A DNA stretch of 64,000 nt from positions 496,001 to 560,000 of the forward strand of contig NZ_RAPQ01000009.1 of the NCBI RefSeq assembly GCF_003610555.1, written 5' to 3'. A program made the position numbers and the translations under genes. The notes beneath the pieces are model-generated. The model was not told where the DNA came from, ran no database searches, and worked only from the letters and a program-made list of their open reading frames with translations. Positions 1 to 64,000 of the stretch are shown here, one piece after another. Position 1 is the first letter of the stretch, and each line of letters begins with the position of its first letter. The DNA comes from Marinifilum flexuosum. GTDB taxonomy: Bacteria; Bacteroidota; Bacteroidia; Bacteroidales; Marinifilaceae.

Positions 1-421
1 GATAATCCGTGTTCATTCCACCATTTCCAAACAAAGCAATAGAGAAACTACTTTTATCATTTAACATCCAGTTTGCACCAATTGAAGGAATAACAAACAT
101 TTTGCTATCACTTTTAACAGTCCCTGGAAGCAAACCAAAAGTACCAGGCATCATAGAAGGGTTACCCGTAACAGTATATTCTCTATTCGGATTAAACAAT
201 CCAACACTAATAGAATATTGCTTTCCTAAAGAAACCAAACCTGCTGGGTTTCCGTTGATTAAAGAATTTTTATACCATGCGATACCAACACCACCCATAC
301 CTTTACTTTGAGTACCGTACCCACAACTAAAATATCCATCGGTTGCCATTGCCTGATTTGTTACAAACATTCCAGAAAGCACCACAACCGCTGCAATAAT
401 AATTTTAATAGTTTGTTTCAT
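1..421 (-). CDS. FadL/OmpP1-family outer-membrane protein, N-terminal part (runs off the left edge)
   Basis: The first 140 residues of an outer-membrane protein can be read; the stop is outside the window. Residues 1-26 are a Sec signal peptide ending in NQAMA. The mature part begins with the motif GYGTQSKGMGGVGIA, which matches the N-terminal hatch region of FadL/TodX/OmpP1 proteins (GYG..A.GMGGA.VA), followed by an NPA(G) motif typical of the family. Such proteins carry fatty acids or other hydrophobic molecules across the outer membrane. The start is the ATG at 421-419. It lies downstream of the psr operon but is separated from it by a terminator, so it is likely a separate unit. Substrate cannot be told. 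Confidence 0.85.
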   Translation of the reverse strand, partial: MKQTIKIIIAAVVVLSGMFVTNQAMATDGYFSCGYGTQSKGMGGVGIAWYKNSLINGNPAGLVSLGKQYSISVGLFNPNREYTVTGNPSMMPGTFGLLPGTVKSDSKMFVIPSIGANWMLNDKSSFSIALFGNGGMNTDY

Positions 422-755
422 ATTCTTAATGAATTAGTTTTAATTAATTAGGATTTGAACACAAAATAGAAAGTCTAATCACATCCACATATGTTGTATA
501 TCATATATCTACATATTAATCCTATGACATTTTTAACTATCTATATTTTAATACTTTATTTTTTTGATTTTTTACACAATCGGCTAATTTTTATTTAATG
601 TAAATAAACAGATTATCAACTACTTGCATAATTAAAAATTCAAGAAGATATATATCATTGATGTTTCCGATTTTTATCTATCTAATTCACAACAGGTATC
701 AAAAAAGCCTTTTCGAAATTTATCGAAAAGGCTTCTTTTTATATTAATTGTTATA
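422..755. other. Intergenic region between psr operon end and fadL-like start
   Basis: The region has no credible gene. It holds the psr-operon terminator at its right end and the promoter and leader of the FadL-type gene at its left. The stretch 481-520 is rich in CATAT/ATATG motifs resembling those upstream of psrA, but I could not define a clean operator. Confidence 0.5.
699..734 (-). terminator. Intrinsic terminator of the psr/rhodanese operon
   Basis: On the minus strand a 12-bp perfect stem (AAGCCTTTTCGA pairing across a 6-nt loop) is followed by a run of six T. It sits 22 bases beyond the rhodanese stop. Confidence 0.85.
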
Positions 756-1376
756 CTAACAACCTCCTGCAGCACGTTTTTTCTTTTTGCGCTTTTTAAT
801 AGTAGGCTTTGTTTTTTTCACAGTATTGGTATTCGTTACCACAGCATTTCCACCTCCCAAGGCAGCACTTGCACCTTTTCTAAAGTCATATTTTGCAATT
901 TCATCATCCGCCATAACAGATTTTGGTGCCTGAGGATTTAAAATGGTTTCTGCCCAATAGTTTAATCCGCCTTGCATAACAAAATTGTTTTCGTATCCCA
1001 ATTGTCTAGTCAACATCCAGGCTTCATTTGCCTTTAGGTTCCCATTCGAATAAAAAACATTCATCTTCACGCCTTGATCGATATACTCCTCATATTCATC
1101 AGATAGAATCTGGGTTAAAGGAATATTGATTGCTCCTGGCAAGCTATATTTTTCAAACTCTGCCTGGCTACGAACATCTATAAGCTGAAGACTAGGGTCT
1201 TTTTGAACCAACATATCGGCAAGCTCATCAGTACTAACAAATTGTGTTCCATCCTTCACTTCATCAAGCAATTCTTCTGCCGTTAGTTTAAATGGTTTAG
1301 TTGTATTTTCGGGTATCGCTGCAATAATTATCCCTAAAGGAATAAATACAGAAGCTAATATTAATCTCATTTTCAT
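756..1376 (-). CDS. Membrane-anchored rhodanese-like protein without the active-site Cys, C-terminal single Cys
   Basis: This 206-residue protein has a hydrophobic N-terminal segment (residues 4-21), then a rhodanese domain (about residues 45-145) with the family landmarks LIDVRSQAEFEKYSLPGAINIP and a GYENNFVMQGGLNYW end. Where a rhodanese has the persulfide-forming Cys (V.YC..G.R) this one reads VFYSNGNLKA, so Ser110 replaces Cys. The C-terminus is a basic tail (KKRKKKKRAA) ending GGC; Cys206 is the only cysteine in the protein. It is the last gene of the psr-YeeE operon, so a role in handling sulfane sulfur or polysulfide is inferred. Normal thiosulfate sulfurtransferase activity through the usual residue is not expected. 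Confidence 0.9.
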   Translation of the reverse strand: MKMRLILASVFIPLGIIIAAIPENTTKPFKLTAEELLDEVKDGTQFVSTDELADMLVQKDPSLQLIDVRSQAEFEKYSLPGAINIPLTQILSDEYEEYIDQGVKMNVFYSNGNLKANEAWMLTRQLGYENNFVMQGGLNYWAETILNPQAPKSVMADDEIAKYDFRKGASAALGGGNAVVTNTNTVKKTKPTIKKRKKKKRAAGGC

Positions 1377-1401
1377 TATCGTGATTTTTGGTCATTAATA
1401 A

Positions 1402-1992
1402 TTAGTACTCTTCACGTGGGAATTTCTTTTCAGCCCATTCGCCAACCCAAAACATTGCAAATGCCATCAGAATAAGGCCAAGAGCAAATACACCTCGTGG
1501 AATATCAAGCAATTCATTCATTGTTGGAGTACCAATAAAATTAGCTTTATACATTTCTTCAAACAATGGATATCCTTCCGTAAAAAATACAATACCTAAA
1601 GTTAATCCACCGATAAAAGCAAGAGCATCAAGTTTTCCAATTGATATTGCACAAAATGCAGTACCCGGACAAAATCCTCCCATAATAAAACCAACACCCA
1701 TAACTACTCCACCAACAATTGCTGAAGTTACATAAGTTGGGTTGATATATACGAAATCTAAATCCATCCAACCAAAAAGACTAAAAAATAACATTCCAAC
1801 CATTGCTGTAATTGCAGCAGTAAAGAATACTTTTAATACTGTTGTGTCGTATCCATAGAACATTCCTGCCAATTTACAACTTGAAGAAAAACCACTTCCT
1901 TCCAACACAAATCCAAATCCGATTCCAATTAAAAATGCAATTAACAAATTGGTATCCGGTGAAATTATTTCATTAACAATTAATGGTGCCAT
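1402..1992 (-). CDS. YeeE/YedE-family sulfur transporter, half-size subunit 1
   Basis: This 196-residue membrane protein has about five hydrophobic segments. It carries two family motifs: GSGFSSSCKLA near residue 35 and GGFCPGTAFCA near residue 107. In the thiosulfate importer TsuA (YeeE) conserved cysteines in such motifs relay thiosulfate through the membrane; TsuA is a single chain of about 350 residues, whereas here the function is split between two half-size genes. It lies 25 bases downstream of the other half and just upstream of the rhodanese. Substrate thiosulfate or other sulfane sulfur is inferred from family and operon context, not shown. Confidence 0.9.
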   Translation of the reverse strand: MAPLIVNEIISPDTNLLIAFLIGIGFGFVLEGSGFSSSCKLAGMFYGYDTTVLKVFFTAAITAMVGMLFFSLFGWMDLDFVYINPTYVTSAIVGGVVMGVGFIMGGFCPGTAFCAISIGKLDALAFIGGLTLGIVFFTEGYPLFEEMYKANFIGTPTMNELLDIPRGVFALGLILMAFAMFWVGEWAEKKFPREEY

Positions 1993-2017
1993 AATTTATT
2001 TGTTTATACATTTAAAA

Positions 2018-2539
2018 TTAAATCCAATTCTTTCTAAAAAAGTAAGCCAACGCAAAAGCAGTTCCAAATATACAAGCCATGGTTAGAAAACCTCCAACTG
2101 ATAAAACTGCCATTCCGCTTAGTGCAGAACCACTGGTACATCCGCGCCCCAGTTGTGAGCCAAATCCGAAAAACATCCCACCAAGGATGGCAAAAATAAT
2201 TCTTCTTTTAGATGTAATTTTTGGTGAATGTTCAACCTTAAATTTTAAACGTTTCGCAAAAGCTCCCGATAAAAATCCACCTACCAAAACTCCCATCATT
2301 TGAAATACTAACCACGATTTCATCGGGTTTTCATGGCTCTCATTATAGTTTTTATAAAATGCTGAATTTTCAGCATGGCTAGGAGCAACAGTATTTACTG
2401 TAGATACCACTGCACTTTTAATTGCTCCACTTGCTCCCAATCCACGACCAGAAACAAAATTTGCAGCCAAAAGAACAAGTCCTAACAATACTCCTCCGAT
2501 ATACGGATTAAAGTATTTTGTTTTTTTCACTTCGCTCAT
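2018..2539 (-). CDS. YeeE/YedE-family sulfur transporter, half-size subunit 2
   Basis: The product is 173 residues long, with about four hydrophobic segments and the motifs SGRGLGASGA (residue 31 on) and GRGCTSGSALSG (near residue 132). The GRGCTSG motif is the second signature of the YeeE/YedE (DUF395) family and contains the likely relay cysteine. It sits between the NrfD-type subunit of the reductase and the other transporter half in a tightly spaced minus-strand operon. The two halves probably form one pore. A loop with His/Glu/Asn-rich sequence (residues 53-70) between segments 1 and 2 is not typical of the minimal family. Confidence 0.9.
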   Translation of the reverse strand: MSEVKKTKYFNPYIGGVLLGLVLLAANFVSGRGLGASGAIKSAVVSTVNTVAPSHAENSAFYKNYNESHENPMKSWLVFQMMGVLVGGFLSGAFAKRLKFKVEHSPKITSKRRIIFAILGGMFFGFGSQLGRGCTSGSALSGMAVLSVGGFLTMACIFGTAFALAYFFRKNWI

Positions 2540-2572
2540 TTTATAGTGTTTTAAAGTTTTTCAATAATTAGA

Positions 2573-3514
2573 TTAGTAAAGCCATCTGCTTGCCTGTCCT
2601 GCGTAAGCAATAATAAATCGAAGCATAACACTTCCAAAAAGCACCAACACAACAGGTATTGCAACAGGAATTTTAAATCCTTTCAACTCCATTCCTTCAA
2701 GGATTGCAGGAACAATCATTCCCAAGAACACAACGAAAATCCAGAATGGTGCAGTATATGCTCCTCCTAAAAATAAATTGGCAGCATCAATCTGCACCTG
2801 AGTACTTGCCAAGAATCCCATAAACATATGGATGATCAAGAACAATTCAATTCCAATAATCATTAGATCCAATTGTGCAAATCTCTTACGTTCTAAATGG
2901 TTTTTCGACATCCAAATTACAACCGCTGCACCTGCAGATAATCCCGATGCAAGGAACAAAGGGCCAAGTATTGAAGTATTCCAAAGTGGACGAGCATTAA
3001 ATGCAGAAAATAATATTCCTGTATAAATTCCTAAAATCGCTGATGAAATCAGCATGATCCACGCAAGTGTTTTTTTATGCTTCTTGAAAAATTCAATCAA
3101 TTCTTCGATTACATCAAATTTCCAATTCCATTTTGGGAATATGTCCTTCATGTGTATCGCCGTCCAAATGATTGACAATGGTGTCACTACCATTAAGGTC
3201 CATGCTCCCCAAGACATAGGTGATTCCAAGCGAATGGTGGTATACAATCTCCAGAAATACAATTTGTGGTGCAAATCTAAAAACAAAGCAATAAGGCCCA
3301 GAACCAAAGCTATTGGGGCTATAATTGGGGCTATTTTAACTGCGGTTTTGTATTCATTCTCTTTATTACGAATGGTATAAAGGGCTGCAAAAAACATTAA
3401 ACCAGCAGCCAAACCTCCCAAAAACAAATAGGTTGGAATTTCCCAATGCCAAACATGTAATTGAGGGTCGATTAGAGGATTGTTTCTCCCGCTTACAATA
3501 ATTTCTTCTCTCAT
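2573..3514 (-). CDS. psrC: NrfD/PsrC-type membrane quinol-binding subunit of polysulfide/thiosulfate reductase
   Basis: This 313-residue integral membrane protein shows about eight hydrophobic helices and the NrfD start pattern (WHWEIPTYLFLGGLAAG). NrfD/PsrC proteins take electrons from menaquinol in the membrane and pass them to the iron-sulfur subunit. The gene lies 12 bases after the ferredoxin subunit gene and 33 bases before the YeeE half, so the reductase and the transporters are probably one transcript. The menaquinone genes elsewhere in the window fit this electron donor. The assignment to Psr rather than another CISM-family complex rests on the neighbours. Confidence 0.92.
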   Translation of the reverse strand: MREEIIVSGRNNPLIDPQLHVWHWEIPTYLFLGGLAAGLMFFAALYTIRNKENEYKTAVKIAPIIAPIALVLGLIALFLDLHHKLYFWRLYTTIRLESPMSWGAWTLMVVTPLSIIWTAIHMKDIFPKWNWKFDVIEELIEFFKKHKKTLAWIMLISSAILGIYTGILFSAFNARPLWNTSILGPLFLASGLSAGAAVVIWMSKNHLERKRFAQLDLMIIGIELFLIIHMFMGFLASTQVQIDAANLFLGGAYTAPFWIFVVFLGMIVPAILEGMELKGFKIPVAIPVVLVLFGSVMLRFIIAYAGQASRWLY

Positions 3515-3526
3515 TTTTTAACAGTT

Positions 3527-4060
3527 TTAGATTAGGAAATACAAATGAGGTTTTGTTCCTGCTTCAGGAATTAAGGTTTTATATTTTCTCTTTTTTAAGA
3601 TTTGTGAAACTTCACTTCTTGGATCGTCCAAATCACCAAAGTACATACATTTGGTTGGACAAACTGCTACACAAGCTGGCTGCATTCCTTTTTTCACTCT
3701 ATGCAAGCAGAATGTACACTTGTCTACATATCCTTCTGGGTGAACAAAACGCGCATCGTATGGACAAGAAGTTATACAGGCACTACAACCAATACACTCA
3801 TTCTTAGTTACAAGTACAGTTCCTCCTTCTGAGTAATGACTTGCACCCGTTGGACAACAACGCACACAAGGAGAATTCTCACAGTGATTGCATCGTTCTG
3901 AACGCAGTTCCATTTCCAATTGAGGATAAGTTCCATCCATTACTTCTACAACCCAATCGCGGCAATACCCGATTGGCACATCGTTTTCAGTTTGGCAAGC
4001 TACTACACAGTCGCTGCAACCTACACACTTTTTAGTATCAATAGCCATTGCATATCTCAT
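3527..4060 (-). CDS. psrB: Four-cluster ferredoxin subunit (PsrB/PhsB/NrfC type)
   Basis: The protein is 177 residues with four Cys motifs for 4Fe-4S clusters: CVGCSDCVVAC at residues 12-22, CNHCENSPCVRCCP, CIGCSACITSCP, and the split CTFC...CVAVCP pair. There is no Tat signal of its own, as is usual for subunits exported in complex with a Tat-bearing partner. It would wire electrons from the NrfD-type subunit to the molybdenum subunit. It begins 3 bases after the catalytic gene stop, indicating translational coupling. Confidence 0.93.
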   Translation of the reverse strand: MRYAMAIDTKKCVGCSDCVVACQTENDVPIGYCRDWVVEVMDGTYPQLEMELRSERCNHCENSPCVRCCPTGASHYSEGGTVLVTKNECIGCSACITSCPYDARFVHPEGYVDKCTFCLHRVKKGMQPACVAVCPTKCMYFGDLDDPRSEVSQILKKRKYKTLIPEAGTKPHLYFLI

Positions 4061-4063
4061 AGC

Positions 4064-6301
4064 TTACACCTCCGATTTTTTAATATCAGTTCTAAATGTT
4101 ACAAAGTTTCCTCTCATTCCGGTACCTCCCATAATAGGATCTGTCATTACATTGGTAATTAGTTGAGTATCACTAACTCCTTTACCAAAGCATCTTTTCA
4201 TTCTCTTATCTGCATGTCCGAAACCGTGTACCATATATATCGAATCGAATCTTATTCTTTCGGTTACTCTTACTTTTATTGGAAACTCAGAAATAACTCC
4301 ATCTTGATTTTCCAGGTAAACATACTGTCCGCTACTTAAATCCCATTCTTTGGCAACTTTTGGATTCACCCAACAAGTATTCTCATCCATTAAATCTGTC
4401 AAATTTGGATTATTGGCAGTTCTACTGAAAGTGTGCATAGGAGCTCTTCCGTATATTAGTCTATAAAATCCTTCTTCTGGTTCTGGATGTGGAGTATAAA
4501 CCGGCATTGGATCGAATCCTTCTTCTTCTAGGGCAGTAGAATACAACTCTATTTTTCCTGTATTAGTATTGAACTCCACATCTTCTCCATCAGCAAAGTA
4601 CAAATCATCGAATTCTCGTTCCAATTTCTTCACACCAACGCGTTGCATTTCCTCTAACGAAGTTCCAACTTGCTTCAATTCCCAATCAATCTCTTCTTCT
4701 ATATTTTCAAATGGAAAATAATCAAGCAGATCAAGTTTTTTTGCTAATTCTCTAGCCATCCAATATGCAGGCTTAGTATTGTAAAGTGGATCAACAGCTG
4801 GCATTCTCAAGGCAATACTAGGCTCTCTTCCTTGCGATATTCTAAGTGCATCATATCTTTCCAAGTAAGTACACTCTGGTAAAACCACATCAGCATATCC
4901 GGTAATTTCCATAGGCATGGTATCCACAACCGCAATTAAGTCTAGCTCTTGAATAGCTTGAATAGTCTTTTTTTGATCAGGCAAAGTGTTAATTAGGTTG
5001 GTTCCATTTACGATCCAAGCTTTTATGGCATAATCCATATCTGGACCAGGAATGGATGCATCACAAACACCAGAAGCTAAAGCTAAGTCCGCCAAATTGT
5101 ATTTACCATCCATTGCATCACGCCAGTTTTTCTTTGGTTTTGGAAATGCTGGTAATTTATAATGTGGTACTTCTGCCTTTTCAGGATTGTAGAATCCACC
5201 ACGTCTTCCCCAACTTCCTAGTAATGCATTCAAAATAGCAACAGCACGTAATCTTTGCGTATCATCTCCGTACCAGGTTACATGACGACCTGGATGTACA
5301 ATTACAGCAGGAGCTGCATTAGCCATTTCTCTGGCTGTTTCTCTAATTTGCTGTGGCTTAATGGTAGTTACACCATAGGCCCACTCTGGTGTATATCGTT
5401 GAATGTGATCTTTTAATTGATCAAATCCAAAAGTATATTTTTCAACGTATTCTTTGTCGTATAATCCTTCATTGATGATTACATTCATCCATGCAAGTAA
5501 AAGAGCATTATCAGTAGCAGGTTTAATTGGCAACCAATGTTTAGATTTTCCTGCAACTGTTGAAAATCTTGGATCAACAGTAATAATATTAGCTCCTTTA
5601 TCAATGGCATCTGACATTTCCTGTACCTGACCATTGTGCATATTTTCACCCAAATGCGAACCTATTAACACCAAACATTTGGTATCTCTAATATCGGTAT
5701 TCTCTGGAGAATTAATTCCTTGTCCAAAAGTTGAAATAAATGCAACTTCTCTTGGTCCACGACACTGAGCATATGAAGGAGCTGCAATATTGTTTGATCC
5801 AAATGCTTTTAAAAGTTTTCCGAAGTATTTCCCACCTGAACCATGTGTAAATAAAGCTGTACTCTCAGGCCCATGCTCCTTTTTGATCTGCTTCATTTTA
5901 GTTGCAATAAACTCGAAAGCTTCATCCCAACTGGCCTCAACATAGGTTTGATTTCCGTCTATTTCTTTACGAATTAAAGGAGTTTTTAAGCGATCCTCAT
6001 CGTAATACATTCCAACCCCGCCTGTTCCTCTCGGACAAAAGCGACCATTACAGTTTGGATCTAAATCATTTCCTATGATCTTCTTAATTCTTCCATTCTC
6101 ATCCTTATAAACCCAGCCTGCACATTTCCAAAAACATACCTCGCAATAGGTCGGAGTCCGAGTAAAATCATATGGTCCCTTAAAGTATGATTTATTATCT
6201 TTCACCAAACTATTTGCAAAGGATTCTAATAATCCTCCTCCAAAAATTAATCCGGCGGTACTTAAGGAACTAATTTTAATAAATTGTCTTCTGCTCTTCA
6301 T
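4064..6301 (-). CDS. psrA: Molybdopterin oxidoreductase, polysulfide/thiosulfate reductase catalytic subunit (PsrA/PhsA family)
   Basis: This 745-residue protein starts with a Tat signal (SRRQFIK at residues 3-9, hydrophobic stretch to about residue 30). The first mature domain binds a 4Fe-4S cluster through Cys53, Cys56, Cys60 and Cys89 (CEVCFWKC and FCPRG). Cys180 in SYAQCRGP is at the place of the molybdenum-ligating Cys of PsrA/PhsA enzymes. The rest follows the bis-MGD oxidoreductase pattern through to the C-terminal molydopterin dinucleotide-binding domain. Enzymes of this family reduce polysulfide, thiosulfate or tetrathionate outside the cytoplasmic membrane; which one cannot be read from sequence. 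The YeeE pair and rhodanese downstream favour thiosulfate or polysulfide. mobA lies upstream on the same strand. Confidence 0.93.
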   Translation of the reverse strand: MKSRRQFIKISSLSTAGLIFGGGLLESFANSLVKDNKSYFKGPYDFTRTPTYCEVCFWKCAGWVYKDENGRIKKIIGNDLDPNCNGRFCPRGTGGVGMYYDEDRLKTPLIRKEIDGNQTYVEASWDEAFEFIATKMKQIKKEHGPESTALFTHGSGGKYFGKLLKAFGSNNIAAPSYAQCRGPREVAFISTFGQGINSPENTDIRDTKCLVLIGSHLGENMHNGQVQEMSDAIDKGANIITVDPRFSTVAGKSKHWLPIKPATDNALLLAWMNVIINEGLYDKEYVEKYTFGFDQLKDHIQRYTPEWAYGVTTIKPQQIRETAREMANAAPAVIVHPGRHVTWYGDDTQRLRAVAILNALLGSWGRRGGFYNPEKAEVPHYKLPAFPKPKKNWRDAMDGKYNLADLALASGVCDASIPGPDMDYAIKAWIVNGTNLINTLPDQKKTIQAIQELDLIAVVDTMPMEITGYADVVLPECTYLERYDALRISQGREPSIALRMPAVDPLYNTKPAYWMARELAKKLDLLDYFPFENIEEEIDWELKQVGTSLEEMQRVGVKKLEREFDDLYFADGEDVEFNTNTGKIELYSTALEEEGFDPMPVYTPHPEPEEGFYRLIYGRAPMHTFSRTANNPNLTDLMDENTCWVNPKVAKEWDLSSGQYVYLENQDGVISEFPIKVRVTERIRFDSIYMVHGFGHADKRMKRCFGKGVSDTQLITNVMTDPIMGGTGMRGNFVTFRTDIKKSEV

Positions 6302-6612
6302 CTTGTGACTTCTTTATGCTTTAACACATGAACACATATAGAAAACTATATCTATGGATGTAAACATATATTAAATGAGGAATAGACAATATGCTCTACA
6401 ACATATTTTTGGGATTTGTAATTGGTCTAAACAAAGCAAAATGTCGAAATCCTCTGATTTAAACACATATGCAACTATTTAGATCTTTACTAAATTACAT
6501 TTGATGTATTATTTCTTTAATAAGAGAGTTTTACATCCTTTATTTAAAGATATACCAAGAGCATTGAAGATTTATCCTCCTATGTTTATAGCGATAAAAA
6601 TCTGCAAAAATA
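6302..6612. promoter_or_regulatory. Upstream region of the psr operon with repeated AACACATAT-type motifs
   Basis: There is no credible gene here; a 67-codon plus-strand frame has no recognisable features. Related motifs recur upstream of psrA: AACACATATA at 6331, AAACATATAT at 6362, CAACATATTT at 6399 and AAACACATAT at 6461. They could be sites for an anaerobic or sulfur-responsive regulator, or simply AT-rich sequence. I did not find a good TAnnTTTG box. Confidence 0.35.
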
Positions 6613-7191
6613 CTACAGGTTGTTTAAGTCTTCTGGGCTATTCGCATTTGATAAAATATTATCACGGTAATATTTTAAATCTTGAGTCACCAAGTACTCC
6701 TTAGCCTTAATTTTTTCAAGCAATTTCATCATCTTGTAATTTCCATTAAGCAATTCACTCTCTATGGTTAAAAAACATGATCTTTTATAGATTGCCACCA
6801 GAGGTTGCTTTTTACCCTTACTGTCAACTGCATAAATTAAATCGGCCTCACGTATATTTTTAAAAAGATCTTTAAAAAGTTCAGTCGGAACATTAGGAAC
6901 ATCGCAAGAAATTACATAATAATAATCCGCACTAATATTCTTCATGCATGAATATATTCCTCCTATTGGACCACAATTGGCAATTTCATCTTTAATAACA
7001 GGAAGATTCAAATAGTTGTAATCCTCATTATTAGAACTAATCACAATATTATTGCAAATGGAATTTAGACATTTTACAGAGTATTCTATTAAAGCTTTAC
7101 TTTGCCACTTTACCAATCCCTTCTCTGTTCCCATTCTTGAGCTCTTGCCACCAGAAAGAACTATACCTATTGATTTTTTTTCCTGAATCAT
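6613..7191 (-). CDS. mobA: Molybdenum cofactor guanylyltransferase
   Basis: The 192-residue protein has the nucleotide-binding signature of MobA near its start (GIVLSGGKSSRMGTEKG), the NCGPIGGIYS motif that follows the metal/GTP site, and the CDVPNVP motif. MobA attaches GMP to molybdopterin to give MGD, the cofactor form required by PsrA next door. The start is the ATG at 7191-7189; a TTG two codons upstream is in frame but less likely. A perfect TAnnTTTG box (TATATTTG, 7202-7195 on the minus strand) ends only three bases before this ATG, which would give a leaderless message if used. Confidence 0.93.
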   Translation of the reverse strand: MIQEKKSIGIVLSGGKSSRMGTEKGLVKWQSKALIEYSVKCLNSICNNIVISSNNEDYNYLNLPVIKDEIANCGPIGGIYSCMKNISADYYYVISCDVPNVPTELFKDLFKNIREADLIYAVDSKGKKQPLVAIYKRSCFLTIESELLNGNYKMMKLLEKIKAKEYLVTQDLKYYRDNILSNANSPEDLNNL

Positions 7192-7303
7192 ATCCAAATA
7201 TAGAGAAGATTAGGAAAGATCACCACTTTAAGAACTTTTAACTTTTATATGAAAAAACCAAATACTATCTTTAGAATGATTATAAATAATAAAACCGGAA
7301 AGT

Positions 7304-7921
7304 ATGAAAAAATCAATAGTTTTAATTTTCATGTTGGTTTCCGGAGTAATATTCGGTAAAACAAATATGAATACGGAAAATCAATCAAAAAAAATGGAGG
7401 TAGCAAGTTTTGGTGCAGGATGTTTTTGGTGTGTGGAAGCTATTTTTCAAGAGCTAAATGGAGTTGAGAAAGTAGAATCGGGATATATGGGTGGAGATAC
7501 AAAAAATCCAACTTATAAAGAGATTTGTACTGGTGAAACCGGACATGCCGAGATTTGCCAAATCACCTATGATGCAAATGTAATTAGCTTTGAAGACCTC
7601 CTTGAAGTATTTTGGCAAACACATAATCCAACAACTTTAAACCGACAAGGAGCAGATGTTGGGACGCAATACAGATCGGCAGTATTTTACCATTCTGACG
7701 AACAAAAAGAACTTGCTTTGCAGTATAAAGAAAAACTAAGTGATTCTGGAGCCTGGGATGATCCTATTGTTACAGAAATTACTCCTGCTTCAAAGTTTTA
7801 TATTGCAGAAAACTACCACCAGGATTATTTCAATAACAATTCTAACCAGCCATATTGTAGTTTTGTAATCAAGCCCAAGATGGAAAAGTTTAAACAAGTT
7901 TTTAAAAATAAATTGAAATAA
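7304..7921 (+). CDS. msrA: Peptide methionine sulfoxide reductase MsrA with signal peptide
   Basis: This 205-residue protein begins with a Sec-type signal (residues 1-18) and then the MsrA core. The active-site motif GCFWC places the catalytic Cys at residue 40 and a second Cys at 43. Further family motifs are VESGYMGG, GETGHAE and the C-terminal NYHQDYF. It reduces methionine-S-sulfoxide in proteins; the signal peptide indicates work in the periplasm, or at the membrane. It is divergent from mobA across about 110 bases, and is followed closely by a terminator, so it seems to be transcribed alone. Confidence 0.95.
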   Translation: MKKSIVLIFMLVSGVIFGKTNMNTENQSKKMEVASFGAGCFWCVEAIFQELNGVEKVESGYMGGDTKNPTYKEICTGETGHAEICQITYDANVISFEDLLEVFWQTHNPTTLNRQGADVGTQYRSAVFYHSDEQKELALQYKEKLSDSGAWDDPIVTEITPASKFYIAENYHQDYFNNNSNQPYCSFVIKPKMEKFKQVFKNKLK

Positions 7922-7926
7922 ATTAG

Positions 7927-7951
7927 GTGCACCTTTAGGGGTGCATTTTTC
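7927..7951 (+). terminator. Intrinsic terminator of msrA
   Basis: TGCACCT pairs with GGGTGCA (7928-7934 with 7939-7945, one G-T pair) around a TTAG loop, followed by TTTTT. It starts 7 bases after the stop. Confidence 0.75.
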
Positions 7952-8087
7952 CTCATTATTTATGCATACGTTTGCGCTACTGCAAAATTACCCCTCTATC
8001 AAAAGTTAAAATTTCTTAAAGAATTGTAACACACTGTTAATTGTATTTCTTGTATTTTTATGTTTCTATTTCCTAAAACACACTTAT

Positions 8088-8771
8088 ATGAAGAAATTTT
8101 TACCTCTTTTATTTATCTGTATTATCACTATTACAACTGGATTTTGTACAGATAAATCTACACAAAAAGCAAACTTTCCTAATTATGGCGTATTGCAATA
8201 TTTCGTTCCATCTCAAAATGTAACAAGTTTCAATCTAAAACCTTCTTTATACTTAAGCGAAAAATTCCTACCTGGAAAGATCATTACTTGTAATAAGAAT
8301 ATCATCACTCCCAACGGCATACGATACAATATTGCAGAAGATGAAATTGAATGTCAAATTAATACACAATACAGCAGAATTTCATCACCACATAAAATCA
8401 ACGAAGTAGAAATTAATGGAAATCAATACGTTTATAAGAAACATATCCATAAAGGTGACTCTGTTAGTGGTTATTTGCAAATGATTCATTCAGGACAAAA
8501 AAATCTGTATGTAAAATACTATTTAAACGAAGCTAAATATCCATACTCTAAATGCAATATTAGAAATGTATTTTATGTAGAAAAAGCTGACGGTTTTCCT
8601 CAAAAGGTACGTTCTTTAAAAGCAGAAATTCTAAGTATTTATAAAAATCAAGCGAGCTATGCTAATTCGTTTATGAAGAGTAATAACTACCAATGGAATG
8701 ATTCAAAAGCATTAGTTCAGCTGGTTAATTACCTGGAAAAACTTACTGCATCTAGTGTAGCATCACGTTGA
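8088..8771 (+). CDS. Secreted protein of unknown function
   Basis: I do not recognise this 227-residue protein. Residues 1-20 are a Sec signal (MKKFLPLLFICIITITTGFC); the Cys at its end does not sit in a good lipobox. The mature part looks like a soluble beta-rich domain with a KKHIHKGDSVSGYLQM segment and a helical C-terminus. The base usage is AT-rich like its neighbours. Its last 43 bases overlap, in the opposite direction, the last codons of menE, so both reading frames share that DNA. No operon partner is visible. Confidence 0.8.
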   Translation: MKKFLPLLFICIITITTGFCTDKSTQKANFPNYGVLQYFVPSQNVTSFNLKPSLYLSEKFLPGKIITCNKNIITPNGIRYNIAEDEIECQINTQYSRISSPHKINEVEINGNQYVYKKHIHKGDSVSGYLQMIHSGQKNLYVKYYLNEAKYPYSKCNIRNVFYVEKADGFPQKVRSLKAEILSIYKNQASYANSFMKSNNYQWNDSKALVQLVNYLEKLTASSVASR

Positions 8772-9805
8772 ACCTTACCCGTTGATGTTCGTTTAAATTC
8801 GGCGATATAAAATATTTCACGAGCCTGTTCATATTTATTGAGCAGGCTTTTTATTTTACATTCCAATTCCTTTTTCTGATCTTCATCAGCCACATCCCAT
8901 TCAATCAGAAGAACCACTTTTTGTCCCAAATGCTCATCTGGTAATCCGGAAATGAAAAAAGGCTGATTGATTATTGTTTCAAGCTTCTTTTCGATTTGCT
9001 CCGGGAACAATTTTATTCCACCAGAATTAATCACATTATCAAACCTTCCTTTCCACTCAAATTGGGTTTCATCAAGCAATTCTACAACATCATTGGTAAG
9101 CAAAGGCTCATCCAGAATGGCTGGTGCATTTATACTTAAACAATTTCTTGTGTCGATAGAAAACTTCGCATTTCCCATCGCATGATAGGCTTGAGATTTA
9201 GTATTACCATTCAATGCACGAATGGCAACATGTGAAACGGTTTCAGTCATTCCATAGCCAATAAAACATTCGGCAGATAAATCCTGTAAATCATTCTCAA
9301 GAACCTGATCGACAGCTCCACCACCTATTAGCAACTTCTTGATTTGTTGAATGCCTTTCTCTAATTTCAAACTGTTCTTTACCTGCAGAGGAATCATAGC
9401 TGCAAAATCAATATCAGAACAGATATTTTCTAAAGGGTGTCCATCAGGGGCAACTGGCAACAAGTTCAATTGCCACTCAAAAGCACGCACAATCATCATT
9501 TTGCCAGCAATAAAATTAGCAGACAAACAAAAAAGCGCATTCTGTCCTGCTTTAAAATTGAAAAACTCTCCAGTAAGTTTGGCCGAGTTTCTCATTTTTT
9601 GCTTTGATAAGTACATTGGCTTTGGTACACCGGTAGAGCCAGAAGTTTTCGCTTTTACCTGTTCTGCATCATCCAGCCACTCCAAAATAAACTTACAATA
9701 GTCTTTTTCCCATTCGTAATCCGAATGGGACATTTTATTTCTACAATAGCTTAACAGCGCCTTTTCATTGTAATGTATACCATTTATTGAGAGTTCTCTT
9801 GTCAT
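8729..9805 (-). CDS. menE: o-Succinylbenzoate-CoA ligase
   Basis: This 358-residue ANL-superfamily enzyme activates o-succinylbenzoate to its CoA thioester in menaquinone synthesis. It shows the phosphate-binding loop TSGSTGVPKP (residues 54-63), the GYGMTET motif (183-189) and the C-terminal TGKVQRD with the catalytic Lys344. It is shorter than proteobacterial MenE (about 450-490) but normal for Bacteroidetes. It is the last of three men genes (menA, menC, menE) on the minus strand, although 268 bases separate it from menC. The 3' end overlaps the convergent secreted-protein gene by 43 bases. Confidence 0.94.
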   Translation of the reverse strand: MTRELSINGIHYNEKALLSYCRNKMSHSDYEWEKDYCKFILEWLDDAEQVKAKTSGSTGVPKPMYLSKQKMRNSAKLTGEFFNFKAGQNALFCLSANFIAGKMMIVRAFEWQLNLLPVAPDGHPLENICSDIDFAAMIPLQVKNSLKLEKGIQQIKKLLIGGGAVDQVLENDLQDLSAECFIGYGMTETVSHVAIRALNGNTKSQAYHAMGNAKFSIDTRNCLSINAPAILDEPLLTNDVVELLDETQFEWKGRFDNVINSGGIKLFPEQIEKKLETIINQPFFISGLPDEHLGQKVVLLIEWDVADEDQKKELECKIKSLLNKYEQAREIFYIAEFKRTSTGKVQRDATLDAVSFSR

Positions 9806-9885
9806 TTAAATCTGATATTGAAAATTTCAATTGCCTTACTCTGATTGTATCGTTTAATACTTATCAATCTTTTATCCTCAAGCCG

Positions 9886-9943
9886 GATTGGCTCTTACTT
9901 TTCTCCTTAGATGAGAAAAGTAAGCAAAAGAATCAAGCCAATC
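9886..9943. repeat. Nested inverted repeat between menC and menE
   Basis: An outer pair (GATTGGCT at 9886 and AGCCAATC at 9936) encloses an inner 12-bp pair (CTTACTTTTCTC at 9894 and GAGAAAAGTAAG at 9913). The unit looks like a dispersed intergenic palindrome rather than a terminator, since no T run follows on either strand. It fills most of the 268-base gap inside the men gene cluster. Confidence 0.6.
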
Positions 9944-10073
9944 GGATACTGCTCGCCATTCCATAGCAACAGATTATCCCGAATCGCGTCCGATCGGCAA
10001 CTCCCGCTCAAAATTATTTCAAACTATTAACATTCACCAAGTTTGTATCCCGAAAAATTGATACTGACTCGTC

Positions 10074-11117
10074 TTAAATCTTATCCCAATTTAATTGATT
10101 ATCGTATTTCAAAAATCCATTATCGATAATCAATGGAGAAGCAATATTATTGGTATACAGCTGTCCTGTTCCCAAGCCTTGAGGCATAGGGTTATTCAAA
10201 GTATATGTCCATTGGGCAATTGCATTCAATCCAATATTCGATTCCAAAGCAGATGTGATCCACCAAGGAATATTTCTATCATTCGCAAGATCGATCCATT
10301 CCTGAGATCCTTTAATCCCTCCCACCAAACTTGGTTTTAAAATGATATACTGAGGAGCTATTTCATCCAACAATTCAGCTTTAGCAGGTGTATCGTAAAC
10401 TCCTATTAACTCCTCATCCAAAGCAATTGGCAGAGGAGTATTGGCACACAGATCAGCCATTTCTTTTACCTGACCTTGCTTTATGGGTTGCTCAATTGAA
10501 TGCAAATCGAATTGAGCTAAAGCCTTCAATTTTTCCAAAGCAGAATCAGGAGAAAAAGCACCATTGGCATCCACACGCAATTCAATTTTATCTTTGTCGA
10601 AGTCTTTTCGGATAGATTCCAGCAGTCTTAACTCTTCCCTAAAATCGATGGCTCCAATTTTCATTTTGATGCAATCAAAACCAGTCTCTAACTTTTGTTC
10701 AATCTGCTCTTTCATAAAAACAGGATCGCCCATCCATATCAATCCATTAATAGGAATTTTATCGGTACCATTGCCAAAATCAGAAGGAAACAAGATTTTG
10801 GAACCTTTGGCCTTAAAATCTAAAAATGCAGTTTCCAATCCAAAATAAATGGATGGCCATTCTCTTAGGCCTCCTTCCAAATAGTACCAGTAATCTCCAA
10901 TCTGATCGCAAAGCTCTTGCAGTTTCTCTTCATACCCTTCTCGATCATCCGGACTTAAGCCTTTTATGATAGAGCACTCTCCTATTCCAATTATTTCGGG
11001 TTCCTTATCGTCCCACAAACGAATAAACCAAGAATCTTTTTCAGTTAAAACCCCACGAGATGTACCACTCGGACGTTTAAAATTTAGAGGGTAATGTACG
11101 TAATCTGCTTTAAGCAT
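10074..11117 (-). CDS. menC: o-Succinylbenzoate synthase
   Basis: This enolase-superfamily enzyme dehydrates SHCHC to o-succinylbenzoate. Numbered from the TTG three codons further up, the general acid/base lysine pair is KMK (154-156), the metal ligands are in RVDANGAF (Asp186), SIEQP (Glu212) and LDEE (Asp237), and the second base is Lys264 in LKPSLVGG. The ATG at 11117 gives 347 residues and is preferred to the TTG at 11126. It follows menA and precedes menE. The gap to menA contains a 13-base phrase repeated twice. Confidence 0.94.
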   Translation of the reverse strand: MLKADYVHYPLNFKRPSGTSRGVLTEKDSWFIRLWDDKEPEIIGIGECSIIKGLSPDDREGYEEKLQELCDQIGDYWYYLEGGLREWPSIYFGLETAFLDFKAKGSKILFPSDFGNGTDKIPINGLIWMGDPVFMKEQIEQKLETGFDCIKMKIGAIDFREELRLLESIRKDFDKDKIELRVDANGAFSPDSALEKLKALAQFDLHSIEQPIKQGQVKEMADLCANTPLPIALDEELIGVYDTPAKAELLDEIAPQYIILKPSLVGGIKGSQEWIDLANDRNIPWWITSALESNIGLNAIAQWTYTLNNPMPQGLGTGQLYTNNIASPLIIDNGFLKYDNQLNWDKI

Positions 11118-11128
11118 CTTTTTCAATG

Positions 11129-11157
11129 ATCAGTTATCAGTAAACAGTTATCAGTAA
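11129..11157. repeat. Doubled phrase CAGTTATCAGTAA between menA and menC
   Basis: CAGTTATCAGTAA occurs twice within 29 bases. It belongs to the type of self-repeating filler phrase that recurs in intergenic DNA of this window. Confidence 0.5.
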
Positions 11158-11158
11158 T

Positions 11159-12061
11159 CTAAAGTAATAAGCCTATTCCAAAACTCAAACTAAACAAGAG
11201 AGTTGACAAGGCCAGTTTTTTCAATTCAGGATCTAATTCTCTTGCTACCTTGTTTTTTATTACCACCGCTGTATGTTTAATCAACAAGGGTAAGCTAATC
11301 ACAAATAGAAGCTGGTAAAATGAATTCCAGTGGACATATATATATGCACAAGCCGAAAGCACTGCAAAACCAATCAAGAACAAATGGTATTTCTTAGCTG
11401 TTTCAGAACCAATTTTCACCACCAAAGTTCGTTTTCCAGAAAGAGAATCATTTTCGATATCGCGCATGTTATTCAAATTCAAAACACCCACACTTAGCAA
11501 TCCAACCGAAGTTGCCGGCAAGAAAATGGTCCAGTTTAAATCACCGGTATGCAAAAAATAGGTTCCCATAACTCCGGCCAAGCCAAAAAACAGGAATACA
11601 AACAAATCTCCAAAGCCACTATATCCATAAGGATTCTTTCCCACTGTATAATTTATGGCCGCTCCTATGGCCAACAAACCAACTCCTAACATGATTAACG
11701 CCTGGGTGTAATTCAACAATTGCAATGCTTCCCACAACAACCAAAGCCCTGATACCAGCGATAACAAAACAAATACAACCACCATTCTGGTCATCTCTTT
11801 CTTGGTAATCACACCACTCTGAACGGCTCTTTCCGGACCAACTCTATTCTCATTATCAGCACCCGAAATGGAATCTCCCAAATCGTTGGCCAAATTCGAC
11901 AATATCTGTAAAAACAAGGTTGTTAAGGTTGCCAGCAAGAATATTTTTAGGCTAAACTTGTGATCGGAGGCAGCCAGCAAACTGCCAAGAAAGATATTAG
12001 AAAGTGCTAAAGGCAAAGTCCTTAGTCTAAATGCATGAATCCATGCTTTGGTTTTACTCAT
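11159..12061 (-). CDS. menA: 1,4-Dihydroxy-2-naphthoate polyprenyltransferase
   Basis: This 300-residue UbiA-family membrane enzyme has about eight to nine hydrophobic helices. The first Asp-rich motif is NDLGDSISGADNENRVGPERA and the second is NNMRDIENDSLSGKRTL; both bind the Mg-pyrophosphate of the prenyl donor. It attaches the isoprenoid tail to DHNA, giving demethylmenaquinone. It heads the menA-menC-menE group on the minus strand. MenH and the final methyltransferase MenG are not in this window. Confidence 0.95.
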   Translation of the reverse strand: MSKTKAWIHAFRLRTLPLALSNIFLGSLLAASDHKFSLKIFLLATLTTLFLQILSNLANDLGDSISGADNENRVGPERAVQSGVITKKEMTRMVVVFVLLSLVSGLWLLWEALQLLNYTQALIMLGVGLLAIGAAINYTVGKNPYGYSGFGDLFVFLFFGLAGVMGTYFLHTGDLNWTIFLPATSVGLLSVGVLNLNNMRDIENDSLSGKRTLVVKIGSETAKKYHLFLIGFAVLSACAYIYVHWNSFYQLLFVISLPLLIKHTAVVIKNKVARELDPELKKLALSTLLFSLSFGIGLLL

Positions 12062-12203
12062 CGGTGTTATAGAATTGATCAGGCTGTAAATTTAATAATT
12101 TTGCAAAGACAAGGCATTACCATGACCGCTGAAGTACAATTAGAATTGCCTTATCATTCTTAATTCCTTGAGCTTTTTCACGATTCTAAGCATTCAAGAC
12201 TTT

Positions 12204-12231
12204 CATAAAAAAAGCGATGCAATGCACCGCT
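12204..12231 (-). terminator. Terminator-like hairpin downstream of the Tat-signal gene
   Basis: On the minus strand AGCGGTGC pairs with GCATCGCT (one mismatch) and is followed by seven T. It lies about 50 bases past the stop of the gene at 12284. Confidence 0.6.
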
Positions 12232-12237
12232 GATTGT

Positions 12238-12267
12238 TGTACAGACGTAGCATGCTACGTCACTACA
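12238..12267. repeat. Palindromic intergenic repeat
   Basis: GACGTAGCATGCTACGTC (12244-12261) is a perfect 18-bp palindrome, extended by TGTA/TACA with mismatched CA/AC steps. Palindromes of this form are familiar as dispersed repeats in Bacteroidetes genomes. Confidence 0.6.
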
Positions 12268-12283
12268 TAATTGATATGAAAGG

Positions 12284-12652
12284 TTATGCTTCTAATTCGG
12301 GAGTTATGGAATTGGCAAATCTTTTCGATACTTCAATATATTTCGATTTAAAATCATCATGCTTGATGTATTCTTTAATCTCTTCTTGCCATCCGTTGGC
12401 CTCTTCCGATAGCTCCATTATTCTTTTCTTGTTGGCAATATTCTCTTTGTTTTTCTTCTCCTCCTCAACAACATCAATGTACTGATCTACCCATTTTTCG
12501 TATCGTGTAAGGAAAGCTTCTCGATCTTCGATATTCGAATATTTATTCGGATTAACCTCAGCCAACACCTCAGTATCAATCAAAGCTGCAGCTCCAACCG
12601 TCAATCCTAATTTCTGTAAAAAACCTCTTCGTGTACTATTTTGATTACTCAT
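12284..12652 (-). CDS. Small Tat-exported protein of unknown function
   Basis: The product is 122 residues. A twin-arginine signal is present (STRRGFLQK at residues 6-14, then LGLTVGAAALI), with likely cleavage near residue 30. The mature part is about 90 residues, highly charged and helical (EEEKKNKENIANKKRIMEL), with Trp residues at spaced positions. No metal-binding motif can be seen, so the reason for Tat export is unclear; it could ride with a partner. It stands alone between menA and the HD-domain gene with its own terminator. Confidence 0.8.
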   Translation of the reverse strand: MSNQNSTRRGFLQKLGLTVGAAALIDTEVLAEVNPNKYSNIEDREAFLTRYEKWVDQYIDVVEEEKKNKENIANKKRIMELSEEANGWQEEIKEYIKHDDFKSKYIEVSKRFANSITPELEA

Positions 12653-12779
12653 AAGTGCAATTTTAATTCCAACAACATCTTTTGATTTCTACCCTTAAAA
12701 ACTTCAAGAATCCAATAAAAGACTTTCGGGTCTTAAAACTACTATTTAAATTCAGTTTAAACAATAGGCAAACGCAGAT

Positions 12780-12945
12780 TAATATTTTTATCCACAAATA
12801 CACACAAATGAACTCAAATGATAATGTCACCGTTCTTTTCATTTGTGCTAATTTGTGTCCATTCGTGGACCTAGTTTTTCATTTTGGTGCATTTGCGGAC
12901 CTATTTTTTATAAATTTGGAATTCGTAATTAATAATTCGTAATTC
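12780..12945. repeat. Intergenic filler with imperfectly repeated phrases
   Basis: The stretch contains two imperfect versions of a phrase of the type TTGTGTCCATTCGTGGACC / TTGGTGCATTTGCGGACC, then a doubled AATTCGTAATT immediately before the ATG of the HD-domain gene. Similar phrases (CCACGAAGAACACGAAGG) occur at 18117 and 21185. No gene is present. Confidence 0.5.
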
Positions 12946-13521
12946 ATGTCACATATTCCCAAAAGAGAAGAAGCGCTGGAACTACTTACCACTTATACCA
13001 AGAACCCAAGTTTAATTATTCATGCCAAAGCAGTTGAAGCCTGCATGCGATACTACGCACGCAAACATGGCGAGGATGAAGAAAAATGGGGAATTATTGG
13101 TCTGGTTCACGATATGGATTGGGAACAATTTCCTGAAGAACATACCCAAAAGACTCGTGAAATTCTGAAAGCAGCCAACTGGCCCGAGGAATACATTCGT
13201 GCGGTGGAAAGCCATGCCTACCTCACCTGTACCGAGGTTGTTCCTGAAAGCCTAATGGAGAAAACCATTTATGCCGTTGACGAGCTAACAGGCCTCATCA
13301 GAACCACTGCCCTGATTCGCCCTTCCAAATCTGTTTTAGATGTGAAGGTGAAATCGGTAAAGCGCAATTGGAAAAACAAACGATTTGCAGCTGGCGTTGA
13401 TCGAACGGTTATTGAACGAGGTGCCGAAATGCTGGGTATGGAAATCCCCGACCTGATTCATGACTGCATTGAGGCCATGAAAGAGGTGGCTGAAGAAATT
13501 GAGTTAAAAGGCAATTTGTAA
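12946..13521 (+). CDS. HD-domain protein (predicted metal-dependent phosphohydrolase)
   Basis: This 191-residue protein has the HD pattern: His26 (HAKAVE), His55-Asp56 (LVHDMDWE), His88 (ESHAY) and Asp112 (AVDELTG). These residues would hold one or two metal ions. Single-domain HD proteins of this size act on nucleotides or phosphate esters; the substrate cannot be named. The start is an ATG directly after the filler repeat, with no visible ribosome site. No partner gene. Confidence 0.9.
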   Translation: MSHIPKREEALELLTTYTKNPSLIIHAKAVEACMRYYARKHGEDEEKWGIIGLVHDMDWEQFPEEHTQKTREILKAANWPEEYIRAVESHAYLTCTEVVPESLMEKTIYAVDELTGLIRTTALIRPSKSVLDVKVKSVKRNWKNKRFAAGVDRTVIERGAEMLGMEIPDLIHDCIEAMKEVAEEIELKGNL

Positions 13522-13569
13522 GCTCAAAAGATTAGCTCGATACACGATTTATCCCTACAACATATGAAT

Positions 13570-13795
13570 AATGGCTGTCTTCGCGAGGACGAAGAATGAG
13601 GACGTGGCGATCTGTTAAAAAACGCAGGGAGTAATTTTAAGCAGATTCCTTCGTCGTACCTCCTTGGAATGACAGCTTTGATTGCATTAGGGATAGAAAC
13701 GGTTACCCCACAGCGAGGTACGAGCGAGGAGTATAAGTGAATAGCCCGCCCCGCAGGGAAATGCCCAAGTAGAGAAAATCGAAATAAGAAACCAT
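13570..13795. repeat. Dispersed-type intergenic repeat element
   Basis: The region is richer in G and C than its surroundings and has phrases typical of multi-copy intergenic DNA in Bacteroidetes: CTTCGCGAGGACGAAGAATG, ATTCCTTCGTCGTACCTCC, GGGATAGAAACGGTTACCCC and GAATAGCCCGCCCCGCAGGG. A 97-codon minus-strand frame covers it, but its low-complexity content is what such a repeat would give in any frame, so I do not call a gene. Confidence 0.6.
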
Positions 13796-13821
13796 AGATT
13801 ATACAGATATATTTCAATTAA

Positions 13822-14292
13822 ATGAAAACACCCAGAATCATATTAAGTCTAACCCTTATACTTTGGATACTTTCCACAGGAATCGTCATTCTGGACAAAA
13901 CCACCCCATTGATAATTACCAGTATCAAAATCTATTATTCTCTCTTGATTACTTCCTTTGCCTTATTGGCAATCATCATCCTAAGATTCTGGCTAAAAAT
14001 AAAAGGAGAAACATTGGTCTTGTCATTCTCAATGAGTGTAGCATTGCTTTTCGCCATTGCCTATGTGCTAACTTGGCGATTGGAATGGAAAACTGAAACA
14101 ATCCTCTACAAAAATCTTCATCTTCAAAACCGAACCATTGAATTTCAAAGAATGGATTTGGGCATTTTTGGTACTAAATCAAGAACAATCGACCGAATGA
14201 GAATTCTCCCCTACGTTGAATGGAACAAAGAAATACGAGTAAATGAAATTGACCCTTTAACATGGAAGAAGGTAGATATAGATCAAACTTGA
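13822..14292 (+). CDS. Small membrane protein of unknown function
   Basis: This 156-residue protein has three hydrophobic segments (about residues 6-25, 32-56 and 66-87) followed by a charged soluble tail of about 65 residues with WRLEWKTETILYKN and an IDRMRILPYVEW segment. I do not recognise the family. It lies alone downstream of the dispersed repeat. Codon use looks like neighbouring genes, so it is likely real. Confidence 0.75.
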   Translation: MKTPRIILSLTLILWILSTGIVILDKTTPLIITSIKIYYSLLITSFALLAIIILRFWLKIKGETLVLSFSMSVALLFAIAYVLTWRLEWKTETILYKNLHLQNRTIEFQRMDLGIFGTKSRTIDRMRILPYVEWNKEIRVNEIDPLTWKKVDIDQT

Positions 14293-14404
14293 CGATCTTA
14301 ACCTGTCAAATCAATCAGCACCTTCTTTTTCGCACCTCAAACCTCCAAATCAAAGCCTTCTGACAGTACAAACACAAACGACCAATACAGTTTATCAATA
14401 GTTT

Positions 14405-14447
14405 TTGACTTTTGTCAACAATTTGACAGGAAATACTACTATTTTTG
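14405..14447 (+). promoter_or_regulatory. Promoter with alternating TTGAC/GTCAA sites upstream of the lipoprotein-AsmA pair
   Basis: TTGAC at 14405, GTCAA at 14414 and TTGAC at 14423 alternate at exactly 9-base steps, forming two overlapping dyads. They sit just ahead of a perfect -7 box TATTTTTG (14440-14447). A start of transcription near 14452 would leave a leader of about 110 bases before the lipoprotein ATG. A regulator bound at the dyads would cover the -33 region. Confidence 0.5.
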
Positions 14448-14563
14448 TACTGATTTTGACATCAAAAATCAAACAATTCTCAAATACAAATGAAACATAT
14501 GAAACAAGCATGATTCTTTTAAGCTTGCGGTTTCCATATGACAAATAGAAAGAAATTAAACAG

Positions 14564-14935
14564 ATGAAAAGATTTGCACTTATTTTTGTAAGCATTGCTG
14601 CAACAGTACTATCCATGACTTCATGTTCGAGTGATGACGATGATGTTAATCCAAATTTTGATGAAAGCTTAATTATTGGAAAGTGGAAAAGTGGTACACT
14701 GTATGAAAGATACGACCTTGATTATTCAGGAGCCACCTGGGATACCGCCGATGATGTAACAGAGGCAGAAGCACAGAATTTTACCTGGACAATTACCAAA
14801 GATCAGTTGGAACAAATTCATATCATCGAAAATGGTGGAAAAGTTCCTAAAGTATACACCATTACCAATCTAACAGCAACTACTTTAGAGTACGAAGATG
14901 CTTACAGAAAATCGAAATCATTCAGCAAAATATAA
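14564..14935 (+). CDS. Lipocalin-like lipoprotein
   Basis: This 123-residue protein has a lipoprotein signal with the lipobox SMTSC; the acylated Cys21 is followed by SSDDDD, the acidic pattern that marks surface export of lipoproteins in Bacteroidetes. The mature part begins with the pattern IIGKWKSGTLYERYDL and continues as short beta strands, like the lipocalin-type domains common in this phylum. The ligand is unknown. It lies 4 bases before the AsmA-family start, so the two are probably co-transcribed. Confidence 0.85.
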   Translation: MKRFALIFVSIAATVLSMTSCSSDDDDVNPNFDESLIIGKWKSGTLYERYDLDYSGATWDTADDVTEAEAQNFTWTITKDQLEQIHIIENGGKVPKVYTITNLTATTLEYEDAYRKSKSFSKI

Positions 14936-14939
14936 TACA

Positions 14940-17900
14940 ATGCGAGTATTGAAAAAAGTTGGACTGGCTTTTCTGGTATTGGTTGTTGTATTGACAATAG
15001 CTGCGGCTATATCGCTGTGGTATCTTTTTACACCGGAAAAAATAACCCCATTAGCCAATAAGCAGGCAAAAAATTATTTGACGTGTACTACTACTATCGA
15101 AAAAGTTGAGCCAACTTTTTTTAGTACCTATCCGTTTTTTGGACTCGAGCTTACAAATCTTTGTTTGAGTGAGAGCCCTAAGGATACCATCTTGTACTCT
15201 GGCAAATGCTTTGCCTCGGTAGATGTAATGTCCTACTTGTTCGACGACAAAATCATTCTTAGCCCCTTTCTTGTGGATGGAGGTAATGTGAATGTGAAAA
15301 TAGACGCTCAGGGGCGGATGAATCTGGATGTTTACAAAGCCAGCTCCGATTCAAAAGAAACAGATTCTGAACCTATGTCTCTTGGCGATATGGATATCAG
15401 CAATGTGGAACTGAAGAATTTCAATGCGACATTTACCGATGATTCTGCAAAGAGAAAGGCTAAAGTTGAGAACCTGAATGCCAAACTGGCATTGATATAC
15501 ACCGGAAAGAAACAGTTGGTCGATTTGGACATGCAAGCAAACAGCCTGCTTTTTGAAACTGCCGACTCCATGGCTCTTCATGTGGATGCTCAAGGCTGCG
15601 ATCTAAAAATCAAAACCAATGGAAAGGACAAAAACCTATACCATTCCGATATCAAGCTTGCGTGCGAGGAAATTTCTCTTGCCATGGCTGGTGATGAACT
15701 TTTATCGCAGATGAAAATCGATACCCGCCTGCCTTTTGATTTGAACCTTTCGAAAAATTCTTTCGATTTACAGAAGGCAAAACTCACAATTAAGGACGAG
15801 CAGGAAATCACTTGCAGTGGTACGGTTAGCATGCTGAAAGATGAATCGCTGGCAACAGATTTGCAATATGCTACCAATGAATTGGATGTTGAAAAGATGT
15901 TGGCCCTTGTTCCCAAAGCATATGCCGAACCGCTACAGGACATCAAGGCAAAGGGGCTTGCTAAAATATCAGGATCGGTAAAAGGTCAGTTATCCGATAC
16001 CAGTATGCCACTGGTAAAAGCCAAGATAGACTACTCCAAGGGAGAGGTGAAATACACAGGTTATCCTAGAGTGAAAGATCTTCAATGCTCCTTGGTCACC
16101 AATGTGGATTTAAATGGAAAACAGCCTTCCGATATCAGTATCAGCAACAGCTATGCTCGTATTGCGAACAGCTCGGTTTCTGTGAAAGGAAACATTTCGA
16201 ATATACTCGAAAGTCCGGTGTATGATTTGTATACCAAAGGCGATTTTACTTTGGTAGATTTAAAACCCTTCATTCCAAAAGATCAGAATGTAGTTCTAAA
16301 GGGATCGCTGCAGGGAAATGCACATGCACAGTTCTCGCAAGACGATGTGCTCAAAGAGAAGTATCATCGAATTAAATTAAGTGGGGATTTTAAGGCTCAG
16401 GATTTTCATACCATCTATAATGATAGCATAAACCTGAATCTGGACACAGCTAATATTAAGCTGAAATTGCCGGGACACAACAAGGCCGACAAGGATCTTT
16501 TGTTTGCAAATATTGAACTTGATGCAGCAAATATGGATGTGCAGTTGTCACCCGATATGAATGCGGCAACTGAAAACTTGCAGCTTTCTGTGAAGGTTAA
16601 CAATCCTGCAAAAGGCTTATCGGCACCAATCAGCTCCTGTGCCTTTGCATTTGCCAGCCTGCGTGCTAAAAGCGATACCTTATCGGTTTATGCCGGCAAT
16701 GCGAATGGAGAACTTGCATACGTTCCAAGCCTTAAGGGAAAACAGGAGGTTGCCCTTATCAATTCTACAATGAATAGTGAAAAGCTAGCTGTTTCGGGCA
16801 AGGATACTGTTCTTTTTGATACCCAAACGCTACATGCCAAAACCAATCTGAAGTACGACGAATCGCAGGAAAATGTGATGCTAAAATGGCAGCCCGAAGT
16901 GGACATTCGTTTCTCTCAGGCAATGTTTAATTTGAATGAAAAGCTGAAGGGACAAATTCCGAATATTTCATTTGCCCTTAACAGGGATAACATGAAAATT
17001 GAGAAGGCAAGTTTAATTTTAGGAGATTCCGACTTTAGCCTTGATGGTGAACTTACCGATATCAGTAAGTACCTGAAGAAGGAAGCATTGCTGAAAGGGA
17101 AATTTAACCTGGCTTCAAAAAATACCGATGTTTACCAACTGATGGATATTTTTAATGGCATGGGAAGCGAAGAAACTGCCTCTGATAATAAAGAAGCAGA
17201 AGACGATCCATTTATGGTACCCAAGGGAGTGGAAATTCAATTGAATACAAATATTGACAAGACCATTGTAAGCAACAATGTGATTGAAAATATAAAAGGA
17301 GGGCTAACCGTAAAGGATGGTACCTTGGTTCTGGATCAGATGGGTTTTACAAGCAAGGCAGCCAATATGCAGCTAACAGCAATTTACCGTTCGGATAGAA
17401 AAAATCACCTCTTTACCGGTATCGATTTTCATCTTTTAGATATTGATATCGCCGAATTGATTGATTTGATTCCTACGGTTGATACCATGATTCCAATGCT
17501 TAAATCCTTTAAAGGAAAAGGTGAATTCCACCTGGCAGGCGAAACCTACCTAAAGAGCGATTACTCTCTTAAAAATTCAACCATTAGAGGTGCGGCGGCA
17601 TTTCAAGGTGAGGAGCTAACACTAATGGATAGCGAAACCTTCGACATGATTGCCAGCAAACTAATGTTTAAGAAAAAAACAGAGAACGTGATCGATCGAT
17701 TAAGTGTTGAGATGACGCTTTACAAGGATGAAATAGACCTCTACCCTTTCTTGATTGAAATGGACAATTACAAGGCAGTATTATCGGGACGTCATAACCT
17801 GGATAATCATTTTAACTATCACATTTCGGTAACCGATACGCCTTTACCGGTTCGATTGGGATTGAATGTAAGCGGCACACTTGAGGATTTGGATTACAAG

Positions 17901-18026
17901 CTGGTACCATGTAAGTACAAACATCTTTACAATCCTGAAAAGCAGGGAAAATTAGAGCAACAAACCTTGCGTTTGAAAAATCTGATTTCTACCTCGCTAA
18001 AAGAAAATGTGAAGGATTACAAATAG
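14940..18026 (+). CDS. AsmA-family envelope protein
   Basis: This 1028-residue protein has one N-terminal transmembrane segment (about residues 7-27), then a long beta-rich periplasmic chain made of repeating strands. The N-terminal AsmA pattern (LTIAAAISLWYLFTPEKITPLANKQ), the Val-Glu-Pro-rich start of the first repeat, and the DLYPFLIEMDNYKAVLSGRHNL pattern near the C-terminus match the AsmA/DUF3971-like families. Such proteins form groove-shaped bridges thought to move lipids toward the outer membrane. The ATG at 14940 is chosen because it directly begins the membrane segment; an in-frame ATG at 14898 would lie inside the lipoprotein gene. Confidence 0.9.
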   Translation: MRVLKKVGLAFLVLVVVLTIAAAISLWYLFTPEKITPLANKQAKNYLTCTTTIEKVEPTFFSTYPFFGLELTNLCLSESPKDTILYSGKCFASVDVMSYLFDDKIILSPFLVDGGNVNVKIDAQGRMNLDVYKASSDSKETDSEPMSLGDMDISNVELKNFNATFTDDSAKRKAKVENLNAKLALIYTGKKQLVDLDMQANSLLFETADSMALHVDAQGCDLKIKTNGKDKNLYHSDIKLACEEISLAMAGDELLSQMKIDTRLPFDLNLSKNSFDLQKAKLTIKDEQEITCSGTVSMLKDESLATDLQYATNELDVEKMLALVPKAYAEPLQDIKAKGLAKISGSVKGQLSDTSMPLVKAKIDYSKGEVKYTGYPRVKDLQCSLVTNVDLNGKQPSDISISNSYARIANSSVSVKGNISNILESPVYDLYTKGDFTLVDLKPFIPKDQNVVLKGSLQGNAHAQFSQDDVLKEKYHRIKLSGDFKAQDFHTIYNDSINLNLDTANIKLKLPGHNKADKDLLFANIELDAANMDVQLSPDMNAATENLQLSVKVNNPAKGLSAPISSCAFAFASLRAKSDTLSVYAGNANGELAYVPSLKGKQEVALINSTMNSEKLAVSGKDTVLFDTQTLHAKTNLKYDESQENVMLKWQPEVDIRFSQAMFNLNEKLKGQIPNISFALNRDNMKIEKASLILGDSDFSLDGELTDISKYLKKEALLKGKFNLASKNTDVYQLMDIFNGMGSEETASDNKEAEDDPFMVPKGVEIQLNTNIDKTIVSNNVIENIKGGLTVKDGTLVLDQMGFTSKAANMQLTAIYRSDRKNHLFTGIDFHLLDIDIAELIDLIPTVDTMIPMLKSFKGKGEFHLAGETYLKSDYSLKNSTIRGAAAFQGEELTLMDSETFDMIASKLMFKKKTENVIDRLSVEMTLYKDEIDLYPFLIEMDNYKAVLSGRHNLDNHFNYHISVTDTPLPVRLGLNVSGTLEDLDYKLVPCKYKHLYNPEKQGKLEQQTLRLKNLISTSLKENVKDYK

Positions 18027-18058
18027 ATTCAAAGCTCATATTAGAGACGAAATAATAG

Positions 18059-18091
18059 ATCCTGGTAACTTCGGTTACCGGGATTTTTTTT
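18059..18091 (+). terminator. Intrinsic terminator of the AsmA-family gene
   Basis: CCTGGTAAC pairs with GTTACCGGG around a TTCG tetraloop (18061-18082) and a long T run follows. Confidence 0.9.
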
Positions 18092-18116
18092 ACCCCAAAT
18101 CAATACAAATAAACTA

Positions 18117-18191
18117 ACCACGAAGAACACGAAGGGGATTCACAAAGGTTCTGTTTCCATTGATACCCTCACTTGGAGTGAGAGCATCAAT
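18117..18191. repeat. Partial copy of composite dispersed repeat
   Basis: The sequence contains CCACGAAGAACACGAAGG, then the hairpin-forming tail TTGATACCCTCAC...GTGAGAGCATCAA (18160-18190). The same tail closes the full copies at 19848 and 21248. Confidence 0.6.
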
Positions 18192-18214
18192 CACAATGCT
18201 GTTTTTCACCAAAT

Positions 18215-18850
18215 CTGAGTTTCTGAGCGTTTCAAAATCGGAAAATGGTAGTTCCCTGAGTTTCTGGGCAAAATTTCAATTGCATTTGGGAGTAATCTGT
18301 CTCGATCAGTCTTTTTACAAATCATTTTCGTGAAATCTGGCTTTCTGAAAGCCATTTTTTATTCAAAATTGATTTCGCTGGATTTCTGAAAGCGTTTTTC
18401 CTTTGAAATTTTAAAAATCGAAGCGTCGCACTCCCATTTTTCATTTTGTTTTCATTTCTCTGGATTTCTCACTACAAATTCACTTGTAAAATTCCTGATC
18501 TGGCTTTCTGAGCCAAAAATTACATTGATTTTTCAGTAATCTAACTATCGCACTCCCTTTTACAAGTAAAATTTCATTCCCCTGGGTTTCCCACTACAAA
18601 TTCACTTGTAAATTCCCTGATCTGGCTTTCTGAGCCAAAAATCACTTGTATTTTTCACCTATCTGGCTATCGCAGCCCATTTTCAAGTAAAATTTCATTC
18701 CTCCAGCTTTCTCGCACCAATTTCACTTGTAAATTCCCTGATCTGACTTTCTGAGCCAAAAATCACTTGTATTTTTCACCTATCTGGCTATCGCAGATCC
18801 ATTTTCAATCTCCATTTCTATCCCCTGGCTTTCTTCGCTGAAATCTATTT
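18215..18850. repeat. Helically phased array A: about 16 units of 40-41 bp
   Basis: Degenerate cores of the type CTGGCTTTCTGAGCC or CTGGCTATCGCAGCCC begin at 18215, 18256, 18297, 18337, 18378, 18419, 18460, 18500, 18541, 18582, 18622, 18663, 18703, 18743, 18784 and 18825. Steps are always 40 or 41 bases (610 bases over 15 steps, mean 40.7). A second motif, CACTTGTA or CAAGTAAA, lies about 21 bases after many cores, so the basic beat is about 20.3 bases. The last copies also form three higher-order units of about 121 bases. Many cores are short dyads (GGCT...AGCC). The period is not a multiple of three, so the array is not a coding repeat. Confidence 0.85.
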
Positions 18851-19018
18851 TGTTAATTCAAAAAACATTTAATTTAACCATTATTCATCAAAAAATAAAC
18901 ACTGAATAACAAAAGTTTACACTGTCAAGAATTTTCTCACTTTTTCTTTTTTAAATAGATACGCTTTTATTAAGTTCATATTGCCCAACGAAATCTTTTA
19001 ATTTAAACTTATCTTATA

Positions 19019-19762
19019 ATGGATTCAAAATTATTAAGATCGTGCACAGGCGGCGAGGCACACGACGCCAGTAGTAACACTCGATCTGTACTTTCTAAAA
19101 TCGATTTTAGCGCAGATACCAACCTAACTGCGATTGTTACCAAACTAGAATCGTCAGAAAACAAGCTTCTCAATTCAACTGGAGTAGAAACCAAGTCGGA
19201 ATTTACGGCTGAAATTTCGGCTTTGGATGGTGTTTTTGATGACAGGGTAATCTGTTTTAAAATGTTTGTGGAAGCCAACATGCATTGGGCAGATCCTTTA
19301 TTGGTTAACAAGGCCAGTAAAGTTTGGGCTCAGGTAGATGCCAACGACCGTTATCTGTACAAATTGGGCTACGAAGACCAAATGACTCAAGCCTTGTCTT
19401 TGTTTACCGAATTGGATCAGGAAGAGTATCAGAGCATGATGACTGACCTGTTTGGCGTAAAAGAGAGCTATACATTGTGCAAAACGGCATATACCAATTT
19501 GCAAAGCATGTATCGAAAAGGACAGGAAGTAAAAGCTTTAAAAAAGCAAACCGTTCCTTCAAGCGTATTTAAAAAAGAAGTAGTGGAAATTATCAATGAA
19601 AAATTGCTTCCCTACATGGGAGTTTTGGCAGACAATCAGCCTGAAACTTATGCCGATGCATATGCAAAAATTAATCATTACATCGATTTAATCAATCAAA
19701 AAATCAGGACTCGTAGAAGCAGAGCTACCACCGAAGAAGAGGTTAGTAGCGAAGTGGAATAA
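19019..19762 (+). CDS. Helical protein of unknown function (resembles Bacteroidetes DUF6261-type proteins)
   Basis: This 247-residue, mostly helical protein has no signal peptide and no catalytic motif that I can name. The pattern of repeated helical segments, the KVWAQVDANDRYLYKLGYEDQ segment and the basic C-terminal tail (IRTRRSR) followed by an acidic end recall DUF6261-type proteins that occur in several copies per Bacteroidetes genome; this match is from memory and uncertain. The start is the ATG 170 bases after the end of phased array A. It lies inside a block bounded by dispersed repeats, suggesting accessory origin. Confidence 0.8.
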   Translation: MDSKLLRSCTGGEAHDASSNTRSVLSKIDFSADTNLTAIVTKLESSENKLLNSTGVETKSEFTAEISALDGVFDDRVICFKMFVEANMHWADPLLVNKASKVWAQVDANDRYLYKLGYEDQMTQALSLFTELDQEEYQSMMTDLFGVKESYTLCKTAYTNLQSMYRKGQEVKALKKQTVPSSVFKKEVVEIINEKLLPYMGVLADNQPETYADAYAKINHYIDLINQKIRTRRSRATTEEEVSSEVE

Positions 19763-19847
19763 GTCATATTATAAATTTGTGTATTTGGGCAGAGACAAGG
19801 CTTTAGGGTCTTGTCTCTTTTTTATCATCAAAACTCTTGAATTCAGA

Positions 19848-19972
19848 ACATCCCCCTTAATCCCCCTTGAAAGGGGGAATTTGGATCTTGCCAAGATTCC
19901 CCTCTTGAGAGGGGATAAAGGGGAGTGTTTGTTCAATATCATTGATCCCCTCAACAAAAGTAAGAGCATCAA
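19848..19972. repeat. Composite dispersed repeat, full copy 1
   Basis: About 125 bases composed of CCCCCTTAATCCCCC with its inverted partner, TTGAGAGGGGATAAAGGGG, and a terminal hairpin TTGATCCCCTCAAC...GTAAGAGCATCAA. Copy 2 lies at 21248-21374 with high identity. Small frames on both strands within it are not genes. Confidence 0.8.
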
Positions 19973-19978
19973 ATTTAT

Positions 19979-20145
19979 TTAGCCTAACTCCTTTTTCAAA
20001 ACCGACATCACCAATTTGTCGTGAAATTCTCCATCACGATAACAGGCTTCACGTAATTTGCCTTCCAATTTAAAACCAGCTCTTTGGTAGGCCTTTACTC
20101 CACCCACATTGGGTTCCGAAACTGTAAGCATGATTCTATTTAAAA
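19979..20145 (-). pseudogene. C-terminal remnant of a GNAT acetyltransferase
   Basis: On the minus strand this stretch reads LNRIMLTVSEPNVGGVKAYQ (ending 20080s) and continues through RAGFKLEGKLREACYRDGEF and HDKLVMSVLKKELG to a TAA at 19981-19979. That is the C-terminal third of a RimJ/RimL-like GNAT domain. Nothing in frame upstream continues the domain: the reading frame runs into the 3' end of the next gene, whose stop is at 20136. The remnant therefore has lost its start and acetyl-CoA loop. Confidence 0.7.
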
Positions 20146-20627
20146 TTAGATCCTTGCAACTTGCTTAACACCTCATCAAAATCATCAACAAAAACCTCAA
20201 CCAAATGATATCTTTTATTTGTAGATCTATCTTTCAAAACAAGACCTGCCAATTGTTTATTCTCATAAATTGGGAATTTTTGTTTTGTATGACGAACCTG
20301 ATCTAAGGACAACACAATACTTTTTGATTTCACCCATAAAACTTGTGGAGTTGATATTAAAAGGTCATTACCTACGAACTCTATAGATTCAATTGTTCTT
20401 CCAAGAAAAAAAATGGTTCTTATAGGTATTATTAGTCCCAATAACACAAACAATGCTGAAAAGAATATCGATGAAAAAATGAACATCCCTTCGACATCAT
20501 GAAAACGTATGGAAGCTGCCTTCATAAATAAAGAGCTGATCAAAAGCACAACGATAAAACCTTTTATTTGGTGCTTCATCATTCGATACAAACTCTTTTC
20601 ACCCCTTTCATTAATTGTACATTTCAT
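20136..20627 (-). CDS. Small membrane protein of unknown function with PH-like tail
   Basis: This 163-residue protein has two adjacent hydrophobic segments (about residues 20-40 and 48-72) followed by a beta-rich C-terminal half (SIEFVGNDLLISTPQVLWVKSKSIVLSLDQVRHTKQKFPIY, quoted in outline) that looks like the bacterial PH-like domains found after membrane hairpins. No family name can be given with certainty. Its 3' end overlaps the acetyltransferase remnant by a few bases, as if it had been joined to that DNA by recombination. Confidence 0.7.
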   Translation of the reverse strand: MKCTINERGEKSLYRMMKHQIKGFIVVLLISSLFMKAASIRFHDVEGMFIFSSIFFSALFVLLGLIIPIRTIFFLGRTIESIEFVGNDLLISTPQVLWVKSKSIVLSLDQVRHTKQKFPIYENKQLAGLVLKDRSTNKRYHLVEVFVDDFDEVLSKLQGSNFK

Positions 20628-20679
20628 ACAGAATCTTCTTACAATATCAATTGATAATTCTTTAATTACTAATTGTTAA

Positions 20680-21171
20680 TTAAATCTCCCTCCCATAATA
20701 CACATGGCTACACCACTCCCCATCAATATTGGCAATATTGGGAAGGCATGCCCAGCGTTCGAAACCGAACTTTTCCAGTAGTTTAATGCTTGCAGTGTTG
20801 GGTTCCAACAAAATTGCAAAAAGATTTTTGATATGGTATTGAGGAGCTTTTTTGATGGCAAAATCCAATAGCTTGCTACCAATGCCTTTGCCCTGGTGAT
20901 CATCGTGCAAGTAGTAGCTTACTTCTACTGCGGTTTGCAGGGCTCTTCTTCCTTGTCGGTAGGGCGAGTAACACATCCAGCCAATGATTTCATTGTTTTC
21001 CTCTGCCACAAATACGGGATGGGTATCGGGATTGTGAGAGGCAAACCATTTTTCACGTTCCTGCATGGAGATTTCTTCCAAATCGGCAGTGCAAAAACGC
21101 TTGCGCACGGCTTGGTTGTAGATCTCGTTTATGGTGATTAGGTCGGATTGGGTGGCTGGTCTGATGTTCAT
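20680..21171 (-). CDS. GNAT-family N-acetyltransferase (phosphinothricin acetyltransferase-like)
   Basis: This 163-residue protein follows the GNAT fold: MNIRPATQSDLITINEIYNQ at the start, EVSYYLHDDHQGKGIGSKLL with the acetyl-CoA-binding Q-x-x-G-x-G/A pattern (HQGKGIG), and the LLEPNTASIKLLEKFGFE segment. The overall arrangement matches the Pat/Bar-like subgroup, which acetylates amino groups of small molecules such as methionine sulfone. The substrate is unknown. It lies in the repeat-bounded block beside the decayed relative at 19979, but the two are of different GNAT subgroups. Confidence 0.9.
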   Translation of the reverse strand: MNIRPATQSDLITINEIYNQAVRKRFCTADLEEISMQEREKWFASHNPDTHPVFVAEENNEIIGWMCYSPYRQGRRALQTAVEVSYYLHDDHQGKGIGSKLLDFAIKKAPQYHIKNLFAILLEPNTASIKLLEKFGFERWACLPNIANIDGEWCSHVYYGREI

Positions 21172-21247
21172 GTCGTAGAATTAAACCACAAAGGTAAATG
21201 AAGGGGTTCACGAAGTAACACGAAGGAAAACTTGCTAATTATCTGAA

Positions 21248-21374
21248 ACATCCCCCTTAATCCCCCTTGAAAGGGGGAATTTAACCATCTTGCTTAGATT
21301 CCCCTCTTGAGAGGGGATAAAGGGGAGTGTTTGTTCATTATCATTGATACCCTCACCAAAAGTGAGAGCATCAA
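21248..21374. repeat. Composite dispersed repeat, full copy 2
   Basis: It matches copy 1 (19848-19972) over the whole length with a few substitutions in the centre. It is preceded at 21185 by CCACAAAGG and CACGAAGG phrases, like the partial copy at 18117. Confidence 0.8.
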
Positions 21375-21394
21375 TTTATATTTTCGTAATTAAA

Positions 21395-22219
21395 CTATCC
21401 CGGGAATTTCGGGAACTTTTGGAATTCAGGGTCGCGCTTCTCCAAGAATGCATTCTTTCCTTCCTGCGCTTCTTCCATTAGGTAATACATCATGGTAGCA
21501 TCACCTGCAAACTCCATTAATCCGCGCTGTCCGTCTAACTCTGCGTTCAAACCACGCTTGATCATACGAATAGCCATAGGGCTGCGCATCATGATGGTCT
21601 TACACCACTCTACAGTTTCGTCTTCCAATCTTTCCAAAGGCACTACGGTGTTTACCATACCCATGTCTTCAGCTTCTTTGGCAGTGTACTGCTTACAAAG
21701 GAACCAGATCTCACGAGCTTTCTTCTGGCCTACGTGGCGAGCCAAATAGTTCGAACCAAAACCAGCATCGAAACTACCAACCTTAGGACCAGTCTGACCG
21801 AATTTTGCATTTTCAGAAGCGATAGTCAAGTCACAAACCACGTGAAGTACGTGTCCGCCACCAATAGCATAACCGTTCACCATGGCAATTACAGGCTTCG
21901 GCATAGAACGGATTGCCTTGTGCAAATCCAATACATTCAAACGAGGCACACCGTGCTCATCGATGTATCCACCAACACCTTTTACATTCTGATCACCACC
22001 TGAACAGAAAGCCTTGTCGCCAGTTCCTGTCAACACAATTACACCAATATCGCTGCGCTCGCGGCAGATATCCATAGCATCCAACATATCGAAGTTGGTT
22101 TGCGGACGGAATGCATTGTACACCTCAGGACGATTGATGGTGATTTTTGCGATTCCTTCGAAAAATTCGAATTTAATATCTTCGTATTCCTTAATGGTAG
22201 TCCAGTTTCTAGTTGTCAT
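21395..22219 (-). CDS. menB: 1,4-Dihydroxy-2-naphthoyl-CoA synthase
   Basis: This 274-residue crotonase-fold enzyme closes the second ring of the naphthoquinone. MenB-type features are [14 protein letters not shown] (oxyanion loop), [15 protein letters not shown], the [18 protein letters not shown] segment and the C-terminal [17 protein letters not shown]. Its ATG overlaps the menD stop as ATGA, so the pair is translationally coupled. It is the last gene of the menI-menF-menD-menB operon. Confidence 0.97.
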
Positions 22220-23913
22220 ACCTTCTCTTTTATAGTTTTAAAATAATTTATTAGCACTTGATCGTTTATCGTTCGTGGGGTTTTAATCTCCAGAACGGCA
22301 GCTCTTTCGTTTGCTGCATAGAATTCAGGCAGTACGTTTTCTACCTCTGTTTCATTTTCGGCGTAAAAGTAATCCAATCCGTAGGTTTCTGCCAGTTTAT
22401 CGGCACGGTATTCCTGTACTGTCTCAAAATATTCTTCCAACTCATCCACACCCGATGGACCGGATATGAATCGGAAAATTCCTCCTCCTCCATTGTTGAT
22501 GAGAATGATTTTCAGATTTGGCTGCAGGTATTTGTTCCACAATCCATTCGAATCATAGAAAAAGCTGATATCTCCTGTAATCAGCGTAGTAGTTCTGCCA
22601 TTCACCAAGGCAGCTCCTGCCGCTGTTGATGTACAGCCATCTATTCCACTGGTTCCTCGGTTTGAGTTATAAGTAATTTGATCGGATGTCTTGAACAATT
22701 GAGCATATCGCACCACCGATGAGTTTGCCAACTGTAGGTTTCCCCCTTCCGGGATAGCTTCCAAAATCTTCTCGAAAGCTTTCATATCACTCCATTGCAG
22801 TTTATCCAGGTATGTCTCATGAATTTTGCCTACTGCTGCATCCCTCTCTTTCCAAAGATTTGCATATCCACTTTGGGTATGATTCAATGCTGGCAACAAC
22901 TGACGGAAAAATGCCAGTGGAGACACATCAATGTGAGAAGTCAGATTCTTGAACGTATCAATAAAATGATCCTCTTTGCCTACAAACCAATGCTCCTTTG
23001 GACGATAATCACGCAAGAAAGATTTGATCATTTTGGACACCAATGGCCCACCAAAATTGATCAACAAATCAGGCTGAAACTCCTTTTTCTCCTCCTCTTT
23101 CACCGAGCAGATTACCCTGTCGATACAAGGCAAGAACTCTTCTCCATGCAAATTGGCAACCGATTCGGTCATTACCGCCACATTTGGCTTTTGGGCCAAT
23201 TGCATCAGCAATTCATTCAGTTCTGGCTGTTGGTGCAGCAAGCCTGCCAATATCAATATCTTTTTGTTCGAATTAAAAGCCTGAGCCAAGTCTTCAACAC
23301 TTTCTTTGCTCAATTCATCCACCGAACTCACTTTACGGATTACCCTTTCATCGGTATCAGGATATTGTTTTACCCCATACAAAGGTTCACGCAAAGGGAA
23401 ATTGATATGAACCGGTCCCATTCTACCCGATTGCGCTTTCGTTAAGGCCTCGTTAGCCATGCGATTCAAATACCAGCAATCATCAGGATTATTGGCATCT
23501 AATGGCAATTGGTAGCTGTCTTTCACAAAACCTTTGAAAACATCAGGCTGTGGAATGGCCTGGCTATCATCCTGACCGATCCATTCCGTAGGGCGATCGG
23601 CCGAGATTACCACCAAAGGCAATCGTTGATAGAAAGCCTCGGCAACAGCAGGTCCGTAATTCAACAGCGCCGTTCCCGATGTACAAACCAAACCCACGGG
23701 TTTTCTGGTTTGTTGTGCAATCCCCAAGGCAAAATAAGCGGCACTGCGCTCATCCACAATCACCAAACTTTTAATTCGCTGATCTTTTGCAAAAGAGATG
23801 CTTAGCGGAGCATTTCTGGAACCTGGCGATACGATAACATATTCCATTCCTTTGGCCCAACAGATATCAATCAATTCTTTCACTCCTTTGATATCTGAAT
23901 AATTGCGCTCCAT
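22216..23913 (-). CDS. menD: SEPHCHC synthase
   Basis: This thiamine-diphosphate enzyme joins isochorismate and 2-oxoglutarate. Numbered from the ATG chosen here ([10 protein letters not shown]), it has 565 residues: the N-terminal SPGSRNAPL loop, the conserved Glu region [12 protein letters not shown], and the ThDP motif [14 protein letters not shown] near residue 430-445. An in-frame ATG 16 codons upstream (23961) is possible, but its extra residues (MNSEFTSTIEKENTKY) lack MenD character. Operon position: after menF (about 100-150 bases) and overlapping menB by four bases. Confidence 0.95.
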
Positions 23914-23984
23914 GTATTTTGTATTTTCTTTTTCTATTGTAGAAGTAAATTCTGAATTCATATTTAAGCTTTTAGCTTTCAGAC

Positions 23985-24040
23985 AAAATACTTTGTACTT
24001 TCTCCTTGATACTTTGTACTTGAAAGTTTTGCCTTTCGCA
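23985..24040. repeat. Doubled phrase ATACTTTGTACTT between menF and menD
   Basis: ATACTTTGTACTT occurs twice about 20 bases apart in the only sizeable gap of the operon. It is another example of the self-repeating filler phrases seen at 11129 and 12915. Confidence 0.45.
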
Positions 24041-24063
24041 ATCCAAATTTAAAACAAATTCGC

Positions 24064-25167
24064 TTATTTAATCACTTTAAGCAAAGTTTGCGCTTTAAAA
24101 CAGGTTTCCATCCATTCTTTTTCAGGATCAGAATCAGCAGTGATTCCTCCACCTACAAATAGTGCCATACTTTCCTGAAGCACCTTCATACTTCTCAAAT
24201 TCACAAACAAAGCCAAACCGCCATCAGCATGAATAGGGCCTAAAAATCCAGCATAATACTCTCTCTTATGTTTCTCCACTTTTCGGATTAAATCCATTGC
24301 CTTATTTTTTGGCAAGCCACAAACCGCTGGTGTTGGGTGCAAGGCTTGGGCAAAACTGGAGATCTGATCGAAACTTAATGCTGTGTTTGCTTTATAGGTA
24401 GTTTTTAAATGAACAACATTACCCGCTTGTACTGTAAAAGGACCTTGCTTCTGATAATCATCAATCTGATAATTGGAAAGAAGCTCTTCGATATATTTAC
24501 TCACGTATGCTTGCTCTTCTATCTCTTTTTTCTCCCATTCAACAGATTGAACCGCTCTATCACCTAGTTGCTGTGTTCCCGCTAAGGCTACTGTTTCTAT
24601 TGTTTTCCCATCAGAATTCAGGAATTTCTCCGGGCTAGCACCAATCCACAACCCTACTCCTGGTATATCTACCATGGAAACAAATGCATTAGGATAAGTT
24701 TCTTTCAATCGAAGAAAAATTGATGTTGCATCTTTACGTCCTTTGCCATTCAACACATGCACTCTGGAAAGAATCACTTTATCAAGCTTTTTACTCTTTA
24801 AATCGGCAAGCATTTCATTGATTTGTTCCAGATAATCCTCTTTCGAACTTTCATAAACTTCCGAATCCTCATCAATCTGATCAGGTAAGCCTGAAAAATC
24901 AAAAAACTCTGTTGAATTTGAGCTAAACTCGAATTCTGGATCTATGAAATAAGAAGCTTGTTCTGTGTCTATATCAAAAGGTGCAAATAAAAAACCTTCC
25001 TTCCCTTTCAAATCCAATAAATTGGTAAACTTAGATGGACTTGTTTGAATTCCGATTTTGATTTCTTGATCTCCTGGCAAAGAATATGCGTAAAACGAAA
25101 GTCGTTTTTTTATGCACTGCTCAAGAAAATATTGTGTTGATTTTTCTTTGTCCTCCAATTGGCTCAT
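24064..25167 (-). CDS. menF: Isochorismate synthase
   Basis: This 367-residue chorismate-binding enzyme starts the menaquinone branch by turning chorismate into isochorismate. The signature chorismate-binding core is visible: DKVILSRVHVL, the SPEKFLNSDGKTIETVALAGTQ stretch, LHPTPAVCGLPKNKA, and the final motif EYYAGFLGP...LFVNLRSM. It begins 3 bases after the menI stop and is followed by menD. Confidence 0.95.
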   Translation of the reverse strand: MSQLEDKEKSTQYFLEQCIKKRLSFYAYSLPGDQEIKIGIQTSPSKFTNLLDLKGKEGFLFAPFDIDTEQASYFIDPEFEFSSNSTEFFDFSGLPDQIDEDSEVYESSKEDYLEQINEMLADLKSKKLDKVILSRVHVLNGKGRKDATSIFLRLKETYPNAFVSMVDIPGVGLWIGASPEKFLNSDGKTIETVALAGTQQLGDRAVQSVEWEKKEIEEQAYVSKYIEELLSNYQIDDYQKQGPFTVQAGNVVHLKTTYKANTALSFDQISSFAQALHPTPAVCGLPKNKAMDLIRKVEKHKREYYAGFLGPIHADGGLALFVNLRSMKVLQESMALFVGGGITADSDPEKEWMETCFKAQTLLKVIK

Positions 25168-25170
25168 TCT

Positions 25171-25587
25171 CTATTTTTTAATGATCACATTGGTTATTCG
25201 ACAAATCGACACCAGTTTTTCTTGTTCATTTAGCACATTCACCTCAACAATATGAGTCATTTTGCCTTTGTGAACAAACTTGGCTTTGGCAATAATTTTT
25301 CCCTTTCGCAGGCTTCTGATATGATTGGCATTAATCTCCATCCCCTTTACATCGTAGTTTTTCAAATCTGTATGAATTACTGAAAGTGCACTTCCAACAG
25401 ATTCCGCCAATGCCAGAGTAGCTCCTCCATGCAATATCTTCATGGGTTGCCAATGGTTTGAAGTCACCTCCATCTCAGCCACCAAATAATCCTCACCTAC
25501 TTCTGTATATATAATTCCCAAATGCTCCATTAAAGTTTCGGAGCACATCTTATTCAAACTTTCTAATGCCTCAGTATTTTTAATCAT
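25171..25587 (-). CDS. menI: Hotdog-fold thioesterase, probable DHNA-CoA thioesterase
   Basis: This 138-residue hotdog-fold protein carries the PaaI/MenI motif KILHGGATLALAESVGSAL, with the catalytic acidic residue in ALAES. As first gene of an operon with menF, menD and menB it most likely releases CoA from DHNA-CoA before prenylation by MenA. A perfect TAnnTTTG box (TATTTTTG, 25599-25592 on the minus strand) ends four bases ahead of the ATG, so the message may be leaderless. Confidence 0.9.
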   Translation of the reverse strand: MIKNTEALESLNKMCSETLMEHLGIIYTEVGEDYLVAEMEVTSNHWQPMKILHGGATLALAESVGSALSVIHTDLKNYDVKGMEINANHIRSLRKGKIIAKAKFVHKGKMTHIVEVNVLNEQEKLVSICRITNVIIKK

Positions 25588-25640
25588 TCTACAAAAATAA
25601 TGTTTTCGTTAAGACTACATTCATTACTTGCTTATGGAGC

Positions 25641-25667
25641 CAAAAAAAGCTCAATTAAATTGAGCTT
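25641..25667 (-). terminator. Terminator of the cold-shock gene
   Basis: AAAGCTCAATT and AATTGAGCTTT (25645-25655, 25657-25667) form an 11-bp stem around one base; the minus strand then reads TTTT. It lies between the csp stop and the men operon start. Confidence 0.7.
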
Positions 25668-25696
25668 TACCTTTAGGAAAAATATCTTAATAAAAA

Positions 25697-25888
25697 TTAG
25701 TCAATTTTTACATTAACTGCATTTAATCCTTTTTTTCCTTCTACAACATCGTAAGTTACGTTATCACCTTGGTCAACTTTGTCGATCAAACCTGTAACAT
25801 GAACAAAAATGTCTTCTTGTGTTTCATTGTTTTTAATAAAACCAAAACCTTTAGTTTCATTAAAGAATTTTACTGTACCTGTAGGCAT
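25697..25888 (-). CDS. Cold-shock domain protein
   Basis: This 63-residue single cold-shock domain has both RNA-binding motifs: KGFGFI (RNP1) and DIFVHV (RNP2). It starts MPTGTVKFFNETKGFGFI, typical of CspA-like proteins, and is of usual length. It binds single-stranded nucleic acid and acts as an RNA chaperone. The leader of about 54 bases contains a 7-bp hairpin, a possible temperature- or self-regulated element. The gene is divergent from the asnA attenuator region. Confidence 0.95.
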   Translation of the reverse strand: MPTGTVKFFNETKGFGFIKNNETQEDIFVHVTGLIDKVDQGDNVTYDVVEGKKGLNAVNVKID

Positions 25889-25909
25889 TACTTAAAAATT
25901 TTAAAATTA

Positions 25910-25930
25910 TTACGTAGTAAATGTACGTAA
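25910..25930 (-). promoter_or_regulatory. Hairpin in the leader of the cold-shock gene
   Basis: TTACGTA and TACGTAA (25910-25916, 25924-25930) pair across seven bases within the leader, about 22 bases before the start codon. Confidence 0.5.
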
Positions 25931-25948
25931 TTTGATTTAATAAGTACA

Positions 25949-25982
25949 CAAATATCTAATTATTTTCACATTTCTTGACAAA
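25949..25982 (-). promoter_or_regulatory. Probable promoter of the cold-shock gene
   Basis: On the minus strand TTTG (25982-25979) and GATATTTG (25956-25949, 7 of 8 against TAnnTTTG when the first base is ignored) are separated by 22 bases, fitting the Bacteroidetes -33/-7 pattern. Confidence 0.45.
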
Positions 25983-26092
25983 GAATTAGCACACCACTTA
26001 CATTGACTGATATTCAGATTGATATAAATAAAATGCTTAAACAAGAAAAGTTTAATCTAATGAACAGAAAATCTCAATCTGTAAAAATGACT

Positions 26093-26123
26093 TTTGGTAG
26101 TTTAAATTTTAATCCTACATTTG
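26093..26123 (+). promoter_or_regulatory. Promoter of the asnA leader
   Basis: TTTG at 26093-26096 and a perfect -7 box TACATTTG at 26116-26123 lie 19 bases apart. The predicted transcript start near 26129 is about 15 bases before the first leader-peptide ATG, which excludes the longer upstream reading frame as the translated form. Confidence 0.7.
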
Positions 26124-26143
26124 TAAGCAAGAAAGACAAAAAA

Positions 26144-26218
26144 ATGAGACAATTCAACAACAATAATAACTTCTTTAATAATTTGATGAATAATTCATCA
26201 GAACTGGGAAGGCTATAG
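26144..26218 (+). CDS. Asn-rich leader peptide 1 of the asnA attenuator
   Basis: A 24-codon frame starting MRQFNNNNNFFNN and ending SSELGRL contains nine Asn codons (five in a row at codons 5-9, two at 12-13, two at 16-17). It ends at TAG 26216-26218. The last codons contain TGGGAAGGCT, which can pair with AGCCTTCCCA of the terminator just downstream. If Asn-tRNA is scarce the ribosome stalls on the Asn run and this segment stays free to form the antiterminator; if translation reaches the stop, the segment is covered and the terminator forms. A longer in-frame start at 26003 lies upstream of the promoter and is rejected. Confidence 0.8.
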   Translation: MRQFNNNNNFFNNLMNNSSELGRL

Positions 26219-26244
26219 TTGTTATCGAAAAAATATTTTACACG

Positions 26245-26273
26245 AGCCTTCCCAAATTGGGAAGGCTTTTTTA
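26245..26273 (+). terminator. Attenuator terminator 1
   Basis: AGCCTTCCC (26245-26253) pairs with GGGAAGGCT (26259-26267) around AAATT, followed by TTTTT. The 5' arm can alternatively pair with the end of leader 1 (26205-26214), giving a 10-bp antiterminator. Confidence 0.85.
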
Positions 26274-26283
26274 TTTATAACAA

Positions 26284-26337
26284 ATGGTACAATTTTTCAA
26301 CAATAATAATAACAATAATAATTCTCCCCCAAGGTGA
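26284..26337 (+). CDS. Asn-rich leader peptide 2 of the asnA attenuator
   Basis: A 17-codon frame reading MVQFF, then eight consecutive Asn codons, then SPPR and TGA (26335-26337). It starts like leader 1 (M-x-Q-F), which suggests that the two attenuators came from a duplication. GGTGAGGAAG (26333-26342), which spans the stop codon, can pair with CTTTCTCACC (26369-26378) of the second terminator with one G-T pair. The logic is the same as for leader 1, so the two act in series. Confidence 0.8.
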   Translation: MVQFFNNNNNNNNSPPR

Positions 26338-26364
26338 GGAAGTAGCATTGTTATACCATATTAC

Positions 26365-26397
26365 AAGCCTTTCTCACCACAGAGAAAGGCTTTTTTA
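26365..26397 (+). terminator. Attenuator terminator 2
   Basis: AAGCCTTTCTC (26365-26375) pairs with GAGAAAGGCTT (26382-26392) around ACCACA and is followed by TTTT. It ends about 40 bases before the asnA ATG. Confidence 0.85.
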
Positions 26398-26436
26398 TTA
26401 TCAACTTATTTCTATTAACTAAAATTTTAAAAAATC

Positions 26437-27474
26437 ATGAAAAACTTAATTATTCCTAAGGCTTACAAAAGCATCTTATGTCCTGATGCAACTGAAAAAG
26501 CAATTAAATTTATTAAAGATCAGTTTCAACTTCAACTCTCATCGGAACTGAAACTACGTAGAGTTACAGCACCAATGATTGTATTGAAGGGTACTGGTTT
26601 GAACGATGATTTGAACGGTATTGAGCGACCTGTAGCATTTCCAATTAAAGGCTTGGGAGAACAAACTGCAGAGGTAGTTCACTCCTTGGCAAAATGGAAA
26701 AGATACATGCTTGGTGAACTTCAAATTCCTGTAGGTAAAGGACTTTATACCGATATGAACGCCCTTCGTCCTGATGAAGATTTCACCAACCTTCATTCAA
26801 TTTATGTAGATCAATGGGATTGGGAAAAATCAATCAGTAAAGAAGAGCGAAGCATTGACTACTTGATTAGAACCGTAAAGCAAGTTTATGCATCCATTAA
26901 AAGAACAGAGTACATTTTAAGTGAATACTACCCAGCTTTAAGTCCTCAATTGCCTGAGAAAATTACTTTCATTCACTCGGAAGAATTATTGGAAAAGTAT
27001 CCTGACTTAACTCCTAAAGAAAGAGAAACTGAAGCTGTGAAAGAATTTGGAGCAATCTTTATTATTGGTATTGGAGGAGAATTGAAAAACGGAGAACCAC
27101 ATGATGGTCGCGCTCCTGACTATGATGATTGGACTACTCCTTCGGTTAACGGATATAAAGGCTTAAACGGAGATATTATTCTTTGGAACCCTGTTCTTGA
27201 ACAAGCTTTTGAGATCTCATCAATGGGAGTTCGAGTAGATGAAAAAGCATTGCAGGAACAGCTTGAATTAAAAGGAGAAGAAAAACGCAAAGAGTTAATG
27301 TTCCACAAAAAGTTGCTTGCTGGTGAATTGCCTTATTCAGTGGGTGGAGGAATTGGTCAATCACGTTTGTGTATGTTTTTACTACGTAAGGCTCACATTG
27401 GTGAAGTTCAATCAAGTATCTGGCCAGATGAACTGAGAGATACTTGTAAAAAAGCAGGAATTATATTCTTGTAA
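26437..27474 (+). CDS. asnA: Aspartate-ammonia ligase (ammonia-dependent asparagine synthetase)
   Basis: This 345-residue AsnA is of normal family length. It makes asparagine from aspartate, ammonia and ATP in the cytoplasm and resembles class II aminoacyl-tRNA synthetases in fold. Visible landmarks are the VDQWDWEK segment, the RTVKQVYASIKRTE helix, FIIGIGGEL, DDWTT and the motif-3-like GGGIGQSRLCMFLL. Expression is probably controlled by the two Asn attenuators in its leader, which fits the product of the enzyme. It is transcribed alone. Confidence 0.97.
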   Translation: MKNLIIPKAYKSILCPDATEKAIKFIKDQFQLQLSSELKLRRVTAPMIVLKGTGLNDDLNGIERPVAFPIKGLGEQTAEVVHSLAKWKRYMLGELQIPVGKGLYTDMNALRPDEDFTNLHSIYVDQWDWEKSISKEERSIDYLIRTVKQVYASIKRTEYILSEYYPALSPQLPEKITFIHSEELLEKYPDLTPKERETEAVKEFGAIFIIGIGGELKNGEPHDGRAPDYDDWTTPSVNGYKGLNGDIILWNPVLEQAFEISSMGVRVDEKALQEQLELKGEEKRKELMFHKKLLAGELPYSVGGGIGQSRLCMFLLRKAHIGEVQSSIWPDELRDTCKKAGIIFL

Positions 27475-27490
27475 TGATTGTAGTCCCCCT

Positions 27491-27523
27491 ACAAAAAAAG
27501 AGGCTGTCTAACTGACAGCCTCT
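27491..27523 (-). terminator. Terminator downstream of the subtilisin-like gene
   Basis: AGAGGCTGTC and GACAGCCTCT (27499-27508, 27514-27523) form a stem around TAACT; the minus strand continues TTTTTTT. On the plus strand it may also slow asnA transcripts, but no good T run follows there. Confidence 0.8.
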
Positions 27524-27543
27524 TAAAACTTATGAAAAAAAAT

Positions 27544-28767
27544 CTATCTGTGAGCGATAGGATCTGCATTTCCGTCAGGATCATTATTCACATATCCATC
27601 TGTATTAATTGGGCCCAATAGCAACAATCCACAAACGTGAGGTGCAGCCATTGATGTTCCACTCATAGTACCATATCCTCCATTCAAATAACATGACTTA
27701 ACATTTACTCCTGGAGCACAAACATCAACAGGTGTTCCATAATTTGAGAATGAAGCAAAATTGTCATTGATATCAGAAGCTGATACAGTATAAACATTTG
27801 GATGGTTAGCTCTAGCTGGAGAATAATACAAAGCATCATCAGATGAATTACCTGCTGCAATTGAAATCAAAATTCCTAAATCAGCAACAGATTTCACAGT
27901 CTCATCGTAAGCATCGTAAGTATAACGAGATTTTGGTCCTAAACTCATATTAACAGCATCACCAGGCTGACCTTCAGCAGCAATATAATCCAATGCAGCC
28001 ATTGACCAAGACATGTTACCATTACCTCTTCTGTCAAGAACACGACAAGAAACAACTTTAGCATTAGGAGCAACTCCAATTACACCAATTGAATTATCCA
28101 AAGCAGCAACTGTACCTGCTACGTGAGTACCATGTCCATGCTGATCGTCTGGAGTAGTTTTACCTTGAGTAATGAAAGTTTTACTTCTTGCAACATCAAC
28201 GTTCAAGTCTGGGTGATCCATATCAATACCTGAATCAATAATCCAAGCAGTTTTTCCAGTACCATCACCAGCACCACCTACGCGTGTAATTCCCCATGGA
28301 GTTTCTTGTGCAGGTTGAGTACTTCCACCTCCTGGTTTTCCCAATGAGATTTGAATATCCTTCTCTACACGCTTTACTCTTGGATCAAGTAACAATTTTG
28401 CTACCTGATTTTCATTTAGTTTTACAGAGAAACCTTGAATTGCAGTACTGTAAGTATGCTCAACATTTTCTTCTGAGATTCCATTGCCTTTTAGGAACTT
28501 AACTACGTGCGACTTCATGCGAACTGCTTTCTTTTCGTAGCCTTTTAATCCTTTCAATTCACTCTTTAAAACAACATCATCATTAAATTGAACAACATAG
28601 GTACTCTTACCGCCTTTATTATCAGCAAATCCCGATTTCACATTTAAGGTAGCTTCTGAGCTTTCATTCAACATTTCATCCTCAATAGAATTGTCACAGG
28701 ATGTTACTACAGAACCAATTAGCGCTAATAATAGCATGGCTTTCATAGAATTTAAAAAATTCTTCAT
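27544..28767 (-). CDS. Subtilisin-like (S8) protease, lipoprotein with I9 propeptide
   Basis: This 407-residue protein has a lipoprotein signal ending at Cys24 (SVVTSC, then acidic residues). Residues about 55-140 are an inhibitor I9 prodomain (STYVVQFNDDVVLKS...KRVEKDIQI). The catalytic domain has Asp178 (IIDSGIDMDHPDL), His212 (GHGTHVAGT), the oxyanion Asn307 (AAGN) and Ser372 (GTSMAAPHVCG). The chain ends soon after the Ser motif with NNDPDGNADPIAHR, a short C-terminus. It is predicted to be attached to the outer membrane or cell surface and to degrade extracellular protein. Confidence 0.94.
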   Translation of the reverse strand: MKNFLNSMKAMLLLALIGSVVTSCDNSIEDEMLNESSEATLNVKSGFADNKGGKSTYVVQFNDDVVLKSELKGLKGYEKKAVRMKSHVVKFLKGNGISEENVEHTYSTAIQGFSVKLNENQVAKLLLDPRVKRVEKDIQISLGKPGGGSTQPAQETPWGITRVGGAGDGTGKTAWIIDSGIDMDHPDLNVDVARSKTFITQGKTTPDDQHGHGTHVAGTVAALDNSIGVIGVAPNAKVVSCRVLDRRGNGNMSWSMAALDYIAAEGQPGDAVNMSLGPKSRYTYDAYDETVKSVADLGILISIAAGNSSDDALYYSPARANHPNVYTVSASDINDNFASFSNYGTPVDVCAPGVNVKSCYLNGGYGTMSGTSMAAPHVCGLLLLGPINTDGYVNNDPDGNADPIAHR

Positions 28768-29040
28768 AAAAATTAAATTTTTATTAGTTAGTGATTAAGT
28801 GGTTAATTACAATACCCTTACACAAAATGCTTGTTTTACATTGTCAAGTGCATTGTAAATTTGATATACACCTATATATTCTCCTTTTTCCAAAAAGGTA
28901 ACCCAAAAAATGAAGTTTTTTTTCAAAAAAATTACCACACAAAACACAACAGATTGATATTTCGCACCTTAGTCTCGTTAATTATTTTTCTTATCATTTC
29001 TTTCTGCTTATATTTAGACTTAATCATCAAAATACTCCCT

Positions 29041-29565
29041 ATGAAAATCTTACTATACATTATCGGAGTTCTTGCCCTAGTTGTTGGCATACTCCACTTT
29101 ATGGCTCCAAAAACTTATCAGGTAGATAGAAAAATTGTTGTTTCAAAAGATGTTGATACAGTTTTCAAAAGCCTATGTTCGTTAAAAGAACAACAAATTT
29201 GGTCTCCTTGGGCTGAAAAAGATCCAGAGATGAAAATAACTTATAGTGGTAATGATGGTACCATTGGTTCATTTACACATTGGACAGGAAATAAGGATGT
29301 AGGTGAAGGTAAACAAGAAATTAAAAAGATTGAACCAAATTCTTACATCGAAACTGAACTGCGATTTCTGGAACCATGGGAATCTACGAGCACTGGCTTT
29401 TTTGAAATTAAACCTGTTGCCGAAGGAACTGAAGTTACCTGGGGCTTTAAAGGCAAAAACACTTTCCCTAGCACTGTGATGATGTTTTTTATAGATATGG
29501 ATAAAGCCATTGGTCCTGATTTTGAAAAAGGACTGGCGAAGTTTAAAGCTTACATCGAAAAATAA
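29041..29565 (+). CDS. SRPBCC-family protein with N-terminal membrane anchor
   Basis: The 174-residue protein begins with one hydrophobic segment (MKILLYIIGVLALVVGILHFM), then a START/polyketide-cyclase-like SRPBCC domain (QVDRKIVVSKDVDTVFKSL...QQIWSPWAEKDPEMKITYSG...TFPSTVMMFFIDMDKAIGPDFEKGLAKFK, shown in outline). Such domains bind hydrophobic ligands. The ATG at 29041 is preferred over a frame opening at 28831, whose extra 70 residues resemble untranslated AT-rich sequence. It lies 6 bases ahead of the DUF2892 gene, so both are one operon. Confidence 0.85.
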   Translation: MKILLYIIGVLALVVGILHFMAPKTYQVDRKIVVSKDVDTVFKSLCSLKEQQIWSPWAEKDPEMKITYSGNDGTIGSFTHWTGNKDVGEGKQEIKKIEPNSYIETELRFLEPWESTSTGFFEIKPVAEGTEVTWGFKGKNTFPSTVMMFFIDMDKAIGPDFEKGLAKFKAYIEK

Positions 29566-29571
29566 ACAGCT

Positions 29572-29787
29572 ATGAAGAAAAATATGGGAACTTTAGATCG
29601 CATCTTAAGAGTAATTGTATCAATAACCCTTGCGATTCTTTATTTTACAGATATCCTAACCGGAACCTTTGGTTTAATTGTATTCATTTTTGCCTGTGTA
29701 ATGTTTCTTACAAGTATAATTGGCAATTGTCCACCATATACATTAATGGGAATTAACACATGCAAGCTTAAACCAGAAAAAGAATAA
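29572..29787 (+). CDS. DUF2892 membrane protein (YgaP-like transmembrane domain)
   Basis: This 71-residue protein has the DUF2892 signature: the start MGTLDRILRVIVSITLAILYF, a second hydrophobic helix, then the GNCPPYTLMGINTCK motif. In YgaP this domain holds a rhodanese at the membrane; stand-alone copies have no known function. The Cys in GNCPPY and the second Cys near the end are conserved in the family. Confidence 0.92.
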   Translation: MKKNMGTLDRILRVIVSITLAILYFTDILTGTFGLIVFIFACVMFLTSIIGNCPPYTLMGINTCKLKPEKE

Positions 29788-29807
29788 AAAAATTCGTGCC
29801 AAAAATG

Positions 29808-29839
29808 AACCTCGAAGAGTTTTTCTTCGAGGTTTTTTT
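29808..29839 (+). terminator. Intrinsic terminator after the SRPBCC-DUF2892 pair
   Basis: ACCTCGAAGA and TCTTCGAGGT (29809-29818, 29824-29833) form a 10-bp stem followed by a T run. Confidence 0.9.
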
Positions 29840-29951
29840 GTATTATAAAACATCTTGAAATCTCTGATTTTCTTAGCTATATTTAAACAATTCATGATGC
29901 ATTTTGCATAAGAATACGGCATGCATAAGTATCATAAAAACCTAGCGACCT

Positions 29952-30323
29952 ATGAACAGAATTCAAGACAAAGATCGGATTGCCTATTGTGGAGTTAATT
30001 GCTCAACATGTCCGGCTTATGTTGCTACGCAAAGGCAACAGGAGAAGGTAAAGGTTAGAATTGCTAAACTATGGTCTGATGAAGATCACAAATACGAAGC
30101 CTGCGAGATTTCTTGCAAAGGATGTCATGAACCTTGGGGTAAAAAGTTTCGCCATTGCACCGAGTGTGCCGTAAGAGAATGTGCAAGACAAAAACTGTAT
30201 AACACTTGCGCTGAATGTGATGAATATCCTTGTAACAAACTAGTAGATTTACATCACACTCTGGATAAGAAAATTGCCAGAATTAATTTAGATGACTTAA
30301 GACAAAACAATAAAGCTGGTTAA
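29952..30323 (+). CDS. DUF3795-family Cys-rich protein
   Basis: This 123-residue protein has the DUF3795 arrangement: YCGVNCSTCPAY at the start, then CKGCHEPWGKKFRHCTECAVRECARQ and CAECDEYPCNKL. At least eleven cysteines are placed in pairs, which suggests metal binding, probably zinc or Fe-S. The function is unknown. The terminator hairpin includes the last codons and has the stop in its loop. Confidence 0.92.
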   Translation: MNRIQDKDRIAYCGVNCSTCPAYVATQRQQEKVKVRIAKLWSDEDHKYEACEISCKGCHEPWGKKFRHCTECAVRECARQKLYNTCAECDEYPCNKLVDLHHTLDKKIARINLDDLRQNNKAG

Positions 30324-30340
30324 TTCCAGCTTTTTTTTTA
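30312..30340 (+). terminator. Terminator overlapping the DUF3795 gene end
   Basis: AAAGCTGG (30312-30319) pairs with CCAGCTTT (30326-30333) and T residues follow. The stop codon lies in the loop. Confidence 0.85.
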
Positions 30341-30850
30341 GAATATTGGCAAGTTAATGGCCAATCTCCGAATTTGAAAAGCCAGAGAAAGACATTTTTC
30401 AACAGCTCGATAATTTTCCATTGGTTGCAGAATTACTGTCTCCACATTCTGATTTTTATTATTGAAATACCAGGATCGATGATGCCCATCGTGAACAATG
30501 TAACGTATTCTCTTTTCCAGGTACAGATCCCAAACGATAATAGGAGGAAACTCCTCTCCTTTTTCAGCAATATATTCATGAGCCGCATCAACCATGTGCA
30601 GTTTTTCTTGCTCTAAACGAACTTGACTAGCCCACAATACTTTTGGATTCATAATTTTAGGTGGTAAAATTTTAATATGCTCAGGTTTCAATTGAAACTG
30701 CACACTTGCCAACTTGCACAAATTTGCCGTGGTATTTCCTTTTACCCAATGCGTTCTCCCCAGAAAGGCATTGTAACCTCTCTCCCTTTCTGCCGGATCC
30801 ATAGAAAGCAATAATTTAGTTATCTCGAATGGGGACTTGATCTGCATCAT
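30338..30850 (-). CDS. ParB-like domain protein of unknown function
   Basis: This 170-residue protein contains a segment resembling the ParB/sulfiredoxin-type fold: FPPIIVWDLYLE...IRYIVHDGHHRSWYF, where DGHHR corresponds to the DG.HR core of ParB N-terminal domains. The N-terminal third (DPAERERGYNAFLGRTHWVKG) is helical. There is no parA neighbour, so a role in partition is unlikely. It is convergent with the DUF3795 gene. Confidence 0.8.
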   Translation of the reverse strand: MMQIKSPFEITKLLLSMDPAERERGYNAFLGRTHWVKGNTTANLCKLASVQFQLKPEHIKILPPKIMNPKVLWASQVRLEQEKLHMVDAAHEYIAEKGEEFPPIIVWDLYLEKRIRYIVHDGHHRSWYFNNKNQNVETVILQPMENYRAVEKCLSLAFQIRRLAINLPIF

Positions 30851-30944
30851 ATACCCTCAAGTTACAAATATCTGTAGACAATGGGGTACTGTTGTACAGG
30901 GTATTATAATACCTCACACTCTATAAGCCTAACTATGGATTGTA

Positions 30945-30984
30945 CATTAGCTTAAGGATAGACACTGCATTAGCATAAGGATGT
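30945..30984. repeat. Short direct repeat CATTAGCnTAAGGAT
   Basis: CATTAGCTTAAGGAT (30945) and CATTAGCATAAGGAT (30968) differ by one base and lie 23 bases apart, upstream of the ParB-like gene and downstream of the kinase gene. They may be a tandem operator. Confidence 0.4.
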
Positions 30985-31023
30985 AGAGTCTATTCTTCCA
31001 CTGTTCTCATTAAGCAAGTTCAA

Positions 31024-32373
31024 TCAAAACTGTAAGGTAAATTCAGTAAGGCAATTGGGCTTGGAACGAACGGCAATAGTACCGCTATGCAATCTCATTA
31101 TTTGTCTCGACAAGTTTAATCCAATTCCAGAACCTTTTTCCTTGGTGGTAAAAAATGGAGTAAAAACATTGTCAATTACATCTTCTGGAATTCCTGCTCC
31201 ATTATCTCGAATAATGATAAAATTAACTGGATTCGCTTCTCCCGTGGAAATGAACAAAGTTTTATTTTCAGTTTCTTTCAGTGCATCAATCGCGTTTCGA
31301 ACCAAATTAATCAATACTTGAGTAATCAATTTCTCATCGGCAATTAATTCCTGATCCTTATCCTGAAGATGATATGTAAACTCTATTTTCTCAGCTTTGA
31401 ATTCTTCTTTAAAAAGCATTTCAATTTGCATGAAAAGTTTCTCCATCCGAATCAACTCAAAATATGGCTTAGGCAAATGGGTTAGATTTTTGTATTCATC
31501 AACAAACGCCAAAAGTCCCTTGCTTCGTTTTCGAATGGTGGTTAAGCCCATAATGGTATTGGAAATCGTTCCCTCATCAATAAAATCATCTTTTGATTTT
31601 TCCTCATTGTTCTGATACAATTCAATCAAACTTGCTGATAACATAGAAATTGGACTAACCGAATTGGTAATTTCATGTGCAAAAACACGAATCAACTTGT
31701 GCATGGCATCCATTTCTCCTTTGTCAACTGCATTTTTAATATCCTGGAAAGCAACCACTTTCAACTGTTCATCTTCCAGTCTAAAACTTGTGGCTTTAAC
31801 TGCCAATTTTAAAATTCTGTTTTTAACCAAGTAATTCCTTAACTTTTGCTTGCCCGATTTTGTTCTTTCCAAAAAATCAGGAAACTCCTTATCGATACAT
31901 TCCAATTCGGATATATTCAAAAAATCCTCCACCAAAAACAACTCTTTAAAAGCAGGATTGCACAACTTCACATTCCCTTCTTTATCAAAGGCTAGAAGTC
32001 CGATCCCAACCAATTCCAAAGTATGCTGAAAAAAAATAAAATCCTTTTCCTTCTCTATTTTAACCTTTCCAAACGCATTGATAATATGGTTAAAACTTTG
32101 GTGTAGATTTTTAAAGGCCTTGTCTTTTTTTTGCTCATTAAAAACCAGTGTTGCATCCTGATATTGAAAGGCGTCAAAAAAGCGAGACAAATCTCTATTG
32201 GTTTTATTCACATAGTGCAATAAATAAACAATTTGCAACACCCATAGTACAACCAAACTATAGGTTGTAACCACCATATATTCTTTCGAATGAACATATA
32301 AAAACAACACCGGGGTAAGCGATATTAAAATCACCTGTATTATTATTCCAATATAGAATTGCCTATAAATCAT
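31024..32373 (-). CDS. Sensor histidine kinase (NtrB-like partner of the sigma-54 regulator)
   Basis: This 449-residue kinase has two N-terminal membrane helices (about residues 5-27 and 33-53) with a very short outer loop, a PAS-like region (about 115-215), the H box FAHEITNSVSPIS with His233, and an ATPase domain with NLVRNAIDAL, DNGAGIP, FTPFFTTKEKGSGIGL. The lack of a sizeable outside domain suggests it senses a membrane signal or stress. Its start overlaps the regulator gene by 11 bases. Together they likely control the divergent ABC operon. Confidence 0.94.
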   Translation of the reverse strand: MIYRQFYIGIIIQVILISLTPVLFLYVHSKEYMVVTTYSLVVLWVLQIVYLLHYVNKTNRDLSRFFDAFQYQDATLVFNEQKKDKAFKNLHQSFNHIINAFGKVKIEKEKDFIFFQHTLELVGIGLLAFDKEGNVKLCNPAFKELFLVEDFLNISELECIDKEFPDFLERTKSGKQKLRNYLVKNRILKLAVKATSFRLEDEQLKVVAFQDIKNAVDKGEMDAMHKLIRVFAHEITNSVSPISMLSASLIELYQNNEEKSKDDFIDEGTISNTIMGLTTIRKRSKGLLAFVDEYKNLTHLPKPYFELIRMEKLFMQIEMLFKEEFKAEKIEFTYHLQDKDQELIADEKLITQVLINLVRNAIDALKETENKTLFISTGEANPVNFIIIRDNGAGIPEDVIDNVFTPFFTTKEKGSGIGLNLSRQIMRLHSGTIAVRSKPNCLTEFTLQF

Positions 32374-33733
32374 ACTTTTTGATTTTGTCGTACAAGGTTG
32401 AACGATTAATTCCTAACTCTTTTGCTGCCATACTCATATTTCCTCCCGTAAACTGAATGGCTTTTTTTATCAACACCCGTTCATTTTCTATTAGGTTAAA
32501 ACTATCAGGCATTACTTCAGTTTTTTTAAGCGATTCCCCAATCATTATGTCCTCAGCATTCAGCTTTGCCGAATCATTTAAGATTACAGTCTTCTCAATG
32601 ATATGTTGTAACTCTCTAATATTTCCTGGCCATGCATGTTTCTCCAGCTTTACTATGGCTGATTTATTCATCTGCATGCTTTCCTTAGCATATTGCTTTG
32701 TAAATTTTTCAAGGTAAAATTGCGATAGCTCTGCAATATCTTCTGATCGTTCTTTTAAAGATGGTAATTCCAATGATATGGTATTTATTCGATACAACAA
32801 ATCCTCGCGAAATAATCCATCTGCAACCATTTTATGCAAATTGCAATTGGTTGCTGCAACAATTCTAACATCAATTTGTACAGGAGTACTACCGCCTACA
32901 GGAATTACTTCTTTTCGTTGAATCACAGTCAACAACTTCGTCTGTAAATGCAAGGGAACATTTCCAATTTCATCTAAAAACAAGGTTCCTCCTGATGCCA
33001 ATTCAAATCTTCCCATTCGGTCCTCTTTAGCATCGGTAAAAGCTCCTTTCTTGTGTCCAAACAATTCACTTTCGAACAATGATTCCGTAATTGCACCCAA
33101 ATCAACATGAACAAAAATTTGATCACTCCTGGTCGAACGCAAATGAACTTCACGTGCAACTACCTCCTTCCCTGTTCCATTCTCTCCTGTAATCAGAACA
33201 TTGGCATCGGTAGCAGCAACTTTATCCACTGTGCGAAAAACCTCCTTCATTCTGGCAGATTTTCCGATTACAAAACTTTTATTTTTGTTGATTTCCTGAT
33301 TTAACCTCTTCTGCTTCGACTTCAAACTCTTTATTTCCATTTTAGAACAACGAAGTTGATAAGCAGCCAAAAGCGTTGATAGAATATGCTTCTCATCCCA
33401 GGACTTTTGAACAAAATCAACAGCTCCCTCCTTCATAGCTCTCACTGCCAATTCGATATCTCCATATGCCGTAATAAATACAACACAGGCATTTTTATCA
33501 AAATCCAGTATTTGTTTTAACCAATAAAGACCTTCATTTCCAGAATTAATTCCTGCTTTAAAATTCATATCCAGCAAAATGACATCATATTCCTTCTCTC
33601 TTAGTTTTGATACAAGAACATTAGGATTCTTTATGGTATCAATCGATTCAAAGTGTGATTTTAAAAATAGTTGAAAAGCAAACAGTAACTCTTCATTATC
33701 ATCTACAATTAGAAGTCGTCCTTTTTGTGGCAT
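32363..33733 (-). CDS. Sigma-54-dependent response regulator (NtrC family)
   Basis: This 456-residue protein has three domains: receiver (about 1-125; phosphorylated Asp55 in ILLDMNF), AAA+ (about 150-385; Walker A GENGTGKE, Walker B GGTLFLDEIG) and a Fis-type HTH at the end (MAAKELGINRSTLYDKIKKY). The sigma-54 contact loop reads GAFTDA rather than the common GAFTGA. It should bind the dyads at 33776 and 33797 and activate the divergent -24/-12 promoter. One of the dyads also overlaps its own promoter, which suggests self-control. Confidence 0.95.
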   Translation of the reverse strand: MPQKGRLLIVDDNEELLFAFQLFLKSHFESIDTIKNPNVLVSKLREKEYDVILLDMNFKAGINSGNEGLYWLKQILDFDKNACVVFITAYGDIELAVRAMKEGAVDFVQKSWDEKHILSTLLAAYQLRCSKMEIKSLKSKQKRLNQEINKNKSFVIGKSARMKEVFRTVDKVAATDANVLITGENGTGKEVVAREVHLRSTRSDQIFVHVDLGAITESLFESELFGHKKGAFTDAKEDRMGRFELASGGTLFLDEIGNVPLHLQTKLLTVIQRKEVIPVGGSTPVQIDVRIVAATNCNLHKMVADGLFREDLLYRINTISLELPSLKERSEDIAELSQFYLEKFTKQYAKESMQMNKSAIVKLEKHAWPGNIRELQHIIEKTVILNDSAKLNAEDIMIGESLKKTEVMPDSFNLIENERVLIKKAIQFTGGNMSMAAKELGINRSTLYDKIKKYDL

Positions 33734-33761
33734 AACAAGATGTATCGATTGGTTTTATTTT

Positions 33762-33790
33762 CAAAGTTAACAGATTGTTGTAATTCACAA
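33762..33790 (-). promoter_or_regulatory. Promoter of the regulator-kinase operon
   Basis: On the minus strand a perfect -7 box TAACTTTG (33769-33762) has TTG (33790-33788) 18 bases upstream. A start near 33757 would leave about 24 bases of leader. The -33 part lies within the first activator dyad. Confidence 0.55.
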
Positions 33791-33815
33791 CATGAGGTGT
33801 TGGAAATTCCAACAC
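33776..33815. promoter_or_regulatory. Paired activator sites (upstream enhancer) of the ABC operon
   Basis: Two related dyads, TGTTGTAATTCACAACA (33776-33792) and GTGTTGGAAATTCCAACAC (33797-33815), have centres 22 bases apart, or two helical turns. The second is a perfect palindrome. They share arms TGTTG/CAACA and lie about 90-110 bases ahead of the predicted sigma-54 start, where NtrC-family activators normally bind. Confidence 0.7.
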
Positions 33816-33866
33816 AAAATATTTCACCAAAATACTAACTGTTTGATTTTCTGAAGCAATTTTATT

Positions 33867-33883
33867 TGGCACGCCAATTGGCA
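33867..33883 (+). promoter_or_regulatory. Sigma-54 (-24/-12) promoter of the ABC transporter operon
   Basis: TGGCACG, four bases, then TTGG(CA) matches TGGCACG-N4-TTGC with a single mismatch in the -12 element. The transcript would start near 33894, about 20 bases before the ATPase ATG. Part of the element is also a palindrome (GCCAATTGGC). Confidence 0.65.
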
Positions 33884-33913
33884 TTACAAAAGCGAACCTT
33901 TAAATTGAAAATA

Positions 33914-34624
33914 ATGATAATTACAAAAGACCTTTGCAAAGTTTTTAGAACTGAAGAAGTAGAAACCTCAGCATTACATGATGTTAACCTTCATATTGAG
34001 AGAGGAGAGTTTGCAGCCATTATGGGACCATCGGGATGTGGTAAATCAACCCTTTTAAATATTATCGGATTATTAGATAATCCCAGCAATGGAAACTACA
34101 TTTTTAACAATACTGACGTCTCTAAAAAATCAGAAAAGCAAAGAACCCATTTCAGAAAAGGCAATATTGGTTTTATTTTCCAGAGTTTCAACCTGATTGA
34201 TGAATTAACCGTTTTTGAAAATGTAGAGCTTCCTTTAATCTATATGGGGTTGACAACATCAAAAAGAAAAGCCAAAGTGAACGAAGTTCTTGAGAGAATG
34301 AATATTTCGCATAGAGCAAAACATTATCCCCAACAATTATCGGGTGGACAGCAGCAACGTGTTGCCATTGCAAGAGCTGTTGTTACCAGTCCAAAATTAA
34401 TATTGGCAGATGAGCCTACTGGTAACCTTGATTCGAGCAATGGTACGGAAGTAATGGAATTGCTAAAGGAACTAAACCAATCTGGAACCACTGTTGTAAT
34501 GGTAACTCACTCGGTAAGAGATTCTGAATATGCTGATAGAGTCATTCATTTGTTTGACGGCAAAGTGGTGTCTGAAAACAAACACAAGCAGATTAAGAGA
34601 GAACTTATCAAAGAAAAATTATAA
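33914..34624 (+). CDS. ABC transporter ATP-binding protein (MacB/LolD type)
   Basis: This 236-residue ATPase has Walker A (GPSGCGKST), Q loop (FIFQSFNL), signature (LSGGQQQR), Walker B ([13 protein letters not shown]) and the switch His (VMVTHS). It is of the MacB/LolD/FtsE type that drives mechanotransmission permeases rather than import. The ATG at 33914 is chosen since the family start ([11 protein letters not shown]) fits and it lies just after the sigma-54 promoter; a frame opening at 33866 would begin inside that promoter. It is followed by three permease genes. Confidence 0.95.
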
Positions 34625-34656
34625 TTCTTACTTTTAATCCAAACAAACTTTACAAT

Positions 34657-37002
34657 ATGTTTTGGCACAATATAAAGCTTACATTACGAAATCTATATAA
34701 AAACCTTACGAATTCCACCATTAACATATTAGGCCTTTCTGTTGGAATGGCAACGGTTATTCTCATCATGCTTTACGTTCAAAACGAATTGAGTTATGAT
34801 TTATTCAACTCAAAACATGAGAGAATACACAGAATGTATTCAACGTATAATGGAAACTCCGGACCTCGTTGTATGAGACTAACTTCTGAAAATTTCTCCT
34901 CAAAAATACCAGAAGTTGAAGAAGTTACTCAAGTATATGGTTTCGATCAACCTATAAACTATGGGAAAAATAGATTTACAGAATTTACTCATTTGTATGT
35001 TGATTCTAACTTCTATAAAGTATTTGATTTAGAATTTTTATATGGTCATCCACAAAAAGCACTTTCAAAATTAAATGGATTAGTGCTAACAGATGAATGT
35101 TCTAAAATCATTTTCGGTGAGATCAACTCCATAGGAAAGCAGGTTACCATTAATGAATCAACTTATACTGTTGAAGGAATTATAAAGAAATTACCTGTAA
35201 CATCGCATTATGAATTTGATATTTTAACAACAATGGAATCAAATCCTTGGCTGAAAGATTTAGCTAGTTTAGAATTCATTACCTACGTATTGTTCAATAA
35301 AAATATCAATACGGAATTAGCAATTAACAAATCATTAGCTGTTTATAATCAAATCATACAAAATTGGTTTAATAAATATGGGTACGAATCATATGGAAAT
35401 CTTGAACCTCTTACAGATATTCACTTACATTCTGAAATTGGCAACTATCTTGGAGATCAAGGAGATATTGTATCAATTCTTGTACTAAGTACTCTTGCCC
35501 TGCTGGTACTAACAATTGCACTAATTAATTTCATCAATATAATGACGGTTCAATACGAGGCAAAAATGGGTGAAATTGGTTTACGTAAAGCTATAGGCGC
35601 AAATCGAATCGAATTAATCAAACAATTTCTTGGTAGCTCGTTCCTGTACTCTTTTGTTTCATTAATATTAGGCATTATTCTATCTGAAATTTTCCTAAAT
35701 AAATTTAACAACCTAATTCACAGAAACATTACACCTGAATATTTCCATAATCCGTCACTATTATTTGGCTTAATTGGAATATTTGTCTTCACCGGTTTTC
35801 TTTCAGGAGTATACCCTGCACTCTACCTAACTAAATTTGATGCTGCTGAAATAATTAAAGGTGATTTAACAAAACGAAAAGGCAGCTTATCTTTTACAAA
35901 GATTCTGGTTATTGTGCAATTTACCATTTCAATCAGCTTAATTTCCAATCTGTTAATAATTCGTCAGCAAACCAATTATTTAGAAAGTGCCGACTTGGGC
36001 TTTCAGCCTAATAATGTAATGGGAATCATATCCTTAAGCCAACCGATTAGAAGGTCTTTTCCTGCCATTAAAGAAGAATTATCTAATATTCCAGAAATTC
36101 AATTCATAAGTGCTAGTGATCACTTTCCTGGTGGTGGAGCAAGTGGACAAGGCTTTTATTTGCTTGGGCAAGAACAAAGCAGTTCAATGGATTGTGCTGA
36201 GTATAGAGTACAAGCTGATTATTTTGAAACGTTAGGAATAGAGTTTAAAGAAGGTCATTCTTTTAAGGAAGGCAATAAGTCAGATCGCTATGGCATAATT
36301 ATTAATGAAGCCGCTGCGAACATGATTAACACAAAACATGTTTTAGGTTCTAAGATTAATTATGCAGATACGATTTACACAATTCAGGGAATTGTTAAAA
36401 ATTTTCATTTCCGATCACTTCGAAGTAAGATTACTCCTCTTCTATTTAGTAATCGATGTTTTGGATTATATACCATATTAATAAAACACAATACAAAGAA
36501 TTATAAAGAATTAGAAATAAAAATTGAAAATGCATTACGCAAGTTCGATCCTAGTTACAATCTAAATGCTATCAATGTTGAAAAAAGAAACCGAAGTCGC
36601 TACCATCAGGAGAGACGAACAATGAAAATAGCAATGTACACTTCTATTTTATCCATCATCATTGCTTTAGTTGGTTTATACTCGCTAAGCTTATTTATGA
36701 TTCAAAAACGTACGAAAGAAATTGGCATACGTAAAATAACAGGGGCGTCTATAACTCAAATTTCAAAGCTATTTCTAGGATTATTTAGCAAGTGGATCTT
36801 AATTGCTTTTGTCATTGCAATCCCCATTTCATGGATCTGTATGAATCAATGGCTTAATGGCTTTGCGCGAAAAATTGACATCGGAGTTTTACCATTCCTA
36901 ATTTCTGGTAGTGCAACCTTGCTCATTGCTCTTTTAACAGTTTTCTATCATACCTGGAAATCTGCAAATCAGAATCCAATTGAATCATTACGTTACGAAT
37001 AA
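34657..37002 (+). CDS. MacB/FtsX-type ABC permease, first of three paralogues
   Basis: This 781-residue permease has the duplicated Bacteroidetes layout: helix 1 near residue 20-42, a MacB_PCD outer domain, three helices of FtsX (about 280-400), then helix, second outer domain and three final helices (about 660-770). It ends with the common tail NQNPIESLRYE. Partner of the ATPase upstream; such pumps couple ATP use in the cytoplasm to work on substrates outside (peptides, lipids or antibiotics). Substrate unknown. Confidence 0.93.
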   Translation: MFWHNIKLTLRNLYKNLTNSTINILGLSVGMATVILIMLYVQNELSYDLFNSKHERIHRMYSTYNGNSGPRCMRLTSENFSSKIPEVEEVTQVYGFDQPINYGKNRFTEFTHLYVDSNFYKVFDLEFLYGHPQKALSKLNGLVLTDECSKIIFGEINSIGKQVTINESTYTVEGIIKKLPVTSHYEFDILTTMESNPWLKDLASLEFITYVLFNKNINTELAINKSLAVYNQIIQNWFNKYGYESYGNLEPLTDIHLHSEIGNYLGDQGDIVSILVLSTLALLVLTIALINFINIMTVQYEAKMGEIGLRKAIGANRIELIKQFLGSSFLYSFVSLILGIILSEIFLNKFNNLIHRNITPEYFHNPSLLFGLIGIFVFTGFLSGVYPALYLTKFDAAEIIKGDLTKRKGSLSFTKILVIVQFTISISLISNLLIIRQQTNYLESADLGFQPNNVMGIISLSQPIRRSFPAIKEELSNIPEIQFISASDHFPGGGASGQGFYLLGQEQSSSMDCAEYRVQADYFETLGIEFKEGHSFKEGNKSDRYGIIINEAAANMINTKHVLGSKINYADTIYTIQGIVKNFHFRSLRSKITPLLFSNRCFGLYTILIKHNTKNYKELEIKIENALRKFDPSYNLNAINVEKRNRSRYHQERRTMKIAMYTSILSIIIALVGLYSLSLFMIQKRTKEIGIRKITGASITQISKLFLGLFSKWILIAFVIAIPISWICMNQWLNGFARKIDIGVLPFLISGSATLLIALLTVFYHTWKSANQNPIESLRYE

Positions 37003-37013
37003 ATTATCAAAAT

Positions 37014-39374
37014 ATGCTTTGGCACAATATAAAATTATCCTTTAGAGGCTTGTTGAAAGAAAAATTAAATTCAACAATTAACATTGTCGGTTTAGCAATA
37101 GGCATGGCAGCAGTACTATTAATTTCTATCTACGTTCAACACGAATTGAGCTATGATAAACACAATGAGAAACATGATAGAATTTTCCGAATACTAACCA
37201 AAGTTATACAAGAAGAAAAGGAGGAAATTCTACCAAATTGTCTTCGTTTAACAGAAGATAATTTTGCCAGACATATTCCAGAAATTGCGGAAATCACTGA
37301 GGTTTATAATTTGAATTATCTAAATATTAAAATAGCTGATAAAAAATTTAGAGGGATTCAAGCATTGTGTGTTGACACTAATTTTCACAAAGTTTTTACT
37401 TTAAAAAAGCTTTCTTCTGCTAATCCGAATAAGCTATTTTCGACACCAAATAGTGCAGTAATAAATAGGAGTACTGCCAAAAAATTATTCAATACAACTG
37501 ATGCTGTTGGAAAAGAGTTTGAGAGTATGGGAAAAACATTTACCATTGCTTCTGTAGTAGAAGATATTCCTCTTACTTCTCATTACGATTTTGATGTGCT
37601 TATTCCATTTACAGCTTCAGAATATATGAATAACATGAAATCTCTGGAATATTTATGTTATACTTTGTTAAAAACAGAAATAAACACACAAAAGGCACTT
37701 GATAAAATTAATCGATTATATAACAAAAAATTAAACGATCGATTTGGAGTTTACAATCTTAAGGTAGAATCTCTTACTCAAAAACTAACTGATATCCATC
37801 TTAAATCAAATTATGAAACGCACCTTAAACCACAAGGTAAAATCAATTCTATTTACATTCAAATTATCCTTGCAGCATTAATCTTGGTAATTGCAATTAT
37901 CAACTTCATTAATATTCTTGTTGTTCAATATGATAGCAAACTAAGTGAAATCGGCTTACAAAAAGCCATTGGTGCAACACGCTTTAGTGTGATAAAAAGA
38001 ATCTTTGTTTTAACTCTTATAATGGTACTTTTTGCCATTTTACTTGGAATTATTATTTCAGAAATACTACTGCCTTTCTTTTCAGATTTAATGAATAGAA
38101 GCCTTAATATTAATTATTTTGGTAATCCAATCCTATACTTGGGAATTCCAACACTCGCCATATTAGTAGGAGTACTTTCAGGTTTGTACCCTTCTTTTAT
38201 CATTAGTAAATATTCACCTGCGAGCATTATCAAAGGGAATACTAAGTCAAATCATAAAACTAACAAGTTATCACAAGCCTTAGTAGTATTCCAATTTACC
38301 ATATCCATGATACTGATTGCATCCGTTATCATAGTTCAAATGCAGATTAAATTCATGAAAGAAAGCAATTTGGGTTTTGAACCTGATAAAGTAATTGCCA
38401 TTAACAATTTGAGTGGAAAACAGGCTCAATCATACGAGTCAATTAAACAAGAACTTCTAAACAATCCTAATATCGCAGATGTTAGTGCAAGTTCGCATTT
38501 ACCTGGAGGTGGCTGTAGCGGACAAGGTTTAAAAATGGCTAATACCAGCGACGAAGCAACTAAATTGATAAATGAATATCGTGTTGCTCCTGGCTATTTT
38601 GAACTTTTAGGCATACAGTTTATTGCAGGAAGTGCTTTTGATGATTTTAGTAAGGCTGATGAAAAAAGCATAATTCTAAACGATAAAGCTTTAGAATTAT
38701 TGAATATTAAAGATGCAGTTGGTAAAGATGTAATTTTTCATGATACCATATATTCCATTAAAGGAGTCGTTAAAGATTTCCATTATGCTTCCATGTCAGA
38801 AGAAATACAACCATTAATGTTCAGTTATTCCAAAAGAGTTGACAACATCCTAATTAAAGCAAAACATCATCAATATTCAAGTGTGTTAGATGATATAAAA
38901 AGAACCATTACTCAATTTGATGAAGGAAGAGCCATAAACTATGAGTTGATAGATGATATTTGTCGCAACCGCTATCAAAAGGAAGAACAGGAAGAATCCT
39001 TAGCCATTTCCTCTTCAATTTTGTCAATTCTTCTTGCTCTACTTGGATTGTATGCTCTAACCTTATTCATTATTCAACGAAGAACCAAAGAAATAGGAAT
39101 TCGAAAAGTTGCAGGAGCAAGCATTCTACAAATCATTCGTTTGCTATTTTCAACTTATGCCAAATGGTTATTGATTGCCTTTGTTATCTCAATTCCTTCT
39201 GTATGGTTTATCATGCATGTTTGGCTTGAAAATTTTGCTTATAAAGTTCAAATAGGAGTACTTCCATTTCTTATTTCCGGAATTATTACTACTCTGTTTG
39301 CACTACTAACAGTTTCAGTTCAAACCTGGAAAGCAGCCAATCAAAATCCTGTTGAATCTTTACGTTACGAATAG
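37014..39374 (+). CDS. MacB/FtsX-type ABC permease, second paralogue
   Basis: This 786-residue permease is closely related to the first: same start (M-x-WHNIKLxxR), the SYDKHNEKHDRIFR motif after helix 1, HLPGGGCSGQG in the second outer domain and NQNPVESLRYE at the end. It begins 11 bases after the first permease stop. The pair probably arose by local duplication. Confidence 0.93.
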   Translation: MLWHNIKLSFRGLLKEKLNSTINIVGLAIGMAAVLLISIYVQHELSYDKHNEKHDRIFRILTKVIQEEKEEILPNCLRLTEDNFARHIPEIAEITEVYNLNYLNIKIADKKFRGIQALCVDTNFHKVFTLKKLSSANPNKLFSTPNSAVINRSTAKKLFNTTDAVGKEFESMGKTFTIASVVEDIPLTSHYDFDVLIPFTASEYMNNMKSLEYLCYTLLKTEINTQKALDKINRLYNKKLNDRFGVYNLKVESLTQKLTDIHLKSNYETHLKPQGKINSIYIQIILAALILVIAIINFINILVVQYDSKLSEIGLQKAIGATRFSVIKRIFVLTLIMVLFAILLGIIISEILLPFFSDLMNRSLNINYFGNPILYLGIPTLAILVGVLSGLYPSFIISKYSPASIIKGNTKSNHKTNKLSQALVVFQFTISMILIASVIIVQMQIKFMKESNLGFEPDKVIAINNLSGKQAQSYESIKQELLNNPNIADVSASSHLPGGGCSGQGLKMANTSDEATKLINEYRVAPGYFELLGIQFIAGSAFDDFSKADEKSIILNDKALELLNIKDAVGKDVIFHDTIYSIKGVVKDFHYASMSEEIQPLMFSYSKRVDNILIKAKHHQYSSVLDDIKRTITQFDEGRAINYELIDDICRNRYQKEEQEESLAISSSILSILLALLGLYALTLFIIQRRTKEIGIRKVAGASILQIIRLLFSTYAKWLLIAFVISIPSVWFIMHVWLENFAYKVQIGVLPFLISGIITTLFALLTVSVQTWKAANQNPVESLRYE

Positions 39375-39425
39375 GGTAATGATTTACAAAATCAAACTAA
39401 ATACTAACCACCAACAACTATAAAT

Positions 39426-41837
39426 ATGATCTGGAACAACCTTAAAATTGCCTTTAGAAACCTTTGGCGAAATAAAATATACTCTTTTATAAATCTTTTT
39501 GGACTGGCCATTGGTTTAGCTGGTTGCATAGTACTATCATTATATGTTATAGACGAATACAGTTACGACAAGCACAACAAAAATCACAGTCGAATTTACA
39601 GGATGAACACCTCAATTAAAATGAATGAATTCGAATTGACTCATCCAACTTCGTCACCGGTTTTGGCTGCAACCTTAATAGAGGATTTTCCGGAAGTAAT
39701 TGATGCCTGTAGAATTGTTGAGCTCTTTGAACCAACTGTCATTAAATCGGAAGAAAAAGGTTTTACGGAGAAGAATTTTTATTGGACCGATCCTTCCATC
39801 ATCGAAATTTTTGACCTTCAAATCCTGAAAGGAAATGGAGAACAAACACTTGCAAATCCTTATCAAGTAATTATTTCTGAAAAGACCGCTTTAAAATATT
39901 TTGGGACAATTGATGTAATTGGCAAGCAAGTGAAAATGGAAGATTTCGGTAAAGATCAGGCTTACACAGTATCGGCTGTAGCAAAAGATTTGCCTTACAA
40001 TTCACACTTTCATTTCCATTTTTTAACCTCTTTCAAAACCAGTTTTAAAAATGAAGTAACCAGTCATTATAACGATGGAGCCTACACCTATGTTCTTTTA
40101 GATAAAAAGGCAAACGGAGACGCTTTTATGAAAAAAGTACCGGGCTTGGTAAAAAAATATATTGAACCGGCATTGAAGAGTACCAGAAACATGAGTCTAA
40201 AAGAGTTGGAATCCAATGGTGATTATTACCGAATGTTTGCCATGCCTTTAGCAGATATCCACCTGCACTCTACTTCCATATATGAGTTGGAAAAGAATGG
40301 AGATATCAACAATGTGTACATATTCCTGTTCAGTTCAATTCTGATACTACTGATTGCCTGTATCAATTTCACCAACCTGAGCACGGCAAAATCAGCTCAA
40401 AGAGCCAAGGAAATTGGCGTTCGAAAGAGTTTAGGATCAACCAGAAAAAGATTGATCATGCAATTCTTGTCTGAATCGATACTTTTAAGCTTTGTGGCTT
40501 TACTGGTTGCACTTTTATTGGTGGAACTAATGATTCCTGTGGTAAATTCCTTACTTGACAAACAATTGGGCGAGCTTTATTACTCAACTCCTGAACTGAT
40601 TCTACTTTTCCTTGGAATTGCGCTATTTACAGGATTATTCGCAGGTAGTTATTCTGCTTTTTACCTATCAAAATTCGATCCTGCCAAAGTATTAAAAGGA
40701 GAATTAAAATCGGGACAAGGCAAATCACCTCTTCGTCAAACCCTGGTAAGTTTCCAGTTCTGTATCACCATATTTTTATTTGTTAGTACTCTGATTGCTT
40801 ACCAACAAATGGACTTCATCAAGCAAAAGGATTTGGGATTCGATAAAGAAGATCTTTTAATCGTTAGAAATGTACAAAGCCTGAGTGCAAAGGAAGCATT
40901 CAAAGAAGCATTCCTTAAAAATAGCAATGTGATTGATGCCTCTTTAACCAATAATATTCCAGGAGGTTTTTACGATGGCTTCTCCATGTGGAAAACCACT
41001 GGGGATGATCAAAATCCATATTCAACTAGATTTACGACAGCTGATTTTGATTTTGCAAAAACGATGGGCATGGAGATGGCAAGAGGAAGATATTTTTCTA
41101 AAGATCATTCCTCTGACAAAGATGGTTTGGTAGTAAATGAAGCCTTGATGAAAGATATGAACTTAAACAATCCTGTTGGAACAGTTGTTAAAACACATAT
41201 GGGAAACAAAACCATTATTGGTGTAGTAAAAGACTTCCATTTTGTGTCTCTACACATGAAAATAGGTCCCCTGGTATTTTTACATCCTGAAGGATTACCA
41301 CAATCGTACCTGGCAATTAAATATCGAAAAGGTCAAAAGAAAGAGGTGCTTAACCTATTAAAAAACAACTGGAGTCAACAAGGATCAGGATCTCCTTTGG
41401 ATTACTTTTTTATGGGTGACCAATTTGCCAATCTTCATAAAAACGAGAACAATACCATGCAGCTTTTCTCCATATTTTCCATTCTATCCATTCTGATTAC
41501 GTGTTTGGGCTTATTGGGATTGAGCTCATTTACAACCGAGCAGAGAACCAAAGAGATTGGCGTAAGAAAAGTTTTGGGCGCAAGCGATTTTAGCATTCTG
41601 CACATGCTAAACAAGGACATTTTAAAATGGATGTTGTTTGCCATTATTATTGCCAGTCCAATTGCATGGTATATCATGAACAACTGGCTGGAAGCCTTTG
41701 CATATCGTACGACAATTGAATGGTATATCTTTATTATTTCCGGTGCAGCTGCCATGATACTGGCAATGGCAACCATCAGTTGGCAGGCATGGTTGGCTAC
41801 AAGGAAAGATCCTGTAGAGGCATTACGATATGAATAG
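39426..41837 (+). CDS. MacB/FtsX-type ABC permease, third paralogue
   Basis: This 803-residue permease has the same fold but is more distant from the other two: it starts MIWNNLKIAFRNLWRNKIYSF and keeps IGLAGCIVLSLYVIDEYSYDKHN, KEIGVRKSLGSTRKRL and KEIGVRKVLGAS. It ends DPVEALRYE. Codon use and wording are nearer to the general Bacteroidetes permease family, so it may be the older member. A bidirectional terminator follows it. Confidence 0.93.
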   Translation: MIWNNLKIAFRNLWRNKIYSFINLFGLAIGLAGCIVLSLYVIDEYSYDKHNKNHSRIYRMNTSIKMNEFELTHPTSSPVLAATLIEDFPEVIDACRIVELFEPTVIKSEEKGFTEKNFYWTDPSIIEIFDLQILKGNGEQTLANPYQVIISEKTALKYFGTIDVIGKQVKMEDFGKDQAYTVSAVAKDLPYNSHFHFHFLTSFKTSFKNEVTSHYNDGAYTYVLLDKKANGDAFMKKVPGLVKKYIEPALKSTRNMSLKELESNGDYYRMFAMPLADIHLHSTSIYELEKNGDINNVYIFLFSSILILLIACINFTNLSTAKSAQRAKEIGVRKSLGSTRKRLIMQFLSESILLSFVALLVALLLVELMIPVVNSLLDKQLGELYYSTPELILLFLGIALFTGLFAGSYSAFYLSKFDPAKVLKGELKSGQGKSPLRQTLVSFQFCITIFLFVSTLIAYQQMDFIKQKDLGFDKEDLLIVRNVQSLSAKEAFKEAFLKNSNVIDASLTNNIPGGFYDGFSMWKTTGDDQNPYSTRFTTADFDFAKTMGMEMARGRYFSKDHSSDKDGLVVNEALMKDMNLNNPVGTVVKTHMGNKTIIGVVKDFHFVSLHMKIGPLVFLHPEGLPQSYLAIKYRKGQKKEVLNLLKNNWSQQGSGSPLDYFFMGDQFANLHKNENNTMQLFSIFSILSILITCLGLLGLSSFTTEQRTKEIGVRKVLGASDFSILHMLNKDILKWMLFAIIIASPIAWYIMNNWLEAFAYRTTIEWYIFIISGAAAMILAMATISWQAWLATRKDPVEALRYE

Positions 41838-41850
41838 TTAATTCCAAATA

Positions 41851-41888
41851 AAAACTCCCAAGAATCATATTTCTTCGGGAGTTTTTAT
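41851..41888. terminator. Bidirectional terminator
   Basis: AAAACTCCC/GGGAGTTTT with inner AAGAA/TTCTT form a long stem between two convergent genes (permease 3 and the DGC gene), with A and T runs at each side. Confidence 0.85.
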
Positions 41889-41892
41889 CCTA

Positions 41893-42261
41893 CTACAAAT
41901 CACAGGCAACTTTATAAATGGCATGAATTCTATGTTCTTCTGCGAGTGAACTTCCTTTCACATAACCCAAATCACTCAAGCGCAAATGAGTAAAGTTTTT
42001 CAGGCCATTGCGCTCCATTGTTAATTTACCACAATCCAAATTACATCCATCAATTACCAAACAGTCTGAATTTTTAACCGAATCAATCATTTTAGGGATT
42101 CCAGCACCAACAAAAGCCAAACATTTCATCTGTGCAATCTTGTTCTCGTTCATCTTTCTAGCAACCAAATCTGTTAATTCGCCAACGTCCGCAGCTCCAG
42201 AGCAGGCAAATACAACTTTTGAGCTTTTTCTTTCACAATCACATTTTTTATCATTCATCAT
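41893..42261 (-). CDS. DGC-domain putative zinc-binding protein
   Basis: This 122-residue protein shows the DGC pattern: CDC near the start, VVFACSGAADVGELTDLVAR, and DGCNLDCGKLTMER, in which the DGCxxxC motif gives the family its name. Its function is not established; conserved cysteines suggest metal binding. It lies 15 bases after the double adenylate kinase gene and is probably co-transcribed. Confidence 0.9.
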   Translation of the reverse strand: MMNDKKCDCERKSSKVVFACSGAADVGELTDLVARKMNENKIAQMKCLAFVGAGIPKMIDSVKNSDCLVIDGCNLDCGKLTMERNGLKNFTHLRLSDLGYVKGSSLAEEHRIHAIYKVACDL

Positions 42262-42276
42262 TCAGGATTATTAGAG

Positions 42277-43437
42277 TTATTGAATATCATCCTTAATTTC
42301 ATTTGCAATCCGATCAAAAACCTCATCGAACTCTCCTACTCCATCCACTTTCATTACTCCATGAAGCTGATTGTACTTCTCAATCACAGGAACTGTTTTG
42401 TGTTCATGTTCTTGCAAGCGCTTCACAATTTTCGAGGTTTCAGTATCATAAGGCATACATCTATCTGTTTTACTTCTTGCATCTAGCCTATTTATTAGTT
42501 CCAGAGTAGGCACCTCAATTTCTATAATCTTACTAATCGATGAATTGTGTTTTTTTAATAAACCATCCAGAATATAGGATTGCACTAGAGTTCTTGGAAA
42601 GCCTTTAAAAATAAAACCTTTAACACCATTCGAGTTTTCTATTTTCTTTTCAATCAATTGAACAACTATTTCATCTGGCACCAACTCTCCATTCTCATAC
42701 AACTGAATAATATGCATGCCAATTTCAGAACCACTTTTAATTTCATGATCCAGCATTTGTCCGGTAGCAACATACTCTAAGCCAAACTCATTTGCCAAAG
42801 CGATTCCTTGCGATCCTCTTCCCGATCCTGGATATCCGAACAACACAACATTGTACAAACTCTTGGCTAGTTCTTCATTTATTACTTTCTGGATTTCCAG
42901 ATTTACTTTATCAATGGATTGATTTCCATTAATTCCATGATAGATCCCTTTGTCTTTGTAAAATTGCAAAATTGGCAAAGTCTTATCTCTATACTCTCTT
43001 AATCGGTTTCTTATCACAGCCTCATTATCGTCCGATCTTCCGGAAGTTTTACCCCTATTCAATAATCTCGAAACCGATATTTCTTCTTCCACCTCCAAAC
43101 TTATCAAGCAATTTAAAGATGTGTTTAGTTTGATCATCAAACCTTCCAGAATATAAGTTTGAATGTAAGTTCTGGGAAATCCATCGAACAAGAATCCATT
43201 TGCATCTGGGTTCTCGGTAATGGTTTTTTCAATAATCTGTACAATAATCTCATCAGAAACCAAACCACCGGAAGCAATTATATTTTGGGCTTCTAAGCCT
43301 AACTTACTCCTTTCCTTTATTTCTTTTCTCAATAGGTCACCCGTTGAAATATAGAACAGATTGTATTTCTTAATCAAAAATTCGGATTGTGTTCCTTTTC
43401 CCGCACCAGGAGGACCGAATAAAGCAATGTTTAGCAT
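42277..43437 (-). CDS. adk: Double adenylate kinase (two fused Adk domains)
   Basis: This is a fusion of two adenylate kinase domains, about 387 residues. Domain 1 (to about residue 187) is complete: P-loop GPPGAGKGTQ, STGDLLRKEI, DGFPRT, and the LID arginines in RGKTSGRSDDN. Domain 2 (from about 195) is altered: GYPGSGRGSQ has Arg for the catalytic Lys, the LID segment reads RSKTDRCMPYD and FKGFPRT keeps only part of the site. Domain 2 may be a regulatory or structural copy. The ATG at 43437 (MLNIALFG) is the usual family start; one two codons upstream is possible. AMP + ATP = 2 ADP. Confidence 0.9.
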   Translation of the reverse strand: MLNIALFGPPGAGKGTQSEFLIKKYNLFYISTGDLLRKEIKERSKLGLEAQNIIASGGLVSDEIIVQIIEKTITENPDANGFLFDGFPRTYIQTYILEGLMIKLNTSLNCLISLEVEEEISVSRLLNRGKTSGRSDDNEAVIRNRLREYRDKTLPILQFYKDKGIYHGINGNQSIDKVNLEIQKVINEELAKSLYNVVLFGYPGSGRGSQGIALANEFGLEYVATGQMLDHEIKSGSEIGMHIIQLYENGELVPDEIVVQLIEKKIENSNGVKGFIFKGFPRTLVQSYILDGLLKKHNSSISKIIEIEVPTLELINRLDARSKTDRCMPYDTETSKIVKRLQEHEHKTVPVIEKYNQLHGVMKVDGVGEFDEVFDRIANEIKDDIQ

Positions 43438-43443
43438 AGGCAT

Positions 43444-43768
43444 GAATTTAAACCGTTAGAATTTGTCAATTTACAATACAATGTAGCACATATATAGCTT
43501 AAGTTCAAGAGCTTTTTATACTATTGGTAATAACTTGATTGCCTAAAAGAATATCTAAACCGTGCGAACTCGTCGATTTCAAATCGATAATTATCGATTT
43601 ATCTCCTTATCATTAAAACACAACAAACCATAAGAACCTGATCTACTGCATGTTTGATGGTTTTTAAATTGTAAATCATGAATACTAAGAATAATTTTAA
43701 ACTACTACACTAAGTAGATAATATTCAGACTTTTCCATAAATTATTGTATCAACCAATAACGAAAACT
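43444..43768. promoter_or_regulatory. Upstream region of the multihaem cytochrome with a 20-bp palindrome
   Basis: No gene. AAATCGATAATTATCGATTT (43581-43600) is a perfect 20-bp palindrome, overlapped by CGATTTCAAATCG (43574-43586). Their position, about 170 bases upstream of the cytochrome start, is suitable for a regulator, or for a leader structure. I could not find a clear -7 box. Confidence 0.45.
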
Positions 43769-45274
43769 ATGAAACTTCCTAAGTCATTTTACAATTGGAC
43801 ATCAATAGTTGGAACCAGCATTGCAATAACCGCATTCTTTTTAATTGTTTTCTTTTTTTGTGTATCGGTTCTTTTCAATCAAGGTGGCTCCTATTTAGGT
43901 TTAGTAATATACATTGTGTTACCAATATTAATGGTCATTGGAATGATACTAATTCCAATAGGTATGCTTATTCAAATCAGAAGAAGAAACAAGCAAATGT
44001 TCATTTCAGAAGGAATGAAATGGCCCAAAGTAGATTTGAATGATCAAAAGCACAGAAACGCTTTTACCATTTTTGTTATCGTAAGTTTTATCTTCCTATT
44101 TTTATCGTCAATAGGAAGTTACGAGGCATTCGTTTATAGTGAATCCAATCAATTCTGTGGTACACTTTGTCACTCTGTTATGGAGCCCGAATATACCACC
44201 TATCAAAAATCGGCTCATGCCAGAGTGGGCTGTGTTGAATGTCATGTTGGCGAAGGCGCCGATTGGTTTGTAAGATCAAAACTTAGTGGTTTATATCAAG
44301 TTTATGCTGTAACTACCAATAATTATCCAAAACCTATTCCTACTCCAATTGCAAATTTACGACCGGCTCAAGAAACTTGTGAGCATTGTCATTGGCCAGA
44401 GAAATTCTATTCAAAGCGAACCAAGTTTCAAAGGAATTTCCTAACCGATAAAAACAATACTGAATGGAACATTACCCAACTCATGAAAATTGGACCAGAT
44501 CATCATACACAACAATTATCAGAAGGAATCCACTGGCATATTAATCCAAACATCAAAATAGAATTCATGTCAGCTGATGCTAAAAATGAATTTATACAAT
44601 GGGTAAAATATACCAACACAAAAACAGGTGAAGTTCACATTTACGAAGACATGATGATGGAGCCTGATTCAGCTTTTTATGCAGATGCCAAACTCAGAAC
44701 AATGGACTGTATGGATTGCCACAATCGCCCATCCCATGTATACCTGTCTCCTCCTGATTTTATTGATGAATATTTAGCAGCTGGAAAAATTGACAAGAAC
44801 ATACCATTTATAAAAATGGCTGCAATGGAAGCTCTTAAAGATTCCTACTTCACCAAGGATAGTGCAGACCTAATGATAGCACAGAAAGTGAAAGAATACT
44901 ATACTGAGAATCATCCAGATATTGCGAAAAACAAAGCTGATGACATCATGGCTTCAATTGAAAAAATACAAGAAGCCTATCATCAAAATTCATTTCCTGA
45001 AATGCGTGTAAAATGGGATGTTTATCCTAATCACAAGGGGCATTTAGAATCAAATGGTTGCTTTAGATGTCATGATAATTACCACAGCACCAAAGATGGC
45101 AGAGTCATTTCCAAAGATTGTAATTTGTGTCATATTATTACCGAACAAGGAAAACCAGACTCTTTGCAACATGCTGTTTATGGTGAACAATTAGAATTTA
45201 AACACCCTATTGATATTGGTAGCGATTGGAAAGATTACAACTGTACCGATTGCCATGCATATTTGTATCCTTAA
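43769..45274 (+). CDS. NapC/NrfH-type multihaem cytochrome c
   Basis: This protein of about 501 residues has two hydrophobic N-terminal segments (about 12-37 and 45-70), a third near 95-115, then a haem-rich outer part. Six CXXCH motifs are visible: CVECH, CEHCH, CMDCH, CFRCH, CNLCH and CTDCH. The first haem site is CGTLCH with three residues between the cysteines, followed by SVM, like the CX2CHxM first haem of NapC/NrfH. It would pass electrons from menaquinol to periplasmic acceptors. The ATG at 43769 is used since an upstream TTG start would add only eight residues. No terminal reductase gene lies beside it. Confidence 0.9.
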   Translation: MKLPKSFYNWTSIVGTSIAITAFFLIVFFFCVSVLFNQGGSYLGLVIYIVLPILMVIGMILIPIGMLIQIRRRNKQMFISEGMKWPKVDLNDQKHRNAFTIFVIVSFIFLFLSSIGSYEAFVYSESNQFCGTLCHSVMEPEYTTYQKSAHARVGCVECHVGEGADWFVRSKLSGLYQVYAVTTNNYPKPIPTPIANLRPAQETCEHCHWPEKFYSKRTKFQRNFLTDKNNTEWNITQLMKIGPDHHTQQLSEGIHWHINPNIKIEFMSADAKNEFIQWVKYTNTKTGEVHIYEDMMMEPDSAFYADAKLRTMDCMDCHNRPSHVYLSPPDFIDEYLAAGKIDKNIPFIKMAAMEALKDSYFTKDSADLMIAQKVKEYYTENHPDIAKNKADDIMASIEKIQEAYHQNSFPEMRVKWDVYPNHKGHLESNGCFRCHDNYHSTKDGRVISKDCNLCHIITEQGKPDSLQHAVYGEQLEFKHPIDIGSDWKDYNCTDCHAYLYP

Positions 45275-45352
45275 GTAAAGGATTAAACTTATTCTATTTG
45301 GATTTGTTTTAATTAAAGAAGATATTCGCATTAAACAAGAACAAATCGGAAT

Positions 45353-45751
45353 ATGAGTAAGAGAAGATTGACAGGAGAAGAACTTCACGAATTGGGAATC
45401 AAGTGGGTCTACAAACACATAAAAGATGAGTTTGAAGTCCTATCGGTAAATATTGAATTTGATAAGAATCCACAAATTTTAGCCAAAAAGGACGATGAAA
45501 TGCATTTTATCGTTGTTAAGACTAGCACTTATCCTGATGTTGGATCGTTGACTTCTGTGGCTGCAGAAGAAATTATCAAACACGCCGATAAACACAAGGC
45601 TAAAATTCTATTTGCACATGTTGGTGTAGCAAACGCAGATGCCAAAGATGAATCGGGGATGCAATTCCCAGAAAAAGATGGTCATTATTATATCAATTAC
45701 ACGGGATTAACCATAGAACCAAACATTTTGCTTGACCCAACCAGTAACTAA
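45353..45751 (+). CDS. Small protein of unknown function, nuclease-like fold suspected
   Basis: This 132-residue protein begins TGEELHELGIKWVYKH and continues with PQILAKKDDEMHFIVVKTSTYPDV. The order recalls YraN-like PD-(D/E)XK proteins (GE..A..L / D.I... / FVEVKTR), but the catalytic Glu in VEVKT is replaced (IVVKT), so nuclease activity is doubtful. It precedes pdxH by 10 bases and is probably co-transcribed with it. Confidence 0.82.
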   Translation: MSKRRLTGEELHELGIKWVYKHIKDEFEVLSVNIEFDKNPQILAKKDDEMHFIVVKTSTYPDVGSLTSVAAEEIIKHADKHKAKILFAHVGVANADAKDESGMQFPEKDGHYYINYTGLTIEPNILLDPTSN

Positions 45752-45761
45752 GATCGAACTT

Positions 45762-46406
45762 ATGACAATGAAGGAAGAATTTAAACGCATCAGGCATGAA
45801 TATGGAAAAAAAGAGCTACTAGAATCAGATATTAGTTCAAATCCATTCGAACAGTTTAATGTTTGGTTTTCCGAGGCAGTAGATCAAAATTTACCTGATG
45901 CTAATGCAATGTGCTTGTCAACAGTATCGAATAATGGCAGACCATCATCAAGAATATTATTACTAAAAGACTTTGATGAGGATGGATTTTGTTTTTTTAC
46001 AAATTACGATAGTAAAAAAGGTAAAGAAATAGAGAGCAATCCTTTTGTCAGCATGGTTTTCTTTTGGCCCAAATTAGAACGTCAGATCAGAATTGAAGGA
46101 AAAATTGAAAAGCTGGATACTAAAAAATCCGATGCTTATTTCAATGAAAGACCAATTGGTAGCAGAACCGCAGCAGCTGTATCTCCGCAAAGCAAAACAA
46201 TTGAGAACCGTGATGAATTGGAGAAAATGTTTTTTGAATTCTCAGAAAAGCATGGAGAAAATTTGAAAAGACCATTTTTTTGGGGAGGCTACAAATTGAT
46301 TCCTGATTTATTTGAATTCTGGCAAGGAAGAAAAAATAGATTAAACGATAGAATTGAGTACAAACTTGAGAAAAACTCTTGGATTTACCGAAGACTTGCC
46401 CCATAA
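45762..46406 (+). CDS. pdxH: Pyridoxamine 5'-phosphate oxidase
   Basis: This FMN enzyme, 214 residues from the ATG used here, oxidises pyridoxamine or pyridoxine phosphate to PLP. Conserved stretches are AMCLSTVSNNGRPSSRILLLK, FFTNYDSKKGKEI, RQIRIEGKIEK, RPIGSRTAAAVSPQS, FEFWQGRKNRLNDR. The ATG at 45762 starts two codons before the first conserved block (MKEEFKRIRHEYG); an in-frame start at 45732 would overlap the previous gene by 20 bases. O2 or other acceptors are used by the family. Confidence 0.95.
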   Translation: MTMKEEFKRIRHEYGKKELLESDISSNPFEQFNVWFSEAVDQNLPDANAMCLSTVSNNGRPSSRILLLKDFDEDGFCFFTNYDSKKGKEIESNPFVSMVFFWPKLERQIRIEGKIEKLDTKKSDAYFNERPIGSRTAAAVSPQSKTIENRDELEKMFFEFSEKHGENLKRPFFWGGYKLIPDLFEFWQGRKNRLNDRIEYKLEKNSWIYRRLAP

Positions 46407-46560
46407 AAATAAACATTCGTCACCACTATTAATCCATTGATACAATAAATCAAAAAAAGCAACTTTCCTAGGGTTACCTATTCCTTATTTCGAGAATAAA
46501 ATAATGAGATTAATTACCTAAACGAATTTTTCTCACTCAGTAAATTGTATGTAGTAAATT

Positions 46561-46590
46561 CACCCTTCCCTGTCCAGGAGGGGTGTTTTT
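46561..46590 (+). terminator. Intrinsic terminator of pdxH
   Basis: CACCCTTCC pairs with GGAGGGGTG (one T-G pair) and TTTTT follows. The end of the T run reaches the stop of the convergent kinase gene. Confidence 0.75.
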
Positions 46591-47512
46591 ATTTCTTCAG
46601 TTTACGCACAAACTCAGGCGAAACAAAATTATCAAAACTCATGCATACGTGTTGTGAACAGCAAACTGCAAACTCCACCATTTCCTGTATTTGTTCTGAT
46701 TTTAATAATCTAATATTCTTTTTACCAATATTGGCAGTAACAATAAAGTGGGCAATGGAAGCATTAAAGGTATCCCCAGCTCCCACTGTACTTACAGGCT
46801 GAATTTGTGGCACTACAAATGAATGTAATTTGTCTGTATATACAAATACTCCATTTTTATTAGCCGTATAAATCAACACTGCTGACGAAACCCCTTTTAA
46901 CCAATGCTTAGCCTCTGTTGCCTTTTTTACTCCACATATCAACTCAAAATCTTCATTAGAAGCCTTTACAATATCGGCTAAGGCCATATTTTCCTTAATG
47001 TATGGAAGTACATCTTTTAATAATGGCAAGTGTTGTGCTCTAAAATTAGGATCGTAAATGATTATAGCTCCTTTTTCTTTACAGGATTTTAGAAAGCTAA
47101 CCAAAGTAGATCTAAATTCTTCCTTTATTGCCAAAAACGAACCGAAAAGTATTACATCATCTTTATTTACATCATCAGGAAATATAATATATGACTTCTT
47201 TCCTGCACGAGTTTTATAAAACGCATAATCCGCATTTCTGTGTTCATCGAGAAAAGCCAGTGCTAAGCTAGAGTTGGTATCAGTAAACCTGGATATGTTC
47301 TGAGTATCGACTGCATTCTGCTCAAGAAACTTAATAATTTGCATTCCTACTCGATCCTCTCCCAACTCACTAATCAAGGAAACCTTAATTCCTAATCGCC
47401 CCAAACTAACCGCAGAGTTTAAAAATGATCCTCCAGGTCTCGCCTCTACAGGTTTATCATCTTCAAAAAACAGATCCAAAACGCAATCTCCTATGGTATA
47501 TACCTTTCTCAT
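46589..47512 (-). CDS. PfkB-family sugar kinase (fructokinase-like)
   Basis: This 307-residue ribokinase-superfamily protein starts MRKVYTIGDCVLDLFFE and has PGGSFLNSAVSLGRLG (substrate site) and the C-terminal anion-hole motif STVGAGDTFNASI with the catalytic Asp. Family members phosphorylate sugars such as fructose; the substrate here is not shown. The ATG at 47512 is selected because the 32 residues of a longer frame from 47608 are not of kinase type. Confidence 0.9.
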   Translation of the reverse strand: MRKVYTIGDCVLDLFFEDDKPVEARPGGSFLNSAVSLGRLGIKVSLISELGEDRVGMQIIKFLEQNAVDTQNISRFTDTNSSLALAFLDEHRNADYAFYKTRAGKKSYIIFPDDVNKDDVILFGSFLAIKEEFRSTLVSFLKSCKEKGAIIIYDPNFRAQHLPLLKDVLPYIKENMALADIVKASNEDFELICGVKKATEAKHWLKGVSSAVLIYTANKNGVFVYTDKLHSFVVPQIQPVSTVGAGDTFNASIAHFIVTANIGKKNIRLLKSEQIQEMVEFAVCCSQHVCMSFDNFVSPEFVRKLKK

Positions 47513-47814
47513 TACATATTCAATTAAAACCAACGCTTCAAAATTATTAGAAAATGTCCAACGAAATGCTAAAATCATCAATTTGGACCCTTTTTTTTCT
47601 AAGTCCATGTGAAAAAATTGATCTATTTTTGTATAAAATCGATTCTCGCAAGCCAGTTTTTAATAAATCTCTTAAAAATCTATAATTTAGACTGAGTCTA
47701 GATTAAATGCAAACTATCAAGATTAAATCGTTTTCGATTCATGCAATTTTATCTAACTAAAAATAGCAAGGTTAAATTGGAGGGATTGGGGCTATAGTGT
47801 GGAATGCAGGAATT

Positions 47815-47844
47815 TTTGCCAAGTGAAAAAATAAAGTATTTTTG
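47815..47844 (+). promoter_or_regulatory. Promoter of the large PEPCK-like gene
   Basis: TTTG (47815-47818) and a perfect -7 box TATTTTTG (47837-47844) are 18 bases apart. The expected start near 47850 gives a leader of about 33 bases. The rest of the 370-base gap shows no gene. Confidence 0.7.
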
Positions 47845-47882
47845 ATTCCGTCATTCCCTAAGCAAACAAAAATTGGAGACAT

Positions 47883-50800
47883 ATGCAAAGTAAAAAACCA
47901 AGCGAAATTAAAAAGAAGGTTAAGGGTAGTCAAAAAGACTTAATCCGTTATATCAACCTTCAATTGGCTTCTATGGGGCAACCTATTTACAAAGGAGATT
48001 CCCAAGAGGGGAAAAAGCAATTATCTGATCCTAAATTTATCGAATTGACGGATAGTTTAATCCAAAACTATCGAGCTAAATCTCGTCTATTAGCAGATCA
48101 TCTTTGCCCTGCCGACCAACGTATACAGAACTTTCTGAATGATTATTTAAAAGATGTAGATGATGAAGTTGCTCAACTTCCTACTGATACATTTATTCTT
48201 GACCAACCTGGAATAGCAAGAGAATTAAGTTTGCCTCCAAACAAGGATGAACACATTACAGAACTTTTAAGTTCGTATAGAATAAAACAAGGTGTACTTC
48301 ACAACCCAAAACACGACAGAAGGACTACTAAAGGTTCATTCCATATTGTAGAAGGTAGTCTTCCTGTACCATTGGATAAAATTGAAGTACCTAAAATAGC
48401 ATTTTCAAGATTCTTAAAAGCAGCACTTACTCCATCTGCAGAAACCAAATTACTGCCTTTCACATCTGCACAGGAAGACAAAGCTGAATTGATGGTATCT
48501 CTTTTACTTCGTCCAATTGTTTGTCCTGAAGTAAAAGATGTAATTAGCCAAAAATCTATGGAAGTTAGATTCTTTGCTCCAGGTAGTCTTGTAAGTAACC
48601 TGGACTTTGTAGAATCAATTTTCGGTAATGCTGGTGATCCAAATATCCCTGCTAATGATTCTGGTTTGGATATTGAGCACTGGACAGGACACTCTGGATG
48701 TATTATTTTGGCTCCTCAATTAACCAAGCTTACCAAAAAAGAGTTAGGCTTACCACATTACGATGATGCAACAGAGCGTCAGAAAAGAGATGGTGTTTGC
48801 TGGATTAAAGAAGACGAACTTTACAACAATGGTACTGCATTTAAACTGACTTGCCGCAGCGAGAATGGTGTTGTAGTTACTTTAATTGCTGATAACTATT
48901 TCGGATACTCAAAAAAAGAGATCAAAACACAAATCAGTTTCTCTGCTAACCTTTATGGTCTGGCTGAAGAAGAACATGCTGGTGGTGCTATTGCTTTCCC
49001 AAGAAAGAATTTAGGAGATAGTTTTAGCGGATCATTGTTCATGAAGAACGTATTGAAAAAGCAATACAGCTACGATGAAGTGGTAAAAGAGTTCGGAGCT
49101 ACCATGGATGTATATCCTGAAGGATTTGCCGTTGATAAGGAGTATTCAAACATTTACTACATCAATGAAAATGCAAACATTGATCTTTACCAAAGCAAGG
49201 TAAGCTGGGAAAAAGATGGAAAAGAAGAAAGCATTAGATTGTTACCTGACCATTACTATGTGCATCCATCTGGATACAAAATGCACATGGAGAAACACCC
49301 AACTGCTCCATCATGGAGATTAGTAAGTACTGCTTCTGAAGGGACTTTCTGCCACAAACCATGTACTGTATCTGGTGGTGGTAAATCTGAAATTTCCAAA
49401 TCACTTCTGAATGCTATTATTTATAGTTCATTCTATGTTCAAGACATGGAAAAAGACTTTAACCTGGCTGATGAAGTAATTAATCACGATTATACTAAAC
49501 GTTGGAAAGATCATCCAGATAGAACTGAACCATCAAGATCTTTATTAAGCTCTGATCGTTCTTTAGGATCTGTAGTTAAGTTATTAACTCCATCGAAATA
49601 TTATACTGCTGAATACAATGCATTTTTGGACACAATTCCAGATCACGTTAAGGCATTGGTGTTATTCGTTAAGAGATTCTATCGTCCGGAACGTACCGAT
49701 AGCAACTGGAGAGATTACTTTTCTGTGGATGTAATCAACGGTAGAAAAGGACACGAATTGTTATTCAACAACCGTAAAATTGTTGCTAGTTACCTACGTG
49801 TAGGATTCGCTGATGATAATTCATGGTACTTGAACAAATTGCGTCAAGATTTTATTGCTGCGGCTAAGATTCAAATGGAAGATGATATTACTGCTTCTGT
49901 AGTACTTCCTGCAAATCAATTGAAAAATCTTAACGAAGCTTACGATAACAAGAGTGTTAAGATTACAACCAACTGTGAGAAAAGATTCTTCCAGCGTCCC
50001 GATGAAGCAATTCACCGAGGATATGACAAAGAAGCTGAAGCAGATCTATCAATGAGAAATAACTTTACATCGAACTACGAACCATTGACTACGGAAGATG
50101 GTAAGGAGTTAATTGCTGATGCAATTGGTTTTGACATGTATACCAAGCCAATTCAGGAAGTAATTAAACGTGGAGCCGATAGTAAGAAATCTAACTATTT
50201 TATTTCTCCATCACATCCTAGAATTGTAAACGGAACTCCTACCAAGAATCCAAGATATCTGCAAATCAGACCTGATTTGGTAAATCCAATTGATGATAGA
50301 TTGGCTGACGTAGGTATTCGTTTGGCAAGAAGAATTCCATTAGACCAGGCAGTTTACCATCCAGTAAATGCAGTTCTACCTGGGCGCAGAAACAATCCAG
50401 CAGAGAAAGAAGTTGGTATCCGTGCATTGAGTGTTTACAACCCAATTCACTACCAGGAGTTGCCTGAATTGTTCATGGACTTTATTTGTAGTTTAACTGG
50501 TAAATCTCCATCAACAACCGGAGCGGGTACTGAAGGAGCATTAACAAAGGGACCTTTCAACATGTTGTCGCCAACTACTGACTTGAACAATGCTCTTCTT
50601 TCTTATATTCTTACCGGATATCAAGGATTCTCATCGGCAGCAGGTCACGTTGGAAATGAAAACAGATTCGACCATGATGTTTCATTGTTGATTCCTGAGT
50701 TGTGGTGTCGTTTGAAAGAAGAGAACCGTGATCCTAAATTGTTGATTAATGAAGGGTCATTGGAAAAACTGGATGACTTCGAATATGAAGGAGAAAAAAT

Positions 50801-51371
50801 CTATGCATCTCGTTTAGGATATCGCATTACAGAAGAGTTCTTGTTCCGCTATATGAATCGCATCTTTGATGAACCTCAAAATGTATTCAACGAAAGAATG
50901 TTGAAACCAGAGATTCAGGATATGGAATCATATATTGATGGCATTAAGAACATCTGTGAAGCTCAGGAAAAAGTTGCTATCAACTACTTTAACGATAATA
51001 GTGTTGAGGCTGCTATTCCTCCATTAAAGATTCTATTAAGCATTATGGCTTACGGAGAATATGAAGGGAAAGAGATCTCTGATCCTGAATTGCGTAAACA
51101 ATTCGATCGTGATGTAGTAATCAATTCTGATTGGTACAAAGAAAGATTGAAACGCAAGCAGCAAATCGATATTGAATTCTACGAAAAGCAAATTGCTTAT
51201 ATTGAATCATTCATGGCTAAGAAGTTGAATGCTGAATGGAGCGAAGACCTAAGCCTTGCAGATCGATATGCAAAAGCTAAGAAGGATTTAGAACACGTTA
51301 AATCTGCTGAATATCTTGAAAGTTTAGTAGGTACAATTGGTGCTGATCCTTTGTGCAGAAAAGCTGAATAA
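47883..51371 (+). CDS. Large conserved protein, probable PPi-type phosphoenolpyruvate carboxykinase
   Basis: This 1162-residue cytoplasmic protein has no signal or membrane segment. A P-loop-like motif SGGGKSEISK lies at residues 497-506, and a Gly/Thr-rich block TGKSPSTTGAGTEGALTKG at 872-890. From memory, the size, the unusual SGGGKSE loop and the general layout fit the PPi-dependent PEP carboxykinases of Entamoeba and Propionibacterium (about 1130-1150 residues), which interconvert oxaloacetate + PPi and PEP + CO2 + phosphate. I cannot test this here. A role in C3/C4 exchange would fit the lactate genes downstream. It is transcribed alone, with its own promoter and terminator. Confidence 0.88.
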   Translation: MQSKKPSEIKKKVKGSQKDLIRYINLQLASMGQPIYKGDSQEGKKQLSDPKFIELTDSLIQNYRAKSRLLADHLCPADQRIQNFLNDYLKDVDDEVAQLPTDTFILDQPGIARELSLPPNKDEHITELLSSYRIKQGVLHNPKHDRRTTKGSFHIVEGSLPVPLDKIEVPKIAFSRFLKAALTPSAETKLLPFTSAQEDKAELMVSLLLRPIVCPEVKDVISQKSMEVRFFAPGSLVSNLDFVESIFGNAGDPNIPANDSGLDIEHWTGHSGCIILAPQLTKLTKKELGLPHYDDATERQKRDGVCWIKEDELYNNGTAFKLTCRSENGVVVTLIADNYFGYSKKEIKTQISFSANLYGLAEEEHAGGAIAFPRKNLGDSFSGSLFMKNVLKKQYSYDEVVKEFGATMDVYPEGFAVDKEYSNIYYINENANIDLYQSKVSWEKDGKEESIRLLPDHYYVHPSGYKMHMEKHPTAPSWRLVSTASEGTFCHKPCTVSGGGKSEISKSLLNAIIYSSFYVQDMEKDFNLADEVINHDYTKRWKDHPDRTEPSRSLLSSDRSLGSVVKLLTPSKYYTAEYNAFLDTIPDHVKALVLFVKRFYRPERTDSNWRDYFSVDVINGRKGHELLFNNRKIVASYLRVGFADDNSWYLNKLRQDFIAAAKIQMEDDITASVVLPANQLKNLNEAYDNKSVKITTNCEKRFFQRPDEAIHRGYDKEAEADLSMRNNFTSNYEPLTTEDGKELIADAIGFDMYTKPIQEVIKRGADSKKSNYFISPSHPRIVNGTPTKNPRYLQIRPDLVNPIDDRLADVGIRLARRIPLDQAVYHPVNAVLPGRRNNPAEKEVGIRALSVYNPIHYQELPELFMDFICSLTGKSPSTTGAGTEGALTKGPFNMLSPTTDLNNALLSYILTGYQGFSSAAGHVGNENRFDHDVSLLIPELWCRLKEENRDPKLLINEGSLEKLDDFEYEGEKIYASRLGYRITEEFLFRYMNRIFDEPQNVFNERMLKPEIQDMESYIDGIKNICEAQEKVAINYFNDNSVEAAIPPLKILLSIMAYGEYEGKEISDPELRKQFDRDVVINSDWYKERLKRKQQIDIEFYEKQIAYIESFMAKKLNAEWSEDLSLADRYAKAKKDLEHVKSAEYLESLVGTIGADPLCRKAE

Positions 51372-51391
51372 TTAAACCTTCGATAATAAAC

Positions 51392-51432
51392 AAAAGGGCG
51401 ACTCATTTCATTATGGGTTGCCCTTTTATTTT
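51392..51432 (+). terminator. Terminator of the large PEPCK-like gene
   Basis: AAAAGGGC and GCCCTTTT with five further inner pairs (two G-T) form the stem; TTTATTTT follows. Confidence 0.85.
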
Positions 51433-51504
51433 ATAATTACTAATAATAACCAAAAAATATCAGCTTTAGTTATTTTTTATTCGACAAAATACTATTGGAC
51501 TATA

Positions 51505-51632
51505 AAAAAGAAAAAGCCCGTGACATAGGGGAATCACGGGCAACAATTCTAAAGGGTTAATTAACCTACTAACCAACCTTACGGTTGAACCTTTAACTCA
51601 TTACTACCTCTCGGTAGGAATTAGACTCTAAA
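51505..51632 (-). ncRNA. Candidate structured small RNA
   Basis: Read on the minus strand, the region has a hairpin CTACC-GAGA-GGTAG (51617-51604), a second hairpin CAACC-GTAA-GGTTG (51587-51574), a GGTTAATTAACC palindrome, and then an 8-bp terminator stem GCCCGTGA/TCACGGGC (51541-51516) followed by TTTTTCTTTTTT. Both small loops are GNRA tetraloops only on this strand, which together with the T run fixes the orientation. A weak -7 box (TATCTTTA, around 51640) lies just upstream. There is no open reading frame. I do not recognise the family. Confidence 0.6.
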
Positions 51633-51811
51633 GATATAAGATTTTTTCAAATTTTAACATTTTTAAACAATTATTTAAGCTTTTAAATTTATTCTATACA
51701 AACCATAATGAATAAATTGATTTTCCTAACAGCTTAATACAACAACTTAATACAACATCTTTTCTTATTATAATAACAGTTTCTACACTATAATTGAAAT
51801 ATACACAACAT

Positions 51812-51842
51812 AAAAGCCTCAAGCATTAAGCTTGAGGCTTTG
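51812..51842 (-). terminator. Terminator of the porin gene
   Basis: AAGCCTCAAGC/GCTTGAGGCTT (with CATTAA... loop) forms a strong stem about 75 bases beyond the porin stop; TTTTATG follows on the minus strand. Confidence 0.8.
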
Positions 51843-51917
51843 TAAAAAACCACCAGTATATACTTATACTAGCTAAACGTACAAAAATTGAAAACAGGCT
51901 TTCTTAGTCTTATTTTT

Positions 51918-53150
51918 TTAGAAAGAATATTTTAGGTGTACCATAAAACGAGCACTTCCTACTTCCGATGAATCTGCAACCTTACCATTTACCTGAGTAG
52001 TTCCGTAAGCAGCTGCTGTATATAAAGCTTGTGTACCAATCATGAACTTACCAGAATACCACTCCACTCTTGGACCAAACTGATATACGTAATCAACATT
52101 AGAACCTCTACTATACAATCCAACAAAGCCATTAACATCTGTAGCTAAATCGTCGCTTGCACCAAGATTCTTAGTATATCCTGCAAATAAGCCATAACGA
52201 ACATTACCTGTTGTCGTGTAAACATCAGACCAAATAGATTGTGTAGTAATATTTGTGTATTCGTAATCTCCATTTGCTTTTACGTTCTTCACACCATAAC
52301 CTCCTAACATTACAAAATTGTACATGTTTTGACCATAAATGGTATGAAGATTCCAAACTACCTTATCAGATTTAACAGTCATCCAGGCATTCATTTGAAG
52401 ACTTGATAACATTTCATCTGTTTTTGCACCCAATGGATTTTCAATCATTGGTTTTAAGAACTTAACTCCAGCGGTTGCTCCCAAAGTAAATCCTTTTGCA
52501 AAATCGTATTTCACCTGAGCTGATAATTCTGGAATACTAGCTTGCTGTATATACTTTACATTTGCACCATCAGGTCCTGGAGATTTAAAATCCAATTCTG
52601 ACAAGGCAGCAATAAGTGCATACCCTTTATCAAATTTTCGAGTGTAACGAAACTGAGGAGCTCTTCCCAAAACATTAAATGGAATACCTCCACCCCAATG
52701 CTGTACTTTAGGGAAGCAAGATGTCACAAACATAGGATGCCAGTACTTACCAACCAATAATTCATCCTTTCCCCAATCAAGTTTCACAAATGCGTGTCTT
52801 AGACGGAACAAACCTGATTTATCGTTTGATGTTCCAACAAAATCTCCCTGGATAGTAGCAGATCCTTTAGCTCCAAATGCATTGAATCCTGTAACTCCAA
52901 CGTTTAATCGAGAGTGTATAGAAGTCATAAATAGTTCAGAACGGTCATTTAAATCCTCACCATTGATATCGTAATCTTTTGCTGCAGGATAAAGAAGTAC
53001 TTCTCCTTCGCGAGCATTAACTGTTTTTCTTGTATCAAAAATAGCTTCCGCAGATACAAATCCACTAAGTTTAACTTTGATATCTTCTTTTTTTTGAGCA
53101 AAAGATGCCAATGGCAACAAACTCAATACTATTGCTAATAATTTTTTCAT
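51918..53150 (-). CDS. Outer-membrane porin
   Basis: This 410-residue protein begins with a Sec signal (MKKLLAIVLSLLPLASFAQ) and continues as alternating amphipathic strands with aromatic ends, finishing with ...SARFMVHLKYSF, the terminal Phe pattern of beta barrels. It resembles DcaP/alginate-type porins in a general way; the substrate is not shown. Being next to the lactate dehydrogenase and permease genes on the same strand, it may carry lactate or other carboxylates. The ATG at 53150 is used; an upstream TTG frame has no signal character. Confidence 0.85.
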   Translation of the reverse strand: MKKLLAIVLSLLPLASFAQKKEDIKVKLSGFVSAEAIFDTRKTVNAREGEVLLYPAAKDYDINGEDLNDRSELFMTSIHSRLNVGVTGFNAFGAKGSATIQGDFVGTSNDKSGLFRLRHAFVKLDWGKDELLVGKYWHPMFVTSCFPKVQHWGGGIPFNVLGRAPQFRYTRKFDKGYALIAALSELDFKSPGPDGANVKYIQQASIPELSAQVKYDFAKGFTLGATAGVKFLKPMIENPLGAKTDEMLSSLQMNAWMTVKSDKVVWNLHTIYGQNMYNFVMLGGYGVKNVKANGDYEYTNITTQSIWSDVYTTTGNVRYGLFAGYTKNLGASDDLATDVNGFVGLYSRGSNVDYVYQFGPRVEWYSGKFMIGTQALYTAAAYGTTQVNGKVADSSEVGSARFMVHLKYSF

Positions 53151-53171
53151 AGTGTTTTCATAGGTTAAAGC

Positions 53172-53238
53172 TTGAAACAGGACGCACCCCGATTCGGCAT
53201 GCAAGTTAATATCTTTCAGTGGAATACGCCTGTTTCAA
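53172..53238. repeat. Perfect 10-bp inverted repeat in the porin leader
   Basis: TTGAAACAGG (53172-53181) and CCTGTTTCAA (53229-53238) enclose 47 bases and begin 21 bases ahead of the porin ATG. It may be a leader hairpin or a very small mobile remnant. Confidence 0.55.
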
Positions 53239-53325
53239 TATTTTTAAATTTATTATATGGGCATAATACATAGATTAGCCAATAATAACTTAAGTATTAA
53301 ATAATTCATATTTTATCACCACCAG

Positions 53326-56229
53326 TTAAATGGCTGCTCTCTCCTTTTTAGCTGGTTTTTTCTTATAATTAGGAGTTGCTTTGATTCCTTCAGTTACTCT
53401 ATTAACCAAATAAATAATAGACATGTAAGGCACCCCTGCATTGGTAGTTAATCCAATTTCACAAGTTCGGCTATTTGAATAACCTGCTACAACTTTCTCT
53501 TTCTCAATAACAGGATGAAGTTTACGAAGTGCATACTTGTTTACTTCTGGATAATTAAAACCTCTGTCACCTGCAAAACCACAGCATCCTACTTCTTCAG
53601 GAAGAACAACATGAGAAGCACAAGCTTCAGCAACAGCTTTTAATTTAGCAGTTAAACCCATTTTCGTTGTTGTACATGTTGGATGAACAGCTACAACTTC
53701 GTCAACCTTGTTAAACTTCAACTTATCCATCATGAATTCATGAATAAATTCTACTGGTTCGTACAATTTCAATGATTTATCCATCACATTTCTCATGCGA
53801 TACAAACAAGGCGAAGTATCACATAAAACAGGATATTTTCCATTTTCCGAAGCTTTTAACAATGCAGCTTCCAATTCAGATGATTTCTGATCAGCATGCT
53901 CTATCAAGCCTTTACTTTCCCAAGGAGTACCACAACAAAGTGAACTCATTTTGTCAGGGAAGATTACTTCGTAACCAGCCTTTTCCAATAATTTTTGAGT
54001 TACCTTGTGTAAAGGCTCTTTGTATGGATCACCTTTAGCTGGCCCCATTGTTTGAGCAATACAAGATGGGAAATAAACTACTTTTAATGGGTTTTCCTGA
54101 TTAATTTCCTTTGGTTTTGGTCCACTAACACCCTTAGGCATAGCAGGAGTCCACGCTGGAATACTATTACCACTTAGCTTTCTGAATCCACCGGCAATTC
54201 CACCAAGCAAAGTCGACCCCATTACAGTATGTACACCATTCACGAATTTTAAGCCGGTACGAATAGTAGAACCAACAGTCGAGAAGTTATTGGCAACAAT
54301 TCCACTAATTTTTTGAGCTCTGGCAGTATCAACATTCAATGAGCGAAGGTATTTAATGTATTTACCTGTATCGATTCCTACAGGACAAGAAGTAGCACAC
54401 AAACCATCTCCTGCACAAGTTTGTTCGCCCAGGTAAGCAAATCCTTTTTTCAGCTTCTTTAGCATATCAGGATTTTCACCTGTATTTTCCAAACGTTTTA
54501 TTTCACGCTGTACAACCGTACGCTGACGTGCAGAAAGAGAAAAACCTGCTGTCAAACAATTTACCTCACAAAAACCACATTCAATACATTTGTCTACAAT
54601 ATCGTGAACAGGCTTTAATGTTTTAAAATCTTTAATGTAGCAATCAGGATCTTCATTGATAATCACTCCCGGATTCAATAAACTCTTAGGATCAAAAAGT
54701 TGCTTCACCTCTTTCATCAGTTCATAAGCCTCTTCACCCCATTCATGCTTTACAAAAGGAGCCATATTACGACCAGTACCATGTTCTGCCTTTAACGAAC
54801 CATCATACTTATCCACAACCAGATAATCAACTTCCTTCATGAAGCTCACATACTGTTCCAATTCTTCTGGTTTATCAAAATTTTGGTTAAAAATAAAATG
54901 GAAATTACCTTCCAAAGCATGACCGTAAATCACACCATCCTTATATCCATATTTTGCAATTAATTCTTGCAATTCAGCTGTTGCCTTAGGTAAATCCTCA
55001 ATATGAAAAGCAACATCTTCAATAATACAAGTTGTACCTGTTTCGCGTAAACCACCTACTGCAGGAAAAACACCTTTTCTAATGTTCCAATATTTTGAAT
55101 ATTCCTCAGGCTTATCGGTAAACTCAATTGGCTTAACCGTTTCATAAGCAGAAAGCAGGTTTTTAATTTCTTTAATATTATTATCCAATTCTTCCTGACT
55201 ATTGGCCAAAGTTTCGACCAAAATTGCGGTAACACCATCAGGAAAATCTTTTATAAAGGCTGGAATTCCATCAGAATCCTCAACAGCACGCAAAGCAACA
55301 CGATCAAGCATTTCGGCTCCATGTACCGGTCCTGGTTTCATTGTAACCACCGACTGACAAGCTGTAACAATATCAGGAAAATAGATCATCGCACTAGCTT
55401 TGTGCTTATGATTTGTTACAGTTTTCATGGTTAATTCAGACATGAAAGCCAATGTTCCTTCCGAACCTACCATTAAATTTACTATAATTTGGAAAGGATC
55501 ATCATAATCGATAAACGGATTAATACTTAAACCAGTAGTATTTTTAATGCTGTATTTATGACGGATTCTATCAGCCAATGTTTTGTTGGCTCTTACACAA
55601 TCGCGAATTTCCTCGATTTTTCGAATAAAATCACCATGAGAATTCATAAACTCTTTTCTACTTGTCTCATCACCAGTGTCCAAAACCGTTCCATCGGCAA
55701 AAACCAAACGAGCTGAACGAATTGTTTTGTAAGCATTTTCGTGTGTACCACAATTCATCCCCGAAGCATTATTCATCACAATACCACCAATCATTGCAGA
55801 ATTGATTGAAGCAGGATCGGGCCCTAATTTCTTTCCATAAGGAGCCAAAACCTGGTTAATGCGAGCACCTACCAAACCTGGTTGCATACGTATCTCTTCG
55901 CCACCTTTCAAGATTTCATATCCTTCCCAGTGTTTCCCAGCAATAATTAAAATAGAATCAGTAATTGCCTGCCCCGCTAAACTGGTTCCTGCTGCTCTAA
56001 AAGTAACAGGTAAACTATATTTATTGGCTAAAGTAAGAGCTTTTGTAACCTCTTTCTCATTCTGAGCCCTAACAATAATTTTAGGAGTCAAACGATAGAA
56101 ACCAGCATCTGTACCATAGGCCAAATTTCTAATTTCATCTGTATATAGCCTTGATTTTTCAATGTCTGACTGAATCTCCTCGTAAAACTTTTTATAATTT
56201 TCTTCCAACATAGCCTTTATATTTTTCAA
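53326..56229 (-). CDS. FAD- and Fe-S-containing D-lactate dehydrogenase (GlcD-GlpC fusion type)
   Basis: This 967-residue protein joins an FAD-binding (PCMH/FAD_binding_4) domain with TFRAAGTSLAGQA at about residue 77-89, the FAD-oxidase C-terminal domain (to about 480), two Cys clusters (CIECGFCEVNC and CAGDGLCATSCP, about 540-620), and two CCG-type domains (CCGTPWESKG and GCCGFAGDRGF). Family members (YdiJ, Dld-II, D-2-hydroxyacid dehydrogenases) oxidise D-lactate or 2-hydroxyglutarate and reduce quinone. The nearby lactate permease and Lut-type genes favour lactate. Confidence 0.93.
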   Translation of the reverse strand: MKNIKAMLEENYKKFYEEIQSDIEKSRLYTDEIRNLAYGTDAGFYRLTPKIIVRAQNEKEVTKALTLANKYSLPVTFRAAGTSLAGQAITDSILIIAGKHWEGYEILKGGEEIRMQPGLVGARINQVLAPYGKKLGPDPASINSAMIGGIVMNNASGMNCGTHENAYKTIRSARLVFADGTVLDTGDETSRKEFMNSHGDFIRKIEEIRDCVRANKTLADRIRHKYSIKNTTGLSINPFIDYDDPFQIIVNLMVGSEGTLAFMSELTMKTVTNHKHKASAMIYFPDIVTACQSVVTMKPGPVHGAEMLDRVALRAVEDSDGIPAFIKDFPDGVTAILVETLANSQEELDNNIKEIKNLLSAYETVKPIEFTDKPEEYSKYWNIRKGVFPAVGGLRETGTTCIIEDVAFHIEDLPKATAELQELIAKYGYKDGVIYGHALEGNFHFIFNQNFDKPEELEQYVSFMKEVDYLVVDKYDGSLKAEHGTGRNMAPFVKHEWGEEAYELMKEVKQLFDPKSLLNPGVIINEDPDCYIKDFKTLKPVHDIVDKCIECGFCEVNCLTAGFSLSARQRTVVQREIKRLENTGENPDMLKKLKKGFAYLGEQTCAGDGLCATSCPVGIDTGKYIKYLRSLNVDTARAQKISGIVANNFSTVGSTIRTGLKFVNGVHTVMGSTLLGGIAGGFRKLSGNSIPAWTPAMPKGVSGPKPKEINQENPLKVVYFPSCIAQTMGPAKGDPYKEPLHKVTQKLLEKAGYEVIFPDKMSSLCCGTPWESKGLIEHADQKSSELEAALLKASENGKYPVLCDTSPCLYRMRNVMDKSLKLYEPVEFIHEFMMDKLKFNKVDEVVAVHPTCTTTKMGLTAKLKAVAEACASHVVLPEEVGCCGFAGDRGFNYPEVNKYALRKLHPVIEKEKVVAGYSNSRTCEIGLTTNAGVPYMSIIYLVNRVTEGIKATPNYKKKPAKKERAAI

Positions 56230-56265
56230 TTCAAGTCATACAACCTCAATTGGTAACTAGTATGA

Positions 56266-56273
56266 CAAATGTA
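56266..56273 (-). promoter_or_regulatory. Candidate -7 box of the dehydrogenase gene
   Basis: TACATTTG on the minus strand is a perfect TAnnTTTG match, 37 bases upstream of the ATG. No TTTG is found at -33; that position lies close to the end of the MITE-like element. Confidence 0.45.
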
Positions 56274-56296
56274 CGTTTTTTCTTAATTTAATAATT

Positions 56297-56432
56297 GAGC
56301 TTATCCAAAAAGTTTGACCTTCCTCTCACTCTTGCTGGTGAAACCTTTTGAACCCTAACCACAAAACAACAAACACTTCAAGGCTTCTTCAACGCGATAA
56401 TCACACCCTAAGATTACTTTCTGGATAAGCTC
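56297..56432. mobile_element. MITE-like element with 17-bp terminal inverted repeats
   Basis: Ends GAGCTTATCCAAAAAGT and (reverse-complemented) GAGCTTATCCAGAAAGT match at 16 of 17 bases and bound 136 bases without coding capacity. Such ends are of insertion-sequence type. It sits between the lactate permease stop (56440) and the dehydrogenase promoter. No clear target-site duplication was seen. Confidence 0.65.
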
Positions 56433-56439
56433 TAAATTA

Positions 56440-58098
56440 TTATAATGGCAATGGATTAAATCCAGTAGAAATTAGTACTACCACTACAATCATTACCATT
56501 AAATAATATACAAATGCAGGAATTGCGTTACGTCTGATAATTGTTCCTTCTGCACCTATACATCCTACCGTAGCACAAACTGCCACAACATTATTTACAC
56601 AAATCATATTACCCAATGCAGCACCAATCGTTTGAACTGCTACAATCAATACCTGAGGAATTCCCAAAATAGTAGCTGTTTCGAATTGAAGGGAAGCAAA
56701 CAACAAATTGGATACAGTCGCTGAACCTGACATAAAAGAACCTAATACCCCTACAATTGGTGAAATAACCGGATACGCATTACCTGATAAATCTGCAATG
56801 GCAGTTGCCATGGTAGTTAGCATACTGTCTAAACCTGCTCCGTTTGTACCTGATTTTAACATTAACTGAACCATTGCAACACCCGCTAGTAAGGCTATAG
56901 CAGCACCACTTAATTGCTTGAAAGTAGTTTTCCAGGATGTTACAATTTGTTTCTTATTCATTCCGTGCATTACATTCGTAATTAATGCAACCAATATGAA
57001 TGGAATGGTACCTGGAAGATAAGCCCACTTTAATACGTAGGTTAATCCTTCAATACCCAATACGTTTGACAAAGTAATCGTTTGCGCTGCCAACCATCCT
57101 TTTAAGCCTAAAGAAGGAATACGAGTCACAACCAAAATAACAGCAATTAGTACATATGGCATCCATGCTTTAACCAAGCCCATTTTAGCCTCACCAGTAT
57201 CTCCGCCATTATCATTCGATTTCCAGCTTGCTTCCCACTCTGATTTTGGAGGGAAATCCCAAGTTTTTTTAGGAATTAAGAATCCACGCTTTGCAGCAAA
57301 TACAACAATACCCAATCCGATAAATGCTCCCAATAGTGAAGGAAGATCAGGACCTAAAGTAGATGCAATCAATACGTAAGGAATACCAAATGCTAAACCT
57401 GCAAAAATTGCGAAAGGAGCTGCAGCCAAAGCTGGCTTAATCGATCTTTCCTTACCAAAGAATTTGGTCATAATGGCAATACCCAATAAAGGAATAAAAA
57501 TACCAACCAAAGCATTAGGGATAGCAATCCACTTGGTTAAGGCCAGTTTAAATACCTCAGGATTAGCAGCCACATCGGCAAGATTTTGTTCCAGGGTAAC
57601 CATAGCACCACCACTAATAGGCGTACCAACCGCACCGTAAGGAACAGGAACCGAGTTAAAAATAAGAGCAACCATGGCAGCAGCCAAAGGCGGGAATCCT
57701 AATCCTACCAAAAGTGGTCCCGCCAAAGCGGCTGGAGTACCAAAACCGGCAGCACCTTCGATAAAAGCACCGAACATGAAACCAATAATAATTGCTTGTA
57801 TACGTCTATCGTTTGTAATCCCATTAAAACCATTGTTGATGGTGGTCATTGCCCCCGACAGTTTCATGGTATTCAAAATTAAAATCGCTCCAAAAATAAT
57901 AATCAGGATATCGAAAGCTTTTAGGAAGCCAAATACCGAATATCCAAGAATGTGGTGAATATCAATTTTCCATACTCCAAACGCCACTGCTATTGCCACT
58001 AGTAAAGAAAGTGGCAAAGCCTTCTTGGCTCCCCAGTTAAAGCCAACCATTAACACTATGGTTAAAAGAATTGGCGAAAAAGCTAATAATGCATTCAT
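56440..58098 (-). CDS. lctP: L-lactate permease family transporter
   Basis: This 552-residue membrane protein has about 12-14 hydrophobic helices and LctP family motifs: [27 protein letters not shown] in the first half, PYGAVGTPI, and [19 protein letters not shown] and [16 protein letters not shown] near the end. LctP proteins take up lactate or glycolate with protons. It lies between the Lut-type genes and the dehydrogenase, all on one strand. A strong hairpin 70 bases upstream separates it from the Lut genes. Confidence 0.94.
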
Positions 58099-58517
58099 AA
58101 TAAAATAATTTAGGTTTTAGTTTGCCTTGATAAGAAATTTCCAGTAAACCTTTTTTAGCATTTGATTTAAAAAAGGGCCTGCCCTTGGCAGGCTCCTTTT
58201 AAAACTCAATAGTTATGTCAATAACTGCTAACAAAGGTGTTATAAAAACGATAATCTTTTCAATGACATTGATTTGTACTAACCTGAATTTGATTAAAAT
58301 ATAGTCACAGTTTGAATTGATTTTGAGTAGAAATTTTCTCAAATTTCCAAAGGAATATCGGGCTATTTCAAGGCGATTTGAGAGAATTTATGCCAAAAGC
58401 AAACAAACTCTTAAAAAAGTCATATTCATACAATCTTTACTTTAAAAATTTTTCAAAATATCCCGATATTCTTTCATAATTTTCAAATCAAATCTTGAAC
58501 AAATCTGACTTTCTGTG
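58099..58517. other. Intergenic region ahead of the lactate permease
   Basis: There is no credible gene. It contains the hairpin at 58170 and a distant inverted repeat GAATATCGGG (58353-58362) / CCCGATATTC (58462-58471). The latter could be a pair of regulator sites or bring the ends of the leader together. Confidence 0.45.
58170..58200 (-). terminator. Hairpin terminator between Lut genes and the permease
   Basis: GGGCCTGCC and GGCAGGCTCC form a stem with one G-T pair; on the minus strand it is followed by TTTTTT. It may end the lut transcript or act as an attenuator of the permease. Confidence 0.7.
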
Positions 58518-58727
58518 TCAAATATTTTTATTCAAAATCAGGTTACTAGATTTATTATCTGTAGCAAATGGGTTAGATTTACTATAGTTTTTTAATAATG
58601 AATTGCGATTTCGAAGCGGATCTCCTACAATAGTGGTATTATGCATTAGCATATCAAGAGCCACTAACTTTTGTTTCAAGTCTTTCAAACTCTCCTCAAG
58701 ATGTATTCTATTGCTTTTTAAATCCAT
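58518..58727 (-). CDS. Small protein of unknown function in the lactate cluster
   Basis: A 69-codon frame starts 20 bases after the LutB-LutA stop. The N-terminal half is a charged helix with heptad character (IHLEESLKDLKQKLVALDMLM), the rest is polar. No family is recognised. The start position and codon use suggest that it is translated as part of the lut operon, but it could be chance. Confidence 0.45.
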   Translation of the reverse strand: MDLKSNRIHLEESLKDLKQKLVALDMLMHNTTIVGDPLRNRNSLLKNYSKSNPFATDNKSSNLILNKNI

Positions 58728-58747
58728 AATTCGAATATTTTTAACAT

Positions 58748-60892
58748 TTAAACAATTTCCAGGTAGTTCTCAATAAACTCTGTCAAGTGAAGTACTTTTA
58801 CAGGTACTTTCTTGTGCATCAAACCACCATTAATTTGCATCACACAACCAGGACAATCGGTAACCAATAATTCAGCTTGGCTAGCCTGAATGTTCTCAAT
58901 TTTCTTGTTTAATATTCCATTGGAAATGCTTGCAAAATCAAGAGAATAAGTACCACCAAATCCACAACACACATTGCTATCGGTAAGTGGAACAAATTGT
59001 TTTCCTATTAAATTTGAAAGGAATGATTCCGCAGAATAACCTAATGAACGAGAATCATGACAAGGTGTATGGTAAGTCACTTTTTTGTTTCCTTTCACTT
59101 TGAATTTGATGTTATTTTCCTCCAAGAACTTACCAATTGGAGTTACCATATCGCCTAACATCGAAGCTTTCTTATATCTATTTGGATCTTCTTTCGTGAA
59201 ATCTAAAAACTCATGCTTAATAGCGCCACCACAAGTAGGACAAAGTACTAGCAATGCTTCGTAATCCTTAGGTTCCTGCAGATTATCAATAGTATTGTAA
59301 ATCATTGTTTTGGCATTATCCGGATCACCCGAAGCAATTGCAGGAATACCACAGCAAGCTGCTTTTTTAGGAATATCGACCTGAACACCGCTCTTCTGCA
59401 ATAGTTTTACCATGGCCAATCCCATTTCAGGATAGAAATACTCTACCGCACAACCTGGGTAAAAGAATACTTTTCGGTCTGAGGTAAATTGATCGAAACC
59501 ATCTTTGTAGAATCGCTTGCTAAATGTTTTAGAAGCCAAAGCCGGGAATTTTCTGAAATCCATTTCCTTCGGTAACATTGGCACAGTACCAATAATTTTT
59601 TCATCATTGGTTTTACAAGTCTTTGTTAATGGAAATTGGAAATTTGCCCCCATCGAAAGAACAGATTTCATTCTATCCGGCTTCGCTACCAAGTTCTTAA
59701 ATACTTTCTTCTTTATAGGATTGATTCCATACTTCTTCCCTACTACCAATTTCAAATCTGAAATCAAAGTTTGCAAATCGATACCCGATGGACAGTTGAA
59801 AGAACAAGCTCTACAACCAATACACATTTTCAGGATATCTTTTGCTGCTTCGTCGCCCTGGTAAAGAGCCGTTAAAATCAATCCAATAGAACCGATATAA
59901 CGATCGCCATAAACATGACCACCTACCATTTCGTAGGCCGGACAAATGTTGGCACAACTACCACAACGTACACACTTTAATGCTTCTTTAAATTTTGGAT
60001 GCTCGAAAAATGCCAAACGTCCGTTATCTAAGAATACATAGTGCGTTTCCTTAATACCTTCTTCGTTTTTATATGATGGAGTACGTCCCTTAATCCATGT
60101 AGTATATGAGGTAATGGTTTGTCCGGTTGCACTCTTTGGCAATACACGTACAATATCCAATGCCTGATTAAAATCGTCACACAATTTTTCGTAACCAACC
60201 AATACAATGTGTACCGGAGGAACGGTTGACGACAAACGTGCGTTACCTTCGTTGGTAACCAAACCGATGGTTCCTGTACTGGCTACAGCAACATTAGCTC
60301 CAGTCATACCAACTCCTGATTTGAAATAAGAATCACGCAAGAAACGACGAGCGATTTCAACCATTGCTTTAATATCATCCGGATCAACCTCTTCGCCTGT
60401 GTAATCGGCAAAGATTTTAGCCACTTGCTGGCGGGTTTTATGAATGGCAGGCATTACCATATGCGAAGGATGCTCGTTGGCCAACTGCAGAATCCACTCT
60501 CCCAAATCAGTCTCGATAGGCTGCAATCCTTCTTTTTCCAAATAATGGTTCAACAGAATCTCTTCCGAAGTCATCGATTTTGACTTCACCATGTATTTGG
60601 CATTGTGTTTTTTCATTACATCAGCAATGTATTTGCAAGCGTCCTCGCCTGTTTTCGCTTGAAATACCTTACAACCATGTTTCTCTACATTTTCGCGAAA
60701 CTGGTTGAATTGCTGCATTACTTTATTTAAATCTCTGTCCTTTAAATCGTGAACACGAGTTCTTAACGATTCAAAATCCAATCCTTTATATGCATTTTCC
60801 TTTGATGCCTTATAAGCAGTAGCAAAGTTTTTAAGGTTTTTGTACAAAACCTCATCTTTCAATTTTTCGTTTATCTGATCGTGTATCTTCAT
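58748..60892 (-). CDS. LutB-LutA fusion, lactate-utilisation iron-sulfur protein
   Basis: This 714-residue protein has a LUD domain (about 70-300, with STGTIGLVTNEGNARL), two 4Fe-4S motifs (CVRCGSCANICP and CIGCRACSFNCP, about 316-375) and two CCG domains (FYPGCAVEYFYP...CCGIPA and YHTPCHDS...CCGFGG). In Bacillus these are two proteins, LutB and LutA; here they are one chain, as in some anaerobes. With the LUD protein upstream it forms a lactate-oxidising complex that feeds electrons to quinone. L-lactate is the usual substrate. Confidence 0.93.
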   Translation of the reverse strand: MKIHDQINEKLKDEVLYKNLKNFATAYKASKENAYKGLDFESLRTRVHDLKDRDLNKVMQQFNQFRENVEKHGCKVFQAKTGEDACKYIADVMKKHNAKYMVKSKSMTSEEILLNHYLEKEGLQPIETDLGEWILQLANEHPSHMVMPAIHKTRQQVAKIFADYTGEEVDPDDIKAMVEIARRFLRDSYFKSGVGMTGANVAVASTGTIGLVTNEGNARLSSTVPPVHIVLVGYEKLCDDFNQALDIVRVLPKSATGQTITSYTTWIKGRTPSYKNEEGIKETHYVFLDNGRLAFFEHPKFKEALKCVRCGSCANICPAYEMVGGHVYGDRYIGSIGLILTALYQGDEAAKDILKMCIGCRACSFNCPSGIDLQTLISDLKLVVGKKYGINPIKKKVFKNLVAKPDRMKSVLSMGANFQFPLTKTCKTNDEKIIGTVPMLPKEMDFRKFPALASKTFSKRFYKDGFDQFTSDRKVFFYPGCAVEYFYPEMGLAMVKLLQKSGVQVDIPKKAACCGIPAIASGDPDNAKTMIYNTIDNLQEPKDYEALLVLCPTCGGAIKHEFLDFTKEDPNRYKKASMLGDMVTPIGKFLEENNIKFKVKGNKKVTYHTPCHDSRSLGYSAESFLSNLIGKQFVPLTDSNVCCGFGGTYSLDFASISNGILNKKIENIQASQAELLVTDCPGCVMQINGGLMHKKVPVKVLHLTEFIENYLEIV

Positions 60893-60901
60893 AGCTGCTC
60901 C

Positions 60902-61375
60902 TTATAAATCATTCAAAATATAAACTGTCATCTCCTTTGGCCCGTGTACACCTACTGTTAGTACACGCTCAATATCGGCGGTTCTACTCGCTCCGGTAAT
61001 GAATGCAACGTATCCGCCCTTATCTGATGTTCTTTCTTCCAAAAAATCGGCCACATGATTTAGTGTGCTTACCAATTTGCTTAGTGGCATAACCACCAAA
61101 AGTTTTTCGGCAAGACAGGTAGCCAACCTTTTATTTTCCTCGCAACTATCAAGTACAACTGTTCCCGTTTCTGCTATACCATAATCAACTTCTACCAGTG
61201 CAGTTCCTATTCCTTCCTCACCAGCTCTAACGTCTTTTTTAAGATTAAAACTTGGGACATCAACATAGTCAAATCTCTCCTTCTTAAGTAACATTGAAAA
61301 CTCATCGTTCGATAGAACCAAATTCTCGCTACCTACTAGTTCTGACTTTTCTATAAATCTTTCTAAATCATTCAT
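60902..61375 (-). CDS. LutC/LldG-like LUD-domain protein (short)
   Basis: This 157-residue protein has a LUD domain: VEVDYGIAETGTVVLDS, LVVMPLSKLVSTL and FITGASRTADIERVLTVGVHGP are the conserved parts. Bacillus LutC is about 240 residues, so the N-terminal part is shorter here. It starts the lut operon, 9 bases upstream of the LutB-LutA fusion. Confidence 0.92.
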   Translation of the reverse strand: MNDLERFIEKSELVGSENLVLSNDEFSMLLKKERFDYVDVPSFNLKKDVRAGEEGIGTALVEVDYGIAETGTVVLDSCEENKRLATCLAEKLLVVMPLSKLVSTLNHVADFLEERTSDKGGYVAFITGASRTADIERVLTVGVHGPKEMTVYILNDL

Positions 61376-61892
61376 AGGATTAAGTTATTGTTTGAATAAA
61401 TCGTTAGGTTCGAAATATTGTTGCCAACTCTCTAACCAAGCCTGATGCCAAAAAAATCAGCACAAGACTATTCAGAATCATTCAAAATATTTATTCTTGA
61501 TTTTCTGCACTTTATGCGATCGAAAAGGTTTTAAAAAGTCTGATTTCAATCGATTTCGAAAGTGTTCAACATTGAACAAGTATCGTTTATAAGCTGTGCC
61601 ATTTTGAACAGTTGTGCAGTTTTGAACGCTAATATTCATCCCTATTTAAAAAGTGATCAAAATAGACTAGATAGAAATAATTAAGAGAGAATTCTCAAAT
61701 AATTTAAGATCATTAAGTCTTATTTTATTTATCAGTATTCGAATCCTCAGTAAAATGGGGTGTTTTATAATTTTTAACAGAAAATTTTTTAAGAACCTTT
61801 TTGCACATTAACATATATTTCATAAATTCAAATGTCGAAAAAATGATTTTTAATACTAACCGGTCGTATTATTCGGCCATAAAACCCAAAAA
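61376..61892. promoter_or_regulatory. Divergent upstream region with TTGAAC sites
   Basis: There is no gene. GTTCAA-CA-TTGAAC (61564-61577) is a perfect dyad, and two further TTGAAC copies lie at 61604 and 61622, 18 bases apart, each in the phrase TTTTGAAC. They lie 190-250 bases upstream of the LutC start and about 270 upstream of the plus-strand gene at 61893. A lactate-responsive regulator is a possible user. Confidence 0.45.
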
Positions 61893-62636
61893 ATGACAGA
61901 TACAACTACAACCAAAAGCATGGAAGAATTGGTAATGGAAATTCCTGTTGAGCAGATTGTACAGCCTACTATCCCTGTAAAAATCACAATTGGTGAAGCT
62001 GCTGATTTATTAGGCTATGCTACAAATGATAAAGAAGCATTGATAGCCAAAGGTCTTACTGAAGAAATGCTTACCGATCTTGGTTTAAGGTCGAGGTTCT
62101 TGAAAGAAAAGCAAGGAGATTGGGTTGCTGTATACCAATCCTCATTAAGCAACACCAAGGAGTGGAACGAAAAACTGGAAGAAGCTAAGCTTTTAGACCG
62201 AGAATTAGAACATGACTTTCAGTTTGCCTTTAGAAAGAATACCAAGGCATTGCAAGTTTTGAAAATAACACTGGATGGTGAAGGAAGTAGTGATTTAATG
62301 CAGGATCTTAGTAATTATCCAAAAATTGCCAAACAATATCCTGAAGAAATGGAAGCCATTAAGTTTGATCAAAACAAATTGGTAAGAGCAACACTTCTTT
62401 CTGAAGAATTGCAGGTACTTCGTGAAAAGGTAGATGGTGTAAAAAATAGTGGCGACAGACCTGAAAAGGATATGCGCGATAGAGCATATACCTACTTGAA
62501 ACAATTGGTTGATGAAATTAGAGCATACGGTAAGTATGCATTTTGGAACGATGAAGAAAAACAAAGAAGGTATGCGAGTGAGTACGCAAGACAAAAAAAC
62601 GAGCGAAATAAAAAAGAAGAAGAAATTGAAAACTAG
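61893..62636 (+). CDS. Helical protein of unknown function beside phased array B
   Basis: This 247-residue soluble protein has an unstructured Thr-rich start (MTDTTTTKSMEE), a segment VKITIGEAADLLGY, long charged helices, and a basic-acidic C-terminal end (RQKNERNKKEEEIEN). It is as long as the protein at 19019, and both have helical bodies with charged tails and lie beside a phased repeat array; their sequences show no clear similarity by eye. Function unknown. Confidence 0.8.
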   Translation: MTDTTTTKSMEELVMEIPVEQIVQPTIPVKITIGEAADLLGYATNDKEALIAKGLTEEMLTDLGLRSRFLKEKQGDWVAVYQSSLSNTKEWNEKLEEAKLLDRELEHDFQFAFRKNTKALQVLKITLDGEGSSDLMQDLSNYPKIAKQYPEEMEAIKFDQNKLVRATLLSEELQVLREKVDGVKNSGDRPEKDMRDRAYTYLKQLVDEIRAYGKYAFWNDEEKQRRYASEYARQKNERNKKEEEIEN

Positions 62637-62659
62637 CTGAACACCCTAAATCTGTTAGG

Positions 62660-62845
62660 CTGTTTTGCTACAGGAGGGTAATTTTGGCTACAGGCCAGTA
62701 ATTTTCGCTACAGAAGGGTATTTTAGGCTACAGACATATAAAATTTGGCTACAGGAGCTCTTTTTTCGCTACAGAAGTACTCTATTTGACTACAGGCGTA
62801 TAAAATTCACTACAGAAGTATTGAATTCTGCTACAGACTAGCATT
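62660..62845. repeat. Helically phased array B: nine units of 20-21 bp
   Basis: CTACAG recurs with its first base at 62668, 62688, 62708, 62728, 62749, 62769, 62790, 62810 and 62831: steps of 20 or 21 (163 bases over eight steps, mean 20.4). Most units read TTTSGCTACAGRnGnGTA, so a short GC-containing core alternates with an AT tract. The period is not a multiple of three and there are no unique spacers, so it is neither coding nor CRISPR. It resembles iteron arrays in spacing. Confidence 0.88.
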
Positions 62846-62903
62846 CTACCCCATGAGAGGCCTTGCTTCTCATTAGCACTCTATAAATAACTAACGGTCG
62901 AAA

Positions 62904-62937
62904 CATCCCACGCTTTGGTGTGGGGTGTTTTATTTGA
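62904..62937 (+). terminator. Terminator-like hairpin
   Basis: ACATCCCACGC pairs with GTGTGGGGTGT (with mismatches) and TTTTATTT follows. It is downstream of array B and 40 bases ahead of the next gene, so transcripts crossing the array from the gene at 61893 would end here. Confidence 0.65.
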
Positions 62938-62976
62938 GCACATTCCCTTTATCCAATAATTAACAATAGTGATTCA

Positions 62977-63348
62977 ATGAATACATCCTTTGAAAAAAGA
63001 ATAGAACGTTTTTTGCAAGAACAACCTGAATCCGATGCTGCAAAAATTATATTGAAGTTAAAACAACAATACCCACACCACAAGACTTTTTACGACATAT
63101 TTGACAGCTTTTATTCCAAAATTGGCGGAATTTTTGGAACTCAAACCTTGTTTATTGAAAACTCCAACAAAGAATATTATACACCCTATATTCAATTTGC
63201 AAAAGGTAACCCAGTAAACCTACCTGAAGGAAAGAGGTTATTATATGATCCAAGCGTTCCTTTTTCAGAAGAAGAGTGTTATAGCAAACTAGCGAAAAAA
63301 ATAGTTTACACCCTACTTACAGTAAAAGACATAGAACAATATATTTAA
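62977..63348 (+). CDS. Small protein of unknown function, partner of the GIY-YIG gene
   Basis: This 123-residue protein is not recognised. The first half is helical (FEKRIERFLQEQPESDAAKIILKLKQQ), the second mixed. It ends 7 bases before the GIY-YIG nuclease start, so both are likely one operon. The size and order are compatible with a protein that controls or assists the nuclease, though this is only inferred from position. Confidence 0.75.
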   Translation: MNTSFEKRIERFLQEQPESDAAKIILKLKQQYPHHKTFYDIFDSFYSKIGGIFGTQTLFIENSNKEYYTPYIQFAKGNPVNLPEGKRLLYDPSVPFSEEECYSKLAKKIVYTLLTVKDIEQYI

Positions 63349-63355
63349 ACCAACA

Positions 63356-63874
63356 ATGATACAGCTTAATAATTTTAAAAAATTTGACCCTTTGAATGAT
63401 TCACCTTTAGACATTCCAGACTCCGAGGGAAACTATATTATAGTTCTTAAACCCAATAAAAAACTTCCAGAATTAGGAATAACCTTCACATGCAAAACAA
63501 TTGATAACAAGAAAATTATTTACACTGGAATTTCTAACAAAAGTTTAAGGTGTAGAGATTATAAACAACACTTTAATGGAAATGCTGGAAACTCAACATT
63601 AAGAAAAAGTATTGGCTCTTTATTTGGTTGGAAAAAAATACCAAGAGATAAAATAAATAACGGAAAAACTAAATTTAACAAAGAAGATGAAGATAGGTTA
63701 AGTAAATGGATGAAGCAGAATTTAGATCTCTACTTTTTAGCTAATCCAACTCCAAAAGAAAAAGAAGTGGAATTAATAAATCAATTAAATCCTCCTTTAA
63801 ACCTATCTAAAAATAAGAATAATGAAAATGCTGAGTTTAGAGTAGAATTATCACGCCTAAGAAAAATAAAATAA
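63356..63874 (+). CDS. GIY-YIG-family nuclease-like protein
   Basis: This 172-residue protein fits the GIY-YIG layout: EGNYIIVLK corresponds to the GIY strand, IIYTGISNKSLRCRDYKQHF to the YIG strand with the catalytic Arg region (YTG.S...LRCR...H), then NSTLRKSIGSLFGW and the distal Glu in EKEVELINQLNPPLNL. Such single-domain proteins occur in restriction, mobile and defence contexts. Its partner gene and AT-rich composition suggest acquired DNA. Confidence 0.85.
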   Translation: MIQLNNFKKFDPLNDSPLDIPDSEGNYIIVLKPNKKLPELGITFTCKTIDNKKIIYTGISNKSLRCRDYKQHFNGNAGNSTLRKSIGSLFGWKKIPRDKINNGKTKFNKEDEDRLSKWMKQNLDLYFLANPTPKEKEVELINQLNPPLNLSKNKNNENAEFRVELSRLRKIK

Positions 63875-63931
63875 ATTCATGCTAAAACAGACATCAAGTT
63901 TTTGCATAGTAGATATCAATATATTCAATTT

Positions 63932-64000
63932 ATGATACATTCATTGAAAAAAGGCTCTTCGCTGTTATATATTCAAATGAAAACTGGCCCTACTAAAGAT
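63932..64000 (+). CDS. Possible start of a gene running off the right edge
   Basis: An open frame beginning MIHSLKKGSSLLYIQMK stays open to the end of the window (23 codons). Too short to judge. Confidence 0.25.
   Translation, partial: MIHSLKKGSSLLYIQMKTGPTKD

Follow-up and report, generated by a model that had tools for sequence, protein, structure and literature searches.

Upstream of asnA in Marinifilum flexuosum, two short reading frames rich in Asn codons follow one another, each succeeded by an intrinsic terminator (Table 1). The question raised by this locus, which we examined in its window (64,000 nucleotides, the whole stretch of DNA that was analysed) and in related genomes, is whether the gene is controlled twice by the same signal, through two attenuators in series, or whether one or both units have another role. 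Re-reading of the frames returned the Asn codons on which the original prediction was built (9 of 24 in leader 1, and 8 in a row of 17 in leader 2), and the claim that each terminator has a 5' arm able to pair with the RNA at the leader stop held, with 2:3 duplexes of -19.9 kcal/mol (gate 1) and -19.0 kcal/mol (gate 2) for which none of 300 shuffles each was as good. The antiterminator strand had been placed at the stop codon, where a finishing ribosome would cover it; this is its position in both gates, the gate 1 strand ending just before the stop and the gate 2 strand covering it, and in gate 2 the terminator loop (CACC) adds further pairing inside the antiterminator. A promoter had been predicted 15 bases ahead of the first ATG: the box is there, but it ends 20 bases ahead.

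Table 1. Features of the asnA leader region (positions of the window) and the paired leaders of two further operons (positions of the own genome)
Feature	Position	Strand	Details
Promoter-like element, TTTG - 19 bp - TACATTTG, Bacteroidota type	26093..26123	+	19-bp spacing kept, box with one mismatch at most, in 18 of 21 loci
Parts of the promoter-like element	TTTG 26093-26096; TACATTTG 26116-26123	+	
Leader peptide 1	ATG 26144 to TAG 26218	+	24 aa, 9 Asn codons, MRQFNNNNNFFNNLMNNSSELGRL
Gate 1 hairpin 1:2, within leader 1 frame	26170..26211	+	CUUCUU..GAUGAA pairs with UUCAUC..GGGAAG
Gate 1 antiterminator strand (segment 2)	26205..26214	+	TGGGAAGGCT; 3' end just ahead of stop codon
Terminator 1 (segments 3:4), then T run	26244..26268	+	intrinsic, -17.8 kcal/mol
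Gate 1 terminator 5' arm partner	26245-26254	+	AGCCTTCCCA; pairs with TGGGAAGGCT
Leader peptide 2	ATG 26284 to TGA 26337	+	17 aa, 8 consecutive Asn codons, MVQFFNNNNNNNNSPPR
Gate 2 antiterminator strand	26333..26342	+	GGTGAGGAAG; spans leader 2 stop codon
Terminator 2, then T run	26365..26392	+	intrinsic, -16.1 kcal/mol
Gate 2 terminator 5' arm partner	26369-26378	+	CTTTCTCACC; pairs with GGTGAGGAAG
asnA, aspartate-ammonia ligase, putatively controlled gene	26437..27474	+	Pfam AsnA PF03590, 345.6 bits vs. cut-off 27
ilvD double leaders (L249-L269)	G000:C1:1253843-1254263		
Aromatic double leaders (L279-L296 and L235-L239)	G000:C8 about 88565-88896		

The 313 bases from the promoter-like box to asnA hold both leaders and both terminators. 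In a 601-base region, we identified three terminator-like sites, compared to a mean of 0.1 in shuffles; two of these are terminators 1 and 2, and the third lies on the minus strand. The fold z-scores are -5.24 for gate 1 and -5.15 for gate 2, with 0 of 200 shuffles equally stable. Scanning the leader region against Rfam, T-box included, yielded 23 matches up to an E value of 10, none of which reached its own gathering score (the best, Phe_leader, scored 31.6 bits vs. 55) and none of which was a T-box. Runs of six AAY codons occur at only two places in the 5.17 Mb genome, leader 2 and a long (AAC)n repeat (G000:C1:1416607-1416714). On the minus strand, opposite asnA, the window carries a menaquinone-like gene set at 21395-25587 (Pfam ECH_1, TPP_enzyme and Chorismate_bind), presumably MenB, MenD and isochorismate synthase, and a cold-shock-domain frame (Pfam CSD) at 25697-25888.

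Homologues of asnA were found in 29 of the 56 genomes of the family and, with a 31-residue fragment (L029) left out, 28 loci were compared. Both leaders and both terminators are present in the same order in all 21 loci of six genera (g1, g2, g10, g11, g12 and g14), among which AsnA identities go down to 78% and the spacing from terminator 1 to the second ATG is 13-26 bases. Five of the 28 loci, from the more distant genera g5 and g13 (L024-L028), have one Asn leader, and the two loci of genus g15 have none. The single leader is found about 420 bases ahead of asnA in L024 and holds five scattered Asn codons in L028; L025 belongs to Odoribacter splanchnicus, which NCBI assigns to Odoribacteraceae, order Bacteroidales. 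An automatic recount found two gates in 19 of the 21 loci, the first leader of both L011 and L012 having escaped it owing to an N-rich stretch in frame ahead of the ATG; the one-gate locus L027 was missed too, since its frame starts only at TTG. Across the order, asnA matched in 158 of 393 genomes, from which we inspected 29 loci of other families, together with the best 80 of at least 592 further loci, from named genomes whose family was not established; an Asn leader with a terminator within 600 bases of asnA was found in 0 of these 109 loci, two of which have fewer than 300 bases of upstream sequence.

The conservation of leader frames and Asn runs anticipated by the original prediction is thus present in 21 of 21 loci, with 7-9 Asn in 24-25 codons of leader 1 and 6-9 Asn in 14-19 codons of leader 2 (the frame of L005 being cut at the usual stop position). 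Five alignment columns of leader 1 hold an Asn codon in every one of the 21 loci. Exchange between AAC and AAT is seen in 3 of 7 (leader 1) and 4 of 8 (leader 2) Asn-majority columns, which contain 2 and 11 distinct non-Asn codons, respectively; the peptides drift between relatives, and the Asn codons and the arms are held. In leader 2 of L005, an extra base takes the frame beyond the usual stop and into the terminator arm, which may be an assembly error given that this genome is an 80%-complete assembly.

Pairing between leader and terminator is likewise widespread. Antiterminator duplexes fall in the best 5% of 300 shuffles in 39 of 42 cases (gate 1, 20/21; gate 2, 19/21), the exceptions being gate 1 of L009 and gate 2 of L010 and L020, and their energies range from -9.6 to -19.9 kcal/mol in gate 1 and from -9.1 to -19.9 kcal/mol in gate 2. 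At most loci, the gate 1 duplex ends at the stop, and the gate 2 duplex spans the stop and uses the terminator loop; in L017-L021, the leader 2 stop comes slightly earlier than elsewhere. In consensus structures, which were derived from the very alignments scored, 99.0% (gate 1) and 96.5% (gate 2) of the cells are paired, compared to at most 73.5% and 70.6% in slid controls; for gate 1 helices 1 and 2, the values are 99.0% and 97.9%, with two pairs changed on both sides. The original prediction called for covarying stems: the stems are conserved, but covariation is modest, with three pairs changed on both sides per gate alignment (one slid gate 2 control reaches four), because the arms hardly vary. 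Support for the stems in these alignments thus comes from conservation more than from covariation.

To relate these structures to the position of a ribosome, RNA up to 13 bases beyond the first A-site base was masked, and upstream pairing of the terminator 5' arm was scored before the 3' arm emerges. The predicted median pairing across the 21 loci falls from 0.75 in gate 1 and 0.85 in gate 2, when the ribosome is on the Asn codons, to 0.01 and 0.10 when it is on the stop codon, although the gate 2 antiterminators of L019 and L021 remain at 0.39 and 0.31. The fold model thus predicts an antiterminator that cannot coexist with the terminator and that a ribosome at the stop would prevent. Once the full terminator is out, it is favoured over the antiterminator even with the ribosome on the Asn codons, at all 21 loci for gate 1 and at about 12 of 21 for gate 2, so that antitermination would have to be kinetic. 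According to the same model, the gate would also open for a ribosome stalled at the majority of earlier codons, and the abundance of Asn codons would be what makes it specific. In trp, an untranslated leader terminates. The model does not reproduce such termination, given that the medians predicted for RNA free of ribosomes are 0.75 and 0.82 (above 0.5 in 18/21 loci for gate 1 and 15/21 for gate 2); the 1:2 hairpins have a helix that is present and conserved, yet too weak in the fold model to block the antiterminator when no ribosome is present.

Allowing one mismatch, a Bacteroidota-type promoter-like box, TTTG-19-TAnnTTTG, is present in 18 of 21 loci and starts 24-30 bases ahead of leader 1; at the same stringency, no locus has one in the interval separating the gates or in front of asnA (0 of 21). 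L017 has matches farther upstream only, and no match was found in L018 and L019. At the level of motifs, this distribution would fit both gates lying on one transcript from one promoter. The genome also contains asnS (621.5 bits vs. a cut-off of 342.6), and with it the means to load free Asn onto tRNA.

The two serial Asn attenuator-like units are real and conserved, with leader frames rich in the codons of the regulated amino acid and an intrinsic terminator between leader frame and gene. These features, with the predicted alternation of antiterminator and terminator, support the original prediction of tandem ribosome-mediated Asn attenuation, and we consider it very probable that two such attenuators, both sensing asparaginyl-tRNA, act in series on one transcript before asnA. 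We infer that both leaders are translated and that read-through depends on Asn in the following way. When Asn-tRNA is ample, the ribosome would reach the leader stop and cover the antiterminator strand, whereupon the terminator would form and RNA polymerase would stop. When Asn-tRNA is scarce, the ribosome would wait in the Asn run, the antiterminator would form and the polymerase would pass gate 1; at gate 2, a ribosome on leader 2 would take the same decision again. Because only transcripts past both gates would reach asnA, the gates should combine multiplicatively in both basal read-through and induction ratio, with a steeper response.

Doubling extends further than the original prediction saw, to two more operons. 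Weak matches of the gate 1 model served as a route to other attenuators; 19 hits were inspected, of which 9 resemble, by eye, gene-end terminators. For ilvD (Pfam ILVD_EDD), 33 of the 56 family genomes matched and 30 loci were inspected; two Ile/Val/Leu leaders, each with a terminator, are present in 21 of 21 loci of the same six genera as for asnA. In the remaining nine loci, two leaders are accompanied by two terminators in L270 and L278 and by one scored terminator in L271 and L272; a single leader is present in L273 and L275-L277, and a terminator alone, at a stricter setting, in L274. Within the family, the double ilvD gate is thus found at most loci, not all. In the wider order, ilvD matched in 46 of 119 genomes, and the 28 new loci inspected (L309-L336) comprise 22 with one branched-chain leader and a terminator, 3 with a leader but no scored terminator and 3 with neither (one of these, L334, has zero upstream sequence). 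Two-unit ilvD leaders were found in 0 of these 28 loci, indicating that one ilvD gate is usual in the order and that two are seen only in the family. The ilvD leaders of one g14 genome (G050, L260) are letter-identical to those of a g2 genome (G008, L255) and unlike those of its congener (L267), possibly through contamination of an assembly.

For the aromatic operon, 35 of the 56 family genomes matched and 30 loci were inspected. Two Phe/Tyr/Trp leaders are present in 18 of 18 loci of g1, g10, g11, g12 and g14, and the other 12 loci have no such leader within 700 bases of the aminotransferase; in genus g2, a Phe/Tyr/Trp pair precedes the prephenate dehydratase gene pheA (Pfam PDT) in 5 of 5 loci. 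Antiterminator support is good for three of the four ilvD and aromatic gates, with at least 95% of 100 shuffles beaten in 18/21 loci (ilvD gate 2), 14/18 (aromatic gate 1) and 18/18 (aromatic gate 2), and weak for ilvD gate 1 (8/21). Single gates are found in the own genome before trpE (L230, minus strand; a Trp gate, MFGLNSKYWWWHNC...) and hisG (L340; a His gate, MKFIALHHRHHHFTYPQVS), and a single Thr/Ile leader precedes thrA in both g2 genomes inspected (L234 and L240). The occurrence of such leader attenuators, one or two per operon, at other amino-acid operons also favours attenuation at asnA. With asnA, ilvD and the aromatic operon doubled and trpE and hisG single, we lean towards the view that serial attenuation by the same amino acid is a general design of this lineage, which would provide multiplicative, switch-like control.

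How the pairs arose is less clear than the original prediction proposed, in which a common M-x-Q-F start pointed to duplication. That start is shared by only part of the own genus and is missing in other genera, and the reading of duplication as the likely origin was dropped, as likeness outside the control codons is equally high between gates of unrelated operons. In the own genome, the gate 1 model matches gate 2 with an E value of 2.8e-4, a match that is not specific because a g2 thrA attenuator scores better (7.8e-5). Whole-gate local alignments place the same-operon pairs on top (z = 7.2 for asnA, 7.9 for ilvD and 10.6 for the aromatic operon), with the matches falling within the runs of control codons; two pairs from different operons score too (z = 6.3 and 4.3). 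Outside the Asn run, the asnA gates are alike in 5 of 6 loci, where at most 1 of 300 shuffles is as good (14 of 300 in L009); in the corresponding controls, asnA gate 2 vs. ilvD gate 1 gives z = 7.1, ilvD gate 2 vs. aromatic gate 1 gives z = 7.0, and the aromatic pair itself only z = 1.0. The own-genome aromatic pair has a 20-base identical stretch in common, with the same codons. Judged from these alignments, duplication within each operon is possible, and convergence would be an alternative origin.

A single working gate, with the other a relic or a plain terminator lowering expression, appears improbable to us. Such an arrangement would account for a gate 2 without its stop position in L005, for the weak gate 2 terminator of L010 (-6.4 kcal/mol) and for the five relatives that manage with one Asn leader, but not for the retention of both leaders and terminators in all 21 loci at AsnA identities as low as 78%, for the 39 of 42 antiterminators that beat 95% of shuffles, or for the doubling seen again in two more operons. 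It is more improbable still that the gates take different inputs, gate 2 responding, for example, to general translation or another amino acid. The precedent is mgtCBR of Salmonella, where tandem attenuators respond to ATP and proline (in the relevant passages of PMC3641672), and Ser-Pro-Pro-like codons do stand at the end of leader 2 in 16 of 21 loci; however, leader 2 holds 6-9 Asn in all 21, L017-L021 retain at most one Pro codon, and the bases of the Ser-Pro-Pro-like codons serve a hairpin arm. We give very little credence to the frames being functional small proteins or reinitiation aids for asnA rather than parts of attenuators. In favour of this reading, short leader genes in Bacteroidetes are enriched 11-14 bases before genes (PMC4833913); against it, 99 bases, with terminator 2 in between, separate the end of leader 2 from asnA, and it is the Asn codons and arms that are kept, not the rest of the peptides. 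Chance can practically be dismissed: AAY runs are of low complexity and similar terminators stand at the ends of other genes in these genomes, but the fold z-scores, the conservation in 21 of 21 loci, the duplex shuffles and the one other place with six AAY codons in the genome all speak against AT-rich repeats beside ordinary terminators.

Two serial Asn-tRNA sensors thus remain the preferred reading of the asnA leader, and to our knowledge Asn would be without precedent as the controlling amino acid of a ribosome-mediated attenuator. Among the matches listed in the open-licence literature, titles and abstract openings named no Asn attenuator and no leader-peptide tandem for the same amino acid; the most relevant comparative paper, that of Lopatovskaya et al. 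(2010) on Bacteroidetes, may contain such leaders. The asnA leader is a candidate Asn-tRNA sensor in a phylum with only clues of leader attenuation in the literature searched. Three operons with two gates, beside others with one, provide a natural test of what the second gate gains, possibly a lower leak, a wider range or a steeper response, and the asnA of Odoribacter splanchnicus offers a one-gate counterpart for comparison.

The trpL and hisL leaders of Escherichia coli represent ribosome-mediated attenuation of the trp/his type. The asnA leader resembles them in a leader rich in the codons of the product, a mutually exclusive antiterminator and terminator and a biosynthetic gene downstream, and differs in its use of Asn as control, in its two complete units and in the read-through that the fold model predicts without a ribosome. 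Passages of PMC3641672 describe trp attenuation and, with mgtCBR, a known case of tandem leader-frame attenuators, where two translated short frames stand in series within one leader, as would be the case in asnA; according to the same passages, the mgtCBR signals differ from each other (ATP and proline) and its stem-loops are unlike intrinsic terminators, whereas in asnA both units share their control codons and each has an intrinsic terminator. For the same phylum, Bacteroidota, parts of PMC9723704 and PMC7366714 contain hints of attenuators ahead of amino-acid operons or of short frames resembling leaders, and the passages concerned name neither an Asn leader nor a tandem for one amino acid. 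Tandem T-boxes and same-ligand riboswitches are known and are expected to act like a digital system (in the part of PMC12452182 concerned); they share with asnA two sensor-plus-platform units of one specificity in series, but the sensor in asnA would be a translating ribosome rather than an RNA aptamer.
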